A stretch of 64,000 nucleotides of DNA from Neptuniibacter caesariensis (GTDB lineage Bacteria > Pseudomonadota > Gammaproteobacteria > Pseudomonadales > Balneatricaceae): assembly GCF_000153345.1 (NCBI RefSeq), contig NZ_CH724126.1, positions 340,774 through 404,773 on the forward strand, written 5' to 3'. The translations under genes were made by a program, and so were the position numbers. Numbering within the stretch: the first letter of the stretch is position 1; each line of letters starts with the position of its first letter. Below, piece by piece: positions 1-64,000 of this stretch. A model generated the notes under the pieces. The model was given only the letters and a program-made list of their open reading frames with translations, was not told where the DNA came from and ran no database searches.

Positions 1-1190
1 ATTTTCGCACCGTGTTTAGCGATACCTTCAGATTCAGCTTTCTGGCCCACCATGAAGCCCGTGATGTTCTGTAGGAACAGCAGAGGGATTTTGCGCTGAC
101 AGCACAACTCGATAAAGTGCGCGCCTTTCTGGGCAGAGTCGCCAAACAAGATACCGTTGTTGGCTACGATGCCAACTGGATAACCATGGATATGTGCAAA
201 GCCGGTTACCAGTGTAGTGCCGTACATCTTTTTAAATTCGTCGAATTCAGAGCCATCAACGATACGGGCAATGATTTCACGTACATCAAATGGTTTCTTA
301 AGATCGGTACCGACGATGCCGTAGATCTCATCCGCACTGTATAGCGGTGCTTTAGGCTCGCGGATATCCAGATCCAGGTTTTTCTTGCGGTTCAGATTAG
401 AGACACAAGTACGTGCAATCTGCAGGGCGTGCGCATCGTTTTCTGCGTAGTGGTCGGCTACACCGGAAACTTTGCAGTGTACGTCTGCGCCACCCAGATC
501 TTCAGCAGAAACCACTTCACCGGTTGCTGCTTTTACCAGCGGTGGACCCGCCAGGAAGATCGTACCCTGATTACGTACGATAATTGATTCATCTGCCATC
601 GCAGGTACATAAGCACCGCCGGCAGTACACAGACCCATTACCACAGCGATCTGCGGGATGCCCTTGGAAGACATACGGGCCTGGTTAAAGAAGATGCGAC
701 CGAAGTGGTCACGATCCGGGAATACATCATCCTGCTGAGGTAGGTTGGCACCACCGGAATCTACCAGATAGATACATGGCAGGTGGTTTTGCTCAGCGAT
801 CTCTTGTGCGCGCAGGTGCTTCTTAACGGTTAGCGGGAAATAAGTGCCGCCTTTAACCGTAGCATCGTTGGCAACGATCATACATTCCTGACCGCTAACA
901 CGGCCAACACCAGCGATAATGCCCGCCGCTGGAATCACATCGTCATATACTTCATGGGCTGCCAACTGGGACAGTTCCATGAAAGGAGCGCCTTCGTCGA
1001 GCAGAGCGTTAATTCGTTCGCGTGGGAGAAGTTTGCCGCGAGACAGATGACGTTCCTGATACTTAGGACCGCCTCCCTGTTCAATAGTAGCGACTTTATC
1101 ACGCAGATCATTCACAGCCTCGGCCATGGAATCGTGGTTGCTACGGAAGTCTTCTGCGCGTGGATTTATTTTTGTTTGCAGAACGGCCAT
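1..1190 (-). CDS. liuB: Methylcrotonoyl-CoA carboxylase carboxyltransferase subunit (partial, C-terminus off the left edge)
   Basis: This is the biotin-dependent carboxyltransferase beta subunit that, with a biotin-carrying alpha subunit, carboxylates 3-methylcrotonyl-CoA to 3-methylglutaconyl-CoA in leucine degradation. Translating the minus strand from the ATG at 1190 gives about 396 residues, beginning [15 protein letters not shown]. It contains crotonase-fold segments typical of the family, such as [14 protein letters not shown] and [17 protein letters not shown]. Family members are about 535 residues, so roughly a quarter is missing beyond the window. It lies 73 bp downstream of isovaleryl-CoA dehydrogenase, whose product it receives, in the usual liu order. 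Propionyl-CoA carboxylase beta is the main alternative; the neighbouring ivd and LiuR favour the leucine enzyme. Confidence 0.93.
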
Positions 1191-1218
1191 ACCGATCTCC
1201 TGAATAAATTACCTGAAA

Positions 1219-1247
1219 AGAGAAAAATGGTGGGCCAGCGGCCCACC
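1219..1247 (-). terminator. Intra-operon hairpin with U-tract between ivd and liuB
   Basis: GGTGGGCC and GGCCCACC (1229-1236 and 1240-1247) form an 8-bp perfect stem with a 3-nt spacer. Read on the minus strand it is followed by ATTTTTCT. It sits between ivd and liuB, so it may partly terminate or protect the upstream ivd message and set unequal expression. This is inference from structure only. Confidence 0.6.
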
Positions 1248-1263
1248 TAAAGCGACGGCTTTG

Positions 1264-2430
1264 TTACTTGTTCAGGAACAACTCGCGGCCGATCAGCATA
1301 CGACGGATCTCAGAAGTACCCGCGCCAATTTCATACAGCTTGGCATCACGTAGCAGACGACCTGTTGGGAATTCATTGATGTAACCGTTACCACCCAAGA
1401 GCTGGATAGCGTCTAGAGCGATCTTGGTTGCCATTTCAGCGGTGTACAGAATGCAGCCAGCAGCATCTTTACGTGAAGCTTCGCCACGTACTGCAGCCTG
1501 TGCCGCCATATAAACATAGGACTTAGATGCGTTCATGATCGAGTACATATCGGCAACTTTACCCTGTACTAATTCGAACTCACCAATAGCCTGACCGAAC
1601 TGTTTACGGTCACGGATGTATGGAATAACGATATCCATCGCTGCTTCCATAATGCCCAGAGGACCGCCGGACAGTACCAGACGCTCGTAGTCCAGGCCGG
1701 ACATCAGTACTTTTACGCCACCGTTCAGTTCACCCAGGATGTTTTCTTTAGGCACTGGGCAGTCTTCGAAAACCAGCTCACAGGTGTTCGAACCGCGCAT
1801 ACCCAGCTTGTCCAGTTTCTGGTGGCGAGAGAAACCAGGGAAGTCACGTTCCACGATGAAAGCAGTGATCCCTTTAGGGCCCGCTTTAATGTCGGTCTTC
1901 GCGTAGATTACGTAAGTATTTGCATCTGGACCGTTAGTGATCCACATTTTGTTGCCGTTTAGCAGATAGTGATCGCCGTTGTCGCGAGCGTGAAGCTTCA
2001 TCGATACAACGTCGGAGCCTGCGTTTGGCTCAGACATCGCCAGCGCACCAATATGCTCGCCGCTGATCAGCTTTGGCAGGTATTTCTGTTTCTGTTCTTC
2101 GTTACCGTTACGGTGGATCTGGTTAACACACAGGTTAGAGTGTGCGCCATAAGAAAGGCCGACAGAAGCAGATGCACGGCTGATCTCTTCCATCGCGATA
2201 ACGTGCGCCAGGTAACCCATGTCCACACCACCGTATTCTTCTTTTACGGTGATACCCAGCAGGCCCATGTCGCCAAACTTGCGCCACAGGTCATTCGGAA
2301 ACTCATTAACCTGGTCAATCTCTTCCGCGCGCGGTGCGATTTCCTGTGCGGCAAAACTGTTGATCTGCTCGCGCAGCATATCCATTGTTTCGCCTAGTCC
2401 AAAGTTAAGTCCGGAATATTGTGAGATCAT
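1264..2430 (-). CDS. liuA: Isovaleryl-CoA dehydrogenase
   Basis: FAD-dependent acyl-CoA dehydrogenase converting isovaleryl-CoA to 3-methylcrotonyl-CoA in leucine breakdown, passing electrons to ETF. The protein is 388 aa. The segment [12 protein letters not shown], near residue 240, carries the catalytic glutamate at the site characteristic of isovaleryl-CoA dehydrogenases. The usual C-terminal catalytic position reads [12 protein letters not shown], with glycine where other family members have glutamate; this supports the IVD assignment over a generic dehydrogenase. The start at 2430 ([11 protein letters not shown]) is preceded by AAGGG; an in-frame extension of 13 residues upstream lacks a comparable ribosome site. 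It is followed by liuB and preceded by liuR in one leftward unit. Confidence 0.95.
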
Positions 2431-2469
2431 GTTGCTACCCTTTGCTTGTCGATATCCAGTGCCTATCAA

Positions 2470-2883
2470 TCAACTGGCTTTATCGGTCGTTTGTTTTTGT
2501 TTTATTTCGTTTAACGTTTCTAAACAGCGTGCCTCTGCTGTACTTAGCTCCTCTTGCAGCATGGCTATATCTTTTAGCTGCTGCTCAAGTTCGGCCCGAC
2601 GTTCGTTAATTTTTTCCAGTAGCAGGTACAACTGCTTTTCGCTGCCACTGTTGGTTTCATCCCATAGTTCAAAAAGCTCACGGGTTTCGGCCAGGGAGAA
2701 TCCCAGGCGTTTACCACGCAGGATCAGTTTCAATCGAACTCTGTCCTGCGAGCTATAGATTCGGGTCTGACCTCGTCTGCTGGGGAACAGAAGTTTCTGA
2801 TCCTCATAGAAACGGATACTGCGTGTGGTCAGATCGAACTCTTTAGCCAATTCACTTATTGAGTAGGTCTTTTTTGTATTCAT
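2470..2883 (-). CDS. liuR: MerR-family regulator of leucine/isovalerate catabolism (LiuR-type)
   Basis: A 137-aa MerR-family regulator: N-terminal winged helix (residues 8-75, ISELAKEFDLTTRSIRFYED) and a C-terminal dimerisation coiled coil rich in E, Q and L (about 80-120). It lacks the cysteines of metal-sensing MerR proteins. Its place at the head of the ivd-liuB unit is the known LiuR arrangement in gammaproteobacteria, where LiuR controls branched-chain amino acid catabolism. A 16-bp near-palindrome lies 43 bp upstream of its start and recurs before the thiolase gene at 8116, which supports autoregulation plus control of that gene. The stop is 39 bp from the ivd start. Confidence 0.9.
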   Translation of the reverse strand: MNTKKTYSISELAKEFDLTTRSIRFYEDQKLLFPSRRGQTRIYSSQDRVRLKLILRGKRLGFSLAETRELFELWDETNSGSEKQLYLLLEKINERRAELEQQLKDIAMLQEELSTAEARCLETLNEIKQKQTTDKAS

Positions 2884-3180
2884 AGTTTTCTACTACTGCG
2901 TCTCTGATGGTTAGATTAATCAAAGTTGACGTTTACGTAAAGATCAATAAGGGAATTCCTATATTTTTGTATTTTTTTTGTGCAAAGCGGTAACTGTTTG
3001 ATTTTTATAAGTAAATGGCCTGTTTTGGTGTAAAAATGATGAAAAGTGATACTAAAGTAGTACTAGCCTTCCTGTAGGGGAAATTGCTAATTTTGATGAA
3101 AAGCTTATCAGCACGTAGCCATCTTTTAGGGCATTTACGCTGGTTAAATAACAATAAAAACAGCGAGGATCGGATTCTAC
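2884..3180. promoter_or_regulatory. Divergent promoter region of liuR and the liv importer operon
   Basis: This 297-bp AT-rich gap separates the leftward liuR unit from the rightward livG. It holds the LiuR-type palindrome at 2926-2941. No other repeat or small reading frame stands out. The livG side has no recognisable copy of the palindrome, so control of the importer by LiuR could only act from the liuR-proximal site. Confidence 0.5.
2926..2941. promoter_or_regulatory. Predicted LiuR operator upstream of liuR
   Basis: TTGACGTTTACGTAAA is nearly palindromic and differs by one base from the site before the thiolase gene (8071-8086). On the minus strand a TTGATC hexamer precedes it and AT-rich -10-like sequence follows. 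That would place the palindrome inside a long promoter spacer, as in MerR-type activation. The promoter reading is inference. Confidence 0.72.
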
Positions 3181-3996
3181 ATGAGTGTCGATTACGTCCT
3201 GCAAACCTCTGATTTAATTAAAGAATTCAAAGGTTTTACAGCGGTAGATAATGTAAATTTGAATGTCGAGCGTGGCACTATTCACGCGTTGATTGGGCCT
3301 AATGGTGCGGGTAAAACCACTGTGTTTAACCTGTTGACCAAATTCCTGATCCCGACTTCAGGTAAAATTCTTTTTAATGGTGAAGATATCACTCAGATGC
3401 GCTCCGCAGAGATTGCGCGTAAGGGTGTGGTTCGTTCGTTCCAGATCTCCGCCGTTTTCCCACATCTGTCCGTGCTTGAGAATGTGCGTATCGCACTTCA
3501 GCGCAAAGAGGGCAACAGTTTCCATTTCTGGAAGTCAGACAAAGTTCTTAACAAACTTGATGCACGTGCTATGGAGCTGCTTGAGGCGGTTGGTCTGCAG
3601 GACCATGCGCACTCAATCACGGTAGACCAGCCTTATGGCCGTAAGCGTGCTTTGGAGATTGCGACGACACTCGCTCTGGATCCAGAACTGATGTTACTGG
3701 ATGAGCCGACTCAGGGTATGGGTCACGAAGATGTTGAAGTGGTTTCTGACCTGATTAAACAGGTATCGAAAGACCGCACTATCCTGATGGTTGAGCACAA
3801 CCTTCATGTCGTATCCAAACTGGCCGACCGCATCTCTGTTCTACAACGTGGTGCAATTCTTACCGAAGGTAACTACGAAACGGTTTCCGCAGACCCACGC
3901 GTTAAAGAAGCGTACCTGGGTGTGGCCGCAGATGAAGAAGAATCAGCGCCGGCAAAAGCAGAAACTGAAAGCGCAGATGAGAAGGTGGTGGTATGA
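3181..3996 (+). CDS. livG: Branched-chain amino acid-type ABC transporter, ATPase LivG
   Basis: Cytoplasmic ATPase of an HAAT-type importer (271 aa). Walker A GPNGAGKT is at residues 39-46; the Walker B and following segment reads LMLLDEPTQGMG. The signature region is QPYGRKRALEIA, a form of the ABC signature seen in this LivG subgroup. The last 25 residues are an acidic, alanine-rich tail with no obvious domain. Its stop overlaps the livF start by 4 bp (ATGA), indicating translational coupling. The set livG-livF-SBP-livH-livM is complete. Position next to liuR and leucine genes suggests a branched-chain amino acid or related carboxylate substrate, but sequence alone does not fix it. Confidence 0.92.
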   Translation: MSVDYVLQTSDLIKEFKGFTAVDNVNLNVERGTIHALIGPNGAGKTTVFNLLTKFLIPTSGKILFNGEDITQMRSAEIARKGVVRSFQISAVFPHLSVLENVRIALQRKEGNSFHFWKSDKVLNKLDARAMELLEAVGLQDHAHSITVDQPYGRKRALEIATTLALDPELMLLDEPTQGMGHEDVEVVSDLIKQVSKDRTILMVEHNLHVVSKLADRISVLQRGAILTEGNYETVSADPRVKEAYLGVAADEEESAPAKAETESADEKVVV

Positions 3997-4706
3997 GTCA
4001 GGGCGGTAACGAAAAACTTCGCATTAGCGATCTGCACGCTTTCTACGGTGAGTCACATATTCTGCACGGCATCGATATGCATGTTATGCAGGGTGAGCTG
4101 GTCACGCTGTTAGGCCGTAACGGTGCGGGTCGTTCCACAACACTGCGTTCCATCATGAACATGGTAGGACGTCGTACCGGCAGTATTAATATTAATGGTC
4201 GTGAAACCATTGATATGCCTGCTCATAAAATTGCCCACCTCGGCATGGGTTTTTGCCCGGAAGAGCGTGGCATCTTCTCCAGCCTGAACGTTGAAGAAAA
4301 CCTGATGCTACCGCCAACTGTGCGTAGTGATGGGATGTCGGTTGAAGAGATTTACGAGATTTTCCCTAACCTTTACGAGCGCCGTACCAGTCAGGGTACA
4401 CGCCTGTCAGGTGGTGAACAGCAGATGCTGGCCTTGGCGCGCATCTTGCGCTCAGGTGCAAACATCCTGTTACTGGATGAGATTACCGAAGGTCTTGCGC
4501 CGGTTATTGTACAAAAGCTTGCTGAAGTACTGACCAAGCTGAAAGAACGCGGATTAACCATTTTATTGGTGGAGCAGAACTTCCGTTTTGCAGCACCGAT
4601 TGCGGATCGCCACTACGTGATGGAACACGGCCATATAGTGGAAGAAGTTCACAAGGATGAACTGGAAGCGAAAACTGAGATGCTCAACACAATGTTGGGT
4701 GTTTAA
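3993..4706 (+). CDS. livF: Branched-chain amino acid-type ABC transporter, ATPase LivF (Walker A Lys replaced by Arg)
   Basis: Second ATPase of the importer (237 aa), overlapping livG by 4 bp. The Walker A loop reads GRNGAGRST (41-49): the invariant lysine is arginine at residue 47, encoded CGT. Other elements look intact: the signature LSGGEQQMLALARIL, and LLLDEITEGLAPVIV containing the Walker B glutamate (Pro changed to Ile after it). The substitution could weaken nucleotide hydrolysis at one of the two sites; LivG keeps its lysine. Whether arginine is customary in this LivF subgroup cannot be decided here. Confidence 0.9.
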   Translation: MSQGGNEKLRISDLHAFYGESHILHGIDMHVMQGELVTLLGRNGAGRSTTLRSIMNMVGRRTGSININGRETIDMPAHKIAHLGMGFCPEERGIFSSLNVEENLMLPPTVRSDGMSVEEIYEIFPNLYERRTSQGTRLSGGEQQMLALARILRSGANILLLDEITEGLAPVIVQKLAEVLTKLKERGLTILLVEQNFRFAAPIADRHYVMEHGHIVEEVHKDELEAKTEMLNTMLGV

Positions 4707-4811
4707 TTTGAAACCTTAGGCTAAGGGACAGCGCTCAAGGTAGGACGGGCAACGTCGCAACGCCAAGCTCTTAAAACGAATAAAAATAAAAACTCTATCA
4801 GGAGAATGACG

Positions 4812-6026
4812 ATGAAACCAATGAAGAAATCTCTGCTGACAGCAGCAGTAGCAACAGCATTTGCAGTATCTGGTGCACAGGCAGCTGGTATCTCTGACGA
4901 CAAAGTCAAGATCGGCGTACTGGCAGATATGGGCGGTGTTTACGCGGATATCTGTGGTAAAGGTTGTGTAACAGCAGTAGAAATGGCTGTTGAAGATTTC
5001 GGTGGTACGGTTCTGGGTAAGCCTATTGAAGTTATCAGTGCGGATGACCAGAACAAAGCGGATATCGGTTCTGCAAAAGTACGTGAATGGGTTGAAAGTG
5101 AAGGTGTTGACGCGGTAAACGGTCTGGTAGCTTCCTCTGTTACAGGTGCAGTAACGAAAGTACTGACTGACAACAAGAAAATTGCCCTGATCTCTACTTC
5201 TGCATCTCACGCGTTCACGACTAAAGCATGTTCTCCATATAACGCGCACTGGACTTACAACGTAGTTGCACTGGCAAACGGTACTGTTAAGCCAATGCTG
5301 GATGCAGGTAAGAAGAAATGGTTCTTCATCACTGCTGACTACGCGTTCGGTCACGCACTGGAAAAAGTAGCAAGTGGCGTAATCAACTCTAACGGTGGTG
5401 AAGTGGTAGGTGCAGTTCGTGCTCCACTAGGCACAACTGACTTCTCTTCTTACGTACTACAGGCTCAGGCTTCTGGTGCTGACGTAGTTGCGCTGGCAAA
5501 TGCGGGTGCTGACTTCGTAAACTCTCTGAAAACTGCAGCTGAATTCGGTCTGACTGAGACTGCTGACGTAGCAGGTCTGCTGGTATTCACACATAACGCT
5601 AAAGCACTGGATCCAAACATCGCTGGCGGTATGAAACTGACAACTGGTTTCTACTGGGACATGGATGATGAGACACGTGCTTGGTCTAAGCGCTTCAAGG
5701 ATCGTCACGGTTCTATCCCAGCAATGGGTCAGGCGGGTGCTTACTCTATGACTATGCACTACCTGAACGCGATCAAAGAAGCTGGCACAGATGATGGCGA
5801 TGCAGTAATGGCTGTGATGAAGAAGAACAAGCCTAACGACTTCTTCGCGCGTAACGCTGAGCTGCGTGCCGACGGTCGTATGGTTCACGATATGTACCAG
5901 GTACGTATCAAGAAAGCTGAAGAGCGTAGCAACGAAGACGATATCTTTGCAATTGAGCAGGTTATCCCAGGTGACAAAGCATTCGGTCCTATGATGGATC
6001 AGTGTAACTTCCTGGCTAACAAGTAA
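4812..6026 (+). CDS. ABC transporter periplasmic substrate-binding protein (branched-chain amino acid family)
   Basis: Periplasmic binding protein of the livGFHM importer, 404 aa. A signal peptide ends near GAQA (about residue 24), then the mature domain begins with ISDDKVKIGVLADMGG, typical of the Peripla_BP_6 fold. I chose the ATG at 4812 because AGGAG at 4800-4804 is 7 nt from it but only 1 nt from the ATG at 4806. Codon use is strongly biased, consistent with a very abundant protein. A large downstream hairpin separates it from the permease genes, which would let it be made in excess. The ligand is unknown: aromatic or branched-chain amino acids and short amides are all possible in this family. 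Confidence 0.92.
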   Translation: MKPMKKSLLTAAVATAFAVSGAQAAGISDDKVKIGVLADMGGVYADICGKGCVTAVEMAVEDFGGTVLGKPIEVISADDQNKADIGSAKVREWVESEGVDAVNGLVASSVTGAVTKVLTDNKKIALISTSASHAFTTKACSPYNAHWTYNVVALANGTVKPMLDAGKKKWFFITADYAFGHALEKVASGVINSNGGEVVGAVRAPLGTTDFSSYVLQAQASGADVVALANAGADFVNSLKTAAEFGLTETADVAGLLVFTHNAKALDPNIAGGMKLTTGFYWDMDDETRAWSKRFKDRHGSIPAMGQAGAYSMTMHYLNAIKEAGTDDGDAVMAVMKKNKPNDFFARNAELRADGRMVHDMYQVRIKKAEERSNEDDIFAIEQVIPGDKAFGPMMDQCNFLANK

Positions 6027-6037
6027 TTGCACTACCC

Positions 6038-6059
6038 GGGTGGAAGCTAGCTTCCACCC
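6038..6059 (+). other. Perfect 22-bp inverted repeat after the binding-protein gene
   Basis: The half-site GGGTGGAAGCT is followed directly by its exact complement, giving an 11+11 bp inverted repeat, folded in RNA as a 9-bp stem with a 4-nt loop. No U-tract follows. Such hairpins after binding-protein genes commonly block 3' exonucleases or partly stop transcription. A function in differential expression is inferred. Confidence 0.7.
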
Positions 6060-6081
6060 AACGTCTGTTTAAGTAAGAGAC

Positions 6082-6116
6082 AGAGCCGCATCATCATCAA
6101 GGCGGCTCTATTTAAC
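6082..6116 (+). terminator. Weak terminator-like hairpin before livH
   Basis: AGAGCCGC (6082-6089) pairs with GCGGCTCT (6102-6109) across a 12-nt loop, followed by the weak T-rich ATTTAACTCTCTTT. With the preceding hairpin it probably reduces read-through from the binding-protein gene into livH. Confidence 0.5.
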
Positions 6117-6194
6117 TCTCTTTAGCGTTTGGTGAATTCCGGTCAAGCTACCAATTTAGAAGTAGCGTACTACATCGGATAGGGGTGGAGAGTT

Positions 6195-7082
6195 ATGGCA
6201 ACATTTCTCGGTATCAATCTCTTTGGCCTTTTCGGCCAGCTGCTGGTGGGCCTGATTAACGGTTCATTCTATGCACTTCTCAGTCTGGGTCTGGCGATCA
6301 TTTTCGGACTGTTAAAAATTATCAACTTCGCCCAGGGTGCGTTGTATATGCTAGGCGCATTTTTCGCCTGGATGGCTCTCAACTACATGGGTATTAACTA
6401 CTGGGCTGCGCTGCTCTTTGTGCCGCTTGCAGTCGGGTTTATTGGAATCCTGATGGAGCGCTTTCTATTGCGCCCTATCGCAAATGAAGACCACCTGTAC
6501 AGTCTTCTGCTGACCTTCGGTTTGGCGTTGATTCTTCAGGGGGCATTTACACACCTGTACGGTTCTTCCGGTCTCTCTTATGCGATCCCTGAAGAGCTTA
6601 AAGGTGGTAACCGTTTACCGTTCATGTATCTACCAAACTACCGTGCCTGGATCATCGTTGCATCGATCATTGTGTGTGCGGGAACCTGGTACATGATTGA
6701 GAAAACCAAGCTGGGTGCATACCTGCGTGCGGGTACGGAAAACCCGCAGCTGATGCAGGCGTTCGGTATCAACGTACCTTTGATCGTAACCCTGACATTT
6801 GGTTTTGGTGTAGGTCTGGCTGGTTTTGCCGGCGTTATGGCTGCACCGGTTTACTCTGTATCGCCTGATATGGGCTCCAACATGCTGATAGTGGTATTTG
6901 CCATCGTCGTAATTGGTGGCATGGGCTCGATAGGGGGTGCAATTTTGACAGGTCTCGGCATGGGCGTGGTAGAAGGCTTAACCAAGTATTTCTATCCGGA
7001 AGCCTCTACGACAGTTATCTTCGCTGTAATGGTGATCGTACTGTTGACTAAGCCTGCCGGTCTGTTCGGTAAAGAAGCTTAA
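6195..7082 (+). CDS. livH: Branched-chain amino acid-type ABC transporter permease LivH
   Basis: Inner-membrane permease of 295 aa with about eight hydrophobic segments. It shows the family's early motif NGSFYALLSLGLAIIFGLLKIINFAQG (two overlapping parts, residues 22-48) and the coupling-loop region PQLMQAFGIN. GTGGAG precedes the ATG at 6195. It is 10 bp from livM, with which it forms the transmembrane channel. The C-terminus LLTKPAGLFGKEA is typical for LivH. Confidence 0.93.
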   Translation: MATFLGINLFGLFGQLLVGLINGSFYALLSLGLAIIFGLLKIINFAQGALYMLGAFFAWMALNYMGINYWAALLFVPLAVGFIGILMERFLLRPIANEDHLYSLLLTFGLALILQGAFTHLYGSSGLSYAIPEELKGGNRLPFMYLPNYRAWIIVASIIVCAGTWYMIEKTKLGAYLRAGTENPQLMQAFGINVPLIVTLTFGFGVGLAGFAGVMAAPVYSVSPDMGSNMLIVVFAIVVIGGMGSIGGAILTGLGMGVVEGLTKYFYPEASTTVIFAVMVIVLLTKPAGLFGKEA

Positions 7083-7092
7083 GGAGTACAAG

Positions 7093-8019
7093 ATGACTAT
7101 TAATAAATCTGCTGTTGCGCTGGTTGCGCTGGGTCTTGTTGCTCCCTTTATTCTTTACCCTGTGTTTGTGATGAAGGTTCTGTGTTTTGCACTGTTCGCT
7201 TGTGCCTTCAACCTGCTGCTGGGTTATGTAGGTCTGCTATCTTTCGGTCATGCTGCCTTTTTGGGTACAGGTGGCTACATCACCGGTTATATGATGATGG
7301 AAGCAGGGCTTACGCCCGAACTGGGTATCCTGTGTGGTACAGCTGCTGCGGCAACCTTAGGGGCTGTTTATGGCAAGCTGGCGGTAAAACGTGAAGGTAT
7401 CTACTTTGCGATGGTCACCCTGGCCTTGTCTCAGTTAGCTTTCTTCGTCTATCTGCAGGCGCCGTTCACCGGTGGTGAGGATGGCATGCAGGGTGTACCA
7501 CGTGGTCACTTGTTTGGTCTGATCGACCTGAGTGACAACATGAATATGTACTACTTCGTTTTTGCGATCTTCCTGTTTGGCTTCTGGGTAGTGAACAGAA
7601 CAATTCACTCGCCGTTTGGTCAAATCCTTAAGGCGATCCGTGAAAACGAACCCCGTGCGATCTCACTCGGCTATAACGTGAATGATTACAAATGGGCTGC
7701 ATTTGTGATCTCTTCAGCGCTAGCAGGCCTGGCGGGTTCCACTAAAACACTGGTATTCCAGCTGGCATCGCTGACCGATGCGCACTGGCATATGTCCGGT
7801 GAAGTGGTACTGATGACGCTGCTGGGTGGTATGGGTACGATCTTCGGCCCAATCGTAGGCGCGGGTGCTGTGGTAACGATCCAGAACTACCTGTCCGGTG
7901 GTGAGCTGGGTAACTACATCCACATCATCATGGGTCTGATCTTCGTAGTCTGTGTACTGGCCTTCCGTAGCGGTATCGTGGGTGAGTTCAATAAGTTTAT
8001 GAAGAAAAACTTCAGTTAA
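7093..8019 (+). CDS. livM: Branched-chain amino acid-type ABC transporter permease LivM
   Basis: Second inner-membrane permease, 308 aa, with a strong AAGGAG ribosome site 7-8 nt before the ATG. The motif FNLLLGYVGLLSFGHAAFLG near residues 38-57 is diagnostic for LivM, and LKAIRENEPRAISLGYNVN is the cytoplasmic coupling loop. It closes the importer operon and is followed by a strong terminator. Confidence 0.93.
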   Translation: MTINKSAVALVALGLVAPFILYPVFVMKVLCFALFACAFNLLLGYVGLLSFGHAAFLGTGGYITGYMMMEAGLTPELGILCGTAAAATLGAVYGKLAVKREGIYFAMVTLALSQLAFFVYLQAPFTGGEDGMQGVPRGHLFGLIDLSDNMNMYYFVFAIFLFGFWVVNRTIHSPFGQILKAIRENEPRAISLGYNVNDYKWAAFVISSALAGLAGSTKTLVFQLASLTDAHWHMSGEVVLMTLLGGMGTIFGPIVGAGAVVTIQNYLSGGELGNYIHIIMGLIFVVCVLAFRSGIVGEFNKFMKKNFS

Positions 8020-8035
8020 GAGATTGGATATTCTG

Positions 8036-8061
8036 GGGTGCGGAGCCGCACCCTTTTTTTT
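8036..8061 (+). terminator. Rho-independent terminator of the liv operon
   Basis: GGGTGCGG and CCGCACCC (8036-8043, 8046-8053) form a GC-rich stem with a tight loop and are followed by eight T residues. It separates the importer operon from the LiuR-box-controlled thiolase. Confidence 0.9.
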
Positions 8062-8070
8062 CTCGATAAG

Positions 8071-8086
8071 TTGACGTTTACGTCAA
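8071..8086. promoter_or_regulatory. Predicted LiuR operator upstream of the thiolase
   Basis: TTGACGTTTACGTCAA is 30 bp before the thiolase start and differs in one base from the site before liuR (2926-2941). A TATTAA at 8088-8093 could be the -10, placing the palindrome in the promoter spacer as in MerR-family control. The identity as LiuR site rests on the shared sequence plus the adjacent liuR gene. Confidence 0.75.
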
Positions 8087-8115
8087 CTATTAATGCAAAA
8101 AAGTAAGGTGAAATT

Positions 8116-9297
8116 ATGAGTCAGGATGCAGTAGTTATTGTGAGCGCGGCGCGTACCCCAATGGGCGGTATGATGGGCTCCCTAAGCGATGTTCGTGCAC
8201 CGGATCTGTGTGCAACTGCGATTAAAGCTGCTGTTGAGCGTGCGGGTATTCAGGCAGCAGATGTTGATGAAGTTGTTATGGGTTGTGTACTGCCTGCAGG
8301 CCTTGGCCAGGCACCGGCACGTCAGGCTTCTCGTGCGGCGGGTATTCCGGATGCTGCGGGTTGTACAACCATTAACAAAATGTGCGGCTCAGGTATGAAG
8401 GCCGTTATGCTGGCTCATGATCAGATTCTGGCAGGATCTGCAGACATTATGGTCGCAGGTGGTATGGAGAATATGAGTCAGTCTCCTTACATTCTGCCAA
8501 AAGCGCGTGCGGGTATGCGCATGGGCCACGGTCAGGTTATTGACCATATGTTCTTTGATGGCCTGGAAGACGCCTACGAAGGCGGTCTTATGGGCACTTA
8601 CGCGCAGAAGAGCGCGGATGCTTACAATGTAACCCGTGAATCGATGGATGATTTCGCGATCGGGTCACTAGAGAAAGCGATCTCTGCGATTGAAAAAGGC
8701 GAGTTTGTTGAAGAGATTGCGCCAGTTACGATTAAAACTCGTAAAGGTGAAGTGGTTGTTGATACGGATGAGCAGCCGGGCAATGCGCGCATCGATAAGA
8801 TCCGCAGCCTGAAGCCTGCTTTCAAAAAAGACGGTACGGTAACTGCCGCTAACTCCAGCTCTATCTCTGACGGCGGTTCTGCACTGGTTCTGATGAAAGA
8901 GTCTGAAGCGAAGGCCAAAGGCCTGCAGCCACTGGCACGTATTGTTTCTCACTCAACGCACGCACAGCTACCTGCTGAATTCACGATTGCACCTATTGGC
9001 TCTATCCAGAAAGCACTGGATAAAGCGGGCTGGAGCAAAGACGACGTAGATCTTTTCGAAATCAATGAAGCTTTTGCTGTGGTATCTATGCTAGCGATCA
9101 ACGAGCTGGGCCTGGATGCTGACAAAGTTAACGTTCGCGGTGGAGCTTGTGCACTGGGTCACCCAATCGGTTCCAGTGGTTCCCGCATCATGGTTACGCT
9201 ACTGCATGCATTGAAGCAGAAAGGCCTGAAAAAAGGTGTAGCTTCCCTATGTATCGGTGGTGGTGAAGCGACGGCTGTTGCCGTTGAGATGCTGTAA
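8116..9297 (+). CDS. atoB: Acetyl-CoA C-acetyltransferase (acetoacetyl-CoA thiolase)
   Basis: Degradative-type thiolase of 393 aa, cleaving acetoacetyl-CoA to two acetyl-CoA (reversible). The nucleophile is C90 in NKMCGSGMK; the other catalytic residues are H349 in GHPIGSSG and C379 in CIGGGEA. NEAFAVV is the conserved active-site loop. It starts after AAGGTG. It is monocistronic between a terminator at each end and carries its own LiuR-type operator, which fits the last step of leucine breakdown after acetoacetate activation. It could equally supply acetoacetyl-CoA to the PhaB reductase at 41.7 kb. Confidence 0.92.
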   Translation: MSQDAVVIVSAARTPMGGMMGSLSDVRAPDLCATAIKAAVERAGIQAADVDEVVMGCVLPAGLGQAPARQASRAAGIPDAAGCTTINKMCGSGMKAVMLAHDQILAGSADIMVAGGMENMSQSPYILPKARAGMRMGHGQVIDHMFFDGLEDAYEGGLMGTYAQKSADAYNVTRESMDDFAIGSLEKAISAIEKGEFVEEIAPVTIKTRKGEVVVDTDEQPGNARIDKIRSLKPAFKKDGTVTAANSSSISDGGSALVLMKESEAKAKGLQPLARIVSHSTHAQLPAEFTIAPIGSIQKALDKAGWSKDDVDLFEINEAFAVVSMLAINELGLDADKVNVRGGACALGHPIGSSGSRIMVTLLHALKQKGLKKGVASLCIGGGEATAVAVEML

Positions 9298-9401
9298 AAC
9301 TTTCTGATAGGGGGTTGCCCTTTATACCGGGGCAGCTCATTCAACCGACTTATGGGAGGGGATGTCGCCCCACCTCTAAGGCTCTGTGTTATGGTTGGTT
9401 T

Positions 9402-9428
9402 GCCGGACTCTTTAGTCCGGCTTTTTTT
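9402..9428 (+). terminator. Rho-independent terminator of the thiolase gene
   Basis: GCCGGACT (9402-9409) pairs with AGTCCGGC (9414-9421) across a CTTT loop, followed by seven T residues. Confidence 0.92.
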
Positions 9429-9477
9429 CGCCTATTAAACAGACAATCAGAGAATGGTGGTGAAGAACTGAATTAGG

Positions 9478-9717
9478 TTACAAACAGGTTTTTTCACATT
9501 CCAGTTTGGTTTCAAAGGGAACATTGCCGCCACAACCGCCCCAGATAAACATTTCACAAGATTGCTTTTCTGCATTAAAAAAATACTTTTGAAAAGCTGC
9601 CCTACAGCGTCCTGTTTCGGGTTTATCGCTGCACATAAGGGGCTTCTCTGGTTGTGTATTCGTTTCAATACAACCGATTAGAGAGAGGGTGGTAAGGAGT
9701 AAAATTAACTTTTTCAT
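9478..9717 (-). CDS. Outer-membrane-type lipoprotein with a Kunitz/BPTI protease-inhibitor domain
   Basis: A 79-aa precursor beginning MKKLILLLTTLSLIGC: a lipoprotein signal with lipobox LIGC and lipidated Cys16. The following Ile gives no inner-membrane retention signal. The mature part has six further cysteines at 29, 38, 54, 62, 74 and 78, spaced 8, 15, 7, 11 and 3. This matches the Kunitz (BPTI) pattern (8, 15, 7, 12, 3) except one residue fewer before the fifth cysteine. FIWGGCGGN and YFFNAEKQSC are characteristic Kunitz segments. The residue after the second cysteine, the usual P1 position, is Arg39, predicting a trypsin-like target. I chose the ATG at 9717 because it begins the signal peptide, though no strong ribosome site precedes it. 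Its target and role are unknown; defence against external proteases is a guess. Confidence 0.85.
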   Translation of the reverse strand: MKKLILLLTTLSLIGCIETNTQPEKPLMCSDKPETGRCRAAFQKYFFNAEKQSCEMFIWGGCGGNVPFETKLECEKTCL

Positions 9718-9796
9718 GTGATGAGTATAGCGTGTAACCCAACGGATCTTGACCACATCCTCAGAAAACAATGATGCGGTTATTGGCGCTATGAAG

Positions 9797-10735
9797 TTAG
9801 TTCCATGCATTCAACAGCGGCAACGTTATCCCCAGCGTGATTAATGAACCCAGTGTGGTGAGGAAAATGACGCTGGAAGCCAGTTCAACCCGGGTGTTGT
9901 ACTGTTGCGCCAACACATAAACCATTGAGCCGGTTGGCAGGGCACACATCAGAATGACTGAGGCTGCGAGGAAGGGTTCAAGATCCATCCACAGCACAAT
10001 TCCCAGGGCAATTAATGGGTGCAACACCAGCTTCTGAAAGGCGATCCAGCTGACCTGTAAAACGTTCTCTTTGATACTTAATCCATACAGAGAAAGCCCC
10101 AGTGAGAACAGTGCTACCGGTGCGGCCGAGGGGGCGACCATCTCAAACAGGTTGTAAATCGCTTCAGGAAGACCAATCTGATAATGGGAGATCAGTAGGC
10201 CCAGCGTTGGGGCGAGAATGACCGGGTTTTTAAAGAAGGCTTTGGACAGAAAGGCCCAGATCTTTGCGATTCCTTTCTCGCCACTGTCAGCTAAACCAGA
10301 CACCAGCGCCAGGGCGATAATAAACACGGCGTTGGTGCTGAGGGTCGCAATGACAACCGGGAGTGTGCCTTTATCACCAAACAGGAAATAGGCGATCGGG
10401 ATGCCCATATAGATAGTGTTTGGCCAGCCGGTTGTTAGGGATAAAACCATCAGATCCATAGGCCGTTCAGATTTACGCAGTATATAAGGCGCTAAGGTGA
10501 TCGCCATAATGGCAAAAATGGCGAGGAAAAAAGCCAGGATAAAATCAGCGTTGATAATATCCGCCGCAGGCACCTTTGCGGTTGCCAGGAACAGCATGGG
10601 CGGCACTGCAAAGTAGTAGACGTAATTGTTGAGAATCTTGGCTGCTGATTTGTCCATTATCTCGCTGCGGATCGCAAACCAACCGGCAAAAATAATTGCA
10701 AATACGGGAAGAACAATGTTAATCAGAAGCTGCAT
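9797..10735 (-). CDS. AEC-family (auxin efflux carrier-type) transporter
   Basis: Inner-membrane protein of 312 aa with about ten hydrophobic helices in two halves, starting MQLLINIVLPVFAIIFAGWF. Motifs such as GWPNTIYMGIPIAYFLFG and the C-terminal MCALPTGSMVYVLAQQYN are typical of the AEC/Mem_trans family. Bacterial members carry malate, malonate and related organic anions. No substrate can be assigned. It stands alone, upstream of the Kunitz lipoprotein gene with an 79-bp gap on the same strand. Confidence 0.85.
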   Translation of the reverse strand: MQLLINIVLPVFAIIFAGWFAIRSEIMDKSAAKILNNYVYYFAVPPMLFLATAKVPAADIINADFILAFFLAIFAIMAITLAPYILRKSERPMDLMVLSLTTGWPNTIYMGIPIAYFLFGDKGTLPVVIATLSTNAVFIIALALVSGLADSGEKGIAKIWAFLSKAFFKNPVILAPTLGLLISHYQIGLPEAIYNLFEMVAPSAAPVALFSLGLSLYGLSIKENVLQVSWIAFQKLVLHPLIALGIVLWMDLEPFLAASVILMCALPTGSMVYVLAQQYNTRVELASSVIFLTTLGSLITLGITLPLLNAWN

Positions 10736-10837
10736 GGTGGAACCTGATGGGTAAGGAGGGATCGTCAGCGGCAGTATAGATTTACGGTTGGGTTTACGGA
10801 AGTAACAAGATGTATCTGCGTGTAACCAACTGAATGC

Positions 10838-11248
10838 TTAATCGAATACTTGAATAAACCATTTAGGCTGCATCTGTGAAAAATCCGTACGGATATTCTC
10901 GTCCAGATAGCTTGCTGAATCTAAAACACACGCGCCTGTTTCTGAGCGGATAAATACAACCCAGTGCCAGTAATCCTTGCCGCCTTCCTGGTGATGTTTA
11001 ATCGATAGCAGAGCCTGATCAGGTAGGGCCTCCCATGAAGAAAAAGGAATCTCTTCGGCAGAGGTCTCAACACCTGAATGGGCCAGCAAGTGCCTTACAT
11101 ACTGCGTATCTGACCATAATGAGGTATCCGAGGCATATATGCCCATGGCATTGGCTATCGCTTTCATCTCTGCATAGCTTTTACCAAGTATATTTGCGAC
11201 AGCTGCGATACCGCAGCCGGTTGTTTCTTCCTGAATAACCGGTTTCAT
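10838..11248 (-). CDS. Peptidase C39-like cysteine-protease-fold protein
   Basis: A 136-aa cytoplasmic protein without signal peptide. A papain-like triad is visible: Cys12 in ETTGCGIAAVANIL, His95 in DYWHWVVFI, and Asp110 in ACVLDSAS. This is the arrangement of the peptidase C39 and related papain-like families. AGAGAGTAAG precedes the ATG. It has no ABC transporter or double-glycine peptide nearby, so it is not an obvious bacteriocin maturase. It may process a peptide or be an amidase-like orphan; the substrate is unknown. Confidence 0.7.
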   Translation of the reverse strand: MKPVIQEETTGCGIAAVANILGKSYAEMKAIANAMGIYASDTSLWSDTQYVRHLLAHSGVETSAEEIPFSSWEALPDQALLSIKHHQEGGKDYWHWVVFIRSETGACVLDSASYLDENIRTDFSQMQPKWFIQVFD

Positions 11249-11302
11249 TACTTACTCTCTTATGTCAAATGATCAGCCCCTTACGGCAGAGTTAAACGGC
11301 TG

Positions 11303-12031
11303 TTACATAAGTACCATAGCGATTAAGAATATACCCGCAAACACCGGGATCGCCGAAAGTAACCCTATTCCAAAAGCCTTCCAGTTAGATGCAATTTCGC
11401 CGCCCTTATTCTTGTGGGCGTCAATTGAATCTTTTTGCTGCGATTTAGCAATCATGACCATGGCAAATATCTGCGGGACCGTGAATAGCATATTAGGAAT
11501 GTTGATATCCTGCGGGATCATCATGATTCCGAATAGAAACAAAATGGTTGCGAGAATAGAGTAGAGTATCGTTTTTCGTGCCGACTCAAACCTGCCTAAA
11601 CGGCGCAGATTTATCCACATAATGATCCCGCCTGCCAGAATCGAGCCGAAAAAAGTGGCGATGCCTACCCCTTCAATACTGTAAAGCTTATAGGGTTTAC
11701 TTGCCTCCGGACTCAATTCTGCTTTGGGTGGCGCATATACTGATGCGTTGGATTCTGATTCTTGTGGAGGATGGGTCTCAGGAATATCTTTTTCAGGAGG
11801 AATATCCATAGGACGTATTTCACAGCTAAGGCCGCAACGCTCGATCAGCTTTTTGTATTTTTCGGCAATATCGGAATCGACCCCTTTTTTAACAGTGGTT
11901 TCGGGCTTGCTAAGGAGTTTTTCAATCTTCTGATCGCTGATCTTTAATAAGCGGGCGAGGTTTTGCTTAACTTCAAGCTGAGAGTACTCTTCTGAAATAG
12001 CGTTCTGTAATACCACTTTAAACTGTGACAT
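11303..12031 (-). CDS. Uncharacterised protein: N-terminal L7/L12-like domain, C-terminal membrane segments
   Basis: About 242 aa from the ATG at 12031 (another in-frame ATG at 12037 lies only 3 nt from AAGGG, against 9 nt for 12031). Residues 1-75 read FKVVLQNAISEEYSQLEVKQ, then a run resembling a ribosomal L7/L12 C-terminal-like module (VKQNLARLLKISDQKIEKLL, CGLSCEIRP). A proline-, serine-rich linker (about 75-110) follows. The C-terminal half has about four membrane helices (TFFGSILAGGIIMWI, TILYSILATILFLFGIMM, LFTVPQIFAMVMIA, FGIGLLSAIPVFAGIFLIAM). I know no function for this family. Confidence 0.65.
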   Translation of the reverse strand: MSQFKVVLQNAISEEYSQLEVKQNLARLLKISDQKIEKLLSKPETTVKKGVDSDIAEKYKKLIERCGLSCEIRPMDIPPEKDIPETHPPQESESNASVYAPPKAELSPEASKPYKLYSIEGVGIATFFGSILAGGIIMWINLRRLGRFESARKTILYSILATILFLFGIMMIPQDINIPNMLFTVPQIFAMVMIAKSQQKDSIDAHKNKGGEIASNWKAFGIGLLSAIPVFAGIFLIAMVLM

Positions 12032-12184
12032 CGGCATAATCCCTTATGTTGCGCCTACTTACAGCGCGGTCCTGTTTTCGTTGCGCTTTTCATGACGTTA
12101 CTTCTACTAGAATCCCATGCTTTTGATTCAGTGTCACATCTTTGCAGTGAAATGTAGACGAGTGACAGCATAGCCAGTCAATCA

Positions 12185-12685
12185 TTATGGGAGTTCTAAC
12201 ACACAATCCCTTCGCTCTAATTGAGCGCAAGTCTTACCACGCGCTTTTCTAATCACTTTGATTTTGGCTTTTATCGTTTCTTTTTTATTTTCGTTAGGTT
12301 CTGAACGATAAATCTGCATCACATAATCCAGCATGGTCATCCTTCTGCCGCGATTATCTTCAATGATGTCGTTGGGCGCTAAACCTGCTTTGAAAAGTGC
12401 CTGCACATCATCGTCATGGCCTCTGTAGATAACAAAGTAAATGAGCGAGCGGCCAGAGCAAAGAATGTTGTTTTTGGAATTCTCCCGAAGAAATTCTGCT
12501 GAGCTTTTGTATCTATACTTATCAGTGTATTTCTTGATAAAGCCTAAAGTGCTTTTACCGCTGTTAAGTTGCAGGATGGTCTCGCAGAGAACGACATTTT
12601 CGCCGTAGGCCAGTATGTCTTTTGCAGAAACGCTTAATGAGCAGGACAAGACAAACAATGCTACAAATCCCTTAATTGCATTCAC
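12185..12685 (-). CDS. Secreted hypothetical protein with an ankyrin-like segment
   Basis: A 166-aa protein with an N-terminal signal peptide (MNAIKGFVALFVLSCSLSVS, cleavage near SAKD). The start is GTG at 12685, preceded by GGAAGGGAAGC. Four cysteines follow in the mature chain (two near CETILQ and ILCSGR, two near KTCAQLERRDC), which could form disulfides. The middle, LIYFVIYRGHDDDVQALFKA followed by GLAPNDIIEDNRGRRMTMLD, resembles one ankyrin repeat. It is flanked by unrelated genes. I do not recognise the family. Confidence 0.6.
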   Translation of the reverse strand: MNAIKGFVALFVLSCSLSVSAKDILAYGENVVLCETILQLNSGKSTLGFIKKYTDKYRYKSSAEFLRENSKNNILCSGRSLIYFVIYRGHDDDVQALFKAGLAPNDIIEDNRGRRMTMLDYVMQIYRSEPNENKKETIKAKIKVIRKARGKTCAQLERRDCVLELP

Positions 12686-12978
12686 GCTTCCCTTCCTTAA
12701 AAGACTTTGTGTTAGAAGATTAAACCATCCTAACTAAATCCTTATCACGCATCCAGACGCTCGCGCATAGCTCCTTAAAAAGAGACTGTTTTGCGTTCGC
12801 ATAACCTAAGCATTACGTGGCGCTAGCATGATAGGTTCACAAAAGAGTCCGAATTTAAAACTTAGCGTTTTTTTTGATCTGTTTATTTTTTGACCGCGTA
12901 GCAGGTGAACTTCCCAAGAGTTCCTTTCGAGAAAAGGCACTGCGGTATGGGTGGCTAACTAAACCTGGAGAATTACCC
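12686..12978. promoter_or_regulatory. Divergent intergenic region upstream of the fasciclin gene
   Basis: This 293-bp gap separates the leftward secreted hypothetical from the rightward fasciclin gene. It must hold both promoters. I see T-rich runs (about 12869-12892) but no clear operator, repeat or terminator. Confidence 0.35.
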
Positions 12979-13533
12979 ATGAAATTCATTAAACCTCTGC
13001 TACTGTCCGCTGCACTACTGATCCCATTCTCAGCTCAGGCGGGTGGTCACGGTGATCATTCAAAAAAAATGGCTAATGATATTGTGCATGTAGCCGCTAG
13101 CGCTGAAACCTTCTCTACGCTTGTCGCTGCCGTTAAAGCAGCTGAACTGGTCGATACACTGAAAAGCGCAGGGCCATTTACCGTATTTGCTCCGACCAAT
13201 GATGCTTTCGCTAAACTGCCGGCGGGTACTGTTGAGAGCCTGCTTAAGCCAGAAAATAAAGATAAGTTGGTCGCTGTACTGACCTACCATGTGGTACCAG
13301 GTAAAGTGAGTGCCAGCCAGGTTGTGAATCTGGACAGTGCGGTCACAGTTCAGGGTGATAGCATCGATATTTCTGTGAAAGGTCAGGATGTGATGATCGA
13401 TAATGCCAAAGTGGTGAAAGCCGATATCATGGCTTCCAACGGTATTATTCATGTAATCGATCAAGTGATTTTGCCAAATATGACCCCTAAGACTGCTTAT
13501 CTGGACATGGATAAAGTCAATCCAATTCGGTAA
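12979..13533 (+). CDS. Secreted fasciclin (FAS1) domain protein
   Basis: A 184-aa exported protein. The start at 12979 ([20 protein letters not shown]) gives a clean signal peptide ending at AQA and has GGAG 8 nt upstream; a longer in-frame reading upstream lacks both. One FAS1 domain covers residues 35-170, with the two conserved boxes [15 protein letters not shown] and [13 protein letters not shown] and the central YHVVPGK motif. A His-rich GGHGDHSKK follows the signal peptide. FAS1 proteins act in adhesion at the surface or in the periplasm; no specific partner is visible. Confidence 0.9.
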
Positions 13534-13570
13534 GTGCCAACAAGCTCACCCACACCGGATTATCCTTTAA

Positions 13571-13605
13571 AATTGCGCCTTTACACATGTTGTAATGGCG
13601 CAATT
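13571..13605 (+). terminator. Hairpin terminator after the fasciclin gene
   Basis: AATTGCGCC (13571-13579) pairs with GGCGCAATT (13597-13605). A nested TTACA/TGTAA stem lies in the loop, and GAGTTTTG follows. The U-tract is weak. Confidence 0.6.
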
Positions 13606-13649
13606 GAGTTTTGATCAGAATTCAGCCGCGTAGCGGCGTCCTGCCACCC

Positions 13650-13843
13650 CTAACTCCGATATGGATAAGCCCCGGTCCGCATCTTCCGGTACTGACTGGG
13701 CGATACCCCCATCAGTTTTTTCAATATCCGCGAGAAGTAGTAGGCACCTTCATAGCCCGCCGCGTTCTATCTTGGGCTGGATAAAGTGGTAAATCGGTGT
13801 CGTAGCAGTCACCTTTTGTGCTTCTCAACGAAGTGCTATTTTA
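13650..13843 (-). pseudogene. Decayed 3' fragment of an AraC-family gene (paralogue of mmsR)
   Basis: Minus-strand translation ends in YYFSRILKKLMGVSPSQYRK followed by MRTGAYPYRS and a TAG stop at 13650-13652. This is nearly the C-terminus of the intact AraC-family protein encoded at 14955-15872. Upstream, further matches (HFVEKHK, VTATTPIYHFIQPKIER) are interrupted by a stop codon replacing the parent's Tyr, a one-base deletion, and loss of about 60 bp relative to the parent. No N-terminal part remains. It lies just downstream of the PAP2 gene in the same orientation as the parent. Confidence 0.85.
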
Positions 13844-13893
13844 AAGGCTAACTCAGCTAAGAAAGGATCAACGAAAATCAGAAACTGCCATTG

Positions 13894-14700
13894 CTAATTG
13901 TTGGCCTTAGCGATGCGGCTAATCAGTTTTATGTTAATGAACCAGGCTAGCAGGCCAAGCATTAATCCTTGCAGCGCTCCGATCAGTACGTCCATTGGGG
14001 TATGGACGCCTAGTAAGGGTCTTGAGATGCAGACTGCCAGTGCCCAGGGTAATAAGCTATACAGTAGCCAATAGCGTTTACTGCTGATGAGGGACGCTCC
14101 AAGCATCAGCATAAAACTGGCAAAAAACATGGCCGAAAAAGAATGTCCGGAAGGAAAGGAGTAGCCGGTTTCATGAGCCCAGTGCTTTTTAATTAAAGGG
14201 GTTAATGGGACCATCTCCGCATGTTGAGTTAGTACTCGGGCGAGCATCGTGCGTCGAACCTCTTTGTCTCCCTGTGCATAGAACGCATCGGCGCTCATCC
14301 CTAAAGGTCCCTTACCGTCTTCCCCTGCTAGCCAGACAATATTGGGTCGGGGGCTTTGTAACTGCGTTTTGATAATGTGCTCATTCAATAACGCGCCTCC
14401 TCCCGCCAGAACGGAGGTTAGACTAATCACAGTGACGGTTTCTTTTATCTTCTGGGTCAAAGGCATCTTTTGTCTGCTGAGTAGCAGGGCTATTACCAAT
14501 AATACTATCGCTGGAACTCCGTATTTTCCCGACTCAGAGATCAGATAGATAATATCCATATAGGATGCTGAAAGGTCTAAATAGGGTGGGGTGCTCTGGT
14601 TAGATACGGGTAGCAGAAAGCTGAGAAGTAACAATAGCCAAGTAAGCAGAAGCGGGAGTAGAGCACGATAGCGCAGGGGCGATTTTGTCGAGAGAGTCAT
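13894..14700 (-). CDS. PAP2-family membrane phosphatase
   Basis: Integral membrane protein of 268 aa with about six hydrophobic segments. All three catalytic motifs are present: KTQLQSPRP (K-x6-RP), FPSGHSFSA (PSGH) and SRPLLGVHTPMD (SR-x5-H-x3-D). Such enzymes dephosphorylate lipid phosphates such as undecaprenyl pyrophosphate or phosphatidic acid on the periplasmic face. The substrate is not predictable. The gene is bracketed by an intact AraC gene and a decayed copy of that gene's 3' end, both in the same direction. Confidence 0.88.
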   Translation of the reverse strand: MTLSTKSPLRYRALLPLLLTWLLLLLSFLLPVSNQSTPPYLDLSASYMDIIYLISESGKYGVPAIVLLVIALLLSRQKMPLTQKIKETVTVISLTSVLAGGGALLNEHIIKTQLQSPRPNIVWLAGEDGKGPLGMSADAFYAQGDKEVRRTMLARVLTQHAEMVPLTPLIKKHWAHETGYSFPSGHSFSAMFFASFMLMLGASLISSKRYWLLYSLLPWALAVCISRPLLGVHTPMDVLIGALQGLMLGLLAWFINIKLISRIAKANN

Positions 14701-14890
14701 GACTTAATTATTTCCATATACATTCGGCCGGGCTCTTAGCCTGCCGGTTATCCATAGTGGGCAGTTACCATTTAACGCACTATTGTTTTAGCGCCTTGTT
14801 AAATTATTGCCCTTCGTGCTGTTACCCGTGATCTCCTAGGTAATACTTATACTGCCATACCTGAAATTTGCTTTGAACCGTCTTTCCTCT

Positions 14891-14923
14891 AGCTGCGAAG
14901 AGGCGTGCTAGCCACTCGCAGCT
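14891..14923 (-). other. Inverted repeat downstream of mmsR
   Basis: AGCTGCGA (14891-14898) and TCGCAGCT (14916-14923) form an 8-bp stem with a 17-nt loop just past the mmsR stop. There is no U-tract on the minus strand. It may mark the 3' end of the mmsR transcript. Confidence 0.4.
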
Positions 14924-14954
14924 GCGGACTGTTCTAAAACGAGGCGGTCTGTTC

Positions 14955-15872
14955 TTACTCACTCTTATATGGGAATGCCCCGGTCCGCATCTTCCGGTAC
15001 TGACTCGGTGATACCCCCATCAGCTTTTTAAAGATCCTCGAAAAGTAATAGGCATCTTCGTACCCCACCGCAAAGGCAACCTCATTAATACCGTTATTAG
15101 TGGTATCAAGCAGGTGGCAGGCACGTTCGATTTTAAGCTGAATAAAGTGGTTGATCGGGGTGGTGCCGGTCACCTCTTTGTATTTTTTCACAAAGTGATA
15201 TTTCGACAGACTGATCGATTCAGCCAGGGTATCCAGGTCGAGTTGCTCGTGGATATGGGTCTGCATCAGGCTGTGAACACGCTCAATATCCAGGCCGCCG
15301 CGCGACTGTTTCTGTTTAGCCAGCGGTTGCAGCAGTGCGATATGGCTGAGGATCTGGCGCAGCTGGTTGGCAGCGCAGATATAAGCGTTGAGGTTATAGG
15401 TGGATTCACGGGCTTCCAGCAGTGCTTCAAAGTCGCTGGCGAGGCGAGAATGGATGCCGATCGGCATCACATAGCGGCGCTGGTTACTCTCTCGTTGCTG
15501 TAAATGCTGGGCGAAATCCTCGGCATGATGACCATGAAAGTGCACCCAATAGATAGTCCATGGTTTACGTTTACGTGCCTGATAAGTGTGTGATACCCCT
15601 TTTGGAATCAACAATATGTCACCAGAACGAATGCGGGTTTTCTGTCCATCGATCACCGCTTCACCTTCACCGTCCAGACAATATATTAGCAAATTGTCAT
15701 CATGTTCCTGGCGTTCCATCTGGTGACCACTGGCCTGACGATAGTAGCCCATCCCCAGCGGATATAGGCCCTGGCTCAATGGATGCAGCGCTAACTCACT
15801 GATTACGCGGCGTGGAATTACGAAGCGAATACTCTCAGGTGGCAGGGGCCAGTTAGACGGTGAGCTCATCAA
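14955..15872 (-). CDS. mmsR: AraC-family regulator, MmsR-type activator of valine catabolism
   Basis: A 305-aa AraC-family protein. The N-terminal cupin-like sensor domain (about 30-160) includes ILLIPKGVSHTYQARKRKPW; the C-terminal pair of helix-turn-helices (about 200-300) includes LAESISLSKYHFVKKYKEVT and VAFAVGYEDAYYFSRIFKKL. It is divergent from mmsA, as mmsR is in Pseudomonas, where it activates the mmsAB operon. Assignment to that role rests on the position and family, since AraC sequence alone does not give the inducer. A degenerate copy of its 3' end lies at 13650-13843. Confidence 0.82.
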   Translation of the reverse strand: MMSSPSNWPLPPESIRFVIPRRVISELALHPLSQGLYPLGMGYYRQASGHQMERQEHDDNLLIYCLDGEGEAVIDGQKTRIRSGDILLIPKGVSHTYQARKRKPWTIYWVHFHGHHAEDFAQHLQQRESNQRRYVMPIGIHSRLASDFEALLEARESTYNLNAYICAANQLRQILSHIALLQPLAKQKQSRGGLDIERVHSLMQTHIHEQLDLDTLAESISLSKYHFVKKYKEVTGTTPINHFIQLKIERACHLLDTTNNGINEVAFAVGYEDAYYFSRIFKKLMGVSPSQYRKMRTGAFPYKSE

Positions 15873-16063
15873 TGCGACCTATGTATAAGGGAAATTACTT
15901 ATCGAATCACAATATAGTCCAGTAATTGGACAAGATTATCAATCCTGCATTGGTAGGGTGCGTGGTACAAAGTAACTATCGAGTAGGAAGTACGACAGGA
16001 AGCTATGAGGTTTCATGTAGTTTCCTCATAAACAACTAATAACAAATAAACAGGTATCAGAGC
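15873..16063. promoter_or_regulatory. mmsR-mmsA divergent control region with two inverted repeats
   Basis: The 191-bp region holds GTCCA-N5-TGGAC (15917-15931) and TATGAGG-N13-CCTCATA (16004-16010 and 16024-16030). The second lies shortly before mmsA and could form a leader hairpin or a regulator site. Which, if either, is the MmsR site is unknown. Confidence 0.45.
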
Positions 16064-17557
16064 ATGACACAGCAAGTACCTCTTCTAATTAACGGCGAGC
16101 TAGTACAGAGTAAATCAGAGAACTGGATCCCAGTGACCAACCCAGCGACTCAGGAAGTGATTGCACAGGTTCCATGTGCAACGGCTGATGAAGTAGAGCA
16201 GGCGATCGACGCTGCTAAAGCTGCTTTTGAAGACTGGAAAGACACGCCGGTTGGTGAACGTGCTCGCCTAATGCTGCGTTACCAGGCGATCCTGAAAGAG
16301 CGTCAGGACGATATTGCACGTCTGATCTCTCAGGAAGTAGGTAAAACTTTCGAAGATGCGAAAGGTGACGTATGGCGTGGTATCGAAGTTGTAGAACACG
16401 CTTGTAACATTGCTTCCCTTTCTATGGGTGAAACGGTTGAAAACGTAGCGCGTAAGATCGACTGCTACAGCATCACTCAGCCGCTGGGTGTATGTGTAGG
16501 TATCACTCCATTCAACTTCCCGGCTATGATCCCACTGTGGATGTTCCCAATGGCGATCGCGTGCGGTAACACATTCGTACTTAAGCCATCTGAGCAGGAT
16601 CCACTAACGCCGATGCTGCTGGCTGAACTGTTCAAAGAAGCGGGTGCTCCAGACGGTCTTCTGCAGGTTGTTCACGGTGCGAAAGATGTTGTAGACCAGC
16701 TGCTGGTTCACAAAGATACTCCAGCGATCTCTTTCGTAGGTTCGGTAAACGTAGGTGAGCACATCTACCGTACCGGTACTGACAAGATGAAACGTGTCCA
16801 GGCGTTCGCAGGTGCGAAGAACCATATGGTTGTTATGCCGGATGCGTCTAAAAACCAGGTTGTTAACAGCATCGCGGGTGCATCTGTCGGTGCTGCCGGT
16901 CAGCGCTGCATGGCGATCTCTGTTGCTGTATTCGTTGGCGAAGCACGTCAGTGGATCCCAGAAGTACGTGATGCACTGGCTAAAGTACGCCCAGGTGCAT
17001 GGGATGATCCAGAAGCAGGTTACGGCCCACTGATTAACCCACAGGCACGTGAGCGTGTTCTGAACTTCATTCAGGAAGGTAAAGACGCAGGTGCTGAATG
17101 TATCCTGGACGGTTCTGAGTGTGTAGTTGACGGTTTCCCTGATGGTAACTGGGTTGGCCCAACGATGTTCCGTGGTGTAACACGTGATATGTCTATCTAC
17201 CAGGAAGAGATCTTTGGTCCTGTACTGATCGCTCTGGAAGTAGACACGCTGGAAGAAGCGATCGAGCTGATCAACGAAAACCCATACGGTAACGGTACGT
17301 CTATGTTCACCTCTTCTGGTGCAGCTGCACGTAAGTACCAGCACGAGATCAAAGTAGGTCAGGTAGGTATCAACGTACCTGTACCAGTGCCTCTACCAAT
17401 GTTCTCTTTCACCGGTTGGAGAAAGTCTTTCTACGGTGACCAGCATGCTTACGGTAAGCAGGCGGTTAAGTTCTACACCGAGACTAAGACAGTGACTGCA
17501 CGTTGGTTCGAAGATGACATCGATACTGGCGTTAACACAACCATCCAGCTGAAGTAA
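16064..17557 (+). CDS. mmsA: Methylmalonate-semialdehyde dehydrogenase (CoA-acylating)
   Basis: A 497-aa aldehyde dehydrogenase superfamily enzyme that oxidises methylmalonate semialdehyde with NAD and CoA to propionyl-CoA and CO2, late in valine breakdown. The catalytic cysteine is C282 in [28 protein letters not shown] (149-168) is diagnostic for the MmsA group, as is [19 protein letters not shown] near 450, with a serine-less FTG form. Length matches the family (about 500). It heads the rightward valine operon opposite mmsR, with strongly biased codons suggesting high expression. Confidence 0.95.
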
Positions 17558-17626
17558 TTCACGGATAGTAGTTAAAAAAATAATGAGAAAGGGGCTCAAA
17601 GTTTTTGTGAAAGCGTTATGAGCAAA

Positions 17627-17711
17627 GGCTAGAGAAGGCAAAAAGTCACGAGGAAGCGGAGTTTACTGGAGTAAATGAGCATTTCGAGTGACTTTTTAAC
17701 GCTCTATAGCC
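17627..17711. repeat. Concentric palindromic element inside the valine operon
   Basis: AAAAAGTCAC (17640-17649) is the exact complement of GTGACTTTTT (17688-17697). Inside it, TTTACT (17662-17667) and AGTAAA (17670-17675) form a second perfect repeat with exactly the same centre, 17668.5. GGCTAGAG (17627-17634) and CTCTATAGCC (17702-17711) extend the symmetry imperfectly. The element occupies the 212-bp gap between mmsA and the dehydrogenase and has no reading frame. It looks like a dispersed intergenic repeat or an RNA processing/attenuation structure. No second copy was seen in this window. Confidence 0.7.
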
Positions 17712-17769
17712 GCGCGCAATAGCTTTAACTTAACTTTGCGAGACCCCTTTCCACTTAAAGGAGAGAGCG

Positions 17770-18927
17770 ATGGATTTCGAGCTGAATGAAGATCAGATTG
17801 CATTCGCTGACATGGCCCGTGCCTTTGCGCAAAATGAATTTGAACCCCACGCTGCAAAGTGGGATGAAGAGCAGATCTTTCCGGTAGAAGTTCTACGTAG
17901 TGCTGGCGAGATGGGCTTTTGTGGTCTCTATTCACCTGAAGATGTAGGTGGATTGGGGCTGAGTCGTCTGGATGCCAGCATTATCTTTGAGCAGCTGGCG
18001 ATGGGATGTACTTCGACGACTGCTTTTATCACGATTCACAATATGGCCACCTGGATGATCGCGGACTTCGGTAACGAAGATACCCGTCAGCAGTGGTGTC
18101 CTGAACTGACGGCAGGTACCAAACTTGCGTCATACTGTCTGACCGAGCCAAATGCCGGTTCAGATGCGGCTTCCCTGAAAACCACCGCCCGTCGCGAAGG
18201 CGACAACTATATCCTCAACGGTAGCAAAATTTTCATCTCTGGCGCGGGTAGCACTGACGTGCTGGTTGTTATGGCGCGTACTGGTGAAGACGGTCCTAAA
18301 GGGATCTCTGCGTTTGCTGTTGATGCGAAAGCGGAAGGTATCGTTTACGGCCGTAAAGAAGACAAAATGGGCTGGAACAGCCAGCCAACACGAATGATTA
18401 CGTTTGAAGACGTTGTGGTCCCTGCATCTGCTTTGCTGGGCAATGAAGGTGACGGCTTCAAAATTGCTATGAAAGGCCTGGATGGCGGCCGAATCAATAT
18501 TGCCACCTGCTCAATCGGTACTGCTCAGGCAGCGCTGAATCGTGCCCGTGACTATATGCACGAGCGTAAGCAGTTCGGTAAAGAGCTGGCTAATTTCCAG
18601 GCATTGCAGTTCAAACTGGCAGATATGGCAACCGAGTTGGTCGCTGCGCGCCAGATGGTGCGTATGGCGGCTGCCAAACTGGACGCTAACCACCCGGATA
18701 AAACTGCTTACTGTGCGATGGCAAAACGTTTCGCAACTGATGTGGGTTTCAACGTTGCTGACGAAGCCTTGCAGATCTTTGGTGGTAATGGATATATCAA
18801 AGAGTACCCAATGGAGCGCTATATTCGAGATAACCGCGTTCACAGAATTCTGGAAGGTACTAACGAAATTATGCGCGTTATCGTTGCTCGTCGCGTGCTG
18901 ATGGAAGACGCAGCAGACCTGCTGTGA
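17770..18927 (+). CDS. Acyl-CoA dehydrogenase, probably isobutyryl-CoA dehydrogenase
   Basis: FAD-dependent dehydrogenase of 385 aa, expected to convert isobutyryl-CoA to methacrylyl-CoA. CLTEPNAGSDAASLKTTA near 120 is the substrate/FAD signature, and the catalytic glutamate occurs at the common C-terminal place in HRILEGTNEIMR (about 363). This is unlike the isovaleryl enzyme at 1264-2430, which lacks Glu there. AAAGGAGAGAGCG precedes the ATG. Its place between mmsA and the hydratase/hydrolase genes of the valine route gives the substrate assignment; short branched 2-methylbutyryl-CoA may also be used. Confidence 0.9.
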   Translation: MDFELNEDQIAFADMARAFAQNEFEPHAAKWDEEQIFPVEVLRSAGEMGFCGLYSPEDVGGLGLSRLDASIIFEQLAMGCTSTTAFITIHNMATWMIADFGNEDTRQQWCPELTAGTKLASYCLTEPNAGSDAASLKTTARREGDNYILNGSKIFISGAGSTDVLVVMARTGEDGPKGISAFAVDAKAEGIVYGRKEDKMGWNSQPTRMITFEDVVVPASALLGNEGDGFKIAMKGLDGGRINIATCSIGTAQAALNRARDYMHERKQFGKELANFQALQFKLADMATELVAARQMVRMAAAKLDANHPDKTAYCAMAKRFATDVGFNVADEALQIFGGNGYIKEYPMERYIRDNRVHRILEGTNEIMRVIVARRVLMEDAADLL

Positions 18928-18955
18928 TCCTGTTGATAAGAATTGGAGAATGAGA

Positions 18956-19732
18956 ATGACCGATAAACTGATTGTTGAAAAACAGGGCCATACAGCGGTT
19001 ATTACGATGAATAACCCGCCGGCAAACACCTGGACGGAAGAGAGCCTGAAAGGTCTGGCGGTGGTTGTTGAAGAACTGAACCAGGATAAAGAGATCTACG
19101 CGCTTGTTATCCGTTCTAACAGCGAAAAATTCTTCTCTGCAGGTGCTGACCTGAACCTGTTTGCGGATGGTGATCGTTCGGTTGCCCGCGATATGGCACG
19201 CTACTTCGGCGAAGCGTTTGAGACACTGGCGCGTTTCCGTGGTGTATCGATTGCTGCAATTAACGGCTTTGCCATGGGTGGCGGTCTTGAAGTTGCGCTG
19301 GCCTGTGATATCCGTGTTGCTGAAGAGCAGGCGCAGATGGCATTGCCAGAAGCGAAAGTAGGCCTGCTGCCATGTGCAGGTGGTACTCAGAACCTGACCA
19401 TGCTGGTGGGTGAAGGCTGGACTAAGCGTTTGATCCTTTGTGGTGAGCGTATCAAGGCGCCGCTGGCAAAAGAGATCGGTCTGGTTGAAGAGCTGGTACC
19501 ACAAGGTCAGTCATTCGAAAAAGCGATGGAGCTGGCAAAAGCGGTTGAGCAGCAGAGCCCAACTGCGGTAGCTGCTTGTAAGCAACTGATCCAGAACAAC
19601 CGCACCAACCACTGGGATGCAGGTTACATTCTGGAGCGTGAGCTGTTCGTTGATCTGTTCCACACAGAAGATCAGAAAGAGGGTGTAAACGCGTTCCTTG
19701 AGAAGCGTGCCCCTGAGTGGAAAAACCAATAA
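18956..19732 (+). CDS. Enoyl-CoA hydratase (valine pathway)
   Basis: Crotonase-family protein of 258 aa. FFSAGADLNLF near residue 60 forms the first oxyanion-hole segment and INGFAMGGGLEVALACDIRV the second. The catalytic acidic positions lie around MALPEAKVGLLPCAGGTQ. I chose the ATG at 18956 because GGAG (18945-18948) is 7 nt away; the ATG at 18950 is only 1 nt from it. In context it hydrates methacrylyl-CoA to 3-hydroxyisobutyryl-CoA. It is 28 bp after the dehydrogenase and 10 bp before the hydrolase gene. Confidence 0.88.
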   Translation: MTDKLIVEKQGHTAVITMNNPPANTWTEESLKGLAVVVEELNQDKEIYALVIRSNSEKFFSAGADLNLFADGDRSVARDMARYFGEAFETLARFRGVSIAAINGFAMGGGLEVALACDIRVAEEQAQMALPEAKVGLLPCAGGTQNLTMLVGEGWTKRLILCGERIKAPLAKEIGLVEELVPQGQSFEKAMELAKAVEQQSPTAVAACKQLIQNNRTNHWDAGYILERELFVDLFHTEDQKEGVNAFLEKRAPEWKNQ

Positions 19733-19742
19733 GGATCTGACG

Positions 19743-20840
19743 ATGAGTTGCGTACTGTTTAATGAAATTTCGACTCAGGATGGCAAAAAGATCGTTGAGA
19801 TCAGCCTGAATTCTGAGCGCTCACTGAACGCTCTGACGCTGGAAATGATCGACCTTATTCAGCCTAAGCTGGACGAGTGCAAAACCGACGACAGCGTTGT
19901 CGCGATCATCCTGGATAGTGCAGGAGAGAAAGCATTCTGCGCCGGTGGCGATGTTGTCAATCTGTACAAGTCGATGACCGGTGACGGCGATGCGTCATTC
20001 CCGGAAGATTTCTTTACCCGTGAGTACACGCTGGATTACACCATCCATACCTATCCTAAGCCGATCATCTGCTGGGGTGCGGGTATTGTGATGGGCGGCG
20101 GCATGGGCCTGTTTAACGGCTGTAGCCACCGTATCGTAACCGAATCTTCACACATGGCGATGCCAGAAGTGACGATCGGCCTGTATCCAGATGTTGGCGG
20201 TAGCTGGTTCCTGAACCATATGCCAGGCCGTACGGGCTTGTTCCTGGGTTTAACCGGTAATCCAATGTTTGCAGCGGATGCCCTGTTCCTGGGTCTTGCA
20301 GATCGCTTTGTGGCGAATGAAATGCGCCAGAGCATGGTTGAACGTCTGCAGGCGGAAAACTGGAGTGGTGCAGCGGATGCTGCGGTTAACCGTGTACTGC
20401 GTGATCTGGAAGAGGAGTCTCAGCCGCAGTTTAAGTCTGAATCTCCGATTCAGGAACACTATGACTTTATCCAGCAGATCACTGATCAGGACAGCGTTGA
20501 AGAGATTGTTGAAGCGCTGTTGGCGGTTGAGAGCGAAGACAAGTGGATTAACCGTTCCAAGAAGGCGATCAGCCACGGTAGTCCATTGGCCGTTAACCTG
20601 ATTCAGAAACAGCTGGAGGTGACTAAGCACATGTCACTGAAAGAGGTGTTCTGTGCTGAGATGGTGCTGTCTGTACAGTGTTGTAAACACCGTGAATTCC
20701 CGGAAGGCGTACGTGCGCTGCTGGTGGATAAAGACGGTAAACCAGAGTGGACTTATAAAACTCTGGGCGAAGTTGATCAGGCCAAAGTGGCTGAGTTCTT
20801 TGTTTCCCCATGGGAGACAAACCCACTGGCTGGTTTGTAA
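19743..20840 (+). CDS. 3-hydroxyisobutyryl-CoA hydrolase
   Basis: Crotonase-superfamily thioesterase of 365 aa, longer than typical hydratases (about 260) and matching the HIBYL-CoA hydrolase group. FCAGGDVVNLYKSM and GIVMGGGMGLFNGCSHRIVT are the oxyanion-hole segments; MPEVTIGLYPDVGGSWFL is the characteristic hydrolase motif with its catalytic Glu and Asp. The ATG at 19743 follows AAGGATCTGACG. It releases free 3-hydroxyisobutyrate, the substrate of MmsB encoded next. Confidence 0.92.
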   Translation: MSCVLFNEISTQDGKKIVEISLNSERSLNALTLEMIDLIQPKLDECKTDDSVVAIILDSAGEKAFCAGGDVVNLYKSMTGDGDASFPEDFFTREYTLDYTIHTYPKPIICWGAGIVMGGGMGLFNGCSHRIVTESSHMAMPEVTIGLYPDVGGSWFLNHMPGRTGLFLGLTGNPMFAADALFLGLADRFVANEMRQSMVERLQAENWSGAADAAVNRVLRDLEEESQPQFKSESPIQEHYDFIQQITDQDSVEEIVEALLAVESEDKWINRSKKAISHGSPLAVNLIQKQLEVTKHMSLKEVFCAEMVLSVQCCKHREFPEGVRALLVDKDGKPEWTYKTLGEVDQAKVAEFFVSPWETNPLAGL

Positions 20841-20861
20841 GCGAATAAGAAAAGCGGTCCC

Positions 20862-20911
20862 GTGGGAGTGGCATCTTGCCGCGAGAGATTTGGCAAGATG
20901 CACCTTCTACA
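20862..20911. repeat. REP-like palindromic element
   Basis: GCATCTTGCC (20871-20880) and GGCAAGATGC (20892-20901) form a 10-bp perfect stem with an 11-nt loop beginning GCGAGA. GTGGGAG on the left and CTTCTAC on the right extend the symmetry imperfectly. The layout GTGGGAGNGGC...GCCGCGA resembles REP sequences known from Pseudomonas. It lies in the 125-bp gap before mmsB. Confidence 0.65.
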
Positions 20912-20965
20912 GCGAAGAAGATAAATTGAGCGCAGCGCTCAAACAATAATAAAAGGGCTAGAGAT

Positions 20966-21856
20966 ATGGCGACAATTGGTTTTATTGGTCTGGGCAACAT
21001 GGGTGGCCCAATGGCGATCAACCTGGTTAAAGCAGGTCACTCCGTTAAAGCATTCGATTTGTCACAGGATGCAATTGCGAAGGTGGTAGCAGAAGGCGGC
21101 CAGGCTGCAGCTACGGCTGCTGAAGCGGCAACTGATGTTGAGTTTCTGGTAACTATGCTACCGGCAGGTAAGCATGTTGAAGGCTTGATGGTAACAGGCG
21201 AGACACCGCTGTTTGATGTAGTAGCAGACGGTACGCTGATTATCGATTCCTCGACTATCGATGCCGATACCGCTAAACGCGTAGCAGCTACCGGTGCTGA
21301 TCGCGGTATCAGCTTTATCGATGCACCGGTATCAGGTGGTGTGGGCGGCGCTGTCGCTGGCACACTGGCATTCATGGTGGGTGCGTCTGATGAGCAGTTC
21401 GCCAAAGCGAAGCCAATTCTGGATTGCATGGGCAAGAACATCTTCCACGCGGGCGATAATGGCGCAGGTCAGGTGGCTAAAGCATGTAACAACATGCTGT
21501 TGGCGATTCTGATGACCGGTACGTCTGAAGCGCTGAACATGGGCGTTAAAAACGGCCTGGATCCAGCGGTTCTGTCTGAAATCATGAAGCAGAGCTCCGG
21601 TAACAACTGGTCACTACAGGTTTACAACCCATTCCCAGGCGTGATGGAAGGCGTACCGTCTTCTAACGATTATCAGGGTGGCTTCCAGGTAGATCTAATG
21701 TTTAAAGATCTGGGTCTGGCAATGGAACTGAGCCAGCAGAGCGCTTCTCCAACCCCTATGGGTTCACAGGCCCGTGCACTGTTTAACCTGCACAAAGCCA
21801 ATGGCAATGGTGGTCTGGACTTCTCAAGCGTACTGCGTCTGTATCAGGATCAGTAA
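20966..21856 (+). CDS. mmsB: 3-hydroxyisobutyrate dehydrogenase
   Basis: NAD-dependent beta-hydroxyacid dehydrogenase, 296 aa, oxidising 3-hydroxyisobutyrate to methylmalonate semialdehyde, the MmsA substrate. The N-terminal signature IGFIGLGNMGGPMAINLVKA is the dinucleotide-binding motif (residues 4-23). FIDAPVSGGVGGAVAGTLAF is the substrate-binding segment and GQVAKACNNMLLAI carries the catalytic lysine (about 171). It follows the hydrolase after a REP-like element. Confidence 0.95.
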   Translation: MATIGFIGLGNMGGPMAINLVKAGHSVKAFDLSQDAIAKVVAEGGQAAATAAEAATDVEFLVTMLPAGKHVEGLMVTGETPLFDVVADGTLIIDSSTIDADTAKRVAATGADRGISFIDAPVSGGVGGAVAGTLAFMVGASDEQFAKAKPILDCMGKNIFHAGDNGAGQVAKACNNMLLAILMTGTSEALNMGVKNGLDPAVLSEIMKQSSGNNWSLQVYNPFPGVMEGVPSSNDYQGGFQVDLMFKDLGLAMELSQQSASPTPMGSQARALFNLHKANGNGGLDFSSVLRLYQDQ

Positions 21857-21874
21857 TCGCTGAGCATTAATACT

Positions 21875-21905
21875 TATCCGCCGGATTCTAGGTCACCGGC
21901 GGATA
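21875..21905 (+). other. Hairpin between mmsB and prpE
   Basis: TATCCGCCGG (21875-21884) and CCGGCGGATA (21896-21905) form a 10-bp perfect stem with an 11-nt loop; only TTT follows. It may attenuate transcription or mark the mmsB mRNA end. Confidence 0.55.
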
Positions 21906-21942
21906 TTTCCAACCTGATAAAAAAAATAAAGAGGTTGAACCG

Positions 21943-23835
21943 ATGGGATACAACAAAGAATACCAATCTGCCCTCGATAATACGGAAGCCTATTGGGCAG
22001 GACAGGCTGATAGCGTTGCCTGGTACAAGAAACCGACAACCACAGTCACTAAAACCGATTTTGGTACCTATAGCTGGTACCCCGATGGTGAGCTTAACAG
22101 CTGCTATCTGGCACTGGATTACCACGTAGAAAATGGCCGTGGTGATCAGGTTGCCCTCTATTATGATTCTCCAGCGACAGGCGGCACAAAAGAAGCGATT
22201 ACTTACACACAGCTTCTGGATCGCGTGTCTCGTTTTGCGGGTGCACTGAAAGCACAGGGCATTGAAAAGGGCGATACAGTTCTGATCTATATGCCGATGA
22301 TCCCTGAAGCCGCTGTAGCGATGCTGGCTTGTGCCCGTTTAGGTGCGATCCACTCTGTGGTATTCGGTGGCTTTGCCCCGGCTGAGATGGCTATTCGTAT
22401 TGACGATGCTAACCCGAAAATGATCCTGACCGCTTCCTGCGGTATCGAATTTGAAAAGAAGATTGCCTACAAGCCTCTGGTAGATCAGGCGATCGATCTT
22501 GCTACACATAAGCCCGCACATACGATTGTTTGCCAACGCGCAGAGATTAAAGCTGAGCTGGACAAAGCGGGTGATCTGGATTGGTATCAGGTTCAGGAAG
22601 GTGTTGAGCCTGCTGCATGTACGCCGGTTAAAGGTTCTGACCCGCTTTATATTCTTTACACATCAGGTACGACTGGCCAGCCAAAAGGTATTGTCCGTGA
22701 CAACGGCGGTAATGCGGTTGCACTGAAATATGCGATGCACAATATCTGCGGTATGCAGCCGGGCGATGTCTGGTGGGCTGCGTCTGATATTGGTTGGGTG
22801 GTAGGCCACTCCTACATTGTATACGGGCCGTTGATGGCGGGCTGTAGCGCGGTGTTCTTCGAAGGTAAACCGATTAAAAACCCTGATGCAGGTACATTCT
22901 GGCGTGTCATCGAAGATTACGGCGTGACCTCTATGTTCTGTGCTCCAACGGCATTCCGTGCGATCCGCAAGGAAGATCCAGAAGGTGCCCTATCAGGTAG
23001 CTACAACCTGAATAGCCTGAAGTGGGTATTTGTAGCCGGTGAGAAACTGGACTCCTCAACCTATCACTGGCTGTCTGATCTGTTGAAAGTGCCGGTGATC
23101 GATCACTGGTGGCAGACAGAAACCGGTTGGCCGATGACTTCGCCGATGATGGGTTGGGACAACCCTTCAGAGTCGCGTCTGGGTTCAACGAATAAACCGG
23201 TACCGGGCTATGATATCCGTGTTCTGGATAGCGATGGTACTGAAGTGGCGGACGGTGAAGCAGGTAATATCTGCGTGAAACTACCGATGCCTCCTGGGGT
23301 TGCCTGGAGTATCTGGAACAACAATGACCGTTACGTAAGCTCCTATCTGGAAGCTTTCCCGGGTTACTACCACACCGGTGACGGTGGCTATAAAGATGAA
23401 GATGGCTATATCTACATCACGGGCCGTACTGATGATGTGATCAACGTGTCCGGACACCGTTTATCCACAGGCGAGATGGAAGAAGTGGTTTCTGCTCATC
23501 CAGAGGTGGCTGAGTGTGCAGTCATCGGTGTCAACGATGAGCTGAAAGGTCAGCTTCCGGTCGGCCTGATCGTGCTGAAGGCAGGTTCTGAGATCGAAGA
23601 AGATCAACTGCAGACCGAACTAGTTAAGATGGTTCGTGAGCAGGTAGGTGCCTTGGCATGTTTCCGTACCGCGATGGTTGTTCAACGTTTGCCGAAGACC
23701 CGCTCCGGTAAGATCCTGCGCGCAATTCTGCGTAAGATCGCCGCACAGGAGGAATACAAAATGCCGTCTACCATCGATGATCCAGCTATCCTTGGCGAAA
23801 TCGAAGAGCTGATCGAAGCGCGTAGCGGAGCTTAA
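21943..23835 (+). CDS. prpE: Propionyl-CoA synthetase (propionate-CoA ligase)
   Basis: AMP-forming acyl-CoA ligase of 630 aa, the PrpE length. YTSGTTGQPKGIVRDNGG is the P-loop-like AMP motif (about 236-253); WWAASDIGWVVGHSYIVYGP is typical of acetyl/propionyl-CoA synthetases; the catalytic Lys lies in TRSGKILRAILRKIA (about 590). The C-terminal KMPSTIDDPAILGEIEE favours PrpE over Acs. GAGGTTGAACCG precedes the ATG. Placed after the valine genes, it would activate propionate linked to the propionyl-CoA made by MmsA. Confidence 0.9.
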   Translation: MGYNKEYQSALDNTEAYWAGQADSVAWYKKPTTTVTKTDFGTYSWYPDGELNSCYLALDYHVENGRGDQVALYYDSPATGGTKEAITYTQLLDRVSRFAGALKAQGIEKGDTVLIYMPMIPEAAVAMLACARLGAIHSVVFGGFAPAEMAIRIDDANPKMILTASCGIEFEKKIAYKPLVDQAIDLATHKPAHTIVCQRAEIKAELDKAGDLDWYQVQEGVEPAACTPVKGSDPLYILYTSGTTGQPKGIVRDNGGNAVALKYAMHNICGMQPGDVWWAASDIGWVVGHSYIVYGPLMAGCSAVFFEGKPIKNPDAGTFWRVIEDYGVTSMFCAPTAFRAIRKEDPEGALSGSYNLNSLKWVFVAGEKLDSSTYHWLSDLLKVPVIDHWWQTETGWPMTSPMMGWDNPSESRLGSTNKPVPGYDIRVLDSDGTEVADGEAGNICVKLPMPPGVAWSIWNNNDRYVSSYLEAFPGYYHTGDGGYKDEDGYIYITGRTDDVINVSGHRLSTGEMEEVVSAHPEVAECAVIGVNDELKGQLPVGLIVLKAGSEIEEDQLQTELVKMVREQVGALACFRTAMVVQRLPKTRSGKILRAILRKIAAQEEYKMPSTIDDPAILGEIEELIEARSGA

Positions 23836-23907
23836 ATCTATAGCTATACCCTGGAGGGTTACCCGCGGGTATTCCTCCTTTGACTCTAATTCATTTTGCA
23901 CTCTTAG

Positions 23908-23944
23908 CCGGCCATGTACTTAGCGCATGAGCCGGTCTTTTTTT
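23908..23944 (+). terminator. Terminator after prpE
   Basis: CCGGC/GCCGG (23908-23912, 23931-23935), extended by CATG/CATG with a one-base bulge, is followed by TCTTTTTTT. Confidence 0.75.
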
Positions 23945-24004
23945 GCCCTGACGGTTTTGCCATCGTTGACCGAAGTTTCAGCCTTTGTCCTGATGTGATG
24001 TGCA

Positions 24005-24026
24005 TTAGGGTTTTCCCTAATTTTTT
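24005..24026 (+). terminator. Second terminator upstream of the SDR gene
   Basis: TTAGGG (24005-24010) and CCCTAA (24015-24020) form a stem around TTTT and are followed by six T residues. It insulates the SDR gene from the valine operon or attenuates a leader transcript. Confidence 0.65.
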
Positions 24027-24147
24027 CTCGCAATTGCAGCGAAAAAACGCTATAAAAGAGCCTAGGTTAGACGTACAAAATTATGTGTGGCGTAGTGCTT
24101 TGAATCCTCTGCTATTCGGCTTTACTGCTACCCAAGGAGAATAAGAA

Positions 24148-24909
24148 ATGCAGATTAAAGACAGTGTATTTGTAATCACCGGTGGTGGTCGTGGTTTAGG
24201 TCGTGCAATGGCTGAAAACCTGGCTGAGAAAGGCGGGAAGGTTGCATTGATCGACCTGAGCCAGGAAAGCCTGGACGAGGCTTGCGCAGCGTGTGCAGAA
24301 CACGGTGTAGAGGCGCGTGGTTACGTTTGTAACATCACTGATGAATCTGCAGTTGAAAATACCTTTGCGCAGATTAAAGCTGATTTTGGTGAGATTAACG
24401 GTCTGGTTAACAATGCCGGCCTGATGCGTGATGGTATGCTGATTAAAGTGAAAGAGGGAGAGCTGCAGGCGAAAATGAGCCTGGAGCAGTTCCAGTCGGT
24501 GGTTGATGTGAACATGACCGGTACATTCCTGTGTGGCCGTGAAGCGGCTGCTGCGATGGCCGTTCAGGGCAAAGGTGGTGTCATTGTGAACATCTCCTCT
24601 GTTTCCCGTGCCGGTAATATGGGCCAGACAAACTACTCTGCGACTAAGTCCGCGGTAGCGACAATGGTAACTAGCTGGGCAGGTGAATTGGCGCGTCATA
24701 AGATCCGTGTAGGAGGTATCGCACCGGGTGTTATCGCAACGGAGATGACTGCACAGATGAAACCTGAAGCGATCGATCGTATGGTGTCTGCGGTTCCGCT
24801 ACGTCGCCTGGGTGAAGTAGAAGAGATGGCGCATACCCTGCAGTACATCGTGGAGAATGATTTCTTTACGGGTCGTATCGTAGAGATGGACGGTGGTCTG
24901 CGTATCTGA
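24148..24909 (+). CDS. Short-chain dehydrogenase/reductase (FabG-like)
   Basis: Classical SDR of 253 aa. TGGGRGLG at residues 11-18 binds the nucleotide, VNNAG the NAG motif, and the catalytic Ser, Tyr and Lys are in ISSVSRAGNMGQTNYSATKS. AAGGAGAATAAGAA precedes the ATG. It is monocistronic between terminators. Probable substrates are 3-oxo/3-hydroxyacyl thioesters, for example a 2-methyl-3-hydroxyacyl-CoA of branched-chain metabolism, but this is open. Confidence 0.85.
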   Translation: MQIKDSVFVITGGGRGLGRAMAENLAEKGGKVALIDLSQESLDEACAACAEHGVEARGYVCNITDESAVENTFAQIKADFGEINGLVNNAGLMRDGMLIKVKEGELQAKMSLEQFQSVVDVNMTGTFLCGREAAAAMAVQGKGGVIVNISSVSRAGNMGQTNYSATKSAVATMVTSWAGELARHKIRVGGIAPGVIATEMTAQMKPEAIDRMVSAVPLRRLGEVEEMAHTLQYIVENDFFTGRIVEMDGGLRI

Positions 24910-24931
24910 TCTTATTGATTCGGTTCTGTGA

Positions 24932-24958
24932 AAAAGCCCGCTGAGTGCGGGTTTTTTT
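24932..24958 (+). terminator. Rho-independent terminator of the SDR gene
   Basis: CCCGC (24937-24941) and GCGGG (24947-24951) are flanked by an A-run on the left and seven T residues on the right. Confidence 0.88.
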
Positions 24959-25172
24959 GTGGCTGATTAGGAGGCCATAGGGGTTAGGATGCCGCTGTAC
25001 AGCTAGAGAACACCATTCCATGGCTAGAGAAAAAACAGAAACTTGCTCTAGGTTTTAGCTTCGGCTTCCGACATAGATAAGACATAAGCTATTAACTCCC
25101 TATTCAGTTTTTTGCTGTATGTTTGACTGTAAATAACTAAAAGACATACTTCCGTATAAAGAAGGTGAAGAA

Positions 25173-25490
25173 ATGAAAACGATTAAGGCGTTGCTTGTTT
25201 CACTAGCTGTTTCAGCATCATTCAATGTAACTCCAGTTCTAGCGGATTCACCATATAAGGCTGAAAAAGAAGCAAGAAAAGAGCAGATGAAAGATGAGCG
25301 TGAACGTGCAAAGCGTGAGCGTGAATTAGATCGGGAGGAACGTAAGCGCTCCGAAGAGCTGGAACGTGAACGACGCAAAGACCGAGCGGAAATGGAGCGA
25401 GAAGACCTAAAACATCGTCAGGAGATGGAACGGGAAGATAGGAAGCATCGTGAAGAAATGGAACGGGAACGTCGTAAGAATTCAGACTAG
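25173..25490 (+). CDS. Small exported charged helical protein with hendecad repeats
   Basis: A 105-aa precursor with a signal peptide ending VLA at residue 24. The mature 81 residues are almost only E, R, K, D with M, L and H, predicting one long helix. Three tandem 11-residue repeats are clear: RAEMEREDLKH, RQEMEREDRKH, REEMERERRKN (71-103), preceded by a degenerate one, RSEELERERRK. Alternating opposite charges suggest a stable single alpha-helix rather than a classical coiled coil. AAGGTGAAGAA precedes the ATG. Function unknown; a periplasmic spacer or chaperone-like role is speculation. Confidence 0.75.
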   Translation: MKTIKALLVSLAVSASFNVTPVLADSPYKAEKEARKEQMKDERERAKRERELDREERKRSEELERERRKDRAEMEREDLKHRQEMEREDRKHREEMERERRKNSD

Positions 25491-25621
25491 TTCCATAGTT
25501 GTCTTTTCAAGTATCAGTATAGGTGATTGTTGAAGGGCGCTTAATGGGCCCTTCGTTATGTCTGTTTCTGGTACATTTTTGCCCTTAGCTTTCCCTCTAG
25601 GCGCAGCCGTCCTCTACCCTA

Positions 25622-26206
25622 TTATTCTCTTGGCAGGCGAGCCATAGAATAAAACTCAGGATTGGCCTGCATACCCATCACAATCGCCATGCGGTTAGAT
25701 AAGCCGAAAAAGGCAGTAATGCCGCTGATATCTAAAATATCTTCATCATCATAGCCGTGCACTTTGAGTACATCGTAGTCAGCATGGCTAATCAGTTCCG
25801 GTGTGCGTGAGAGTTTCAGAGCAAATGCCAGCATCGCGTTTTGTTTCTCTGATAGCGGTGCGTGTAGGTAGTTAATCGCGATCTGATCAGCTAGCAGGGG
25901 CGCTTTTGAGAAAACGCGTAACAAAGCACCATGGGCAACAACACAATATTGGCAACCGTTGGCAGCACTTGTGGCTACGATAATCATCTCTTTTTCCGCA
26001 GGACTTAAGGTGCTGCCTTCTCTCTCCATGATGGCGTCATGGTAGGTAAAGAATGCTCTGAACTCAGCAGGTCTGTATGCCAGAGTTAAGAATACATTAG
26101 GTATGAATCCCGCTTTATCCTGAACCGCCAAAATACGATCACGGATATCTTCTGGTAATTGATCTAGTTGTGGAACTGGGTAACGACTAATTTCTGAATT
26201 ATTCAT
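25622..26206 (-). CDS. Peroxidase-related AhpD/carboxymuconolactone decarboxylase-family protein
   Basis: A 194-aa protein with the AhpD-like motif CQYCVVAHG: Cys85, Cys88 and His92, the redox/proton relay of alkylhydroperoxidase D-type proteins. The fold is all-helical. I chose the ATG at 26206 (MNNSEISRYPVPQ) with GGAGG 4 nt upstream; a GTG extension of six residues exists. It belongs to the uncharacterised peroxidase-related branch. It is divergent from a GlxA-type regulator (84 bp away from its inferred start region), which may control it. Confidence 0.85.
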   Translation of the reverse strand: MNNSEISRYPVPQLDQLPEDIRDRILAVQDKAGFIPNVFLTLAYRPAEFRAFFTYHDAIMEREGSTLSPAEKEMIIVATSAANGCQYCVVAHGALLRVFSKAPLLADQIAINYLHAPLSEKQNAMLAFALKLSRTPELISHADYDVLKVHGYDDEDILDISGITAFFGLSNRMAIVMGMQANPEFYSMARLPRE

Positions 26207-26309
26207 GCATCCTCCGCACTTCACCTTAAGAGTTACTTTGGTTAGTCTAACAAGCTAAATCGCCACTATTCAGACAGAATGGTGCCAATTAACGAGCGAA
26301 TTCTGACAA

Positions 26310-27302
26310 ATGCATAAAGTATTAGGGGTTGCCTTTAATGGCTGTCAGGCTTCAGGCCTGGTGTCGCCATTTGATGTTTTTAATGTGATTAACACACTAT
26401 GGAGGCAGCAAAGAGGAGGGGATGAGGATCTTTATCAGTGTCATTTGGTTGCGCTGAGCAACGATCCTGTTCGTTGCTCGAACGGTATCATCTTACAGCC
26501 TGACTTTTCACTCAATGATGCCCCTGAAGCTGATCTTATTTTGCTGCCGGGTATTCATCATGCGGATAGTCGTTCATTGATCTCCAATGTGAAAGCGTTG
26601 GATAAAATCGGGCGCTGGGTGAATAGCCGTATCGAGCAGGGGGAGGCAGTGGCGGCTAACTGTAGCGGTGTGCTTTTACTGGCAGAGCAAGGGGTTCTTG
26701 ATAATCAGGAGGCGACGACGGCGTGGTGGTTAGCTGATCTGTTTCGCAAGCGTTACCCTCAAGTGAGGCATATATCAGATAAGCTATTGGTTAAGTCGGA
26801 TCGGATCTGCACGACAGGTTCTATGAGTGCAAACTTGGGTGTCATGCTGCAGTTTGCAGAGGAACAGGTAGGACGACAGCTGTCCCAGAGTGCGGCCCGA
26901 ACGATGTTATTGGATGCTTCACAGGTTCAGGCTTCCCCCTATATGTTCCTTCAGGACCAAAGCGAGCATCAGGATAGCTTGGTATTGGCGATTGAAAGCC
27001 AGCTACAGCGAGATATATCACAGAAGCTCAATGTAGAAACCTTAGCCAAGCATCATGCTGTCAGCGTCAGAACGCTGGCGCGCCGTTTTAAGCAGGCGAA
27101 TGGTACGAGTATTAGTGATTATTTGTCTAAGCTGCGTCTCGAACACACGAAAATCCTTTTGGAAAGTACCAGCCTGTCGATTGAGAATATCGCAGAGAGA
27201 GTCGGATATAGTAGCCAGAGTTCGCTAAGGCGCTTGTTCCAATCAATGATGGGTGTCTCGCCTAAAGAGTATCGGCAGCAAATGTTACTTAAGAACCGCT
27301 AA
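26310..27302 (+). CDS. GlxA-type transcriptional regulator (DJ-1/PfpI domain plus AraC HTH)
   Basis: A 330-aa regulator. Residues 1-190 form a DJ-1/PfpI-like domain with the nucleophile-elbow cysteine C118 in AANCSGVLLLAEQG, as in catalytically inactive amidotransferase-like sensors. Residues 225-325 are an AraC-type DNA-binding domain (LAKHHAVSVRTLARRFKQAN and IAERVGYSSQSSLRRLFQSM). The ATG has no strong ribosome site. It is divergent from the AhpD-like gene, which is the most likely target. Confidence 0.88.
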   Translation: MHKVLGVAFNGCQASGLVSPFDVFNVINTLWRQQRGGDEDLYQCHLVALSNDPVRCSNGIILQPDFSLNDAPEADLILLPGIHHADSRSLISNVKALDKIGRWVNSRIEQGEAVAANCSGVLLLAEQGVLDNQEATTAWWLADLFRKRYPQVRHISDKLLVKSDRICTTGSMSANLGVMLQFAEEQVGRQLSQSAARTMLLDASQVQASPYMFLQDQSEHQDSLVLAIESQLQRDISQKLNVETLAKHHAVSVRTLARRFKQANGTSISDYLSKLRLEHTKILLESTSLSIENIAERVGYSSQSSLRRLFQSMMGVSPKEYRQQMLLKNR

Positions 27303-27309
27303 CCCGTAC

Positions 27310-28191
27310 TCAGAGTAAACCTTTCAACGCATTGGCTAACCAGTTTAAAGCGGGGCCTATAGAGCGATCTTTGGCTAATACGGTTTCAACCGGTGGGCTC
27401 CACGGCTTGCTGTCAAAGCTGGGGGTGAGTTTATAAAGCCGGCCCGCTTGAATCTCTTCCTCCACCAGATGCTTAGGAAGGTAGGACCAGCCGATACCTG
27501 AGCGGACCATCTCCCTGATCGCAAGAAAGCTGTCTGCATAGATAATATGGGTGCTGAATTCAGGCACCAGATCCAGCCGCGTTCGCTCCTGCCCATGTAA
27601 GACGATCTGTCGGTGTGGAAACAGGTTGTGCAGGGTGATTTCAGTTGCTTCTCTCAGAGGATGTTCAGGGCTACAAACTGCATAAAAGGGCAGGTTGCCA
27701 ATAAAGCACTGATTTATTTCTGCATCGAGTTCCTGATCGCAAAAGGTCATTCCCAGATCGGCTTTATCACGTTTTATCATCTGGATAATTGCGCTGGTTG
27801 AGGCAGAAATGATCTCCAACCGGGTGGCTGGGAACAGCTTGGCAAAGCAGTTCAGAATATCGCTGAGTCGGGGGCTAAGCAGGCCATCTTCGAGTGCAAG
27901 GCGAACCTGCAGCTCGTCACCCTGTTCTATTTTCCGCGCAGCGATCTCCAGCTCATTTACCTGCTGTAATACTGCCTGAGCATAGTAGAGTAGCCGTGTC
28001 CCTTCCGGCGTTAAGACAGGCTTCCTGCTACTGCGGTCGAACAGCTCTGCCCCCAGATCAATCTCAAGATTGGCAATGCCCTGACTGACCGCTGACTGTA
28101 CCTTACCGAGCTTGCGGGCGGCCGCAGAGAATGAGCCCGCTTTAACGCACTCGGTAAACATCTTCAGGTGTTCCAGGTTATAACTCGGCAT
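27310..28191 (-). CDS. LysR-family regulator, divergent from a PACE efflux gene
   Basis: A 293-aa LysR-type regulator with an N-terminal HTH (residues 1-60, AGSFSAAARKLGKVQSAVSQ) and a periplasmic-binding-like effector domain (about 90-290). It converges on the GlxA gene with an 7-bp gap. It is separated by 80 bp from the PACE transporter gene, the same layout as aceR-aceI in Acinetobacter, so it probably regulates that transporter. Confidence 0.88.
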   Translation of the reverse strand: MPSYNLEHLKMFTECVKAGSFSAAARKLGKVQSAVSQGIANLEIDLGAELFDRSSRKPVLTPEGTRLLYYAQAVLQQVNELEIAARKIEQGDELQVRLALEDGLLSPRLSDILNCFAKLFPATRLEIISASTSAIIQMIKRDKADLGMTFCDQELDAEINQCFIGNLPFYAVCSPEHPLREATEITLHNLFPHRQIVLHGQERTRLDLVPEFSTHIIYADSFLAIREMVRSGIGWSYLPKHLVEEEIQAGRLYKLTPSFDSKPWSPPVETVLAKDRSIGPALNWLANALKGLL

Positions 28192-28271
28192 ATCATTAAA
28201 AGTGATAGTAGCTAACTTTATTCATCAATATAGCTGATTAAAATAGCGGTTAACAGATGAAGGAGAGTGCT

Positions 28272-28712
28272 ATGAGCTTTAAAGAACGTATTATCCATAT
28301 GCTGCTTTTTGAGGTGATCGCGTTGGCTATTATTGTCCCCGTTGCGGTGTTGGCGACAGGTAGCGGTACCGGACAAATGACATTGCTAGCGGTGTTGCTG
28401 TCATTGTTGGCGATGTTTTGGAATTACGCTTATAACCTGATGTTTGACCGGATATTTGGCGAAGAACGGATCCAGCGTGGATTTAAGTTACGTATTGTCC
28501 ATGGTGTGCTGTTTGAGCTGGGGATGATTCTGGTTTCCTTTCCATTGATCATGTGGATTTTGCAAATGGACTTCCTGACGGTCCTGATTATGGACCTGAG
28601 TGCGGTTGCTTTTTATCTGATCTACGCCATCGTTTTTAACTGGGGCTATGATCAGCTGCGGCATCGTTACTTTGTGGTGCAACCGGTTCTGGAAGAAAAA
28701 GGGGGCCACTAA
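28272..28712 (+). CDS. PACE-family (AceI-like) efflux transporter
   Basis: A 146-aa inner-membrane protein with four helices made of two related halves: RIIHMLLFEVIALAIIVPV (residues 6-24) and RIVHGVLFELGMILVSFP. WNYAYNLMFDRIFG is the conserved loop. Glu14 corresponds to the functional glutamate in AceI. PACE proteins export biocides such as chlorhexidine and, physiologically, polyamines. AAGGAG lies 7 nt before the ATG at 28272. The divergent LysR gene is its probable regulator. Confidence 0.9.
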   Translation: MSFKERIIHMLLFEVIALAIIVPVAVLATGSGTGQMTLLAVLLSLLAMFWNYAYNLMFDRIFGEERIQRGFKLRIVHGVLFELGMILVSFPLIMWILQMDFLTVLIMDLSAVAFYLIYAIVFNWGYDQLRHRYFVVQPVLEEKGGH

Positions 28713-28963
28713 GGCCCCGTATAAAAGCGTCGTTATCTGCACAACGACCGCTGATTTCATTGGCATGGAAGCAATGAAATGCTGGAGAAACCCTGGAAGT
28801 TTCATCGGCACTTACAGAATGCGCCAAAGCGCTGGGAAGGAGTATCAGGGATTGTCGATATTGTGTTGATCAGAAAGGTTGTTTAGGCATAAAAAAATCC
28901 GGAACCCCAATGTACAGGATCCCGGATTTGCAGGTTCTTTATAGAGTACGGCTTAGTCAGCCA
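28713..28963. other. Non-coding convergent gap
   Basis: The 251-bp region between the PACE gene and etf-QO holds the etf-QO terminator near 28891-28928. I see no gene I can support in the remainder. Confidence 0.4.
28891..28928 (-). terminator. Terminator of etf-QO
   Basis: On the minus strand AATCCGG and CCGGATT (28922-28928 with 28896-28902) pair, with inner G-C additions, and are followed by T residues (the A-run at 28891-28895). Confidence 0.7.
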
Positions 28964-30619
28964 TTACATGTTTGGATAGTTTGGGCCACCCATACCCTCA
29001 GGGGTAACCCAGGTAATGTTCTGTGCTGGGTCTTTAATGTCACAGGTTTTACAGTGCAGACAGTTCTGAGAGTTGATCTGGAAGCGCTGGCCTCCGTTCT
29101 CTTCATCTTCTACCACTTCATATACGCCGGCTGGACAGTAGCGTTGTGCAGGTTCTGCAAACTTCACCAGATTCTGCTCAAGCGGGATGCTGGCATCTTT
29201 AAGTTTCAGGTGACAAGGCTGATCTTCTTCGTGGTTAGTATTCGACAGGAATACGGAAGACAGCTTATCAAAGCTCAACTTGCCGTCAGGCTTAGGATAT
29301 TCAATTGGCTGGAAGTTGCTTGCTGGCTGAAGCTGCGCGTAATCTTCGTGATTATCGTGCAGGGTAACCGGAATCTTACCGCCAAAGATATTCTGATCGA
29401 TATAGTTGAATGCACCACCCAGAATCGCGCCGAACTTATGCATCGCCGGGCCAAAGTTACGTGAACGGAACAGCTCGTCATGCAGCCAGGATTGCTCAAA
29501 TAGTTCAGCATAGCGATCCAGATCCTTGCCGCCTTCGCAGCCAGAGGAGATCGCTTCGAAGATCGCTTCAGCACCGATCATTCCCGATTTCATTGCGGTG
29601 TGTGTGCCTTTGATCTTACTGAAGTTCAGGGTGCCGGCATTACAGCCAACAACCAGACCACCAGGGAAACTCATCTTAGGCAGAGAGTTAAAACCACCTT
29701 TGGTGATAGCGCGGGCGCCATAAGATACGCGTGTGCCACCATCCAGATGTTTCTTCAAAACCGGATGATGCTTCAGACGCTGGAATTCATCAAATGGGCT
29801 GATGTACGGGTTAGCATAGTTCAGGTCGACGATCAGACCGACCACGACCTGATTGTTGTCTGTATGGTACAGGAAGAAGCCACCACTGGTGCCTTTATCC
29901 AGAGGCCAGCCAGAGCCGTGCACAACCAAACCTGGTTTATGCTGTTCAGCAGGGATATCCCATAGCTCTTTAACACCGATACCATAATGCTGTGCATCGG
30001 CTTTAGTGTTCAGGTTAAAGTTCTGGATCAGTTCTTTACCCAGATGACCACGGCAACCTTCAGAGAAAACCGTGTATTTCGCATGCAGTTCCATACCTGG
30101 CATGTAGCTGTCTTTCTGCTCACCGTTCTCGGTCAGACCCATATCGCCGGTTGCGACACCTTTGACGCTGCCATCTTCGTTATAAAGCACTTCTGCTGCA
30201 GCAAAACCCGGGAAAATTTCAACTCCCAGTTCTTCAGCGCGTTCTGCTAACCAGCGGCTTACATTACCCAGGCTGACAATATAGTTGCCATTGTTGTGCA
30301 TTGTTTTTGGCACAAAGGCATTAGGAATCTTGCTGCCGTTTTCTGGATCTTTTAACAGATAGACTTCATCTTCAGTCACGGCCGTTGTGAGTGGTGCGCC
30401 CTGTTCTTTCCAGTCCGGGAATAGTTCATCCAGCGCACGGCTTTCGATGACTGCTCCTGACAAGATGTGTGCACCGACTTCAGAACCTTTTTCTACGACA
30501 CAGACAGTTAGCTCCTGCTCTTTTTCCTGAGCCAGCTGCATCAGGCGGCATGCCGTGGACAGGCCTGCTGGTCCTGCACCTACGATTACTACATCAAATT
30601 CCATCGACTCACGTGTCAT
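28964..30619 (-). CDS. Electron transfer flavoprotein-ubiquinone oxidoreductase
   Basis: Membrane-associated flavo-iron-sulfur enzyme of 551 aa that passes electrons from ETF to ubiquinone. VVIVGAGPAGLSTACRLMQL is the FAD-binding motif (residues 10-29). The C-terminus carries the [4Fe-4S] ligands in YCPAGVYE and NCLHCKTCDIKDP, then VTPEGMGGPNYPNM. AGGGGAG precedes the ATG at 30619. It is divergent from etfBA, and the three genes form the shared electron route for the acyl-CoA dehydrogenases encoded in this window. Confidence 0.96.
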   Translation of the reverse strand: MTRESMEFDVVIVGAGPAGLSTACRLMQLAQEKEQELTVCVVEKGSEVGAHILSGAVIESRALDELFPDWKEQGAPLTTAVTEDEVYLLKDPENGSKIPNAFVPKTMHNNGNYIVSLGNVSRWLAERAEELGVEIFPGFAAAEVLYNEDGSVKGVATGDMGLTENGEQKDSYMPGMELHAKYTVFSEGCRGHLGKELIQNFNLNTKADAQHYGIGVKELWDIPAEQHKPGLVVHGSGWPLDKGTSGGFFLYHTDNNQVVVGLIVDLNYANPYISPFDEFQRLKHHPVLKKHLDGGTRVSYGARAITKGGFNSLPKMSFPGGLVVGCNAGTLNFSKIKGTHTAMKSGMIGAEAIFEAISSGCEGGKDLDRYAELFEQSWLHDELFRSRNFGPAMHKFGAILGGAFNYIDQNIFGGKIPVTLHDNHEDYAQLQPASNFQPIEYPKPDGKLSFDKLSSVFLSNTNHEEDQPCHLKLKDASIPLEQNLVKFAEPAQRYCPAGVYEVVEDEENGGQRFQINSQNCLHCKTCDIKDPAQNITWVTPEGMGGPNYPNM

Positions 30620-30963
30620 TGTCGATCTCCCCTCATGCTCAGTTGGAGAATCTGCGCGCTATTGCTGTACTTGCGCGATTCTTATAGTTATTTGAACTAT
30701 CCAGACTTACGGATGAGCTCATTGGTTATAAATCCATTATAAGGGTTTTCCCCAATAAGTGAATAGTTTTGTTATTTGCAGACTTCTATCTATATAAGAA
30801 CGAAATTGTCAGTAAGGGATATTGCTTATTGGTCATAAATGAGTATGATTAGGGAAAATACTTATTCGGTATCAGGCCAATTGGTGCAAACTGAGCCTGA
30901 TACTATAAAGCAAAACAGGACGTGATAGGCGTCCGTACAACTAGAACTAAAAGGTCTTTGCTG
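30620..30963. promoter_or_regulatory. Divergent promoter region of etf-QO and etfBA
   Basis: This 344-bp AT-rich region contains two inverted repeats. CCAATAAG (30752-30759) and CTTATTGG (30825-30832) are 65 bp apart. GTATCAGGC (30869-30877) and GCCTGATAC (30895-30903) form a 9-bp perfect stem with a 17-nt loop, 61 bp before the etfB start, probably in the leader. No LiuR-type palindrome is present. No coding sequence is supported. Confidence 0.55.
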
Positions 30964-31713
30964 ATGAAGGTACTCGTAACAGTTAAGCGTGTTATCGACT
31001 ACAACGTCAAAGTACGTGTTAAGTCGGACAACACCGATGTAGATCTGGCCAATGTAAAAATGGCCCTGAACCCATTCTGTGAAATCGCGGTAGAAGAAGC
31101 GGTTCGTCTGAAAGAAGCAGGCACTGCCTCTGAAGTGGTTGTGGTGTCTATTGGCCCTAAAACTTGCCAGGAGCAGATTCGTACGGCGCTGGCTTTAGGT
31201 GCAGACCGTGGCATCCAGATCGAAACTGAAGATATGCCTGAGTCACTGAACGTTGCCAAACTGCTGGCAAAAGTGATCGATGAAGAGCAGCCAGGCCTAG
31301 TAATTATGGGTAAACAGGCGATCGATTCTGATAACAACCAGACCGGCCAGATGCTGGCTGCACTGACCGATATGCCTCAGGGTACCTTCGCGTCTGAAGT
31401 TAAGATTGATGGCGATAAAGTTAATGTGACGCGCGAAGTAGACGGTGGTCTGCAGACTGTTGCGCTGAACATGCCTGCGATCGTGACTACCGATCTGCGT
31501 CTGAACGAGCCACGTTATGCTTCTCTGCCTAACATCATGAAAGCGAAGCGTAAGCCGCTGGATGTTAAGACCCCTGCTGATCTGGGTGTTGAGCTGAAAG
31601 CTCACACTAAGCTATTGAAAGTTACCCCTCCTGCGGAACGTCAGGCGGGCATTATGGTGGCTAGCGTAGATGAGCTGGTCGACAAACTGAAAAACGAAGC
31701 GAAAGTACTTTAA
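30964..31713 (+). CDS. etfB: Electron transfer flavoprotein beta subunit
   Basis: A 249-aa ETF beta subunit, matching family length. The ATG at 30964 ([20 protein letters not shown]) is the canonical N-terminus; an upstream in-frame ATG would add 14 residues not seen in the family. The signature [20 protein letters not shown] and [11 protein letters not shown] are present. AAAAGGT precedes it. It is 11 bp from etfA. Confidence 0.96.
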
Positions 31714-31724
31714 GGGGGTATCGC

Positions 31725-32654
31725 ATGGCTATTCTGGTAATTGCAGAACATGATAACAGCACCCTTAAAGGTGCTACTTTGAACGCCGTTACTGCGGCAT
31801 CTCAGATGGGTGCTGATCTGCACCTGTTGGTTGCAGGCGCAGGTTGTGGTGCAGCAGCAGAAGCCGCTGCACAGGTTGCAGGCGTTGCTAAAGTACTGGT
31901 TGCTGATAATGCAGCGTACGAGCATCAGCTTGCAGAAAACATGGGCAAGCTGGTGGCTGAACTGGCAAAAGACTACAGCCACATTGTTTCTCCAGCGACC
32001 ACCACAGGTAAGAACTTTATGCCTCGCGTTGCAGCACTGCTGGACGTGGCGCAGCTCTCTGATATTACAGCGGTTGAATCTGAAAATACTTTCCAGCGTC
32101 CAATCTACGCAGGCAACGCAATTGCGACAGTGGAATCAATGGATGCGGTTAAAGTGATTACTGTACGTGGCACAGCATTTGATGCCGCTGCTGCAGAAGG
32201 TGGTTCAGCAGCCGTTGAAACGGTTGACGCTGCTCACGATGCAGGCATCTCCAGCTTTGTTGGTGAAGAGATGGCTCAGTCTGATCGTCCAGAACTGACC
32301 GCTGCGGATGTGATCATCTCAGGTGGCCGTGGTATGGGTAACGGTGAAAACTTTGCGCTGCTGGAAAAAGTAGCTGACAAGCTGGGAGCTGCGGTAGGCG
32401 CTTCCCGTGCTGCGGTTGATGCCGGCTTTGTACCAAACGACATGCAGGTAGGCCAGACAGGTAAAATTGTTGCCCCTGAGCTGTACATCGCTGTGGGTAT
32501 CTCCGGTGCGATTCAGCATCTGGCAGGTATGAAAGACTCCAAGATTATTGTAGCAATCAACAAAGATGAAGAAGCGCCGATTTTCTCGGTTGCTGATTAC
32601 GGTCTGGTTGCTGATCTGTTCGAAGCGGTACCTGAGCTAGAACAGAAGATCTAA
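31725..32654 (+). CDS. etfA: Electron transfer flavoprotein alpha subunit
   Basis: A 309-aa FAD-binding subunit. The C-terminal FAD motif [20 protein letters not shown] (about 245-264) and [20 protein letters not shown] are typical. With EtfB it takes electrons from isovaleryl- and isobutyryl-CoA dehydrogenases and other flavin dehydrogenases. GGGGGT precedes the ATG. Confidence 0.96.
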
Positions 32655-32753
32655 GCACCGAAGGCGAGTCAGTCTTGCTTGAGCTGGCTCTCTTTCACTC
32701 TGGAAAGGCTTGTTTTGGATTTGCGTCCGATAGACATGATGCCTTTATTCTTT

Positions 32754-32780
32754 GCCGGTACCCCGCGTACCGGCTTTTTT
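32754..32780 (+). terminator. Rho-independent terminator of etfBA
   Basis: GCCGGTAC (32754-32761) and GTACCGGC (32767-32774) form an 8-bp stem, followed by six T residues. Confidence 0.92.
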
Positions 32781-32789
32781 ATGTCTAAT

Positions 32790-32956
32790 CACTATCGCTC
32801 TCTAATACTTCTGTATAAAAACTAGCAATATCAGATAGTTAAATTTAAATAAAAATAAGCTATCAAAATCGTAGCTATAATTAATTTTATTTAAAGATCT
32901 CTCCCTCCTAGTATGACTCCTGTAACGCAAACACAGCACAGCTACAGGAGCTAAGC
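32790..32956 (+). promoter_or_regulatory. ahpC promoter region
   Basis: A very AT-rich region with TATAAT at 32876-32881 and no good -35. GATAG (32834-32838) and CTATC (32860-32864) form an inverted repeat. Spaced ATAA, CTAT, GTAG tetramers at 11-bp intervals (32849, 32860, 32871) weakly resemble an OxyR site. OxyR control is plausible for ahpC but not established by this match. The gap from etfA to ahpC is 302 bp in all. Confidence 0.35.
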
Positions 32957-33526
32957 ATGTCTAATTCACTGATTAACACTGAAGTAAAACCTTACAACGC
33001 AAGCGCTTTTCACAACGGCGAATTTATCGATGTGTCTGAGGCTGATCTGAAAGGAAAGTGGTCGGTATTTTTCTTCTACCCTGCAGATTTCACCTTTGTA
33101 TGTCCGACGGAGCTGGGTGACCTGGCTGACTATTATCCACAGCTTCAGGAGATGGGTGTTGAAGTGTACTCGGTATCAACAGATACGCACTTCACCCATA
33201 AAGCATGGCATGACACTTCTGACACTATTCAGAAGATTAACTTCCCAATGATTGGTGATCCAACAGGCCTGATTACTCGAAACTTTGAGGTGATGATTGA
33301 AGAAGCAGGACTGGCCGAACGTGGCACTTTTGTGATCGATCCAGAAGGCAAGATCCAGATTATTGAGATCAATGCTGGTGGTATTGGCCGTGATGCAGGT
33401 GAGTTGGTTCGTAAGATCAAAGCGGCTCAGTATGTTGCTGCACACCCTGGTGAAGTATGCCCGGCTAAATGGAAAGAGGGTGAAGAAACACTGGCACCAT
33501 CATTGGATCTGGTTGGCAAAATCTAA
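32957..33526 (+). CDS. ahpC: Alkyl hydroperoxide reductase subunit C (peroxiredoxin)
   Basis: Typical 2-Cys peroxiredoxin of 189 aa. The peroxidatic Cys49 is in FTFVCPTE and the resolving Cys168 in [15 protein letters not shown] (about 140) marks a sensitive-type peroxiredoxin. It reduces hydrogen peroxide and alkyl hydroperoxides using AhpF, encoded 97 bp downstream. ACAGGAGCTAAGC gives a strong ribosome site. Confidence 0.96.
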
Positions 33527-33549
33527 ACCGATCGCTAGCCAGACCACAG

Positions 33550-33567
33550 AGGCTGCTTCGGCAGCCT
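33550..33567 (+). other. UUCG-capped hairpin between ahpC and ahpF
   Basis: AGGCTGC (33550-33556) and GCAGCCT (33561-33567) flank the very stable tetraloop TTCG. No U-tract follows. It probably protects the ahpC mRNA end or limits read-through to ahpF. Confidence 0.7.
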
Positions 33568-33623
33568 TACTAACTTACTCATTCAGGAGCCAGCATTTTT
33601 GCGGGCTATGCAGAGGTACTTAT

Positions 33624-35189
33624 ATGCTTGATGCCAACGTAAAAAAACAGTTAGACGCATACCTTCAGAATATAGTGACGCCGGTAGAAGTGACTGTATC
33701 TCTTAATGATAGTGAAAAGTCTACGCAACTTGAACAATTGGCCAAAGAGATTGCTGAGCTATCCGACAAGGTCTCTTTAATTCATGGTCCTGTTGCTTCA
33801 GGAAGAGTGCCTGCCATGGCGGTCGCACCTGCGAGTGAAGCGCCCAGGGTAGAATTTGCCGGTATCCCAATGGGCCACGAGTTTACTTCTCTGGTGTTAG
33901 CGCTGTTGCAAGCAGGTGGTCACCCGGCGAAAGAGGAAGCCGCGCTGCTCGAGCAGATTAAACGACTGGATAATCCGTTGAAGGTGGAGACCTATATATC
34001 GCTCTCTTGTCAGAACTGCCCAGAGGTTGTGCAGGCGTTCAATCTGATGGCGGTTCTAAATCCTAATATTCAGCACAGCATGATTGACGGTGCTTTGTTT
34101 CAGGATGAGATTGAATCACGCAAAGTGATGGCGGTGCCTGCCGTGTATGTGAATGGCGAATTATTTGGTCAGGGCCGCATGAGCTTAACCGAGATTGTGG
34201 ATAAGCTGGATAGTGGCTCAGCTGAGGATAAAGTCGCGGAACTGAATGATAAAGAACTTTACGATGTACTGGTCGTGGGCGGTGGTCCTGCGGGAGCTTC
34301 CGCAGCGATTTATGCTGCACGTAAAGGGATTCGGACCGGGATCGTTGCGGAACGATTTGGTGGTCAGGTACTTGATACGATGGCGATTGAAAACTTTATC
34401 TCAGTGCAGGCAACTGAGGGTCCCAAACTGGTCGCGAACCTGGAACAACATGTGCTGAACTATGACGTGGAATTGGTACAGAACCAGCGAGCCGCGCAGA
34501 TAAAGCGTAATGAGCTGATCGAGATTGAGCTTGAGAGTGGCGCTGTACTTAAAAGCCGTTCCGTTATTTTATCCACAGGGGCGCGCTGGAGAGAGATGAA
34601 TGTTCCCGGCGAGCAAGCATATAAAGGTCGCGGCGTCGCGTACTGCCCTCACTGTGATGGACCGCTGTTTAAAGGTAAATCAGTAGCGGTTATCGGTGGG
34701 GGTAACTCCGGTATTGAAGCTGCCATTGATCTGGCTGGTATTGTTGAACATGTCACTGTACTGGAATTTGCCGACAGCTTACGCGCGGACGAAGTGTTGC
34801 AACGTAAAGCCCGATCGTTACCCAACGTTAAGATCATTATGAACGCGATGACGACTGAAGTTATTGGCGATGGAGAGCGAGTAACGGGGCTCGAATATCA
34901 GGATCGAAGCAGTGGCGACCAGCATACTCTGGCGTTGGCAGGGGTCTTTGTACAGATCGGCTTGATTCCGAATACCGAATGGCTGGAAGGCTCTATGGAG
35001 CTTAGCCAACAGGGTGAAGTAGTGATTAATGAGCGTGGTGAAACGTCCCTGCCAGGCGTCTTTGCTGCGGGTGATATGACCACCGTACCTTACAAGCAGA
35101 TTATCATCGCGATGGGTGCGGGTTCTACAGCAGCCCTCAGCGCATTTGACTATCTGATCAGAGAATCTGTAGAGGAAGAAGCGGCGTAA
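33624..35189 (+). CDS. ahpF: Alkyl hydroperoxide reductase subunit F
   Basis: NADH-dependent flavoprotein disulfide reductase of 521 aa that re-reduces AhpC. The N-terminal thioredoxin-fold pair carries C129 and C132 in SCQNCPEV; the FAD motif is [19 protein letters not shown]; the second redox centre is AYCPHCDGP near 345; [15 protein letters not shown] is the C-terminal FAD motif. The ATG at 33624 gives the standard length; an open frame extends upstream through the 3' part of ahpC but is not coding. GAGGT precedes it. Confidence 0.95.
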
Positions 35190-35211
35190 GCGGCTTCAGG
35201 AGGCGACTACT

Positions 35212-35616
35212 ATGTTAAAAGTAAAAGATATTATACGCCGACGTATCACAGCGCTGACGCCTGAGATGGGCTTAAAAGAGGCTGTGGATAAAATTACAGA
35301 GGCTGGGGTACTGGGTTTACCTGTAGTGGATGAGCATGGTGAACTCCAGGGCTTCGTGTCAGAGCAGGACTGCTTAACCAGGCTGTTAACCGAGAGTTAT
35401 CACTGCGATAGCCATATAACTGTAGCGGATATTATGCGAAAAAATCCGCTGCATCTGTCTGAAGATCTGACTGTCTTTTCTGCAGCGCAGCTTATGGGCT
35501 CGGGCAAACCAAAAGTGTTTCCCATTACCAGAGAAGGCAAATTTGTTGGCATTTTAACCCGTGGGCATGTTGTTCAGGCGCTTGCGGAGTCGCTGGAAGC
35601 TTGTAAGGCATTCTGA
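35212..35616 (+). CDS. Small tandem CBS-domain protein
   Basis: A 134-aa protein consisting of two CBS motifs: residues 1-60 (VLGLPVVDEHGELQGFVSEQ) and 70-130 (KVFPITREGKFVGILTRGHV). Such free CBS pairs bind adenosyl nucleotides. It starts 22 bp after ahpF with AGGAGG 8 nt upstream, so it is likely co-transcribed with ahpCF. A link to redox or NAD(H)/AMP sensing is inferred from that position only. Confidence 0.88.
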   Translation: MLKVKDIIRRRITALTPEMGLKEAVDKITEAGVLGLPVVDEHGELQGFVSEQDCLTRLLTESYHCDSHITVADIMRKNPLHLSEDLTVFSAAQLMGSGKPKVFPITREGKFVGILTRGHVVQALAESLEACKAF

Positions 35617-35629
35617 GGGTAAACCAGAG

Positions 35630-35654
35630 AAAGGCAGATATTCTATCTGCCTTT
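35630..35654. terminator. Convergent terminator between the CBS gene and arsR
   Basis: AAAGGCAGAT (35630-35639) and ATCTGCCTTT (35645-35654) form a 10-bp stem with a 5-nt loop and T-rich sequence after it. It probably serves the ahp operon. Confidence 0.75.
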
Positions 35655-35660
35655 CTTGTT

Positions 35661-35969
35661 CTAACAGCCGCTATTGTCGGTGCTTTCGTTGATACAACAT
35701 TCCTCTTTAAGAAAACCGATCAACCCATCCAGCTCTTCATACTGAGGAATGCAGTAAAGCGTTCTGCCTTCACGTCTTTGTACCACGAGTCCGACATTGA
35801 TTAATCGACTGATATGGTGCGAGAGTGTAGAGCCCGGTATATCTAAAGATGTTTGGATCTCTCCGACAGGAACTCCCTGATGTCCGCCCCGGACAAGATG
35901 ACGAAAAATCCTTAAGCGTGTTTCGTGACCTAGTTCAGCCAGGCGTTTTGCGGCAATTTCGAGCTGCAT
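35661..35969 (-). CDS. arsR: ArsR-family repressor with C-terminal cysteine cluster
   Basis: A 102-aa winged-helix repressor from the ATG at 35969 (MQLEIAAKRLAELGHETRLR). A longer in-frame reading would run through an operator copy and is unlikely. The recognition helix region is SLDIPGSTLSHHISRLINVG. It lacks the ELCVCDL metal site of classical ArsR but ends with vicinal Cys91-Cys92 and Cys102, resembling the C-terminal As(III) site described for Acidithiobacillus ferrooxidans ArsR. Cys73 is a fourth cysteine. It is divergent from an ArsP-like permease, with three copies of one operator between and around them. Confidence 0.85.
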   Translation of the reverse strand: MQLEIAAKRLAELGHETRLRIFRHLVRGGHQGVPVGEIQTSLDIPGSTLSHHISRLINVGLVVQRREGRTLYCIPQYEELDGLIGFLKEECCINESTDNSGC

Positions 35970-35993
35970 ACTTTCATCCAAAGCGTTAAATAT

Positions 35994-36013
35994 ATTTCCA
36001 TAATAATGGAAAT
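35994..36013. promoter_or_regulatory. ArsR operator copy 1
   Basis: ATTTCCATAATAATGGAAAT, a near-perfect palindrome 25 bp upstream of the arsR start. Two related 20-mers follow at 36045 and 36111. Confidence 0.75.
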
Positions 36014-36044
36014 TATTTGACCGCGCTAATCCGTTTATGTTTAT

Positions 36045-36064
36045 ATTTCTATAAATATGGAAAT
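36045..36064. promoter_or_regulatory. ArsR operator copy 2
   Basis: ATTTCTATAAATATGGAAAT, matching copy 1 at the outer half-sites ATTTC and GGAAAT; it is 51 bp from copy 1. Confidence 0.75.
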
Positions 36065-36110
36065 ATAGGCCGTTCACTCTCCGTTGATACGCCTATTTTT
36101 TTGAGTTTAT

Positions 36111-36130
36111 ATTTCGATAAATGTGGAAAT
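36111..36130. promoter_or_regulatory. ArsR operator copy 3, overlapping the permease leader
   Basis: ATTTCGATAAATGTGGAAAT, 66 bp from copy 2 and ending 4 bp before the permease ATG at 36135, so bound repressor would lie over the ribosome-binding region and block elongation into the gene. Confidence 0.72.
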
Positions 36131-36134
36131 AACT

Positions 36135-37121
36135 ATGAAACAGATACCTGAAACTGAGCCATCTGTATTTCTAACGCCTGATCTAAAAGTGATGTTGGCG
36201 GATAGCGCGGCTATGTTTGTACAGCTGTTCGTCGAGCTTACGGTGCTCTTTATAGTGATCAGTTATGTGGTTGCGTTAATTAATCAACGCCTTCCTGCTG
36301 AGAAAATTCAACGTTTGCTCGGGGCAAGAAAAGGGCGTGGCTACCTACTTGCAGCGGGGTTGGGGGCGGTAACTCCTTTCTGTAGTTGTTCAACTATCCC
36401 GATGCTCATTGGTTTGCTCAAGGCGAGGGCTGGGTTTGGCCCGACGATGACATTTCTCTTTACATCGCCACTGCTCAACCCGATCGTCATCGCTTTGTTT
36501 ATCCCTGTACTGGGTCTGGAAGTCACCCTTTGGTACGCAGGCTTGGCGCTCGTGGCATCGATACTGGCTGGGATCTTGTTAAGCCATTTTGGTTTTGAAC
36601 GCTATATCAAACAGGAGATGCTGGGCCTTTCCGCGTCAGGTTGTAGCACCGGGTGTGGTGAACCTGAGTCGGAAGCAAGTCGTTGCTGCACTAAAGAGAC
36701 GCAGGAACCGAGTATGTGGCACAAAGCATGGCTGGAAAGCTGGGGGCTGTTCCGCTCAATGCTTCCCTATATGGTTCTGGCCATGCTCATTGGGGCTTTT
36801 GTGCATGGGTTTGTTCCTGCGGATTTCTTTGCCCAGGTTGCCAGTGCGGATCATCCGGCGGCAGTACCTGTCGCAGCACTCATTGGCATTCCCCTGTATA
36901 TCAGGGTGACTGCTTTGCTGCCATTGATTGGCTCCTTTACGGCTAAGGGCGTCAGCCTGGGAGCGATAATCGCTTTGGTGATAGGCAGCGGGGGAGCGAG
37001 TTTGCCTGAAGTTATTCTATTGAAAAGGTTGTTCTACTGGCCGCTGCTGCTGGCTTTTTTGAGTGTGATTTTCAGTATGGCGGTCATTGGTGGGTTCGCC
37101 TTTAACCATCTACTTTTCTAG
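36135..37121 (+). CDS. arsP: ArsP-like permease (DUF318 family)
   Basis: Inner-membrane permease of 328 aa with about eight to ten helices. TPFCSCSTIPMLIGLLKARA near residue 75 contains the cysteine pair conserved in ArsP, the exporter of trivalent organoarsenicals. A central cytoplasmic loop is Cys-rich (ASGCSTGCGEPESEASRCC), which could bind thiophilic metal(loid)s. I prefer the ATG at 36135 to the GTG at 36123, which lies within operator copy 3. The divergent arsR with repeated operators supports metalloid export. The wider family also includes permeases of unknown substrate. Confidence 0.82.
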   Translation: MKQIPETEPSVFLTPDLKVMLADSAAMFVQLFVELTVLFIVISYVVALINQRLPAEKIQRLLGARKGRGYLLAAGLGAVTPFCSCSTIPMLIGLLKARAGFGPTMTFLFTSPLLNPIVIALFIPVLGLEVTLWYAGLALVASILAGILLSHFGFERYIKQEMLGLSASGCSTGCGEPESEASRCCTKETQEPSMWHKAWLESWGLFRSMLPYMVLAMLIGAFVHGFVPADFFAQVASADHPAAVPVAALIGIPLYIRVTALLPLIGSFTAKGVSLGAIIALVIGSGGASLPEVILLKRLFYWPLLLAFLSVIFSMAVIGGFAFNHLLF

Positions 37122-37152
37122 GGTTAGTGTGGGCAATTGAGGGCGGAGTTTG

Positions 37153-37671
37153 TTACTTCGCCCAGCTTTTTATGATCTCTATTTCTTGCTCAGGAATCCC
37201 CAGAGATTGAAGAAAATCAGTATGCGCTTCAGGCAGTTTCCGCTCAAATTCAATATGCCATTGGCGCATGTCAGCTTCATCCATTCCGCTGGCTTCTAAC
37301 ATCTCAACCCATTGCGCTTTATTCACCAGTCGGGTTGATGGCAGAAGCGTGGTTTGGCCTAACAAGTTAACGATCTGTTGCTGTTGCGAGCGCAACTGAC
37401 AGATTTCGTGGTTAATCTGTTCAAGGCGTTGCTCAAGAAACAGCCCAGCAGAGCTGTTATTTTGCTGTAAAAGCTGTTTTATCGCCTCCAGGCTAAGCCC
37501 TGCGGCCCGAAACTGGTTGATCTGTTCGAGCTTTACCTTATCTTGCTCGCTGTAGAGGCGATAGTTTGAGCTGCTGCGGCAGGAGGGCTTTAGCAAGTCG
37601 ATTTTGTCGTAGTAGATCAGTGAAGAGCGAGACAGGTTCATCTGTTTTGCGAGTTGGCTGATGGTATACAT
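37153..37671 (-). CDS. MerR-family regulator
   Basis: A 172-aa regulator with a MerR helix-turn-helix (residues 1-70, ISQLAKQMNLSRSSLIYYDK) and a long coiled coil with Gln-rich stretch (about 75-105). A C-terminal alpha-helical part (QWVEMLEASGMDEADMRQWH) may be an effector or TipA-like domain. No cysteine metal site is visible. It follows a conserved hypothetical gene with a 21-bp gap on the same strand, so the two are probably one transcript. Confidence 0.85.
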   Translation of the reverse strand: MYTISQLAKQMNLSRSSLIYYDKIDLLKPSCRSSSNYRLYSEQDKVKLEQINQFRAAGLSLEAIKQLLQQNNSSAGLFLEQRLEQINHEICQLRSQQQQIVNLLGQTTLLPSTRLVNKAQWVEMLEASGMDEADMRQWHIEFERKLPEAHTDFLQSLGIPEQEIEIIKSWAK

Positions 37672-37692
37672 GGCTTGCTCTTAATCGTGATG

Positions 37693-38091
37693 TTAAATAG
37701 CGAGAAGGTCTGGAGCGAGTATCTGGGTGCGGGCCATCTCGGTTTGTAACAGTGTAGCGCTGAAGTGCTGGTTCAGAACAGCTGCTGAGTCTTCGATCAG
37801 ATCTGTATTGTGTGTGATGAAGCTTTGCCAGTTGGAAGATGCCTGCTGCTCAATTCGCTTTGCCATAATGCGGACTAGCCCTGAAGTCACCGTAAAATGG
37901 AACTTGTCTGTTGCGCCTAAACTTTCGGCATAACGTTTAATACCAAAGCAGACTTTCTGCTCAGCTGTTTCAAGATCATATTGTTGAAGATATAGCCATG
38001 CCAGGCGTATATGGCCTTTATGATCGAAGTATTCCGGCTTAAGTGTCAGGGTTTCAAATTCCTGAATAAAAACATCATCGTGGATCTGCAT
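37693..38091 (-). CDS. Conserved hypothetical protein upstream of a MerR gene
   Basis: About 132 aa from the ATG at 38091 (MQIHDDVFIQEFETLTL); a further ATG 33 bp upstream is possible. It is soluble and helical, with HKGHIRLAWLYLQQYDLETA and FHFTVTSGLVRIMAKRIEQQ as notable segments. The HxGH pattern might bind a metal, but this is uncertain. I do not recognise a characterised function. Its pairing with the MerR gene suggests that the regulator controls or senses the same process. Confidence 0.65.
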   Translation of the reverse strand: MQIHDDVFIQEFETLTLKPEYFDHKGHIRLAWLYLQQYDLETAEQKVCFGIKRYAESLGATDKFHFTVTSGLVRIMAKRIEQQASSNWQSFITHNTDLIEDSAAVLNQHFSATLLQTEMARTQILAPDLLAI

Positions 38092-38285
38092 AAGGGCACC
38101 TTCAATATTGTCTGGGGGATACAATTTAAGGCTAAACTGTGAAGTTATAGTCAGGTCAAACAGCTTCCCTGGTTTCTTAGCTAGCGACCAAGGTCTCAGT
38201 ATTTAGGGGTATTCAGGGCTGGTTATTATCTAAAAAAGAGTGATAACCTTAATTTCTATGCAGTATTTATGGCCGAGCCTCTTTG

Positions 38286-41200
38286 ATGTCCGTTTTTTCC
38301 TTCCGTGTAGTTCTGTTCTTCTGTTTGGCACTTTGTATACCTCAGTTAGCTTCCGCTGCTCTGAACCTATCAGAATCAGAGAAGTCATGGCTGCGTGACC
38401 ATCCTGTGGTCAGTGTCGGCGAAACAATGCGGTTCCAGCCACTGTTTATTGAGGCTGCGGATGGCTCTATTAGCGGCATTCTTCCCGATTCATATGATCT
38501 GATTGGCGAAAAGCTGGGGATCGAATTTCGTTATGTTGCGGATGACTGGTTATCGGTATTAGACCGGGTGCAGAAAGGTGAGCTTGATCTTGTTGGCGCC
38601 ATGAATCAAGAAACCGCAAAGTCATATGGTTTTGAAGTGACCCCATCCCCGGTTAATTTTTCGACCGTTGCGTTTGCCAAAAAGCAAAGGGACTTTCAGT
38701 TATACAAAGACACCGATCTTGCCGGTTTGCGTGTAGCGTTTCATGAAAAGAAGATTTTTATCAAACGTTATCTGGAACAGAGAGCCGATGAAATTACTCT
38801 GGTGCCGGCAGACAGCCCTATTGATGCAATAAACCTACTGCTAAATGACCGTGCTGATGTTGTTTTAGGCATGAATCTGGATAGCTACCTGCTTAGCAGT
38901 AATGCTTTACTGGAAATTGAGCCTGTTCATGTCGTTGATTCTCTCCCCGTAAATAGTGTGATTGCCAGTGCGCCAAAGAACCGGATTCTGCTGGATATCA
39001 TTGGCAAGGCAGTCACCGAGCTGACCCATGATGAACGTAGCCGGATATTGGCTCGTTGGGTTTGGACACCGGATGACAGGCTTAGCTTTTTATCCAGTGA
39101 AGAGCGTATGTATCTGGCGGAGAAACCCGTTCTTAAGGTGATGAACCTTAACACTTTCCCCCCGTTTAGTTTTTATGAGAATAACAACCCTCAGGGGTAT
39201 ACCACTGACTATATGCAGCTGATGGCCGAAACCTTAGGCGTTGAGATTGATTTTGTCAGTAATAAGCCCTGGCATGAGTATCTGGAGATGCTTAAGAAGG
39301 GAGAGCTTGACCTAATCCCTCATATAGCTGTTACAGAGGAACGTAAGAGCTTTGTCGACTATACCAACTTTGATCATATCGTTTATACAACAGGGTTTGC
39401 GGTCAATAGCGATGTCGTTATTGAAACGGCGGCTGATCTTAAAGATAAGGTCGTTGCTGTGGCCAACAAAACTTTTCTACATAGCTATCTAAGTAAGCAT
39501 TATCCAGATCTTAAGTTACTGCTCACGTCGAGTACCAGTGAAGCGATCCAGACTGTTGCGCAAGGGCGCGCCGATGCTGTGATTGGGAGCCTCCCGGCGC
39601 TTAACTATTACATCCAAAAAAACTGGTTGAGTAATTTAAGAATTGCGCCCATAGGTGACATTGAACTGCCTAAGATCACTCAGCTACCTATGGGGGTCGC
39701 TAAGGGAAATCATCTGCTGCTTTCGATTCTTGAAAAAACGGTGCCTCAGCTGCCTTCAAGCAAGGTAGGTGACCTGAAACAGAAGTGGATGAATACAGGC
39801 CCCGGGCAGCTGTTAGATGCGGGTTTAAACGATGAAGAGCGGGCTTTTCTACGTCAAAAAGAAAAACTAAATGTCTGTATTGATCCAAACTGGATGCCAT
39901 TGGAAGGTGTTATCGAGGGTAAGCATCGCGGTATGACCGCTGATTATCTGGCACATTTCCGTAAGTTTGTTGGCTTACCTATGGAGTTTGTTAAGAGTTA
40001 CTCATGGAAGGATAGCCTTGCGGCGGGTAAAGAGGGACGCTGTGATCTCTTCTCCCTCATCATGAAAACCTCAGAGCGTGAAGCTTATCTGGATTTTTCT
40101 AAACCCTATATGAGCATACCTTTAGTACTCGTGACAGGCATAAATCAGGCTTATATCGCAGACCTCACCGGTTTAAACGATAAGCGGATTGGTATCGCTG
40201 AAGGTTTCGCGATCAAGCCATTGCTCGAGCAGCAATTTCCATCGTTAGTGTTTGTCGATGTTAAAGATGCCCAGGATGGTATGCGTAAGGTGAGTCGCGG
40301 AGAACTGTTTGGTTATGCGGATGCCCTACCGGTTGTGGGATACCTGATTCAGCAAACCTATCTGGGTGAAATGAAAGTCTCTGGCCGCTTTCAGGAAAAT
40401 TGGGAGCTGGGCTTAGGAACGGATAAACAACAGCCGCTGCTTAATAGTATTTTTAATAAAGCGATTCAGCAGATAAGTCTGGAACAACACCAAAGCATTC
40501 AAAACCGCTGGATATCGATTAATTATCAGCCGAGCGTTGATTATTCACTGATTTGGAAACTGCTTGCTGGTTTCACATTGATAGCCGGTTTACTGCTTTA
40601 TAGAAACCGTACGGTCGCCCGCCTGAATGCAAAGCTTGCCCGGGCTAATCAGACCATTATCTCCCGACAAAAAATGGTGGATCGTTTTGTGCTGATCAGT
40701 ACTTATGATATTGCCGGGCATATCCTGAGCGCTAACCGGGCTTTCTGTGAAGCGATGGGCTATCAGGAAAACGAGGTGCTGGGCCATCAGATGAGCAGAT
40801 ACACCTGCCCGGACCAACCCACGGCACTATTTGATCAGATCTGGGCGCAGCTACGCTTACAACAATCCTGGTCTGGGGAGCTGAAGTGCGCCACGAAGCA
40901 AGGTGAATGTGTCTACCTGAATGTGAATATTGAAGCGATGCTTCGTGATAGTGAGGTGGTTGGGTATCGGGCGATTTCAGAAAATATCACCGATCAGAAA
41001 CGTATTGAGGAGCTCTCGGTAACGGATACGCTTACCGGGCTGAATAACCGTCTGAAGATTGATGAGCTTTTAGCCGCACAGATGGAGCGGCATGAGCGCC
41101 ACGGACTTAAGTTTTCTGTGCTGTTGCTGGATGTGGATAACTTCAAGCATGTGAACGATAACTTTGGCCATGATGTTGGTGATAAGTTGCTGAAAGACTT

Positions 41201-41525
41201 AGCTAATGTTTTGAAAAGCAACGTGAGAAAGATCGACACCGTGGGACGTTGGGGCGGTGAAGAGTTTGTCGTGATATGTGAAAACACCTCCTCGGCTAAT
41301 GCTTATGTTCTGGCGGAAAAACTACGCACCATCATTGCGGAAACTGACTTTGGTGTCGTTGGGCAGAAAACGGTCAGCATTGGTATCAGTGAACTCTATG
41401 ACGGTGACTCATTGAGCACTATCTTTAAGCGTGCCGATCAGGCGCTATATGTGGCCAAGCATAATGGTAAGAATCAGGTGATGGTGGGTCGGAAGCAAGC
41501 GCTGACAGATCCGCAAACGGATTAG
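38286..41525 (+). CDS. Membrane diguanylate cyclase with three periplasmic solute-binding domains, PAS and GGDEF
   Basis: A 1079-aa sensor. After a signal sequence (to about residue 24) come three SBP_bac_3 domains: about 30-255, 270-495 and 510-735, with repeated linkers (SEKSWLRDHPVVSVG, SEERMYLAEKPVLKVMN, NDEERAFLRQKEKLNVCID). One membrane helix (LIWKLLAGFTLIAGLLLY, about 755) leads to a PAS domain (about 790-905) and a GGDEF domain (about 910-1070). The active site reads GGEEF and the inhibitory RxxD site RKID is present five residues before it, so it should make c-di-GMP with product inhibition. I prefer the ATG at 38286 to a TTG just before it. The ligands are unknown. Confidence 0.9.
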   Translation: MSVFSFRVVLFFCLALCIPQLASAALNLSESEKSWLRDHPVVSVGETMRFQPLFIEAADGSISGILPDSYDLIGEKLGIEFRYVADDWLSVLDRVQKGELDLVGAMNQETAKSYGFEVTPSPVNFSTVAFAKKQRDFQLYKDTDLAGLRVAFHEKKIFIKRYLEQRADEITLVPADSPIDAINLLLNDRADVVLGMNLDSYLLSSNALLEIEPVHVVDSLPVNSVIASAPKNRILLDIIGKAVTELTHDERSRILARWVWTPDDRLSFLSSEERMYLAEKPVLKVMNLNTFPPFSFYENNNPQGYTTDYMQLMAETLGVEIDFVSNKPWHEYLEMLKKGELDLIPHIAVTEERKSFVDYTNFDHIVYTTGFAVNSDVVIETAADLKDKVVAVANKTFLHSYLSKHYPDLKLLLTSSTSEAIQTVAQGRADAVIGSLPALNYYIQKNWLSNLRIAPIGDIELPKITQLPMGVAKGNHLLLSILEKTVPQLPSSKVGDLKQKWMNTGPGQLLDAGLNDEERAFLRQKEKLNVCIDPNWMPLEGVIEGKHRGMTADYLAHFRKFVGLPMEFVKSYSWKDSLAAGKEGRCDLFSLIMKTSEREAYLDFSKPYMSIPLVLVTGINQAYIADLTGLNDKRIGIAEGFAIKPLLEQQFPSLVFVDVKDAQDGMRKVSRGELFGYADALPVVGYLIQQTYLGEMKVSGRFQENWELGLGTDKQQPLLNSIFNKAIQQISLEQHQSIQNRWISINYQPSVDYSLIWKLLAGFTLIAGLLLYRNRTVARLNAKLARANQTIISRQKMVDRFVLISTYDIAGHILSANRAFCEAMGYQENEVLGHQMSRYTCPDQPTALFDQIWAQLRLQQSWSGELKCATKQGECVYLNVNIEAMLRDSEVVGYRAISENITDQKRIEELSVTDTLTGLNNRLKIDELLAAQMERHERHGLKFSVLLLDVDNFKHVNDNFGHDVGDKLLKDLANVLKSNVRKIDTVGRWGGEEFVVICENTSSANAYVLAEKLRTIIAETDFGVVGQKTVSIGISELYDGDSLSTIFKRADQALYVAKHNGKNQVMVGRKQALTDPQTD

Positions 41526-41535
41526 ATGCAGGGAT

Positions 41536-41561
41536 AAAAAAGGGCTTTCAAGTGAAAGCCC
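41536..41561 (-). terminator. Terminator of the phaB operon
   Basis: GGGCTTTC (41542-41549) and GAAAGCCC (41554-41561) form an 8-bp stem around AAGT. On the minus strand it is followed by six U residues (A-run 41536-41541). It lies directly after the structured element at 41572-41646. Confidence 0.85.
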
Positions 41562-41571
41562 CAAAATCGGT

Positions 41572-41646
41572 TTGATACCTATATGCAATACAGGGTGAAC
41601 AGAGCACTCACCCTTCGCTGAGAGAAGGCGTGTATTGCAGTATCAA
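41572..41646 (-). ncRNA. Candidate structured RNA in the phaB 3' region
   Basis: TTGATAC (41572-41578) pairs with GTATCAA (41640-41646), and TGCAATACA (41584-41592) with TGTATTGCA (41631-41639), making a 16-bp stem with one 5-nt bulge. The enclosed loop holds GGGTGA/TCACCC (41593-41598, 41608-41613) and, partly overlapping it, CCTTC/GAAGG (41612-41616, 41624-41628). An intrinsic terminator follows at once on the minus strand. There is no coding sequence. This could be a 3'UTR-derived small RNA, an mRNA-stabilising structure or a mobile palindrome. Strand is assigned from the terminator. Confidence 0.55.
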
Positions 41647-41657
41647 TCCGGAGTGGT

Positions 41658-42401
41658 TTAACTCATATACTGGCCGCCATTGACGGACAGATTAGTCCCT
41701 GTGATAAATCCTGCATCATCGGCAGTCAGGAAAGTCACTGCGCGAGCGATCTCTTCGGGCTGACCCAGACGGCCTACAGGAATACCTTCAACAATGGCGT
41801 TGAGTACATTTTCTGGTACCTGGCGAACCATTGGGGTATCAATGTAACCAGGAGAAACCGCGTTAACCGTTACCCCTTTACGTGCGCCTTCCAGAGCGAT
41901 GGCTTTAGTAAAACCGTAGATACCTGCTTTTGCCGCAGAGTAGTTAGCCTGGCCGAACTGACCTTTCTCGCCGTTCAGTGAGGATATATTCACAATACGC
42001 CCGAAACCACGGTTACACATGGCTTCAAACATCGGCTGGCTCATGTTGTACATGGAATCAAGGTTGGTTTGGATAACGGCTCGCCACTGTTCCGGTTGCA
42101 AGCGTTTCAACGGGCCGTCGCGGGTAATGCCAGCGTTATTAACCAGAATATCGATCGGGCCCACTTCCTCTTCAACTTTGCTGATGAAGGTACAGCAGTG
42201 ATCATAGTCGGTTACATCAAGCGGGTAGACGGCCACGTCGAAGCCTGCTTCTTTCATGGTGCTTTGCCACTGTTTGGCTTCAGCTTCCTGGCCTGGCAGG
42301 TAACTACCTACCACTTGGCGATCTTGCTGGCATAGTGCTTTACACATACTTTCACCCAGACCTCCCTGGGCACCTGTTACGACGGCAACACGTTGTGTCA
42401 T
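41658..42401 (-). CDS. phaB: Acetoacetyl-CoA reductase (PhaB-type)
   Basis: SDR of 247 aa. TGAQGGLG near residue 9 binds NADPH; LVNNAG follows; the catalytic Ser/Tyr/Lys are in ISSLNGEKGQFGQANYSAAK; the C-terminus GTNLSVNGGQYMS is typical of PhaB. It reduces acetoacetyl-CoA to (R)-3-hydroxybutyryl-CoA. AAGGAGTTTACCG precedes the ATG. It lies 23 bp after the malonyl-CoA decarboxylase gene. No PHA synthase gene is in the window, so a role in polyester synthesis needs phaC elsewhere. Confidence 0.9.
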   Translation of the reverse strand: MTQRVAVVTGAQGGLGESMCKALCQQDRQVVGSYLPGQEAEAKQWQSTMKEAGFDVAVYPLDVTDYDHCCTFISKVEEEVGPIDILVNNAGITRDGPLKRLQPEQWRAVIQTNLDSMYNMSQPMFEAMCNRGFGRIVNISSLNGEKGQFGQANYSAAKAGIYGFTKAIALEGARKGVTVNAVSPGYIDTPMVRQVPENVLNAIVEGIPVGRLGQPEEIARAVTFLTADDAGFITGTNLSVNGGQYMS

Positions 42402-42424
42402 CGGTAAACTCCTTATTTTTATTT

Positions 42425-43804
42425 TTAAGTTTTCAGTAAGGTTTTAAAACGGGAAGATTGAGCAATCTCGCCTCCCGTACTGTAATTTGAACTGCGGCTT
42501 TCGATGTGTGACAGGTCGTATAGATAATTCACCATAAGCCCCGCAGATTGCTTCAGCCCATTTTCAGAACTGTCCGCTAGCCAGTTAAGTTGTTCTATTT
42601 GAGCACCATTACTCAGATGGAAATTAGTGACAGGGTCTAGCGCGGTTTTACCTCGACGTTTCTCCTGACTCAGATAGTGAGCTGCCAGCTTCATTAATGG
42701 CTCCTGGCGAGCTTCTATGTCTTCTTCATTCAGGTGCCAGCCGTCCGGAAGCCTTGGCTCACTTAGCTGAAGCCAGGTCTCTCCACCGGGGAGGGTTTTA
42801 AGCTTCTCTTGGTCCTGATTACGCAGCCAGCGAAGGAAGCCAGGTATAGGTGACAGCGTCGAGAACTGGGTCAGGTTGTGATAATCGTGTTGCAGCTCAG
42901 CCACCACGCGTTTGATCAGGAAGTTACCGAAACTAATGCCGGCAAGCCCCCGTTGGGCGTTGGATATTGAATAGAAAATGGCGGTGTCAGCCTCGTTCAT
43001 ATCCAGAATCGGCGCGTCTTCATCGAGTAGTTTCTGGACGTTATCAGCTAACCCCTGAACTAAGGCTACTTCGACGAAAATAAGTGGTTCATCGGGCATT
43101 TTAGGGTGAAAGAAGGCAAAGCAGCGTCGGTCTGACTCTAAGCGGTTCTTTAGATCGTCCCAGCTCTGTATCGCATGAACGGCTTCATATGCGATCAGCT
43201 TTTCCAGCAGATGGGCACCTGAATGCCAGTTGATCTGCTCCATCTGCAGCAGGCCGATATCAAACCAACTGGATAGTAAACGTTTCAGGTCGGCTTCCAG
43301 AGGCAGTAGTTCAGGATACTCTTTACGCAGATCCAGTAGCTCCGCCCGCATATCGACAAGGAACTTAATCCCTTCCGGTAGCTCGGTGAACTGACTGAGC
43401 AGCTTCATGCGAGGTGGATCCAGTTTATCGCGAAGGGCTATGCGGCTGGCTGCTTTATCCTCATTACCTGCATTGCGCCAATGCTCAATGGCTTGTTCGA
43501 CGGCGGTATCATCGACATCGTAGTGTTGAGCAAGCAGCTGGAGGAATTTGAGACGTCCTTGAGCATTCAACGCCAGATAGTTTTCCCCGAGAAGCGCAGC
43601 ACGTCGTCGGGCGGCGACTTCGCCACCGGCATGGGTTAGACAGCTGTCCATCCAGGCCAGTAGTTGTGCCTCTTCTGTTTCACTGATCTCTTCAGAAAGC
43701 TGCAAAGCCTCGCTTTGCTGTTTATCCACAGCGAGCTCATGCCAAACCTTTTTTAACTGGTTCAGGGTGCGATCGAGAAAGCTATTACTGATCTGACTAG
43801 GCAT
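42425..43804 (-). CDS. Malonyl-CoA decarboxylase
   Basis: A 459-aa MCD-family protein that converts malonyl-CoA to acetyl-CoA and CO2. FFHPKMPDEPLIFVEVAL (about 210-227), FSTLSPIPGFLRWL with the conserved catalytic Ser region, and DPVTNFHLSNGAQIEQLNWL with the catalytic His are present; the N-terminal helical oligomerisation domain covers residues 1-190. It is the first gene of a leftward unit with phaB and is divergent from phaJ. It would supply acetyl-CoA and lower malonyl-CoA. Confidence 0.93.
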   Translation of the reverse strand: MPSQISNSFLDRTLNQLKKVWHELAVDKQQSEALQLSEEISETEEAQLLAWMDSCLTHAGGEVAARRRAALLGENYLALNAQGRLKFLQLLAQHYDVDDTAVEQAIEHWRNAGNEDKAASRIALRDKLDPPRMKLLSQFTELPEGIKFLVDMRAELLDLRKEYPELLPLEADLKRLLSSWFDIGLLQMEQINWHSGAHLLEKLIAYEAVHAIQSWDDLKNRLESDRRCFAFFHPKMPDEPLIFVEVALVQGLADNVQKLLDEDAPILDMNEADTAIFYSISNAQRGLAGISFGNFLIKRVVAELQHDYHNLTQFSTLSPIPGFLRWLRNQDQEKLKTLPGGETWLQLSEPRLPDGWHLNEEDIEARQEPLMKLAAHYLSQEKRRGKTALDPVTNFHLSNGAQIEQLNWLADSSENGLKQSAGLMVNYLYDLSHIESRSSNYSTGGEIAQSSRFKTLLKT

Positions 43805-43892
43805 TGTTTACCTCACTTCTTTTCCTAGTTGTCCTCTGCAAATTATGGACTTTTAGGATGGTGTGGAGGGAAAACTAGCAAAGAATTTTCAT

Positions 43893-43924
43893 AAAACCAA
43901 GTATAAACCCTTGGTTTTTTGTTT
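43893..43924. promoter_or_regulatory. Inverted repeat between the MCD and phaJ genes
   Basis: AAAACCAAG (43893-43901) and CTTGGTTTT (43910-43918) form a 9-bp repeat with an 8-bp spacer, followed by a T-run to 43920. It looks like a terminator but sits in a divergent promoter gap. It may be a regulator site or a leader attenuator for phaJ. Confidence 0.5.
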
Positions 43925-44007
43925 CTAAATCGATATGTTTGGCATATTCACAGTCAATTATCGGGCTGAAGAACAAGAAAAAACTAAGTTTGGACGAGGA
44001 ATTACTC

Positions 44008-44445
44008 ATGATGCAGGAACTGCATGGTTACTATCTGGAAGATCTTGAAGTAGGTATGACGGCGAGTTATGCCAAGACAATCACTGAAGCGGATGTTGTG
44101 TTGTTTGCAGGTATCACTGGTGACGATAATCCGGTTCACATCAATGCTGAATATGCCGCGCAGACTATGTTTGAGCAGCGTATCGTACACGGCATGTTCA
44201 GTGCTGGCCTGATCTCAGCGGTGCTTGGTACGCGTATGCCAGGGCCGGGTGCGATCTATATTGATCAGGAACTGCGTTTCAAAGCTCCTGTACATATCGG
44301 GGATACGGTTGTCGCTTCTGCGAAAGTACTGGAGATTGATGAAAAGCGTCGTCGCGTGAAGCTGGAAACGATCTGCCGCGTAGGCGAAAAGGTTGTCGCT
44401 GAAGGTACAGCTACCAATATGGTCGATCGTCGTCCTGCGGAATAA
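44008..44445 (+). CDS. phaJ: MaoC-family (R)-specific enoyl-CoA hydratase
   Basis: Hot-dog-fold protein of 145 aa. The catalytic pair is Asp39 and His44 in AGITGDDNPVHIN, the PhaJ spacing. The ATG at 44008 follows GAGGA by 7 nt; longer in-frame readings upstream lack homology. It hydrates enoyl-CoA to (R)-3-hydroxyacyl-CoA. It is first in a rightward run with an isochorismatase-family gene 13 bp away, an acyl-CoA ligase and a two-component system. Other MaoC substrates are possible. Confidence 0.88.
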   Translation: MMQELHGYYLEDLEVGMTASYAKTITEADVVLFAGITGDDNPVHINAEYAAQTMFEQRIVHGMFSAGLISAVLGTRMPGPGAIYIDQELRFKAPVHIGDTVVASAKVLEIDEKRRRVKLETICRVGEKVVAEGTATNMVDRRPAE

Positions 44446-44458
44446 AAGAGGTTTTACT

Positions 44459-45004
44459 ATGTTAATTGAAGCGGATAAGTCAGCGCTGTTAGTCATTGAT
44501 GTTCAGGAAAAGCTACTGCCGGGTGTTTTTGAGAATGAAAAGCTGGTAGCGAGCTGCAAATGGCTGATGGGTGTTGCCAAACTGATGGATATACCGGTAC
44601 TGGGCTCGGAGCAATACCCTCAGGGTGTGGGACCAACGGTTGCTGAACTGCGTGAACTTCTGCCGGAAGAAGACTTTATCGGCAAGACCCATTTCTCCTG
44701 CGCTGATGCCCCTGAGTGTAGCGCACGTATCGATTCTCTGGATCGGGAGCAGATTGTTATCTGTGGTATGGAATCCCATGTCTGTGTGATGCAGAGCGCA
44801 TTACGGTTACAGGCCCAGGGTAAGCAGGTGTACGTGGTCAGCGATGCGATCTCAGCACGTAACCCCATCGACACAACGGCCGCCATTGAGCGTATGCGTG
44901 AAGAGGGGATCAAAATGGTGACCCGGGAGATGGTGGGGTTTGAATGGATTGGCCGTTCAGATGCGCCGCAGTTTAAAGATTTTAGTATGAACTTCTTGCG
45001 CTAA
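44459..45004 (+). CDS. Isochorismatase-family cysteine hydrolase
   Basis: A 181-aa hydrolase with the complete triad: Asp14 in LLVIDVQEK, Lys76 in FIGKTHFSC, and Cys109 in GMESHVCVMQSAL. Family members hydrolyse amides such as nicotinamide or are uncharacterised YcaC-like enzymes. AAAGAGG precedes the ATG. Position between phaJ and an acyl-CoA ligase gives no definite substrate. Confidence 0.88.
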   Translation: MLIEADKSALLVIDVQEKLLPGVFENEKLVASCKWLMGVAKLMDIPVLGSEQYPQGVGPTVAELRELLPEEDFIGKTHFSCADAPECSARIDSLDREQIVICGMESHVCVMQSALRLQAQGKQVYVVSDAISARNPIDTTAAIERMREEGIKMVTREMVGFEWIGRSDAPQFKDFSMNFLR

Positions 45005-45054
45005 GGAACCCGCGAACAATTCGCAGGTTCCTTTATCAGGGCCCTTCCGGGCCC
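45003..45054 (+). other. Two tandem hairpins between the hydrolase and ligase genes
   Basis: AAGGAACC/GGTTCCTT (45003-45010, 45026-45033) with an inner GCGAA/TTCGC forms a long stem followed by TAT. GGGCCC-TTCC-GGGCCC (45039-45054) forms a second hairpin. There is no U-tract of note, so they probably modulate rather than stop transcription. Confidence 0.6.
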
Positions 45055-45068
45055 TTAACTTTTGGAAG

Positions 45069-46715
45069 ATGGGTAGAGGTATGGAGAATAAAAATAACAA
45101 TCCGTACAGCCTGGGACTGGACAAGAATGCAGCGAACTATGCTGCCCTGACCCCGCTGTCTTTTATTGAACGAGCTGCAACGGTTTATCCCGATCGGACT
45201 GCAGTGATTTACGGAGATCTGCAACGTACTTGGTCACAGACCTATGAGCGTTGTATTCGACTGGCGTCTGCGCTGCGTAAACGCGGTGTCGGTGAAGGGG
45301 ATACGGTAGCCGTTATGTTGCCAAACATCCCTGAGATGCTTGAGCTGCATTTCGCTGTACCTATGACGGGTGCTGTACTGAATACACAGAACACGCGTCT
45401 GGATGCGGAAACGATCGCGTTTATGCTGGATCATGGCGAAGCCCGGGTGGTGATTACGGATCGTGAATTTTCCAATGTGATGGAACGGGCCGTGCGTATG
45501 GCGAGCGTTGATCCTCTGCTGGTGGATGTGGATGATCCTCAGTTCACTGGCGGTGAACTGATCGGTAGTCTGACTTATGAGCAGTTACTAGCCGAAGGTG
45601 ATATTAATGATCACTGGTCTCCGCCGGAAGATGAGTGGCAGGCGATTACCCTGAACTACACTTCAGGGACCACGGGAAATCCGAAAGGTGTGGTTTATCA
45701 TCACCGCGGCGCTCACCTGAATGCGACCAGTAACATTATTGGTCAGAACTTGCCGCCTCATGCGGTTTACCTGTGGACCTTACCGATGTTTCATTGCAAT
45801 GGCTGGTGTTACCCCTGGTCGGTAACCGCGGTTGCAGGAACCCATGTTTGTTTGCGCCACCTACTTCCCGAGAAGGTTTTTGAACTGATTCAGGCCTGTG
45901 GGGTCACCCATTTCTGCGGTGCGCCTGTGGTTCTGAATATGTTGCTCAATGCGCCTGAAGAATCAAAAATGCTGGTGGATCATCCGGTTACAGTAACAAC
46001 GGGTGGCGCTGCGCCGCCTGCGGCGATCATCGAAGGTATGGAGAAAATCGGTATCAAGGTTGTACATGCGTATGGCCTGACAGAGTCTTATGGCCCGAGT
46101 GTGTTCTGTGCCCATCAGGATGAGTGGGATCAGATGGTTCTGGAAGATAAAGCGGCCAAAATGGCGCGACAAGGAGTCAGGGCACCGGCGCTTGAACAGC
46201 TGATGGTGGGTGATCCAGAGACCATGGCACCCGTGCCTCGTGACGGTAAAACCATGGGTGAAGTGTTCATGCGCGGTAACAACGTGATGAAAGGCTATCT
46301 GAAAAACCCTTCCGCTTCTGATGCCGCGTTCTCCGGAGGGTGGTTCCACAGCGGTGATCTGGCTGTCTGGCATGAAGATGGCTATATCGAAGTGAAGGAT
46401 CGCTCCAAAGATGTGATCATTTCGGGCGGTGAGAATATATCGACGATTGAAGTCGAGGATATGCTCTATCGCCATCCAGCTATTTTGGAAGCGGCGGTTG
46501 TAGCGAAACCAGATGAACACTGGGGAGAGGTGCCTTGTGCATTTGTCACTCTGAAAGATGGCCAGAGTGCTACAGAAGCGGAGATTATCGAGTTTACCCG
46601 GAGCAATATGGCGCATTTTAAATGCCCGAAAAAAGTGGTGTTTGCGCCTTTGCCGAAAACTTCCACAGGTAAGGTTCAGAAGTTTGCACTTCGGGCCATG
46701 CTAAAAGATATCTGA
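45069..46715 (+). CDS. Acyl-CoA synthetase (AMP-forming, medium-chain/DmdB-like group)
   Basis: AMP-dependent ligase of about 548 aa. LNYTSGTTGNPKGVVYHHRG is the AMP-binding motif (about 194-213); TLPMFHCNGWCYPW is typical of the group containing medium-chain ligases and the methylmercaptopropionate-CoA ligase DmdB; the catalytic Lys is in KTSTGKVQKFALR near 535. Two starts, 45069 and 45081, are possible; neither has an ideal ribosome site. It precedes a two-component system and follows phaJ, suggesting uptake and oxidation of an organic acid. The exact acid is unknown. Confidence 0.85.
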   Translation: MGRGMENKNNNPYSLGLDKNAANYAALTPLSFIERAATVYPDRTAVIYGDLQRTWSQTYERCIRLASALRKRGVGEGDTVAVMLPNIPEMLELHFAVPMTGAVLNTQNTRLDAETIAFMLDHGEARVVITDREFSNVMERAVRMASVDPLLVDVDDPQFTGGELIGSLTYEQLLAEGDINDHWSPPEDEWQAITLNYTSGTTGNPKGVVYHHRGAHLNATSNIIGQNLPPHAVYLWTLPMFHCNGWCYPWSVTAVAGTHVCLRHLLPEKVFELIQACGVTHFCGAPVVLNMLLNAPEESKMLVDHPVTVTTGGAAPPAAIIEGMEKIGIKVVHAYGLTESYGPSVFCAHQDEWDQMVLEDKAAKMARQGVRAPALEQLMVGDPETMAPVPRDGKTMGEVFMRGNNVMKGYLKNPSASDAAFSGGWFHSGDLAVWHEDGYIEVKDRSKDVIISGGENISTIEVEDMLYRHPAILEAAVVAKPDEHWGEVPCAFVTLKDGQSATEAEIIEFTRSNMAHFKCPKKVVFAPLPKTSTGKVQKFALRAMLKDI

Positions 46716-46726
46716 TCTCCCTCCTT

Positions 46727-46759
46727 ATTCCGCGGCAGGCTGGAAGCTTGCTGCGGAAT
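46727..46759 (+). other. Hairpin between the ligase and histidine kinase genes
   Basis: ATTCCGC (46727-46733) and GCGGAAT (46753-46759) with further imperfect pairs inside form a stable stem-loop. No U-tract follows, so attenuation or mRNA-end protection is more likely than full termination. Confidence 0.5.
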
Positions 46760-46784
46760 CTATCCAATTCCTGTTAGTATCACT

Positions 46785-48344
46785 ATGTTATATAGCCATT
46801 TTTTTGAAGCCCGAAACAGTTTGATGGAACCCGCTGCCAAGCAAGCAAATAAGTATGCTGCTGATGATCAGGAGCACAATCGTCTGTTAGCCGAGATGGC
46901 TGAGCAGTCTACCGATATGATCTCACGGCATACCCCGGACAACTGGGAGTTCATTTATGCCTCACCTGCCGTTGAGCATCTGTTGGGCTTTTCGGTGGAT
47001 GAAATTGTCGGGATGTCAGCCTATGAGCTTTATCATCCGGACGATGTAGAAGATTTTAAACGCCGTGCCCCCAGTGTCAGTTATGAGCGTGGCACTTATA
47101 CCCATACCTATCGTTTTCGGCGTAAAGATGGCCAGTATACCTGGCTGGAGAGCACCAGCCGTTCAATTCGAGACCCGGATAGCGGCGAGCTGAAAGAGAT
47201 TCTGGTGGTTTCCAGGGATGCGAGTCATCGTATTAATGCGGAGCAGACCAATCGGCGTTTGGCCCGGGTATTGGAAAGCAGTAGCGATCTGGTTGCTTTT
47301 GTAGATCTGGAGCGCGTTGTCACTGATCTGAATGAAGCTGCCCGTAGTGTTTTAGCTTTGGATTGCCGAAAAGAGCTGGTCCACCTCAGAGATCTTTTTC
47401 AACCGCAAAGTTATCAGATACTCATCGATGAGGGTTTGCCCGCTGCATTGTGTAAGGGACAGTGGAAAGGCGAGTCAGAAATGGTTGGTGCCGAAGGGAA
47501 ATTGGTGCCAGTGATGCTTGAGATCCTGGCTCACCGGGCGGTGACCGGGCATGTCGAATATTTCTCACTGGTAGCCAGGGATATGTCTGCACAACGAGCG
47601 CTGGAAGCGGAGCGATATCGCTATCAAACCGAGGTAAGTCATTCTTCGCGATTGATAACGATGGGTGAGATGGCATCCGGCCTTGCGCATGAATTAAACC
47701 AGCCGCTGACCGCAATTGTGAACTATGTGCGGGGCATAGAGCGGCGTACGGCTGATACGGAATCGGTACCGGTTGAGCTGATTGAAAAGCCACTCAACAA
47801 AATTGCCGGTACAGCGCTACGCGCAGGTGAAATTATCCGTAGTATGATGGATTTCACCCGTAAACGTCAGCCTCATCAGCAAGCGATCCAGTTAAGGTCA
47901 CTATTAGATGATGTGATCCAGCTCTGTTCCAGCCAGGCGAGCGCGGCCAATGTCCAGTTAGATAATCTGATCTCAGATCGAATTCCGGTGGTCGAAGCGG
48001 ATCAGATTCAACTGGAACAGATCCTGTTGAATCTACTATTGAATGGAATTGAGGCCAGTACAGGTAATGAGCAGACCGAACCTGCTCAAGTGTGGATTGA
48101 TGCTATTGAGGGTGAAGACCAGCAGGTTATAATCCGGGTTCATGATCAGGGCTGCGGTTTACCTGAAGATGACCTAGAGCAGTTGTTCCAGCAGTTTTAT
48201 ACCACCAAGGCGGATGGTCTGGGCATGGGATTGGCCATTAGCCGGTCACTTGTCGAAGCTCAGGGTGGACAACTGTGGGCGGAGCCGGCTAGCCGTGGTG
48301 GTGCGGTATTCAGCTTTAGCCTGAATCAGATAGACCCGGATTAA
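46785..48344 (+). CDS. Two-PAS sensor histidine kinase (FixL-like)
   Basis: Soluble 519-aa kinase with no membrane segment. PAS1 spans about 35-150 (a PAS-fold-3 domain), PAS2 about 155-270, then the phosphoacceptor His302 in GLAHELNQPLTAIVNYVRG, and a HATPase domain with N box LLNLLLNGIEAS, G1 DQGCGL and G2 GLGMGLAISRS. The second PAS lacks an evident haem histidine, so it is not a proven oxygen sensor. The cognate regulator is 18 bp downstream. No clear ribosome site precedes the start; a later ATG at 46824 is possible. Confidence 0.9.
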   Translation: MLYSHFFEARNSLMEPAAKQANKYAADDQEHNRLLAEMAEQSTDMISRHTPDNWEFIYASPAVEHLLGFSVDEIVGMSAYELYHPDDVEDFKRRAPSVSYERGTYTHTYRFRRKDGQYTWLESTSRSIRDPDSGELKEILVVSRDASHRINAEQTNRRLARVLESSSDLVAFVDLERVVTDLNEAARSVLALDCRKELVHLRDLFQPQSYQILIDEGLPAALCKGQWKGESEMVGAEGKLVPVMLEILAHRAVTGHVEYFSLVARDMSAQRALEAERYRYQTEVSHSSRLITMGEMASGLAHELNQPLTAIVNYVRGIERRTADTESVPVELIEKPLNKIAGTALRAGEIIRSMMDFTRKRQPHQQAIQLRSLLDDVIQLCSSQASAANVQLDNLISDRIPVVEADQIQLEQILLNLLLNGIEASTGNEQTEPAQVWIDAIEGEDQQVIIRVHDQGCGLPEDDLEQLFQQFYTTKADGLGMGLAISRSLVEAQGGQLWAEPASRGGAVFSFSLNQIDPD

Positions 48345-48362
48345 TTTTATAGCAGAGAGAAT

Positions 48363-48983
48363 ATGTCTGAGCAGATTGTTTTTGTCGTGGATGATGATGA
48401 GGATGTACGAGATTCCTTGCAGTGGTTGCTGGAGTCGGTCGATTTGAATGTCCGTAGCTATGAATCCGCTCAGGCGTTTATGGATGCTTACCCGCAGGGG
48501 CAGAGCGGCTGTGTTTTGATGGATGTACGCATGCCGGGTTTAAGTGGTTTGAGTGCTCAGAAGAAATTGCCCGAGTATGAGATAGATATTCCACTGATCA
48601 TGATTTCGGCGCATGGCAATGTGGATACCGCGGTCACGGCGATGACCCAAGGTGCTCGTACTTTTCTTGAGAAACCTTTCAATGATCAAAGCCTGATCGA
48701 CCATGTGCAGAAAGCATTAGCGCAGGACCTGGCCCAACGGGAATCCCGCCAGCGAAAGCATCATATCGCTGCATTGTTTAACGCCCTAACCAAGCGTGAA
48801 AAACAGGTGTTTGAGCGCGTGATTAAAGGGGCGTCTAATCAGGATATGGCGGATGATCTTGGGATCAACCGTAAAACTATCGAAGGTCACCGGGCCAACC
48901 TGATGAATAAAATGGAGGCCGACTCACTGGCCGACCTTATCCAGATGGCGGTAATACTGGGGTTAGTTGGCGCTAACTCATAA
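48363..48983 (+). CDS. FixJ/NarL-type response regulator
   Basis: A 206-aa response regulator: receiver domain (1-120) with acidic pocket DDDED (10-14), phosphoacceptor Asp54 in LMDVRMPG and Lys in FLEKPF; LuxR-type HTH (about 140-200, LTKREKQVFERVIKGASNQD). FixJ-family members pair with soluble PAS kinases, as here. The likely targets are the adjacent acyl-CoA metabolism genes, by context only. Confidence 0.92.
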   Translation: MSEQIVFVVDDDEDVRDSLQWLLESVDLNVRSYESAQAFMDAYPQGQSGCVLMDVRMPGLSGLSAQKKLPEYEIDIPLIMISAHGNVDTAVTAMTQGARTFLEKPFNDQSLIDHVQKALAQDLAQRESRQRKHHIAALFNALTKREKQVFERVIKGASNQDMADDLGINRKTIEGHRANLMNKMEADSLADLIQMAVILGLVGANS

Positions 48984-48991
48984 GCTGTGAA

Positions 48992-49654
48992 TTAGCTTGG
49001 TTCCATCCAGTAGTTCTCTTCGGTATAGATCAGGTTGGTTGCCCCCGGCTCAGGAAGGGACAGTTGAAAAGCAGGTCGCTTTGATAGCCGTTCATAATAT
49101 CGACTGACGTTCGGAAAAACAGAAATATCGGTAAACAGTCGCCCGGCATGCAGGCTGTAACCCACGCCGATATCCGCCCCTGAAAAACCACTTTTCAAAA
49201 GGTAATCCTGATTTTCTAATTGTGTTTCCAGTACCTCAATAGCCTTTTCCAGACGTCGGGTTTCCAGTTTTCTGACGGTAGGTGAGCGAAGCTCAGAGTC
49301 AAAAATAACAATCTGCTGTTGGGTCAGACTGGCGACGTGCACACAGATGGTTTCTGCGTAATGTAACCATTGTAGCCACTCAGCTCGTTCAGGATCTCCC
49401 GGCTTGCGCCAGAGGTTTTTGGTGTCGTAGTTCTCGCACAGCCACTCAGTTATCGCACCACTCTCATAGAGGGTGGTGTCGCCATCAATTAAACAGGGGA
49501 CCCGGCCCAACGGGTGTCGTGACATATAGTCATCGCTACGCAGCTCTTCACCGAAAGAAAGGGTAATCACTTCCGCATCCAGATTCAGTTCGTTTATCAG
49601 CCAAAGTGATCGCATCGAGCGAGCTTCCTGGCAGTGAAACAGAGTAATGGCCAT
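48992..49654 (-). CDS. Glutathione S-transferase family protein
   Basis: A 220-aa GST. The thioredoxin-fold half (1-80) includes RSMRSLWLINELNLDAEVIT, with a Ser near the active site, and the conserved GRVPCLIDGDTTLYESGAI; the helical half follows (about 90-215). The ATG at 49654 has GGA 7 nt upstream; another four codons upstream exist. It converges on the response regulator gene with an 8-bp gap. Substrate unknown. Confidence 0.88.
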   Translation of the reverse strand: MAITLFHCQEARSMRSLWLINELNLDAEVITLSFGEELRSDDYMSRHPLGRVPCLIDGDTTLYESGAITEWLCENYDTKNLWRKPGDPERAEWLQWLHYAETICVHVASLTQQQIVIFDSELRSPTVRKLETRRLEKAIEVLETQLENQDYLLKSGFSGADIGVGYSLHAGRLFTDISVFPNVSRYYERLSKRPAFQLSLPEPGATNLIYTEENYWMEPS

Positions 49655-49689
49655 AGCAACATCCATTGCAGTAATGAATCTAGGATACT

Positions 49690-49719
49690 GGGGTATTTAC
49701 CTATTTATGTAAATACCCC
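49690..49719. other. 11-bp perfect inverted repeat between MCP and GST genes
   Basis: GGGGTATTTAC (49690-49700) and GTAAATACCCC (49709-49719) flank CTATTTAT. There is no U-tract on either side. It could be a terminator without tail for the MCP gene or an operator for GST. Confidence 0.6.
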
Positions 49720-49735
49720 AACTGCAGGCAATCGC

Positions 49736-51316
49736 TTAAGCGTTTTGTTTGGCCCAGAATTGAGAAGAGAGTTCCGCAAACCCTTGGGATATCCCCTGTA
49801 GGTCTGTGCTGGTGGATGAGCTTACCCCAACGGCATCAAGGTTTTGCTCAGACATATCCCTGATGCGGTAGACGCTGCCACTAATCTCATCAGCAACAGC
49901 ACTCTGTTGTTCCACCGCTGCAGCGATATGCGTGTTCATATCATTAATGATCTCCATGGCCGAATGGATGCTGCTTAATGATTCCGATGTTTTTTGGCTG
50001 TGCTCTACGCAGCTAACGGTTTTATCCTGGCCTTGTTTCATCACCTTAACTGCTTGGGAAGCATTACCCTGTAATTTCTCGATCATAGTTCTGATCTCTT
50101 CAGTAGAGGCCTGGGTTCTGCTGGCTAACAGTCGGACTTCATCTGCTACGACAGAAAAGCCTCGTCCGGCATCCCCTGCACGCGCGGCTTCGATCGCGGC
50201 GTTCAGAGCGAGCAGGTTGGTTTGCTCGGCGATCTCGACAATAACATTGAGAATGGTTGAGATCTCATTACTACTCATTTCTACGTGACCGATCACTTCA
50301 GATGCGGCTGCAATATCATGCTGCAGCGCCTGAATCGCCTGGACACTGTCATCGACAATTCTTCGCCCGCGGGAGACCTCATCTAAGCCATCGGCTGCTG
50401 AGGTAGAGCTGTTCTGTGCATTACCAGCGACCTCCTGAATACTGGCGGACATCTGATTCACCGCAGCAGCAACTTGATCAGTTTCGGCAAACTGACTCTT
50501 TGCGCCGCTTTCTGACTGAGCTACAGCAGCGGCAAGGCCTGAAGACTGGGTCGAAAGATTTTTAGCAGAATCTGATATACGCCCCACTAAGCCTGCAGTT
50601 TCAGACTGAAGCATTTTTAGCGCTTGGGTTAGCTGGCCAATGTCATCATTCCTGCCGGTGTATATGTAACGGCTTACCGGATTGTTGATGACCTCTTGAG
50701 AAGCTTTAACCAGCTTTTGATACGGGGTAAAGAAGAACAGGGTGAGTCCAAGTGATAGCAGGGATGCTGCGGTAAATATTGCTGCCGCTGTAGTAGCGGA
50801 CGGATTTAACAGGAAGAACAGCAGCCAGGCACATAGAATAGGCAGGGTAATGGCCGATAGACAACGAGTGCGGAAAGATAGCCCATGCTTAACCTTGCTA
50901 GGTATTTTGCCCTCCATAAGCGAGGGATATACCTTCTCTGCTCTGTCTATGTACTCCCGTTTGGGTTTTCGGCGTACTGATTGATACTCGAATACCGTTC
51001 CATTGCGTTCGATCGGTGTGACATACGCATCGACCCAATAATGGTCGCCGTTTTTACAGCGGTTTTTAACAATCCCCATCCAGGAGTGGTGATTTTTCAC
51101 GGTATTCCAGAGGTCTTCAAAGGCGGCTGGGGGCATATCCGGGTGCCGGACGGCATTGTGATTTTTGCCGATTAACTCCTCTTTGGTGAAACCGCTAAGC
51201 TGTTCGAAATCTCTATTTACGTAGGTTACAGCACCTTTTAAATCTGTCGTCGAGAGTATATTCATTGAACTCTCGTAGTCGACTTCCTTGTTTGAAACGG
51301 GGAGATTCTTTTTCAT
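49736..51316 (-). CDS. Aer-like methyl-accepting chemotaxis protein (PAS-linked)
   Basis: A 526-aa receptor. An N-terminal PAS domain (about 15-125, with [20 protein letters not shown] and [20 protein letters not shown]) is typical of energy-taxis receptors related to Aer. Two close membrane helices (about 155-200) have almost no periplasmic loop. HAMP-like linker and the signalling tip [20 protein letters not shown] follow, then [12 protein letters not shown]. It senses redox or metabolic state from inside rather than external ligands. Monocistronic. Confidence 0.92.
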
Positions 51317-51424
51317 ACGACTACATCACTTGTGTATTTATTTTTATTGGATAGCAATTAACCATACTTGTAGCAAGGTTATAAGTGAAGCCGGCGAAAG
51401 AAGAACTATGAAAAATAGTGGAAA

Positions 51425-52201
51425 CTAGCGGGCGTTTTTTATGAACTGTCCTGGACTCACGCCGGTTTTGTCCCGAAACATATGGATAAAGGCTGCGGAG
51501 GAGCCATAGCCAAGTTCCAGCGCAATGTGCGTGATACTGTAGCCTGCACTAAGCAGCTCGAGCGACTTGAGAAATCTTAGTTGTAGTAACCATTGTTGCA
51601 CCGACATGCCTGTTTCTTTCATAAATTTTCGCTCCAAAGTCCGTTTGGAAACCGATAGTTCTATAGCTAGTTTCGCAGTGGTTTTACGTAGAGAAGGTTG
51701 TTCATAGAACATTTGGCAAAGCCGATAGAGGTCTCGGGAAGCGGGCCAGGGGAGTTGGTCATGATCGGTTTCCAGCCGATGCAGGCTGGCAAGCATCAAT
51801 GCTATCAGCTCAGCTTCATAGCCTTGCCTGGAGTAATGTACCGAGAATGTGGAAGCTTCCAGAATGAGTTGTTTCAGAAGTGGCGTAATCTTCAATACCT
51901 TACTGGTTTGCCAATCGCTAAATTGATCGGAATGCTCAATGTAGAGGCTTTTTAATGAGGAGCCATATTCACTGTATACCTGATGTTCATGTCCCTGTGG
52001 AATCCAGACTGCTTTTTCAGGGGGAATAAACAGGCGCTCGCCAAGTACCTCAACGATTAGCACTCCAGATGTAGCATAAAGAAGCTGGTGCCACTCATGC
52101 TGGTGCTTAGGAAAGAAATGCTGTGGCGGCATGACTTCCTGCCTGACAAAAACAGGGCGTGGCAATTTCTTTAGGGTGAGAAGTGACAGTGGTTGTTTCA
52201 T
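51425..52201 (-). CDS. AraC-family regulator with cupin domain
   Basis: A 258-aa AraC-type regulator. An N-terminal cupin (about 20-90, HQHEWHQLLYATSGVLIVEV) and a C-terminal two-HTH domain (about 155-255, LAIELSVSKRTLERKFMKET and IALELGYGSSAAFIHMFRDK). It is divergent from the rhodanese gene with 100 bp between starts, which is its probable target. Confidence 0.88.
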   Translation of the reverse strand: MKQPLSLLTLKKLPRPVFVRQEVMPPQHFFPKHQHEWHQLLYATSGVLIVEVLGERLFIPPEKAVWIPQGHEHQVYSEYGSSLKSLYIEHSDQFSDWQTSKVLKITPLLKQLILEASTFSVHYSRQGYEAELIALMLASLHRLETDHDQLPWPASRDLYRLCQMFYEQPSLRKTTAKLAIELSVSKRTLERKFMKETGMSVQQWLLQLRFLKSLELLSAGYSITHIALELGYGSSAAFIHMFRDKTGVSPGQFIKNAR

Positions 52202-52301
52202 GACAGACTATGTATTGACGCTTTGTCGATATATTTTGACATAGTTTATAAAGAGAGGAAGTTAGATCTTCGATAGTCTTCTTTAAGAGGAGGAGATCGA
52301 G

Positions 52302-52709
52302 ATGACAAACAGAATTAGCAAAGGGATCTATCAACTGGTAGAGGAAGCAAACAAGATTGTAGAAGAGATTAGCGTTCAACAGGCGAAGGCCCTGTTAGGC
52401 CAGGAGGGGATCCAGTTTATCGATATCCGGGATATCCGAGAGTTGCAGCGTGATGGCCAGATTCCAGGGGCATACCATTGCCCACGAGGTATGTTGGAAT
52501 TCTGGGTAGACCCCGAAAGCCCTTATGCGAAAACTATTTTCCAGAAAGATCTTACCTTTGTTCTGTATTGTGCAGGGGGATTAAGGTCAGCCCTTGCTGG
52601 ACGGGCCATTGTCGAGATGGGCCTGGAAAAGGTGAAGCATGTACATGGTGGTTTTGGTGCCTGGCGCGATGCTGAAGGCGCTATCGTTGAGTATCGGAGC
52701 CGAGGTTAG
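52302..52709 (+). CDS. Rhodanese-like domain protein
   Basis: A single-domain rhodanese of 135 aa. The active-site Cys90 lies in CAGGLRSA, a six-residue loop fitting sulfur-transferase specificity; IQFIDIRDIRELQRDGQIPG is the conserved first strand and HVHGGFGAW the C-terminal signature. No signal peptide. AGGAGGAGATCGAG gives a strong ribosome site. Its sulfur donor is unknown. Confidence 0.92.
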   Translation: MTNRISKGIYQLVEEANKIVEEISVQQAKALLGQEGIQFIDIRDIRELQRDGQIPGAYHCPRGMLEFWVDPESPYAKTIFQKDLTFVLYCAGGLRSALAGRAIVEMGLEKVKHVHGGFGAWRDAEGAIVEYRSRG

Positions 52710-52717
52710 AAAGTCAG

Positions 52718-52739
52718 AGGGCTTTTCAGAGAAAGCCCT
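52718..52739. terminator. Convergent hairpin between rhodanese and LysR genes
   Basis: AGGGCTTT (52718-52725) and AAAGCCCT (52732-52739) form an 8-bp stem. The flanking T-runs are short. It overlaps the LysR stop region. Confidence 0.55.
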
Positions 52740-53622
52740 TCTCCAATTCAGAGAGTCGGCCTTCCACAAAATGGATAAACAGCTCCAGTTTTTTGGTTTT
52801 TATCCGGTCAGGGTAGAGTGCAAACAAGCCGATATCATCGGTCTTCCAATCGTCAAATAGTGAGACCAACTGGCCCGATTTAAGTGCGTCGGAGCAAACA
52901 GATGTCGGCATAATGGCAATACCTAGCCCCTTTTTAGCCGCTTTTAGCAGCATATCGAAGCTGTTTGCCGAAAGGCGGTTATTTGCCTGGACCATGACCT
53001 CTTGTTCGCCTTTCATCAGCTTTAACTGTTGATAACTGCTGTAAGGGAAGGTGATCAACTGGTGCTGTTTGAGTTGATCCGGATGTGAAGGGCGGCCATG
53101 CTCATTCAGATATTCGGGGGAGCAGCAGAGGAAGAACCGACTGGACATTATTTTCTTCGCAATAAGGTTCGAATCTTTAGGGCTGCCGCCACGAATAGCG
53201 ATATCGAACCCTTCCTTAATGATATCCACAACATCGTTGGTCATATGAATATCCAGCTGGATCTGCGGGTGCTGTTTTGCAAAGTCACAGATGATCTCGT
53301 TTAACAGCCGGATGCCGATCTCTACCGGCATGGTTATACGCAACTCCCCCGCCGGGTGCTTCTGAAAACTGGCTGCTGAACTCTCAATTTCAAGCACCTG
53401 AGAAAGCAGAGGGGAGGTACTGTTATAGAGGTACTGGCCCGCTTCGGTCAGGCTGAGCTTGCGGGTATCACGATTAATCAGTTTTACTCCGAGCCGCTCT
53501 TCCAGCTGCTTTACTCGTCGACTGACGGTGGCTTTGGGAATATTCAGTTGCAGCCCCGCCTGTGTATAACTACTCAGTTCGGCGACCTTATTAAAGATGA
53601 CTGTATCGTCCAGGTTGCTCAT
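52726..53622 (-). CDS. LysR-family regulator, divergent from fahA
   Basis: A 298-aa LysR-type protein: HTH in residues 1-60 (SSYTQAGLQLNIPKATVSRR) and a substrate-binding-like effector domain to about 290. It belongs to the CrgA/AaeR-like branch by its VSRRVKQLEERLGVKL pattern. It lies 134 bp from fahA and is its likely regulator, though not shown. Confidence 0.87.
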   Translation of the reverse strand: MSNLDDTVIFNKVAELSSYTQAGLQLNIPKATVSRRVKQLEERLGVKLINRDTRKLSLTEAGQYLYNSTSPLLSQVLEIESSAASFQKHPAGELRITMPVEIGIRLLNEIICDFAKQHPQIQLDIHMTNDVVDIIKEGFDIAIRGGSPKDSNLIAKKIMSSRFFLCCSPEYLNEHGRPSHPDQLKQHQLITFPYSSYQQLKLMKGEQEVMVQANNRLSANSFDMLLKAAKKGLGIAIMPTSVCSDALKSGQLVSLFDDWKTDDIGLFALYPDRIKTKKLELFIHFVEGRLSELEKGFL

Positions 53623-53756
53623 GTCCGGTACTCTTTATTACCAAAGAAGTAAATAAACGTGTTCCAATAATGAGACAGTTTAACCCAGTTATGCGTATTG
53701 ATGTTTTGTTTTATGAGACTAGAGTGTAGGGATAGTTTTTTAACAGGCGATTTTTC

Positions 53757-55073
53757 ATGCAGCTCAATGAAACTCATAATCCGCAGCTACGTAGCTGGGT
53801 TAGCTCTGCCAATACCGGTAAGACTGACTTCCCGATCCAGAACCTACCTTTTGCGATTTTCCGTCGTGCCGGCTCAAGTGAGACCTTTCGTGGCGGTGTG
53901 GCTATCGGTGATCAGGTGCTGGATCTGGCTCAGGTTGCTGATCAAGCGCTCATGTCGGGTCTGGCTCAGGCTGCGCTGGTTGCAGCGGCCAAGCCTCAGT
54001 TAAATGAATTTATGGGTATGGGGCGTGATGCCTGGTCTGCGCTTCGTGAAGCGTTGTCGCTGGCGTTACGTGAGGGCAGTCCTTTTGTGAATGAGCTAAC
54101 CTCCGCACTGATTGCCCAGAGCGAGGTTGAATTTGATCTACCCTGTCAGATCGGCGACTACACTGACTTTTATACCTCGATTCACCATGCCACCGCCGTA
54201 GGTTCGTTATTCAGACCGGATAATCCATTGTTGCCAAACTATAAGTGGGTACCGATCGGTTATCACGGCCGTTCCTCCTCTATTGGGGTTTCGGGGCAAT
54301 CCTTCCGCCGGCCTATGGGACAAACCAAAGCGCCTGATGCATCAGAGCCAAGCTTCGGCCCCTGTAAACGTCTTGATTATGAACTTGAGATGGGGATCTA
54401 TATTGGTCGCGGCAATGATTTTGGAGAGGCCGTCACGATCGATAACAGTGATGAGCATATCTTTGGTATGTGCTTATTCAATGACTGGTCGGCAAGGGAT
54501 ATTCAGGCCTGGGAGTATCAGCCTTTAGGTCCGTTTCTGGCAAAGAACTTTGCCTCTACTGTTTCCCCCTGGATTGTAACAATGGAAGCTTTAGCTCCTT
54601 TCCGCAGGCCCTGGCACAGAGATGAGGCTGACCCTCAGCCACTGGCTTATCTGGACTCTGCCCTCACTCGAGAGCAGGGTGCCCTTGATATTGCACTGGA
54701 AGTGTTGATTGAAACAGAACAGATGCGTGAGCAAGGTGAGTTACATAGTCTGGCGCGTTCCAACTTTATACATTCCTATTGGACCGTGAGCCAGATGGTT
54801 ACTCACCATACCGTTAATGGCTGCAATATGCGCCCAGGAGACCTACTCGGCAGTGGCACCCAATCCGGCCCGGAACAGGAAGAAGCAGGCTCAATCCTTG
54901 AACTCACTAAAGGCGGAAAAGAGCCTCTCAGTTTAGCTAATGGCGAGCAAAGAACCTTTCTGGAAGATGGCGATGCCATTATTCTGCGCGGATTCTGTGA
55001 GGCCGAGGGTTCCGCACGTATTGGTTTTGGCGAAGTCTGGTCAAAAGTATTACCAGCCCTCAACAAAAAGTAA
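53757..55073 (+). CDS. fahA: Fumarylacetoacetase
   Basis: A 438-aa enzyme hydrolysing fumarylacetoacetate to fumarate and acetoacetate, the last step of tyrosine/homogentisate breakdown. The N-terminal SH3-like domain is residues 1-115. Metal and catalytic residues are recognisable in IGDYTDFYTSIHHATAVGSL, LDYELEMGIYIG and FNDWSARDIQAWEYQPLGPF. The ribosome site is weak (AGGCG). It is followed by a VOC protein and maiA, giving the end of the pathway; hmgA and hppD are not in the window. Confidence 0.95.
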   Translation: MQLNETHNPQLRSWVSSANTGKTDFPIQNLPFAIFRRAGSSETFRGGVAIGDQVLDLAQVADQALMSGLAQAALVAAAKPQLNEFMGMGRDAWSALREALSLALREGSPFVNELTSALIAQSEVEFDLPCQIGDYTDFYTSIHHATAVGSLFRPDNPLLPNYKWVPIGYHGRSSSIGVSGQSFRRPMGQTKAPDASEPSFGPCKRLDYELEMGIYIGRGNDFGEAVTIDNSDEHIFGMCLFNDWSARDIQAWEYQPLGPFLAKNFASTVSPWIVTMEALAPFRRPWHRDEADPQPLAYLDSALTREQGALDIALEVLIETEQMREQGELHSLARSNFIHSYWTVSQMVTHHTVNGCNMRPGDLLGSGTQSGPEQEEAGSILELTKGGKEPLSLANGEQRTFLEDGDAIILRGFCEAEGSARIGFGEVWSKVLPALNKK

Positions 55074-55103
55074 TTGAACCAAGATAAAAATAAGAGTGTT
55101 CTG

Positions 55104-55646
55104 ATGATCGATATTAAACAGATCCACCATGTGGCGTATCGCTGTAAAGATGCGAAAGAAACCGTCGCCTTTTATCAGGAAGTTCTGAATATGGACTTCC
55201 TGGTAGCGATAGCTGAAGACCGCGTACCTTCTACAAAAGCGCCCGATCCATATATGCATGTCTTCCTTGATGCTGGACAGGGGAATATTTTGGCTTTCTT
55301 TGAACTGCCTAATTCACCAGAGATGGACCGTGACCGAAATACGCCTGAATGGTGTCAGCATATCGCTTTTGAAGTGGCGGATATGGCTGCACTTGAGTCC
55401 GCTAAAATTGAGCTGGAAGCGCGCGGAATTGAAGTGGTGGGAATTACCGATCACGGCATTATTAAGTCGATCTATTTCTTCGATCCGAATGGCCATCGTT
55501 TGGAGCTAACCTGTCGAACGGGTACCGAAAAACAGCTACAGCAGTTGGCGGAAGTTGCGCCGTTAATGATAGAGGAATGGTCAAAAACCAAACGTGCCCC
55601 TAAGCACGCGGCCTGGTTACATGAGCAAGAGTTCAAAGACCTGTAA
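55104..55646 (+). CDS. VOC-superfamily protein in the tyrosine-degradation operon
   Basis: A 180-aa glyoxalase/dioxygenase-fold protein with two VOC half-motifs: HHVAYRCKDAKETVAFYQEV (8-27) and CQHIAFEVADMAALESAKIE. The likely metal ligands are His8 or His9, the His of CQHIAFE and the Glu of GHRLELTC. The ATG at 55104 is preferred; an earlier in-frame TTG overlaps the fahA end region. It lies between fahA and maiA, so it probably acts on an intermediate or by-product of that route. It is too short to be 4-hydroxyphenylpyruvate dioxygenase. Confidence 0.82.
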   Translation: MIDIKQIHHVAYRCKDAKETVAFYQEVLNMDFLVAIAEDRVPSTKAPDPYMHVFLDAGQGNILAFFELPNSPEMDRDRNTPEWCQHIAFEVADMAALESAKIELEARGIEVVGITDHGIIKSIYFFDPNGHRLELTCRTGTEKQLQQLAEVAPLMIEEWSKTKRAPKHAAWLHEQEFKDL

Positions 55647-55673
55647 ACGCTGATGTTGAGACAGTACTAATCG

Positions 55674-56303
55674 ATGATTTTGTACGATTATTTTCGCTCA
55701 TCTGCCGCCTATAGAGTGCGGATTGCGCTGAACTTAAAAGGGCTGCGCTATGAGCAGGTCCCGGTGAATTTACTGGAAAATGAGCAGCAGTCCTGCATGC
55801 ACAAGCGGCGTAATCCGCAGGGGCTGGTGCCTGCATTGAACCATAACGGTGAGTTATTGCAGCAGTCGCTGGCGATTTGTGAATATCTGGATGAGGTTTA
55901 TCCCGATAGTCCACGGCTGCTTCCAGATAGCCCGTTGGAAAGAGCGCGGGTTAGGGCGCTTGCTCAACTGATCGCCTGTGATATCCATCCTGTTAATAAC
56001 CTCAGGGTATTGAAATACCTGGAAAATGAGTTTTCCGTCGACGAAGCGCAGAAACGGCAGTGGTATAGGCACTGGATCGAAGAGGGGTTCAAAGCACTTG
56101 AGGTTCACTTGCAGCCATCGGCCAATCAATGGATGTTTTGCCAGGGTGACACGCCAGGGTTAGCTGATCTGTGTCTGGTGCCCCAATGCTATAACGCCAG
56201 GCGTTTTGATGTAGACCTAAGTCAGTTTCCAACCCTGTTACAAATAGAGGCTAACTGCGAGGAGCTACAGGCATTTAGTATGGCGCATCCAGAGATGCAG
56301 TGA
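55674..56303 (+). CDS. maiA: Maleylacetoacetate isomerase
   Basis: Zeta-class GST-like isomerase of 209 aa, converting maleylacetoacetate to fumarylacetoacetate with glutathione. The zeta-class active-site motif SSAAYRVRIALNLKG (residues 9-23) and NPQGLVPAL are present, and the helical domain includes IACDIHPVNNLRVLKYL. It is 27 bp after the VOC gene. Its substrate chain leads into FahA, encoded upstream. Confidence 0.94.
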   Translation: MILYDYFRSSAAYRVRIALNLKGLRYEQVPVNLLENEQQSCMHKRRNPQGLVPALNHNGELLQQSLAICEYLDEVYPDSPRLLPDSPLERARVRALAQLIACDIHPVNNLRVLKYLENEFSVDEAQKRQWYRHWIEEGFKALEVHLQPSANQWMFCQGDTPGLADLCLVPQCYNARRFDVDLSQFPTLLQIEANCEELQAFSMAHPEMQ

Positions 56304-56448
56304 TTTTAGAAGCGTACTAATACAAACCTCTTAAGTAATTTAAAAACCCTACAATAAGTAGCACTATTGTGGGGTGTGCGCGCTGGTTAAAAAATGTGCT
56401 AAGCTCGAATGATCTCAAGTTGGCTATGGATGTGCCGAGGTGATTAGG

Positions 56449-58233
56449 TTGTCTGAGAGAATTGCTGAGCTAGAAGCAGAAAATGCGTTGTTAAAGCAGC
56501 GTGTAATAGGGCTTTCGAAAGCTGAGAAAGTTCTCCGTGAAACCGAAGCACGTTATGCCCTTGCGATGCAGGGCGCCAATGAGGGGCTCTGGGACTGGGA
56601 CCCTGTCAGCAAAGAACTCTACCTTTCCGCACGCTTGCTCAGAACCATCGGGATGGGCAAAGACACCTTTAAGACCACCTCTAATGAGTGGCTATCCTGG
56701 GTTCATGAAGAGGATCGTGAACACTATCAGCAAGTTCTCTGCCACCACCTAAAAGGCGAAACCGAATATTTTCGTTGCGAGTACCGGGTTCAGAACAGTA
56801 GCGGTGGCTATGTCTGGGTACTGGCCCATGGTATGGCGCTACGTAATGATCAGAATATTGCCTACCGTATGGTGGGCTCTATTGGTGATATCACTGAGCA
56901 GAAAGAGTATCAGGATAAACTGCTCCATCAGGCGACCTACGATCATCTGACTGGCTTACCCAATCGCGCGCTGGCCCTGGATCGTCTCTCTGTTGCTATC
57001 TCTCGCTCACGAAGAAATAAAACCTCAGTCGGTTTATTATTTGTCGATCTGGATAACTTCAAAAAGATCAATGATACGCTGGGCCATGAGGTTGGGGATC
57101 TGCATCTGAAGGAGATTAGTAATCGACTCGGTTACTGTTTTCGCGAAGAGGATACGATTGCGCGATTAGGCGGCGATGAGTTTCTGGTTATCCTGCCAGA
57201 CCTTGATTCACCTAAACAGGTAGAAGAGGTGTGCGAACGTATCCTGGCGACGGCGATGCAGCCGGTGACCATTAATGGCTATGAATTTTCTACCTCTGCT
57301 AGTATCGGGGTGACGATCTACCCTGATGACGGTTATGAGCCCAGTGGGCTTCTGCGAAATGCTGATGCCGCTATGTATCAGGCAAAAGCGCAGGGTAAAG
57401 ATACATTCTGCTTTTTTACCCCGGAAATGGATCAGGAGACCGTGCGTAAATTTACCATGGAATCTTACTTACGCCAGGCTCTGTCTAAAGACCAGTTAAG
57501 CTTGCATTATCAGAGCATCGTTTCTGCGTCATCAGGTGATGTTGTTGGGGCTGAAGCTTTGCTACGTTGGCACTGTCCCGAATATGGTCAAGTGCCCCCA
57601 GATCAGTTTATTCCGCTGGCCGAAGAGTCGGGTTTAATTGTGACAATTGGTGACTGGGTATTGGAAACGGCCTGCTTACAGGCAGCTGAGTGGATGGCTA
57701 CGGCTTGTGTGCCCTTTAAGATCGCTGTGAATGTTTCTTATCCACAATTCCGGGATGGTCATATTGTTAGCACGGTGGAAAAAGTGCTCAAGAAAAGCGG
57801 CTTACCCGCCCAATGCCTGGAACTGGAATTAACCGAACGATTACTGATGGAGGATGAACGGGGCTGCGCTGAAGCGCTCAAAAAGCTCAGTGCAATGGGG
57901 GTTCAGTTATCTATTGATGATTTCGGCACTGGCTTTTCTGCGTTGAATTATCTGCAGCGCTTCCCCGTGAATACGCTAAAAATCGACCGAAGTTTCGTGG
58001 CTGAACTTGATTGTTCTAAAGAGAGCCCGGCACTCATTTCTGCGATTATTCAAATGGCCCATGCGTTGGGTATTGAAGTGGTCGGTGAGGGTGTAGAGAC
58101 CCGGCAGCAGGTAAACTTCTTAACCTTGCAGACTTGTGATTATCTCCAGGGTTATCATTTTGCCAGGCCGGTTCCGGCAGACCAGTTCCAGCTACAGTTT
58201 TCTGAAAGTTGCTATCTGGGCGCTTATATTTGA
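56449..58233 (+). CDS. PAS-GGDEF-EAL cyclic-di-GMP protein
   Basis: A soluble protein of about 594 aa. A short coiled coil (SERIAELEAENALLK) leads to a PAS domain (about 30-160), GGDEF (165-325) with active site GGDEF and intact inhibitory site REED five residues earlier, and EAL (340-590) with AEALLRW, NVSYPQF, DDFGTGFSALNYL and EGVET. Both enzymatic halves look complete. The start is uncertain: TTG at 56449 has GAGG (56437-56440) 8 nt upstream, while the GTG at 56440 overlaps that same ribosome site. Divergent promoters and terminators are not obvious. Confidence 0.85.
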   Translation: MSERIAELEAENALLKQRVIGLSKAEKVLRETEARYALAMQGANEGLWDWDPVSKELYLSARLLRTIGMGKDTFKTTSNEWLSWVHEEDREHYQQVLCHHLKGETEYFRCEYRVQNSSGGYVWVLAHGMALRNDQNIAYRMVGSIGDITEQKEYQDKLLHQATYDHLTGLPNRALALDRLSVAISRSRRNKTSVGLLFVDLDNFKKINDTLGHEVGDLHLKEISNRLGYCFREEDTIARLGGDEFLVILPDLDSPKQVEEVCERILATAMQPVTINGYEFSTSASIGVTIYPDDGYEPSGLLRNADAAMYQAKAQGKDTFCFFTPEMDQETVRKFTMESYLRQALSKDQLSLHYQSIVSASSGDVVGAEALLRWHCPEYGQVPPDQFIPLAEESGLIVTIGDWVLETACLQAAEWMATACVPFKIAVNVSYPQFRDGHIVSTVEKVLKKSGLPAQCLELELTERLLMEDERGCAEALKKLSAMGVQLSIDDFGTGFSALNYLQRFPVNTLKIDRSFVAELDCSKESPALISAIIQMAHALGIEVVGEGVETRQQVNFLTLQTCDYLQGYHFARPVPADQFQLQFSESCYLGAYI

Positions 58234-58406
58234 TTGAGAAGACAGACCTCAAAAGGTGACCCTGAATAAGAAAGGTTGCCCTAATCACATTGCCCCCGCA
58301 CTTTATTAATTGTGCTGAATCAAGCAAATGAATCCTGATCGCTTTGGTTAAAACCCCCTGTGCTAGGCTTAATTTACCCCGTCGTTTGTAAATTTGTTGG
58401 GTAGGT

Positions 58407-59090
58407 ATGAAAAGCATCGGTGTTGTTCTTTTATCTTTTGCTCTCTTTTTGAACCCGCTAGCCTGGGGGGGCGAGACCTGGAAAATAGCCTCGCTTAACT
58501 GGGAACCCTATTCGAGCGACCGGATGACGACCCAGGGTAATGCGATACAGAAGCTTCGGCATCTGCTGAAACAGAAAGATATTGAATTGATTGTCGATTT
58601 TTATCCCTGGGAACGTGCTCAGGAGATAGCGAAAGATCCCCAGTATATTGGTTATTTCCCTGCTTGGCCGGAAGAGGTTAAAGAGGGTTTTACGGCGTCA
58701 GCCAAAATTGATTGGTCGTGGATTGCTGTCCTGAGAAAGCGATCGACGATGTTGGAATACAGTAATGCCCGGCAGCTGTTTGCTTTCTACCGGGGAGGGT
58801 TAATCAGCACCTATTCTTATCCCACGCTAATTGCCGATCAGGCCAAAGCTCAGCGCCATAGAACAACCCTGGTGGCTAATGAATTAGCACTTCTCAAAGC
58901 ACTGATGGCAGATCAGATCGATTTTGCGGTGACTGATCCCTATGTTATGACTTACTTAGCTGACAAACTGGGTGTCGATGAGATTGAAGTGGATAAGGTG
59001 CTCATGCGTAAAGCTTTAGTGTTGGCGATTCGAAATGATGAACATGCTTCTGAGAGGTTACAGCTACTGCGTGACCTGCTAAATCATTAA
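58407..59090 (+). CDS. Periplasmic SBP_bac_3-type protein
   Basis: A 227-aa exported protein with a signal peptide (to about residue 21, ending AWGG) and a single type-3 solute-binding fold (WKIASLNWEPYSSDRMTTQG to the end). It has no nearby permease. It resembles stand-alone sensors for membrane signalling enzymes; the adjacent GGDEF-EAL protein gene converges with it. Its last 12 nt overlap that gene's 3' end (59079-59090). Ligand unknown. Confidence 0.82.
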   Translation: MKSIGVVLLSFALFLNPLAWGGETWKIASLNWEPYSSDRMTTQGNAIQKLRHLLKQKDIELIVDFYPWERAQEIAKDPQYIGYFPAWPEEVKEGFTASAKIDWSWIAVLRKRSTMLEYSNARQLFAFYRGGLISTYSYPTLIADQAKAQRHRTTLVANELALLKALMADQIDFAVTDPYVMTYLADKLGVDEIEVDKVLMRKALVLAIRNDEHASERLQLLRDLLNH

Positions 59091-62000
59091 CGCCGGTTCA
59101 TCCCGATCATAGGTCCAGCTTAATGGAGCTTTCCAGTTTGCCTGCCATTCTATAAATTGATCAGCAGAGATCGGTTTACTAATAAAATAGCCCTGCGCTT
59201 CCTGATAACCCAGGCTTAGCAAACGCTGACCTTGCTCTTCTGATTCAACCCCTTCGACCAGAATCTTCTTATCGAACGCTTTAGCTAATCCGATGGTGGC
59301 TGAGAGAATCGCCAGGTCTTCCTGATTGTTTAGCATGCCGTGAACAAAACTACGGTCAACTTTGAGTTCTTCCACAGGTAGTCGCTTTAGATAACTCATG
59401 GATGAGTAACCCGTACCGAAGTCATCCAGGGAAAAACTGATCCCCAGCGCCTTGCTCTCTTCAATAGCGTTTAAGGCGGTAGACATATTTTCCAGCGCAT
59501 GGGATTCAATCACTTCAATGCTAAGTCTTGTTCTGGCTGCTGGGCTCACTGTATGTAAAAGTTTCTCGAGACGTTTACTAAATTCAGAATCCTGCAACTG
59601 AAGGGGGCTGATATTGACACTGACGGGGATATCAAAGCCCGAATGTAACCATAGTTCGATCTGCTTGAGCGCAGTCAAAATAACCCATTCATCCAGATCA
59701 ACCGAAAGGGGGTGCGCGCTGATCGTAGGAATAAAGTCACCCGGCATAATGAGTCCCTCTTCAGGGTGCTGCCAGCGGATCAGAGCTTCTGCCCCGCAAA
59801 TCTGTCCGGTAAACATATTCACTTTGGGCTGGTAGTGAAGAACAAATTCACCCCGTTCTAGGGCGCGTCGAATATCTTCCAATGCCTGATGCTGGCCTCG
59901 GATGTATTGATCCTTCTCGGCATCGAAGAAATGGTAACGGTTTTTTCCAGCAAGCTTCGCCTGATACATCGCTTGGTCGGCTTCCCTGACCAACTTATCG
60001 GCATCGGTTGATCGCTGTTGGGGGTAAAGTGTCACGCCAATACTGGCTGAAACCTGAAGCTTGTAACCCTCAACAAAGATAGGTTTCGCCAGTTGTTCGA
60101 GAATATGATGGAGCTTATCTGTAAAGACTGAGTTGGGTTCTTCGAAGAACGCCCCGATAAATTCATCCCCGCCTACACGTCCGACAATATCCTGCTGTCC
60201 CATCGCTTTGGACATGCGGTTGGCCAGGGTCACCAATAACTGGTCGCCATATTCATGGCCGTAGGTGTCGTTGATATCTTTAAAACCATCTAAATCAAGA
60301 TAGAACACAGCCAGAGTTTTCATCTGCTTCATGGCATTTGCCATACCTTCATGTAACAGCTCGATGATATGGCGGCGGTTTGGTAACCCGGTGAGTGGAT
60401 CAAAGTTAGCAATCAACTCCAGCTTTTTCTGCTGCTCTTTAATTGTTGTGATGTCTGATAATAACGCAACAAAGTAGCCTTCATTTTCGCCATCCTTGAC
60501 GGAGCTGATGGTTAACATTTGCGCGTAGATGTCACCATTTTTCCGTTTATTCCACAATTCACCTGACCAGTAGCCTTTCTCAGTAATATCGTTCCAGAGA
60601 GAGTGGTAAAACTCCTTTCCATGATGGCCCGAGCTAAACAGGCTGGGTTTCTGGCCTATCACTTCCTCTTTTTTGTAACCGGTAATCTGTAACAGAGCAT
60701 CGTTGACATCGACAATCGTGCCGTCGCGTTCGGTAATTAAAATTCCTTCCCGAGCATGGGTGAATACACTCGCTGAAAGCTGCAGGGTTTGTTCCACCTG
60801 CTTACGTTCAGTGATATCTACCAGGCGCAAAACATACTGCTTTTGATCACCGGGTATGGTCTGAGTATTTAATGAGAAGTAGCGCTTAGTTCCCTCAATT
60901 GTCAGCTCAAGATCCTGTTCTTGATTAAGAGACAGGTTCAGAAATGACTGACCATTCGGTTTATGTTCCGTGGAAAATAAAGCGGAACTATGGATCTGGC
61001 TTATAAAACTGTCGATAGGTTGCCCGAGTAGAGAAGGGAAACTGTGTTTAAAGGCCTTGTTAGCGCGGCTGATCGTATTTCTCTGGCAGATAAAAATCAG
61101 GTCTGTTGCTGAATCGGTCACACTTTGAATAAAGCGCTGTTGCTGCTCAATTCTTCGCTTATTTCGGTAAAGTACAAAAGCAAACAGGAAGCTTAAACTG
61201 ATGATAAGTAGCGCAGATAAGATGATTTTTCTGATGAGGGCTTCTGTCTCAGGAAAGGCAATTTGGTTTAAGGGCGCGATCTGTAGGTAATAGCCAACAG
61301 GCTTTTCGCTAAGGCCAAAGATGGCGGTTGTGCTGATCAACTGAGCTTTTGTTACAAAAGGAGCCGTTTGATTTATGAGTTTTTCAACCCCAACTTCTTT
61401 GATCAAGGCGACATCATCTCTGATCACGTCAAAGTTGGCGACGTAATACCCATCAATGAAGGTATTGCTGATGGGTTTGGTTAACTGATCCTCAAAGCGT
61501 TTATCCGCCAGAACAACAGACTGAATACCGCTTTGCTCAAGCTCTTTAATGATCGAGTTAAAATGAGTGATCACTTCGACTACGCCGATAAACTCATGCT
61601 CTGCGAAGATCGGTACTATGGATTTAAAGCTGATAGTGAATTTACCGACACTGATCGTTTCAATTACGTGTGGTCGCTTTAAGATCTGTTGAATATCCTT
61701 GCGTACTTTGTAGATAGGGTCACCATACTTATCTACCCAGCTCCGACTGCGGCTAACCCCCGCACGATCAATCACCTGAATCCAGACATTTTTGTACTTG
61801 GTGTGTTTCCTGAGTTCAGCAGATAAGTGCTGGCTGGAGGCAACAAGTGAGTCTTCACTTGCACTGTTAAGAAGAACCGATTTTATGGTGCTGTTATCTG
61901 CCAGGGCCAGCGTTAATGCCAGGGTGCTTTTCTTTTTAGATTCGATCAGGCGCGCGACGTTCTGATTCATCTCCTCAGCAACACGTGAGTAGTGCCTTTC

Positions 62001-62111
62001 AGTGTGAGCGCTAATCGAGCTTTGGATTATCCCTATGACGAAAATGACCATGACTATTACGGCTGATCCGGCAGCAACAAAGAGGCGAAGGTTGTTGGCA
62101 GTCTTAGTCAT
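59079..62111 (-). CDS. Membrane sensor with PAS, GGDEF and EAL domains
   Basis: A 1010-aa inner-membrane protein. Two helices (about 10-30 and 290-312) enclose a periplasmic sensor domain of some 260 residues, probably CACHE-like. Then come PAS (about 325-440), PAS (about 445-560), GGDEF (about 575-735) and EAL (about 750-1000). The GGDEF motif is intact, but the RxxD inhibitory site is missing (GQQD instead). EAL residues are complete (AEALIRW, VNISPLQL, DDFGTGYSSMSYL, VEGVES). It may make or degrade c-di-GMP; the direction is unclear. Confidence 0.9.
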   Translation of the reverse strand: MTKTANNLRLFVAAGSAVIVMVIFVIGIIQSSISAHTERHYSRVAEEMNQNVARLIESKKKSTLALTLALADNSTIKSVLLNSASEDSLVASSQHLSAELRKHTKYKNVWIQVIDRAGVSRSRSWVDKYGDPIYKVRKDIQQILKRPHVIETISVGKFTISFKSIVPIFAEHEFIGVVEVITHFNSIIKELEQSGIQSVVLADKRFEDQLTKPISNTFIDGYYVANFDVIRDDVALIKEVGVEKLINQTAPFVTKAQLISTTAIFGLSEKPVGYYLQIAPLNQIAFPETEALIRKIILSALLIISLSFLFAFVLYRNKRRIEQQQRFIQSVTDSATDLIFICQRNTISRANKAFKHSFPSLLGQPIDSFISQIHSSALFSTEHKPNGQSFLNLSLNQEQDLELTIEGTKRYFSLNTQTIPGDQKQYVLRLVDITERKQVEQTLQLSASVFTHAREGILITERDGTIVDVNDALLQITGYKKEEVIGQKPSLFSSGHHGKEFYHSLWNDITEKGYWSGELWNKRKNGDIYAQMLTISSVKDGENEGYFVALLSDITTIKEQQKKLELIANFDPLTGLPNRRHIIELLHEGMANAMKQMKTLAVFYLDLDGFKDINDTYGHEYGDQLLVTLANRMSKAMGQQDIVGRVGGDEFIGAFFEEPNSVFTDKLHHILEQLAKPIFVEGYKLQVSASIGVTLYPQQRSTDADKLVREADQAMYQAKLAGKNRYHFFDAEKDQYIRGQHQALEDIRRALERGEFVLHYQPKVNMFTGQICGAEALIRWQHPEEGLIMPGDFIPTISAHPLSVDLDEWVILTALKQIELWLHSGFDIPVSVNISPLQLQDSEFSKRLEKLLHTVSPAARTRLSIEVIESHALENMSTALNAIEESKALGISFSLDDFGTGYSSMSYLKRLPVEELKVDRSFVHGMLNNQEDLAILSATIGLAKAFDKKILVEGVESEEQGQRLLSLGYQEAQGYFISKPISADQFIEWQANWKAPLSWTYDRDEPALMI

Positions 62112-62324
62112 ATAGTCTGTGTGCTTTAATATTAGCCGTTACTGTATTTGTAGTGACTAATTATACAAAACACCTACGGAATATGTGCCTTTAAATGCGC
62201 TAATTGGGCATCTTAATAGCAGAAAATTGATCTGGCTCTGAAGGTGAGAAGTTCACTGGCTCATGAAGTCATGAATGGGAAGGAATAAGGGTATAGAGAT
62301 GTTTAATCGCCGCTAGCACATACA

Positions 62325-62352
62325 AAAAAGCCCGGTAAGAACCGGGCTTTTT
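62325..62352. terminator. Bidirectional terminator after purK
   Basis: AAAAAGCCCGGT (62325-62336) and ACCGGGCTTTTT (62341-62352) form a 12-bp stem around AAGA, so it can end transcripts in both directions. It starts 1 bp beyond the purK stop on the minus strand. Confidence 0.9.
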
Positions 62353-62353
62353 C

Positions 62354-63454
62354 TTAGTCTGAATAGAGGCTTTCGCGAATTCGTTCAAGCTGAGCTTCGA
62401 GCGCTGCGCGGTCGTCGCTAACCAGATTCAGGTGGCCTACTTTACGCCCTGGACGAAGAGACTTGTTATACACATGGTGTTGTACATTGCTCTCGCTAAC
62501 AATCGACTTAGGTGCTTCGATACCTAACAGGTTAACCATACCTGCATGCTGATTGCATGTTGTGATACCCAAACCGTAATCGCAGATTGCACGAATATGG
62601 TTCTCGAACTGAGAGCTAATACCTGCGCCCTGAGTCCAGTGGCCACTGTTGTGGACACGCGGTGCCAGTTCATTCACGATAAGATCATCACCTGCGTGGA
62701 ACATCTCAATGGCGATTACGCCAACATATTCCATCGCATTAAGAATCTTATCTGCGATATCTTTTGCTTTAGCGTGCAGTGCAGCTGGTGCATCAGCTGG
62801 GGCAATCGAACTCCACAGAATACCGTTGCGGTGAAGGTTTTCTGTTAGTGGATAGAAAACACAATCGCCTGAGGCGTTACGTGCTGCGATCAGCGATAGT
62901 TCACGGTCAAAATTAACACGACCTTCAATGACTACTTCTGGCAGGCTGTCGGCTTCAGCGACCAGGTTGTTCAGATCTTCTTCGCATTTCAGAACCCACT
63001 GACCATATCCGTCGTAACCTTCTTCGCAGGTTTTAACAAATACCGGGAAGCCAAGTGCTTTGACGCCGGAGGATAGCTCTTCAGCATTATTCGCCAGGTG
63101 GAAAGGCGCAGTCTGAATGCCTAGTGAGTTTAGGAAGGTTTTCTCACGGCCGCGGTGCTGACAGTACTTGATCGCTTCCGGGTCAGGGAAAACGGAGCAA
63201 TGAGGTTTCAGCGTATTGAGTCGGGCAACATTAACGTGCTCACGTTCAACCGTGACAACGTCAGGTTTACCTAAAGCTTCGTAGAGGGCTTCGCCTTCCA
63301 GATCGGTTTCCAGTTCGACGACGCGGCCGAGACCTTCAACACAGATAAAACTCTCGCCCGGATCGGCAAGGAAGGTAAAGTGGTGACCCATAGGCCACCC
63401 AGCTAATGCCATCATTCGGGCTAGCTGACCACAGCCAACAATAGCAACGTGCAT
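62354..63454 (-). CDS. purK: N5-carboxyaminoimidazole ribonucleotide synthase
   Basis: ATP-grasp enzyme of 366 aa in de novo purine synthesis, converting AIR, bicarbonate and ATP to N5-[24 protein letters not shown] is the N-terminal nucleotide-binding segment; VFVKTCEEGYDGYGQWVLK and EMFHAGDDLIVNELAPRVHN are the ATP-grasp signatures. Its start overlaps the purE stop by one base (TAATG), so the pair is translationally coupled. Confidence 0.95.
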   Translation of the reverse strand: MHVAIVGCGQLARMMALAGWPMGHHFTFLADPGESFICVEGLGRVVELETDLEGEALYEALGKPDVVTVEREHVNVARLNTLKPHCSVFPDPEAIKYCQHRGREKTFLNSLGIQTAPFHLANNAEELSSGVKALGFPVFVKTCEEGYDGYGQWVLKCEEDLNNLVAEADSLPEVVIEGRVNFDRELSLIAARNASGDCVFYPLTENLHRNGILWSSIAPADAPAALHAKAKDIADKILNAMEYVGVIAIEMFHAGDDLIVNELAPRVHNSGHWTQGAGISSQFENHIRAICDYGLGITTCNQHAGMVNLLGIEAPKSIVSESNVQHHVYNKSLRPGRKVGHLNLVSDDRAALEAQLERIRESLYSD

Positions 63455-63936
63455 TATTCTACCTCAACAGGAACGCTGTCAGTTTGTGCTTTACGCCACT
63501 CCTGTAGACGCTGGCTCAGTGCTTCATCTTTAAGGGCTAGCATCTGTGCCGCCATCAGACCTGCATTGTATGCGCCTGCACCGCCAATCGCCTGACAAGC
63601 GACTGCAACGCCACGTGGCATCTGAACCATCGATAGCAGGCTATCCAGGCCCTTAATGTTTTTGCTGGCAACAGGTACCGCAATTACCGGAAGGTGAGTC
63701 ATAGATGCTGCCATCCCTGCCAGGTGAGCAGCGCCGCCAGCACCGGCAATAATTACTTCGACTCCACGAGTGTGTGCTTCAGAAGCATGCTTGAAAAGGC
63801 GCTCAGGTGTACGGTGAGCAGAAACAACTTTTGCTTCAAACTCTACACCCAGCTCTTCCAATGGTTTGGTTGCTTCTTGCATGGTTGGCCAGTCAGAGCG
63901 TGAGCCCATAATGATACTGACGGATACTTTACTCAT
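63454..63936 (-). CDS. purE: N5-carboxyaminoimidazole ribonucleotide mutase
   Basis: A 160-aa class I PurE mutase converting N5-CAIR to [24 protein letters not shown] (8-27) and SAHRTPERL carry the conserved Ser and His, and [14 protein letters not shown] the substrate loop. Coupled to purK. Confidence 0.96.
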
Positions 63937-63960
63937 GTTTTGTACCTGTTTCCCCTTGGC

Positions 63961-64000
63961 TTACGCCAGAAATTCAATAATCAGCGCGCTGTAATGGTCT
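63961..64000 (-). CDS. Possible C-terminus of a further gene (partial)
   Basis: Reading the minus strand into the right edge gives DHYSALIIEFLA then TAA at 63961-63963, 24 bp before purE. The pattern fits a protein C-terminus, perhaps of an alpha/beta hydrolase, but only 12 residues are visible, so this is weak. Confidence 0.3.
   Translation of the reverse strand, partial: DHYSALIIEFLA

Follow-up and report, generated by a model that had tools for sequence, protein, structure and literature searches.

Positions 9478 to 9717 of the window (the whole 64-kb stretch of DNA that was analysed) carry a small gene for a 79-residue protein composed of a LIGC lipoprotein-type signal, a 12-residue linker and a single Kunitz/BPTI domain (Cys29-Cys78), with cysteines at positions 16 (lipobox), 29, 38, 54, 62, 74 and 78. 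An earlier note on this DNA had described the ORF at these coordinates without naming a strand; that description holds, and the gene is on the minus strand; over the same bases, plus-strand frame 1 is interrupted by stops and the ORF list contains no plus-strand ORF of at least 60 residues. The features of the locus are as follows.

9402 to 9421, plus strand: terminator-like hairpin after the thiolase gene (sequence scan)
9428 to 14957, no strand assigned: segment between the thiolase gene and araC, edges approximate, absent at this place in three congeners
9478 to 9717, minus strand: Kunitz lipoprotein gene, 79 codons and a stop (translation, PF00014)
9484 to 9633, minus strand: Kunitz/BPTI domain, Cys29 to Cys78 (PF00014 match to residues 28-78, Foldseek)
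9514 to 9543, minus strand: signature WGGCGGNVPF, with Trp at BPTI position 35 and one residue fewer between cysteines 4 and 5 (alignments)
9601 to 9603, minus strand: Arg39 codon, the predicted P1 position in the reactive loop (alignments of relatives and of PDB sequences)
9670 to 9672, minus strand: Cys16, predicted lipidation site, with Ile as the +2 residue (translation)
9673 to 9717, minus strand: predicted lipoprotein signal peptide, residues 1-15 (MKKLILLLTTLSLIG), before the lipobox Cys16 (translation, LIGC pattern match)
13650 to 13763, minus strand: within the segment, an extra araC-type 3' end, 84% identical to that of the resident gene

The start at 9717 is preferred to ATG 9810, which opens a longer frame of 110 residues, because the longer frame would bury the signal peptide. 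There is no obvious Shine-Dalgarno sequence upstream of ATG 9717, and a scan of 9200-10900 for sigma-70-like promoters found 0, against 2.0 expected by chance. The GC content of the gene is 0.40, compared with 0.485 for the whole window. Under the rules for bacterial signal peptides, MKKLILLLTTLSLIG-C contains a basic n-region, a hydrophobic stretch and a lipobox cysteine, and the protein is probably lipid anchored. According to the Lol sorting rule of E. coli, a +2 residue other than Asp fits placement in the outer membrane; since this residue is Ile, the outer membrane is the predicted and most likely location of the lipoprotein.

The gene belongs to a segment of approximately 5.5 kb that also contains an AEC-type transporter, three uncharacterised ORFs, a fasciclin-domain protein and a PAP2 protein, whereas approximately 150 bp lie between the thiolase gene and araC in the congener G010. 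In the three congeners compared (G009, G010 and G001, seven others having no long match over the junction), homology spans the thiolase gene, stops at 9427 in two of them and at 9298 in the third, and resumes at the araC 3' end; G009 and G001 carry different ORFs at this site. The extra copy of the araC 3' end, which is 81-87% identical to the araC 3' ends of the same three congeners, looks as if the segment, or part of it, came with its own right border. In a DNA search the adjoining transporter gene was found in 1 of 11 genomes, its own, and in a larger search 400 bases of the transporter region had matches elsewhere in G009 and G010. None of the genes beside the Kunitz gene has a Pfam protease match over the cut-off, and a 136-residue ORF at 10838-11248 resembles the C39 peptidase family below the cut-off only. 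PADLOC returned no match for seven proteins of the segment, and Rfam returned none across the window.

The earlier note had proposed a Kunitz/BPTI domain on a lipoprotein, with cysteines spaced 8-15-7-11-3 and a FIWGGCGGN motif. Both the spacing (of the last six cysteines) and the motif are present in the translation, and Pfam, PDB sequence searching, structure prediction and fold searching agree on the domain. The PF00014 match (MEROPS family I2) scores 57.1 bits (E 2.1e-15), well over the curated Pfam cut-off of 21; it is the sole PF00014 match in the source genome, and the same search gave zero matches in 14 control genomes. At E<=0.1 Pfam assigned the protein to PF00014 alone, the ecotin profile being unmatched, and NCBIfam gave no match. 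Ecotin, the dimeric periplasmic envelope inhibitor of trypsin-like proteases in Gram-negative bacteria, has a similar role but another fold and no relation to the Kunitz protein. A phmmer search of the PDB found 117 distinct sequences at E<=0.001, mostly carrying protease-inhibitor names; the best match, at E 1.9e-27, is a three-domain chain, of which the best single domain reaches 7.7e-10. An AlphaFold2 model built from a 15-row alignment (mean pLDDT 76.6, pTM 0.54; means of ten-residue blocks over residues 31-79 of 75, 89, 89, 77 and 90) contains a hairpin (42-48/53-59) and a C-terminal helix (71-78). Foldseek matched this model to 78 structures at E<=0.001. The 50 matches listed are Kunitz proteins, by description for all but a few, mostly with an rmsd of 1.2-1.8 A (3.4-4.2 A for three), and the best PDB matches among those listed are TFPI K1, APP and other BPTI-type domains. 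All six domain cysteines align with those of known Kunitz domains in the alignments of PDB sequences and of relatives; the pairing of disulfides expected for this family would be 1-6, 2-4, 3-5. Overall, a Kunitz/BPTI fold appears virtually certain.

The protein thus resembles classical Kunitz/BPTI proteins such as BPTI, TFPI and APP in its Pfam match, its six cysteines and its predicted fold and, by alignment, in P1 Arg, P1' Ala, Gly12, Gly36, Gly37 and Phe33. It differs from them in having 11 rather than 12 residues between cysteines 4 and 5, Trp35, and Val-Pro-Phe before cysteine 5, and from the animal proteins in being prokaryotic and in its lipoprotein-type anchor. Shortening of segment 39-45 leaves no counterpart of BPTI Asn43, and P3 is Arg, compared with Pro in BPTI. 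Presumably the protein would fail the PROSITE Kunitz pattern, given its spacing of 11. The spacing of 12, usual in the family, plays no part in the Pfam cut-off; because it is absent here, we file the protein in a prokaryotic variant branch and not as a canonical member.

A scan of genome contigs for WGGCxGxVPF found 218 stretches, 215 of which encode relatives, and 80 of these were retained as loci; a single-sequence scan of the genome contigs with the Kunitz protein gave no match. The retained loci carry bacterial labels from Pseudomonadota, Bacteroidota, Campylobacterota, Myxococcota, Thermodesulfobacteriota, Spirochaetota, Fidelibacterota and Methylomirabilota, and two archaeal groups are also represented; many of these relatives come from MAGs, where misbinned contigs are possible. 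No mobile carrier is indicated, since no relative was found on viral contigs, plasmids or phages. PF00014 was found in 1/11 genomes of the genus, 1/116 of the family, 16/390 of the order (one of them, L016, a weak match with stops and probably spurious), 4/369 of the class and 3/398 of the phylum, samples that overlap and each include the window's own genome, and in 5/296 genomes of Bacteroidota, among them the centre genome G1199 already found by the signature scan. The view that Kunitz domains are uncommon in bacteria is upheld by frequencies such as 1/116, 16/390 and 5/296 but fails in Alcanivoracaceae, where 38/46 genomes have a match. Kunitz lipoproteins of Alcanivorax and Alloalcanivorax (L021, L027, L047, L050) share with the window protein a similar size, a lipobox followed by one Kunitz domain, and the signature. 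Adjoining ORFs formed a BLAST cluster in 24/80 scan loci, and the member that was read (L050) is a DUF2057 lipoprotein; unlike the Alcanivoracaceae genes, which are common, the window gene is lone and at another site.

Among 93 distinct domains fitting a cysteine pattern that allowed 9-14 residues in the fourth interval and required 8 and 15 in the first two and Gly12, the fourth interval is 11 in 93/93 and Trp35 is present in 92/93; for the 80 scan loci both follow by construction, as these loci were selected by WGGCxGxVPF. A fairer test of spacing is given by loci found with PF00014 and without selection for the signature. Of 45 such loci, 41 were read by script, 40 having a spacing of 11 (one of these, L110, sits in G1199, a genome picked via the signature scan) and one (L130) a spacing of 10. 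The remaining four comprise L150 (signature, 11), L131 (10), L132 (a broken frame with a VPF-type piece) and the probably spurious L016. Trp35 is present in 39/41 of the Pfam-found domains read. Eight Alcanivoracaceae matches have no locus; those of G270, G221 and G404 were read and the other five lie outside the spacing count. The canonical 12 residues between cysteines 4 and 5 were not seen in any prokaryotic domain read. Judged by eye, all 60 listed PDB chains, most of them with animal names, align longer than the prokaryotic profile, two chains by two residues and the others by one, so that the missing residue separates the prokaryotic domains read from the solved ones listed. The short interval that the earlier note had remarked on is indeed one residue below 12, but it is no peculiarity of this protein, being shared by nearly all prokaryotic domains read.

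Some variation was also observed. In L130 and L131 (Bacteroidota) the first cysteine interval is 9 residues long and the fourth is 10, and the motif is SGCSQxGFAT. This divergent subtype, possibly a second prokaryotic branch, is invisible to the 93-domain pattern because that pattern requires 8, 15 and Gly12. In 11/93 distinct domains the last cysteine interval is cut to two residues, which shortens the C-terminal helix turn in an unusual way; the loci concerned include L053, L057, L060, L061, L074, L086, L098, L099 and L129. A strict lipobox regular expression matched the proteins of 55/93 distinct domains, missing some lipoboxes that are visible by eye.

Arg39 immediately follows the second domain cysteine, and alignment with known Kunitz domains bears out its assignment to the P1 place. 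The reactive-loop set of Gly12, P1 and P1' is present as G36, R39 and A40 of the protein. Across the 93 distinct domains, P1 is Lys in 36, Arg in 35, Phe in 7, Glu in 6, Leu in 4, Asp in 3 and Gln in 2, and is thus basic in 71; P1' is Ala in 83 and Gly in 10. Both positions lie outside all selection patterns, whereas Gly12 is required by the pattern. A basic P1 is found in 42/43 Pseudomonadota domains (own, same order, class, phylum and named rows) and in 13/32 rows labelled Bacteroidota, which account for 19 of the 22 domains with a non-basic P1. Because of these 22/93 domains, the signature branch taken together does not count as a single family of trypsin inhibitors. For 31 domains of the Alcanivoracaceae type, the 293/465 pairs with 0.05<dS<1.5 (the remaining pairs being dropped) give a median dN/dS of 0.29 and no value above 1.

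Several relatives place the domain beside other inhibitor domains, an architecture that points to protease inhibition as its role. A Nitrosopumilaceae MAG (JANQNN010000012.1) contains a single ORF (L028:4812-6338; GC 0.355, compared with 0.33 for the surrounding piece) with a signal-like N-terminus, in which a Kunitz domain bearing the signature is joined to a complete serpin domain (404.7 bits). On one Methanophagales MAG contig, Kunitz is followed by six Kazal domains in one ORF (L097:135-1466), and on a second Methanophagales contig (L091) a Kunitz ORF is followed by one with four Kazal motifs. The Kazal motif was found in 4/80 scan loci, compared with 0/80 of the same loci reversed. In a Flavobacteriales locus (L062:5010-6462), one protein joins Kunitz to an FBA (F-box associated) domain and a Por secretion tail, and its gene is directly followed by a small gene for a Kazal-domain lipoprotein-like protein; L080 likewise has the Kazal motif. 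A Saprospiraceae MAG (L096:4818-5852) has six tandem Kunitz domains, all with a spacing of 11, with Lys, Glu, Lys, Glu, Lys and Arg at P1. Separately, in L036, L086, L034 and L092 (Thermodesulfobacteriota and Alphaproteobacteria MAGs) the domain is found within the C-terminal half of longer exported proteins that start alike, the one of L036 matching DUF2330, and L046, L064, L074 and L090 are alike just before the Kunitz domain.

By domain score the closest relatives of the window domain are prokaryotic, with 31/50 identical residues in Alcanivorax limicola and 23 in the best of nine animal domains tried; identity to nine Alcanivoracaceae alignment rows is 42-47%. In a maximum-likelihood tree the 9 animal domains split from the 93 prokaryotic ones at 98/97 when all columns are used, few as the animal rows are and preselected by WGGCxGxVPF as the 80 scan loci are. 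The split was not recovered without the signature columns (3 changes; 0% of bootstrap trees with 1), and the separateness therefore rests on the signature and spacing and not on the other 43 columns. The window domain groups with two Campylobacterota MAG sequences at 97/81, from 50 columns, and in a control tree its smallest starred set comprises 5 rows at 98/88. A single origin of the signature branch is likely, within a comparison whose eukaryotic side was drawn from the PDB; the domain may have passed from animals to prokaryotes or the other way, or both groups may have inherited it from a shared ancestor. The domain does not look like a recent animal gift, its nearest relatives among those compared being prokaryotic, and the gene was probably acquired, with a prokaryote as the probable donor in view of the prokaryotic best matches, the deletion and Trp35.

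In the open-access literature searched, which leaves most subscription papers outside, PMC11511053 is the only paper found on a bacterial Kunitz protein. It describes F6W77, a protein reported from an Acinetobacter baumannii record that starts with an ordinary signal peptide and has five tandem Kunitz domains. Of the five recombinant domains, the three with Arg at P1 are reported to affect the intrinsic coagulation pathway; KABP1 inhibits factor XIa with a Ki of 12.4 nM and factor Xa with one of 7.1 nM, and inhibition by the best domain is mixed and not purely competitive. Transfer from host animals is suggested by the authors. By that description, the window protein is like F6W77 in being a P1 Arg Kunitz protein from a bacterial record and unlike it in having one domain and a lipoprotein-type signal. 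The word 'Kunitz' is absent from the main text of PMC7848895 and, by text count, from PMC6790972. The same searches of open-access literature found no description of the prokaryotic signature or of archaeal Kunitz fusions and no published case of inhibition by a signature-branch member. A bacterial Kunitz protein was thus already known; the signature branch and the archaeal fusions did not appear in the literature searched.

The Kunitz protein is real and well conserved and is most likely an inhibitor, belonging to a prokaryotic variant of a known domain. It would be a small exported lipoprotein that holds a single Kunitz domain on a short linker at the cell envelope, likely at the outer membrane, where it would probably inhibit serine proteases of the trypsin-like S1A type in the usual Kunitz manner: Arg39, presented in a rigid disulfide-pinned loop, would enter the S1 pocket and be cut very slowly, so that the enzyme stays blocked. 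The likely targets would be exogenous enzymes, whether of grazing or predatory organisms, of hosts or of rival microbes, and anchoring by lipid would keep the shield on the cell. We regard an active trypsin-type inhibitor as quite probable. An exogenous target, judged from gene counts, is the guess that we moderately favour. The own genome has two PF00089 matches, both of HtrA/Deg type by sequence reading, and HtrA/Deg proteases do not favour Arg or Lys at P1. Because the Kunitz gene is alone in its genus (1/11) and its genome lacks a trypsin-like PF00089 enzyme at threshold, a foreign target is the better guess. Regulation of an own envelope or secreted protease seems unlikely to us on the same grounds, as each of the ten congeners likewise has two or three PF00089 matches, the range across 11/11 genomes, and no adjoining protease passes the Pfam cut-off, PF00089 being the protease family searched genome-wide. 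In its favour, PMC6790972 proposes that the serpins of sponge archaea may keep the cell's secreted endopeptidases in check, in addition to acting on host proteases.

Binding to something other than a protease (adhesion, channel block or ligand capture, as in some animal Kunitz proteins) would accommodate the 22/93 domains with non-basic P1 and the channel-blocking members among the fold-search matches, but P1' is Ala or Gly in 93/93, relatives are fused to serpin or Kazal domains and the window loop retains Arg-Ala at P1-P1', and we consider such a role improbable. Nor do we think it at all probable that the gene is a hardly expressed passenger, a relic in a variable island: the site is variable, its content differing in the three congeners compared, and neither a Shine-Dalgarno sequence nor a promoter match was seen, but the frame is intact and the six cysteines and P1-P1' residues are kept. 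That a host-associated bacterium recently took up an animal gene, perhaps without function in its new setting, would fit the occurrence in 1/116 family genomes, the low GC content and the segment missing from three congeners; it is very improbable given that the best domain-score matches are prokaryotic, that the window domain carries the prokaryotic deletion and Trp35, and that the listed PDB chains are longer. Against the main reading weigh the mixed inhibition reported in PMC11511053, the non-basic P1 of 22/93 domains, Arg at P3, the loss of the Asn43 position, the lack of a visible Shine-Dalgarno sequence or promoter, the gene's lone occurrence in its genus and the lack of an adjoining gene with a Pfam protease match above threshold. 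Overall, a surface-anchored inhibitor of exogenous trypsin-like proteases is the best explanation and one that we hold with reasonable, if limited, confidence.

More tentatively, and as a reading that we hold to be less likely than not, we suggest a native prokaryotic Kunitz lineage, defined by one deletion and Trp35-Val-Pro-Phe and separate from the animal domains, to which it may be sister or even ancestral. Together with Kazal and serpin domains it might serve bacteria and archaea as a general set of extracellular antiproteases, of which the window gene would be a lipid-anchored member moved by horizontal transfer. Kunitz domains are usually discussed in connection with animals; with the signature present across many bacterial phyla and on archaeal contigs, and no canonical spacing read, the origin of the domain becomes testable. 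The protein also raises the question of whether cell-surface antiproteases of prokaryotes serve as protection against foreign trypsin-like enzymes. Its main interest lies in the breadth of the variant and in what that breadth says about where Kunitz inhibitors outside animals came from and how they are used.
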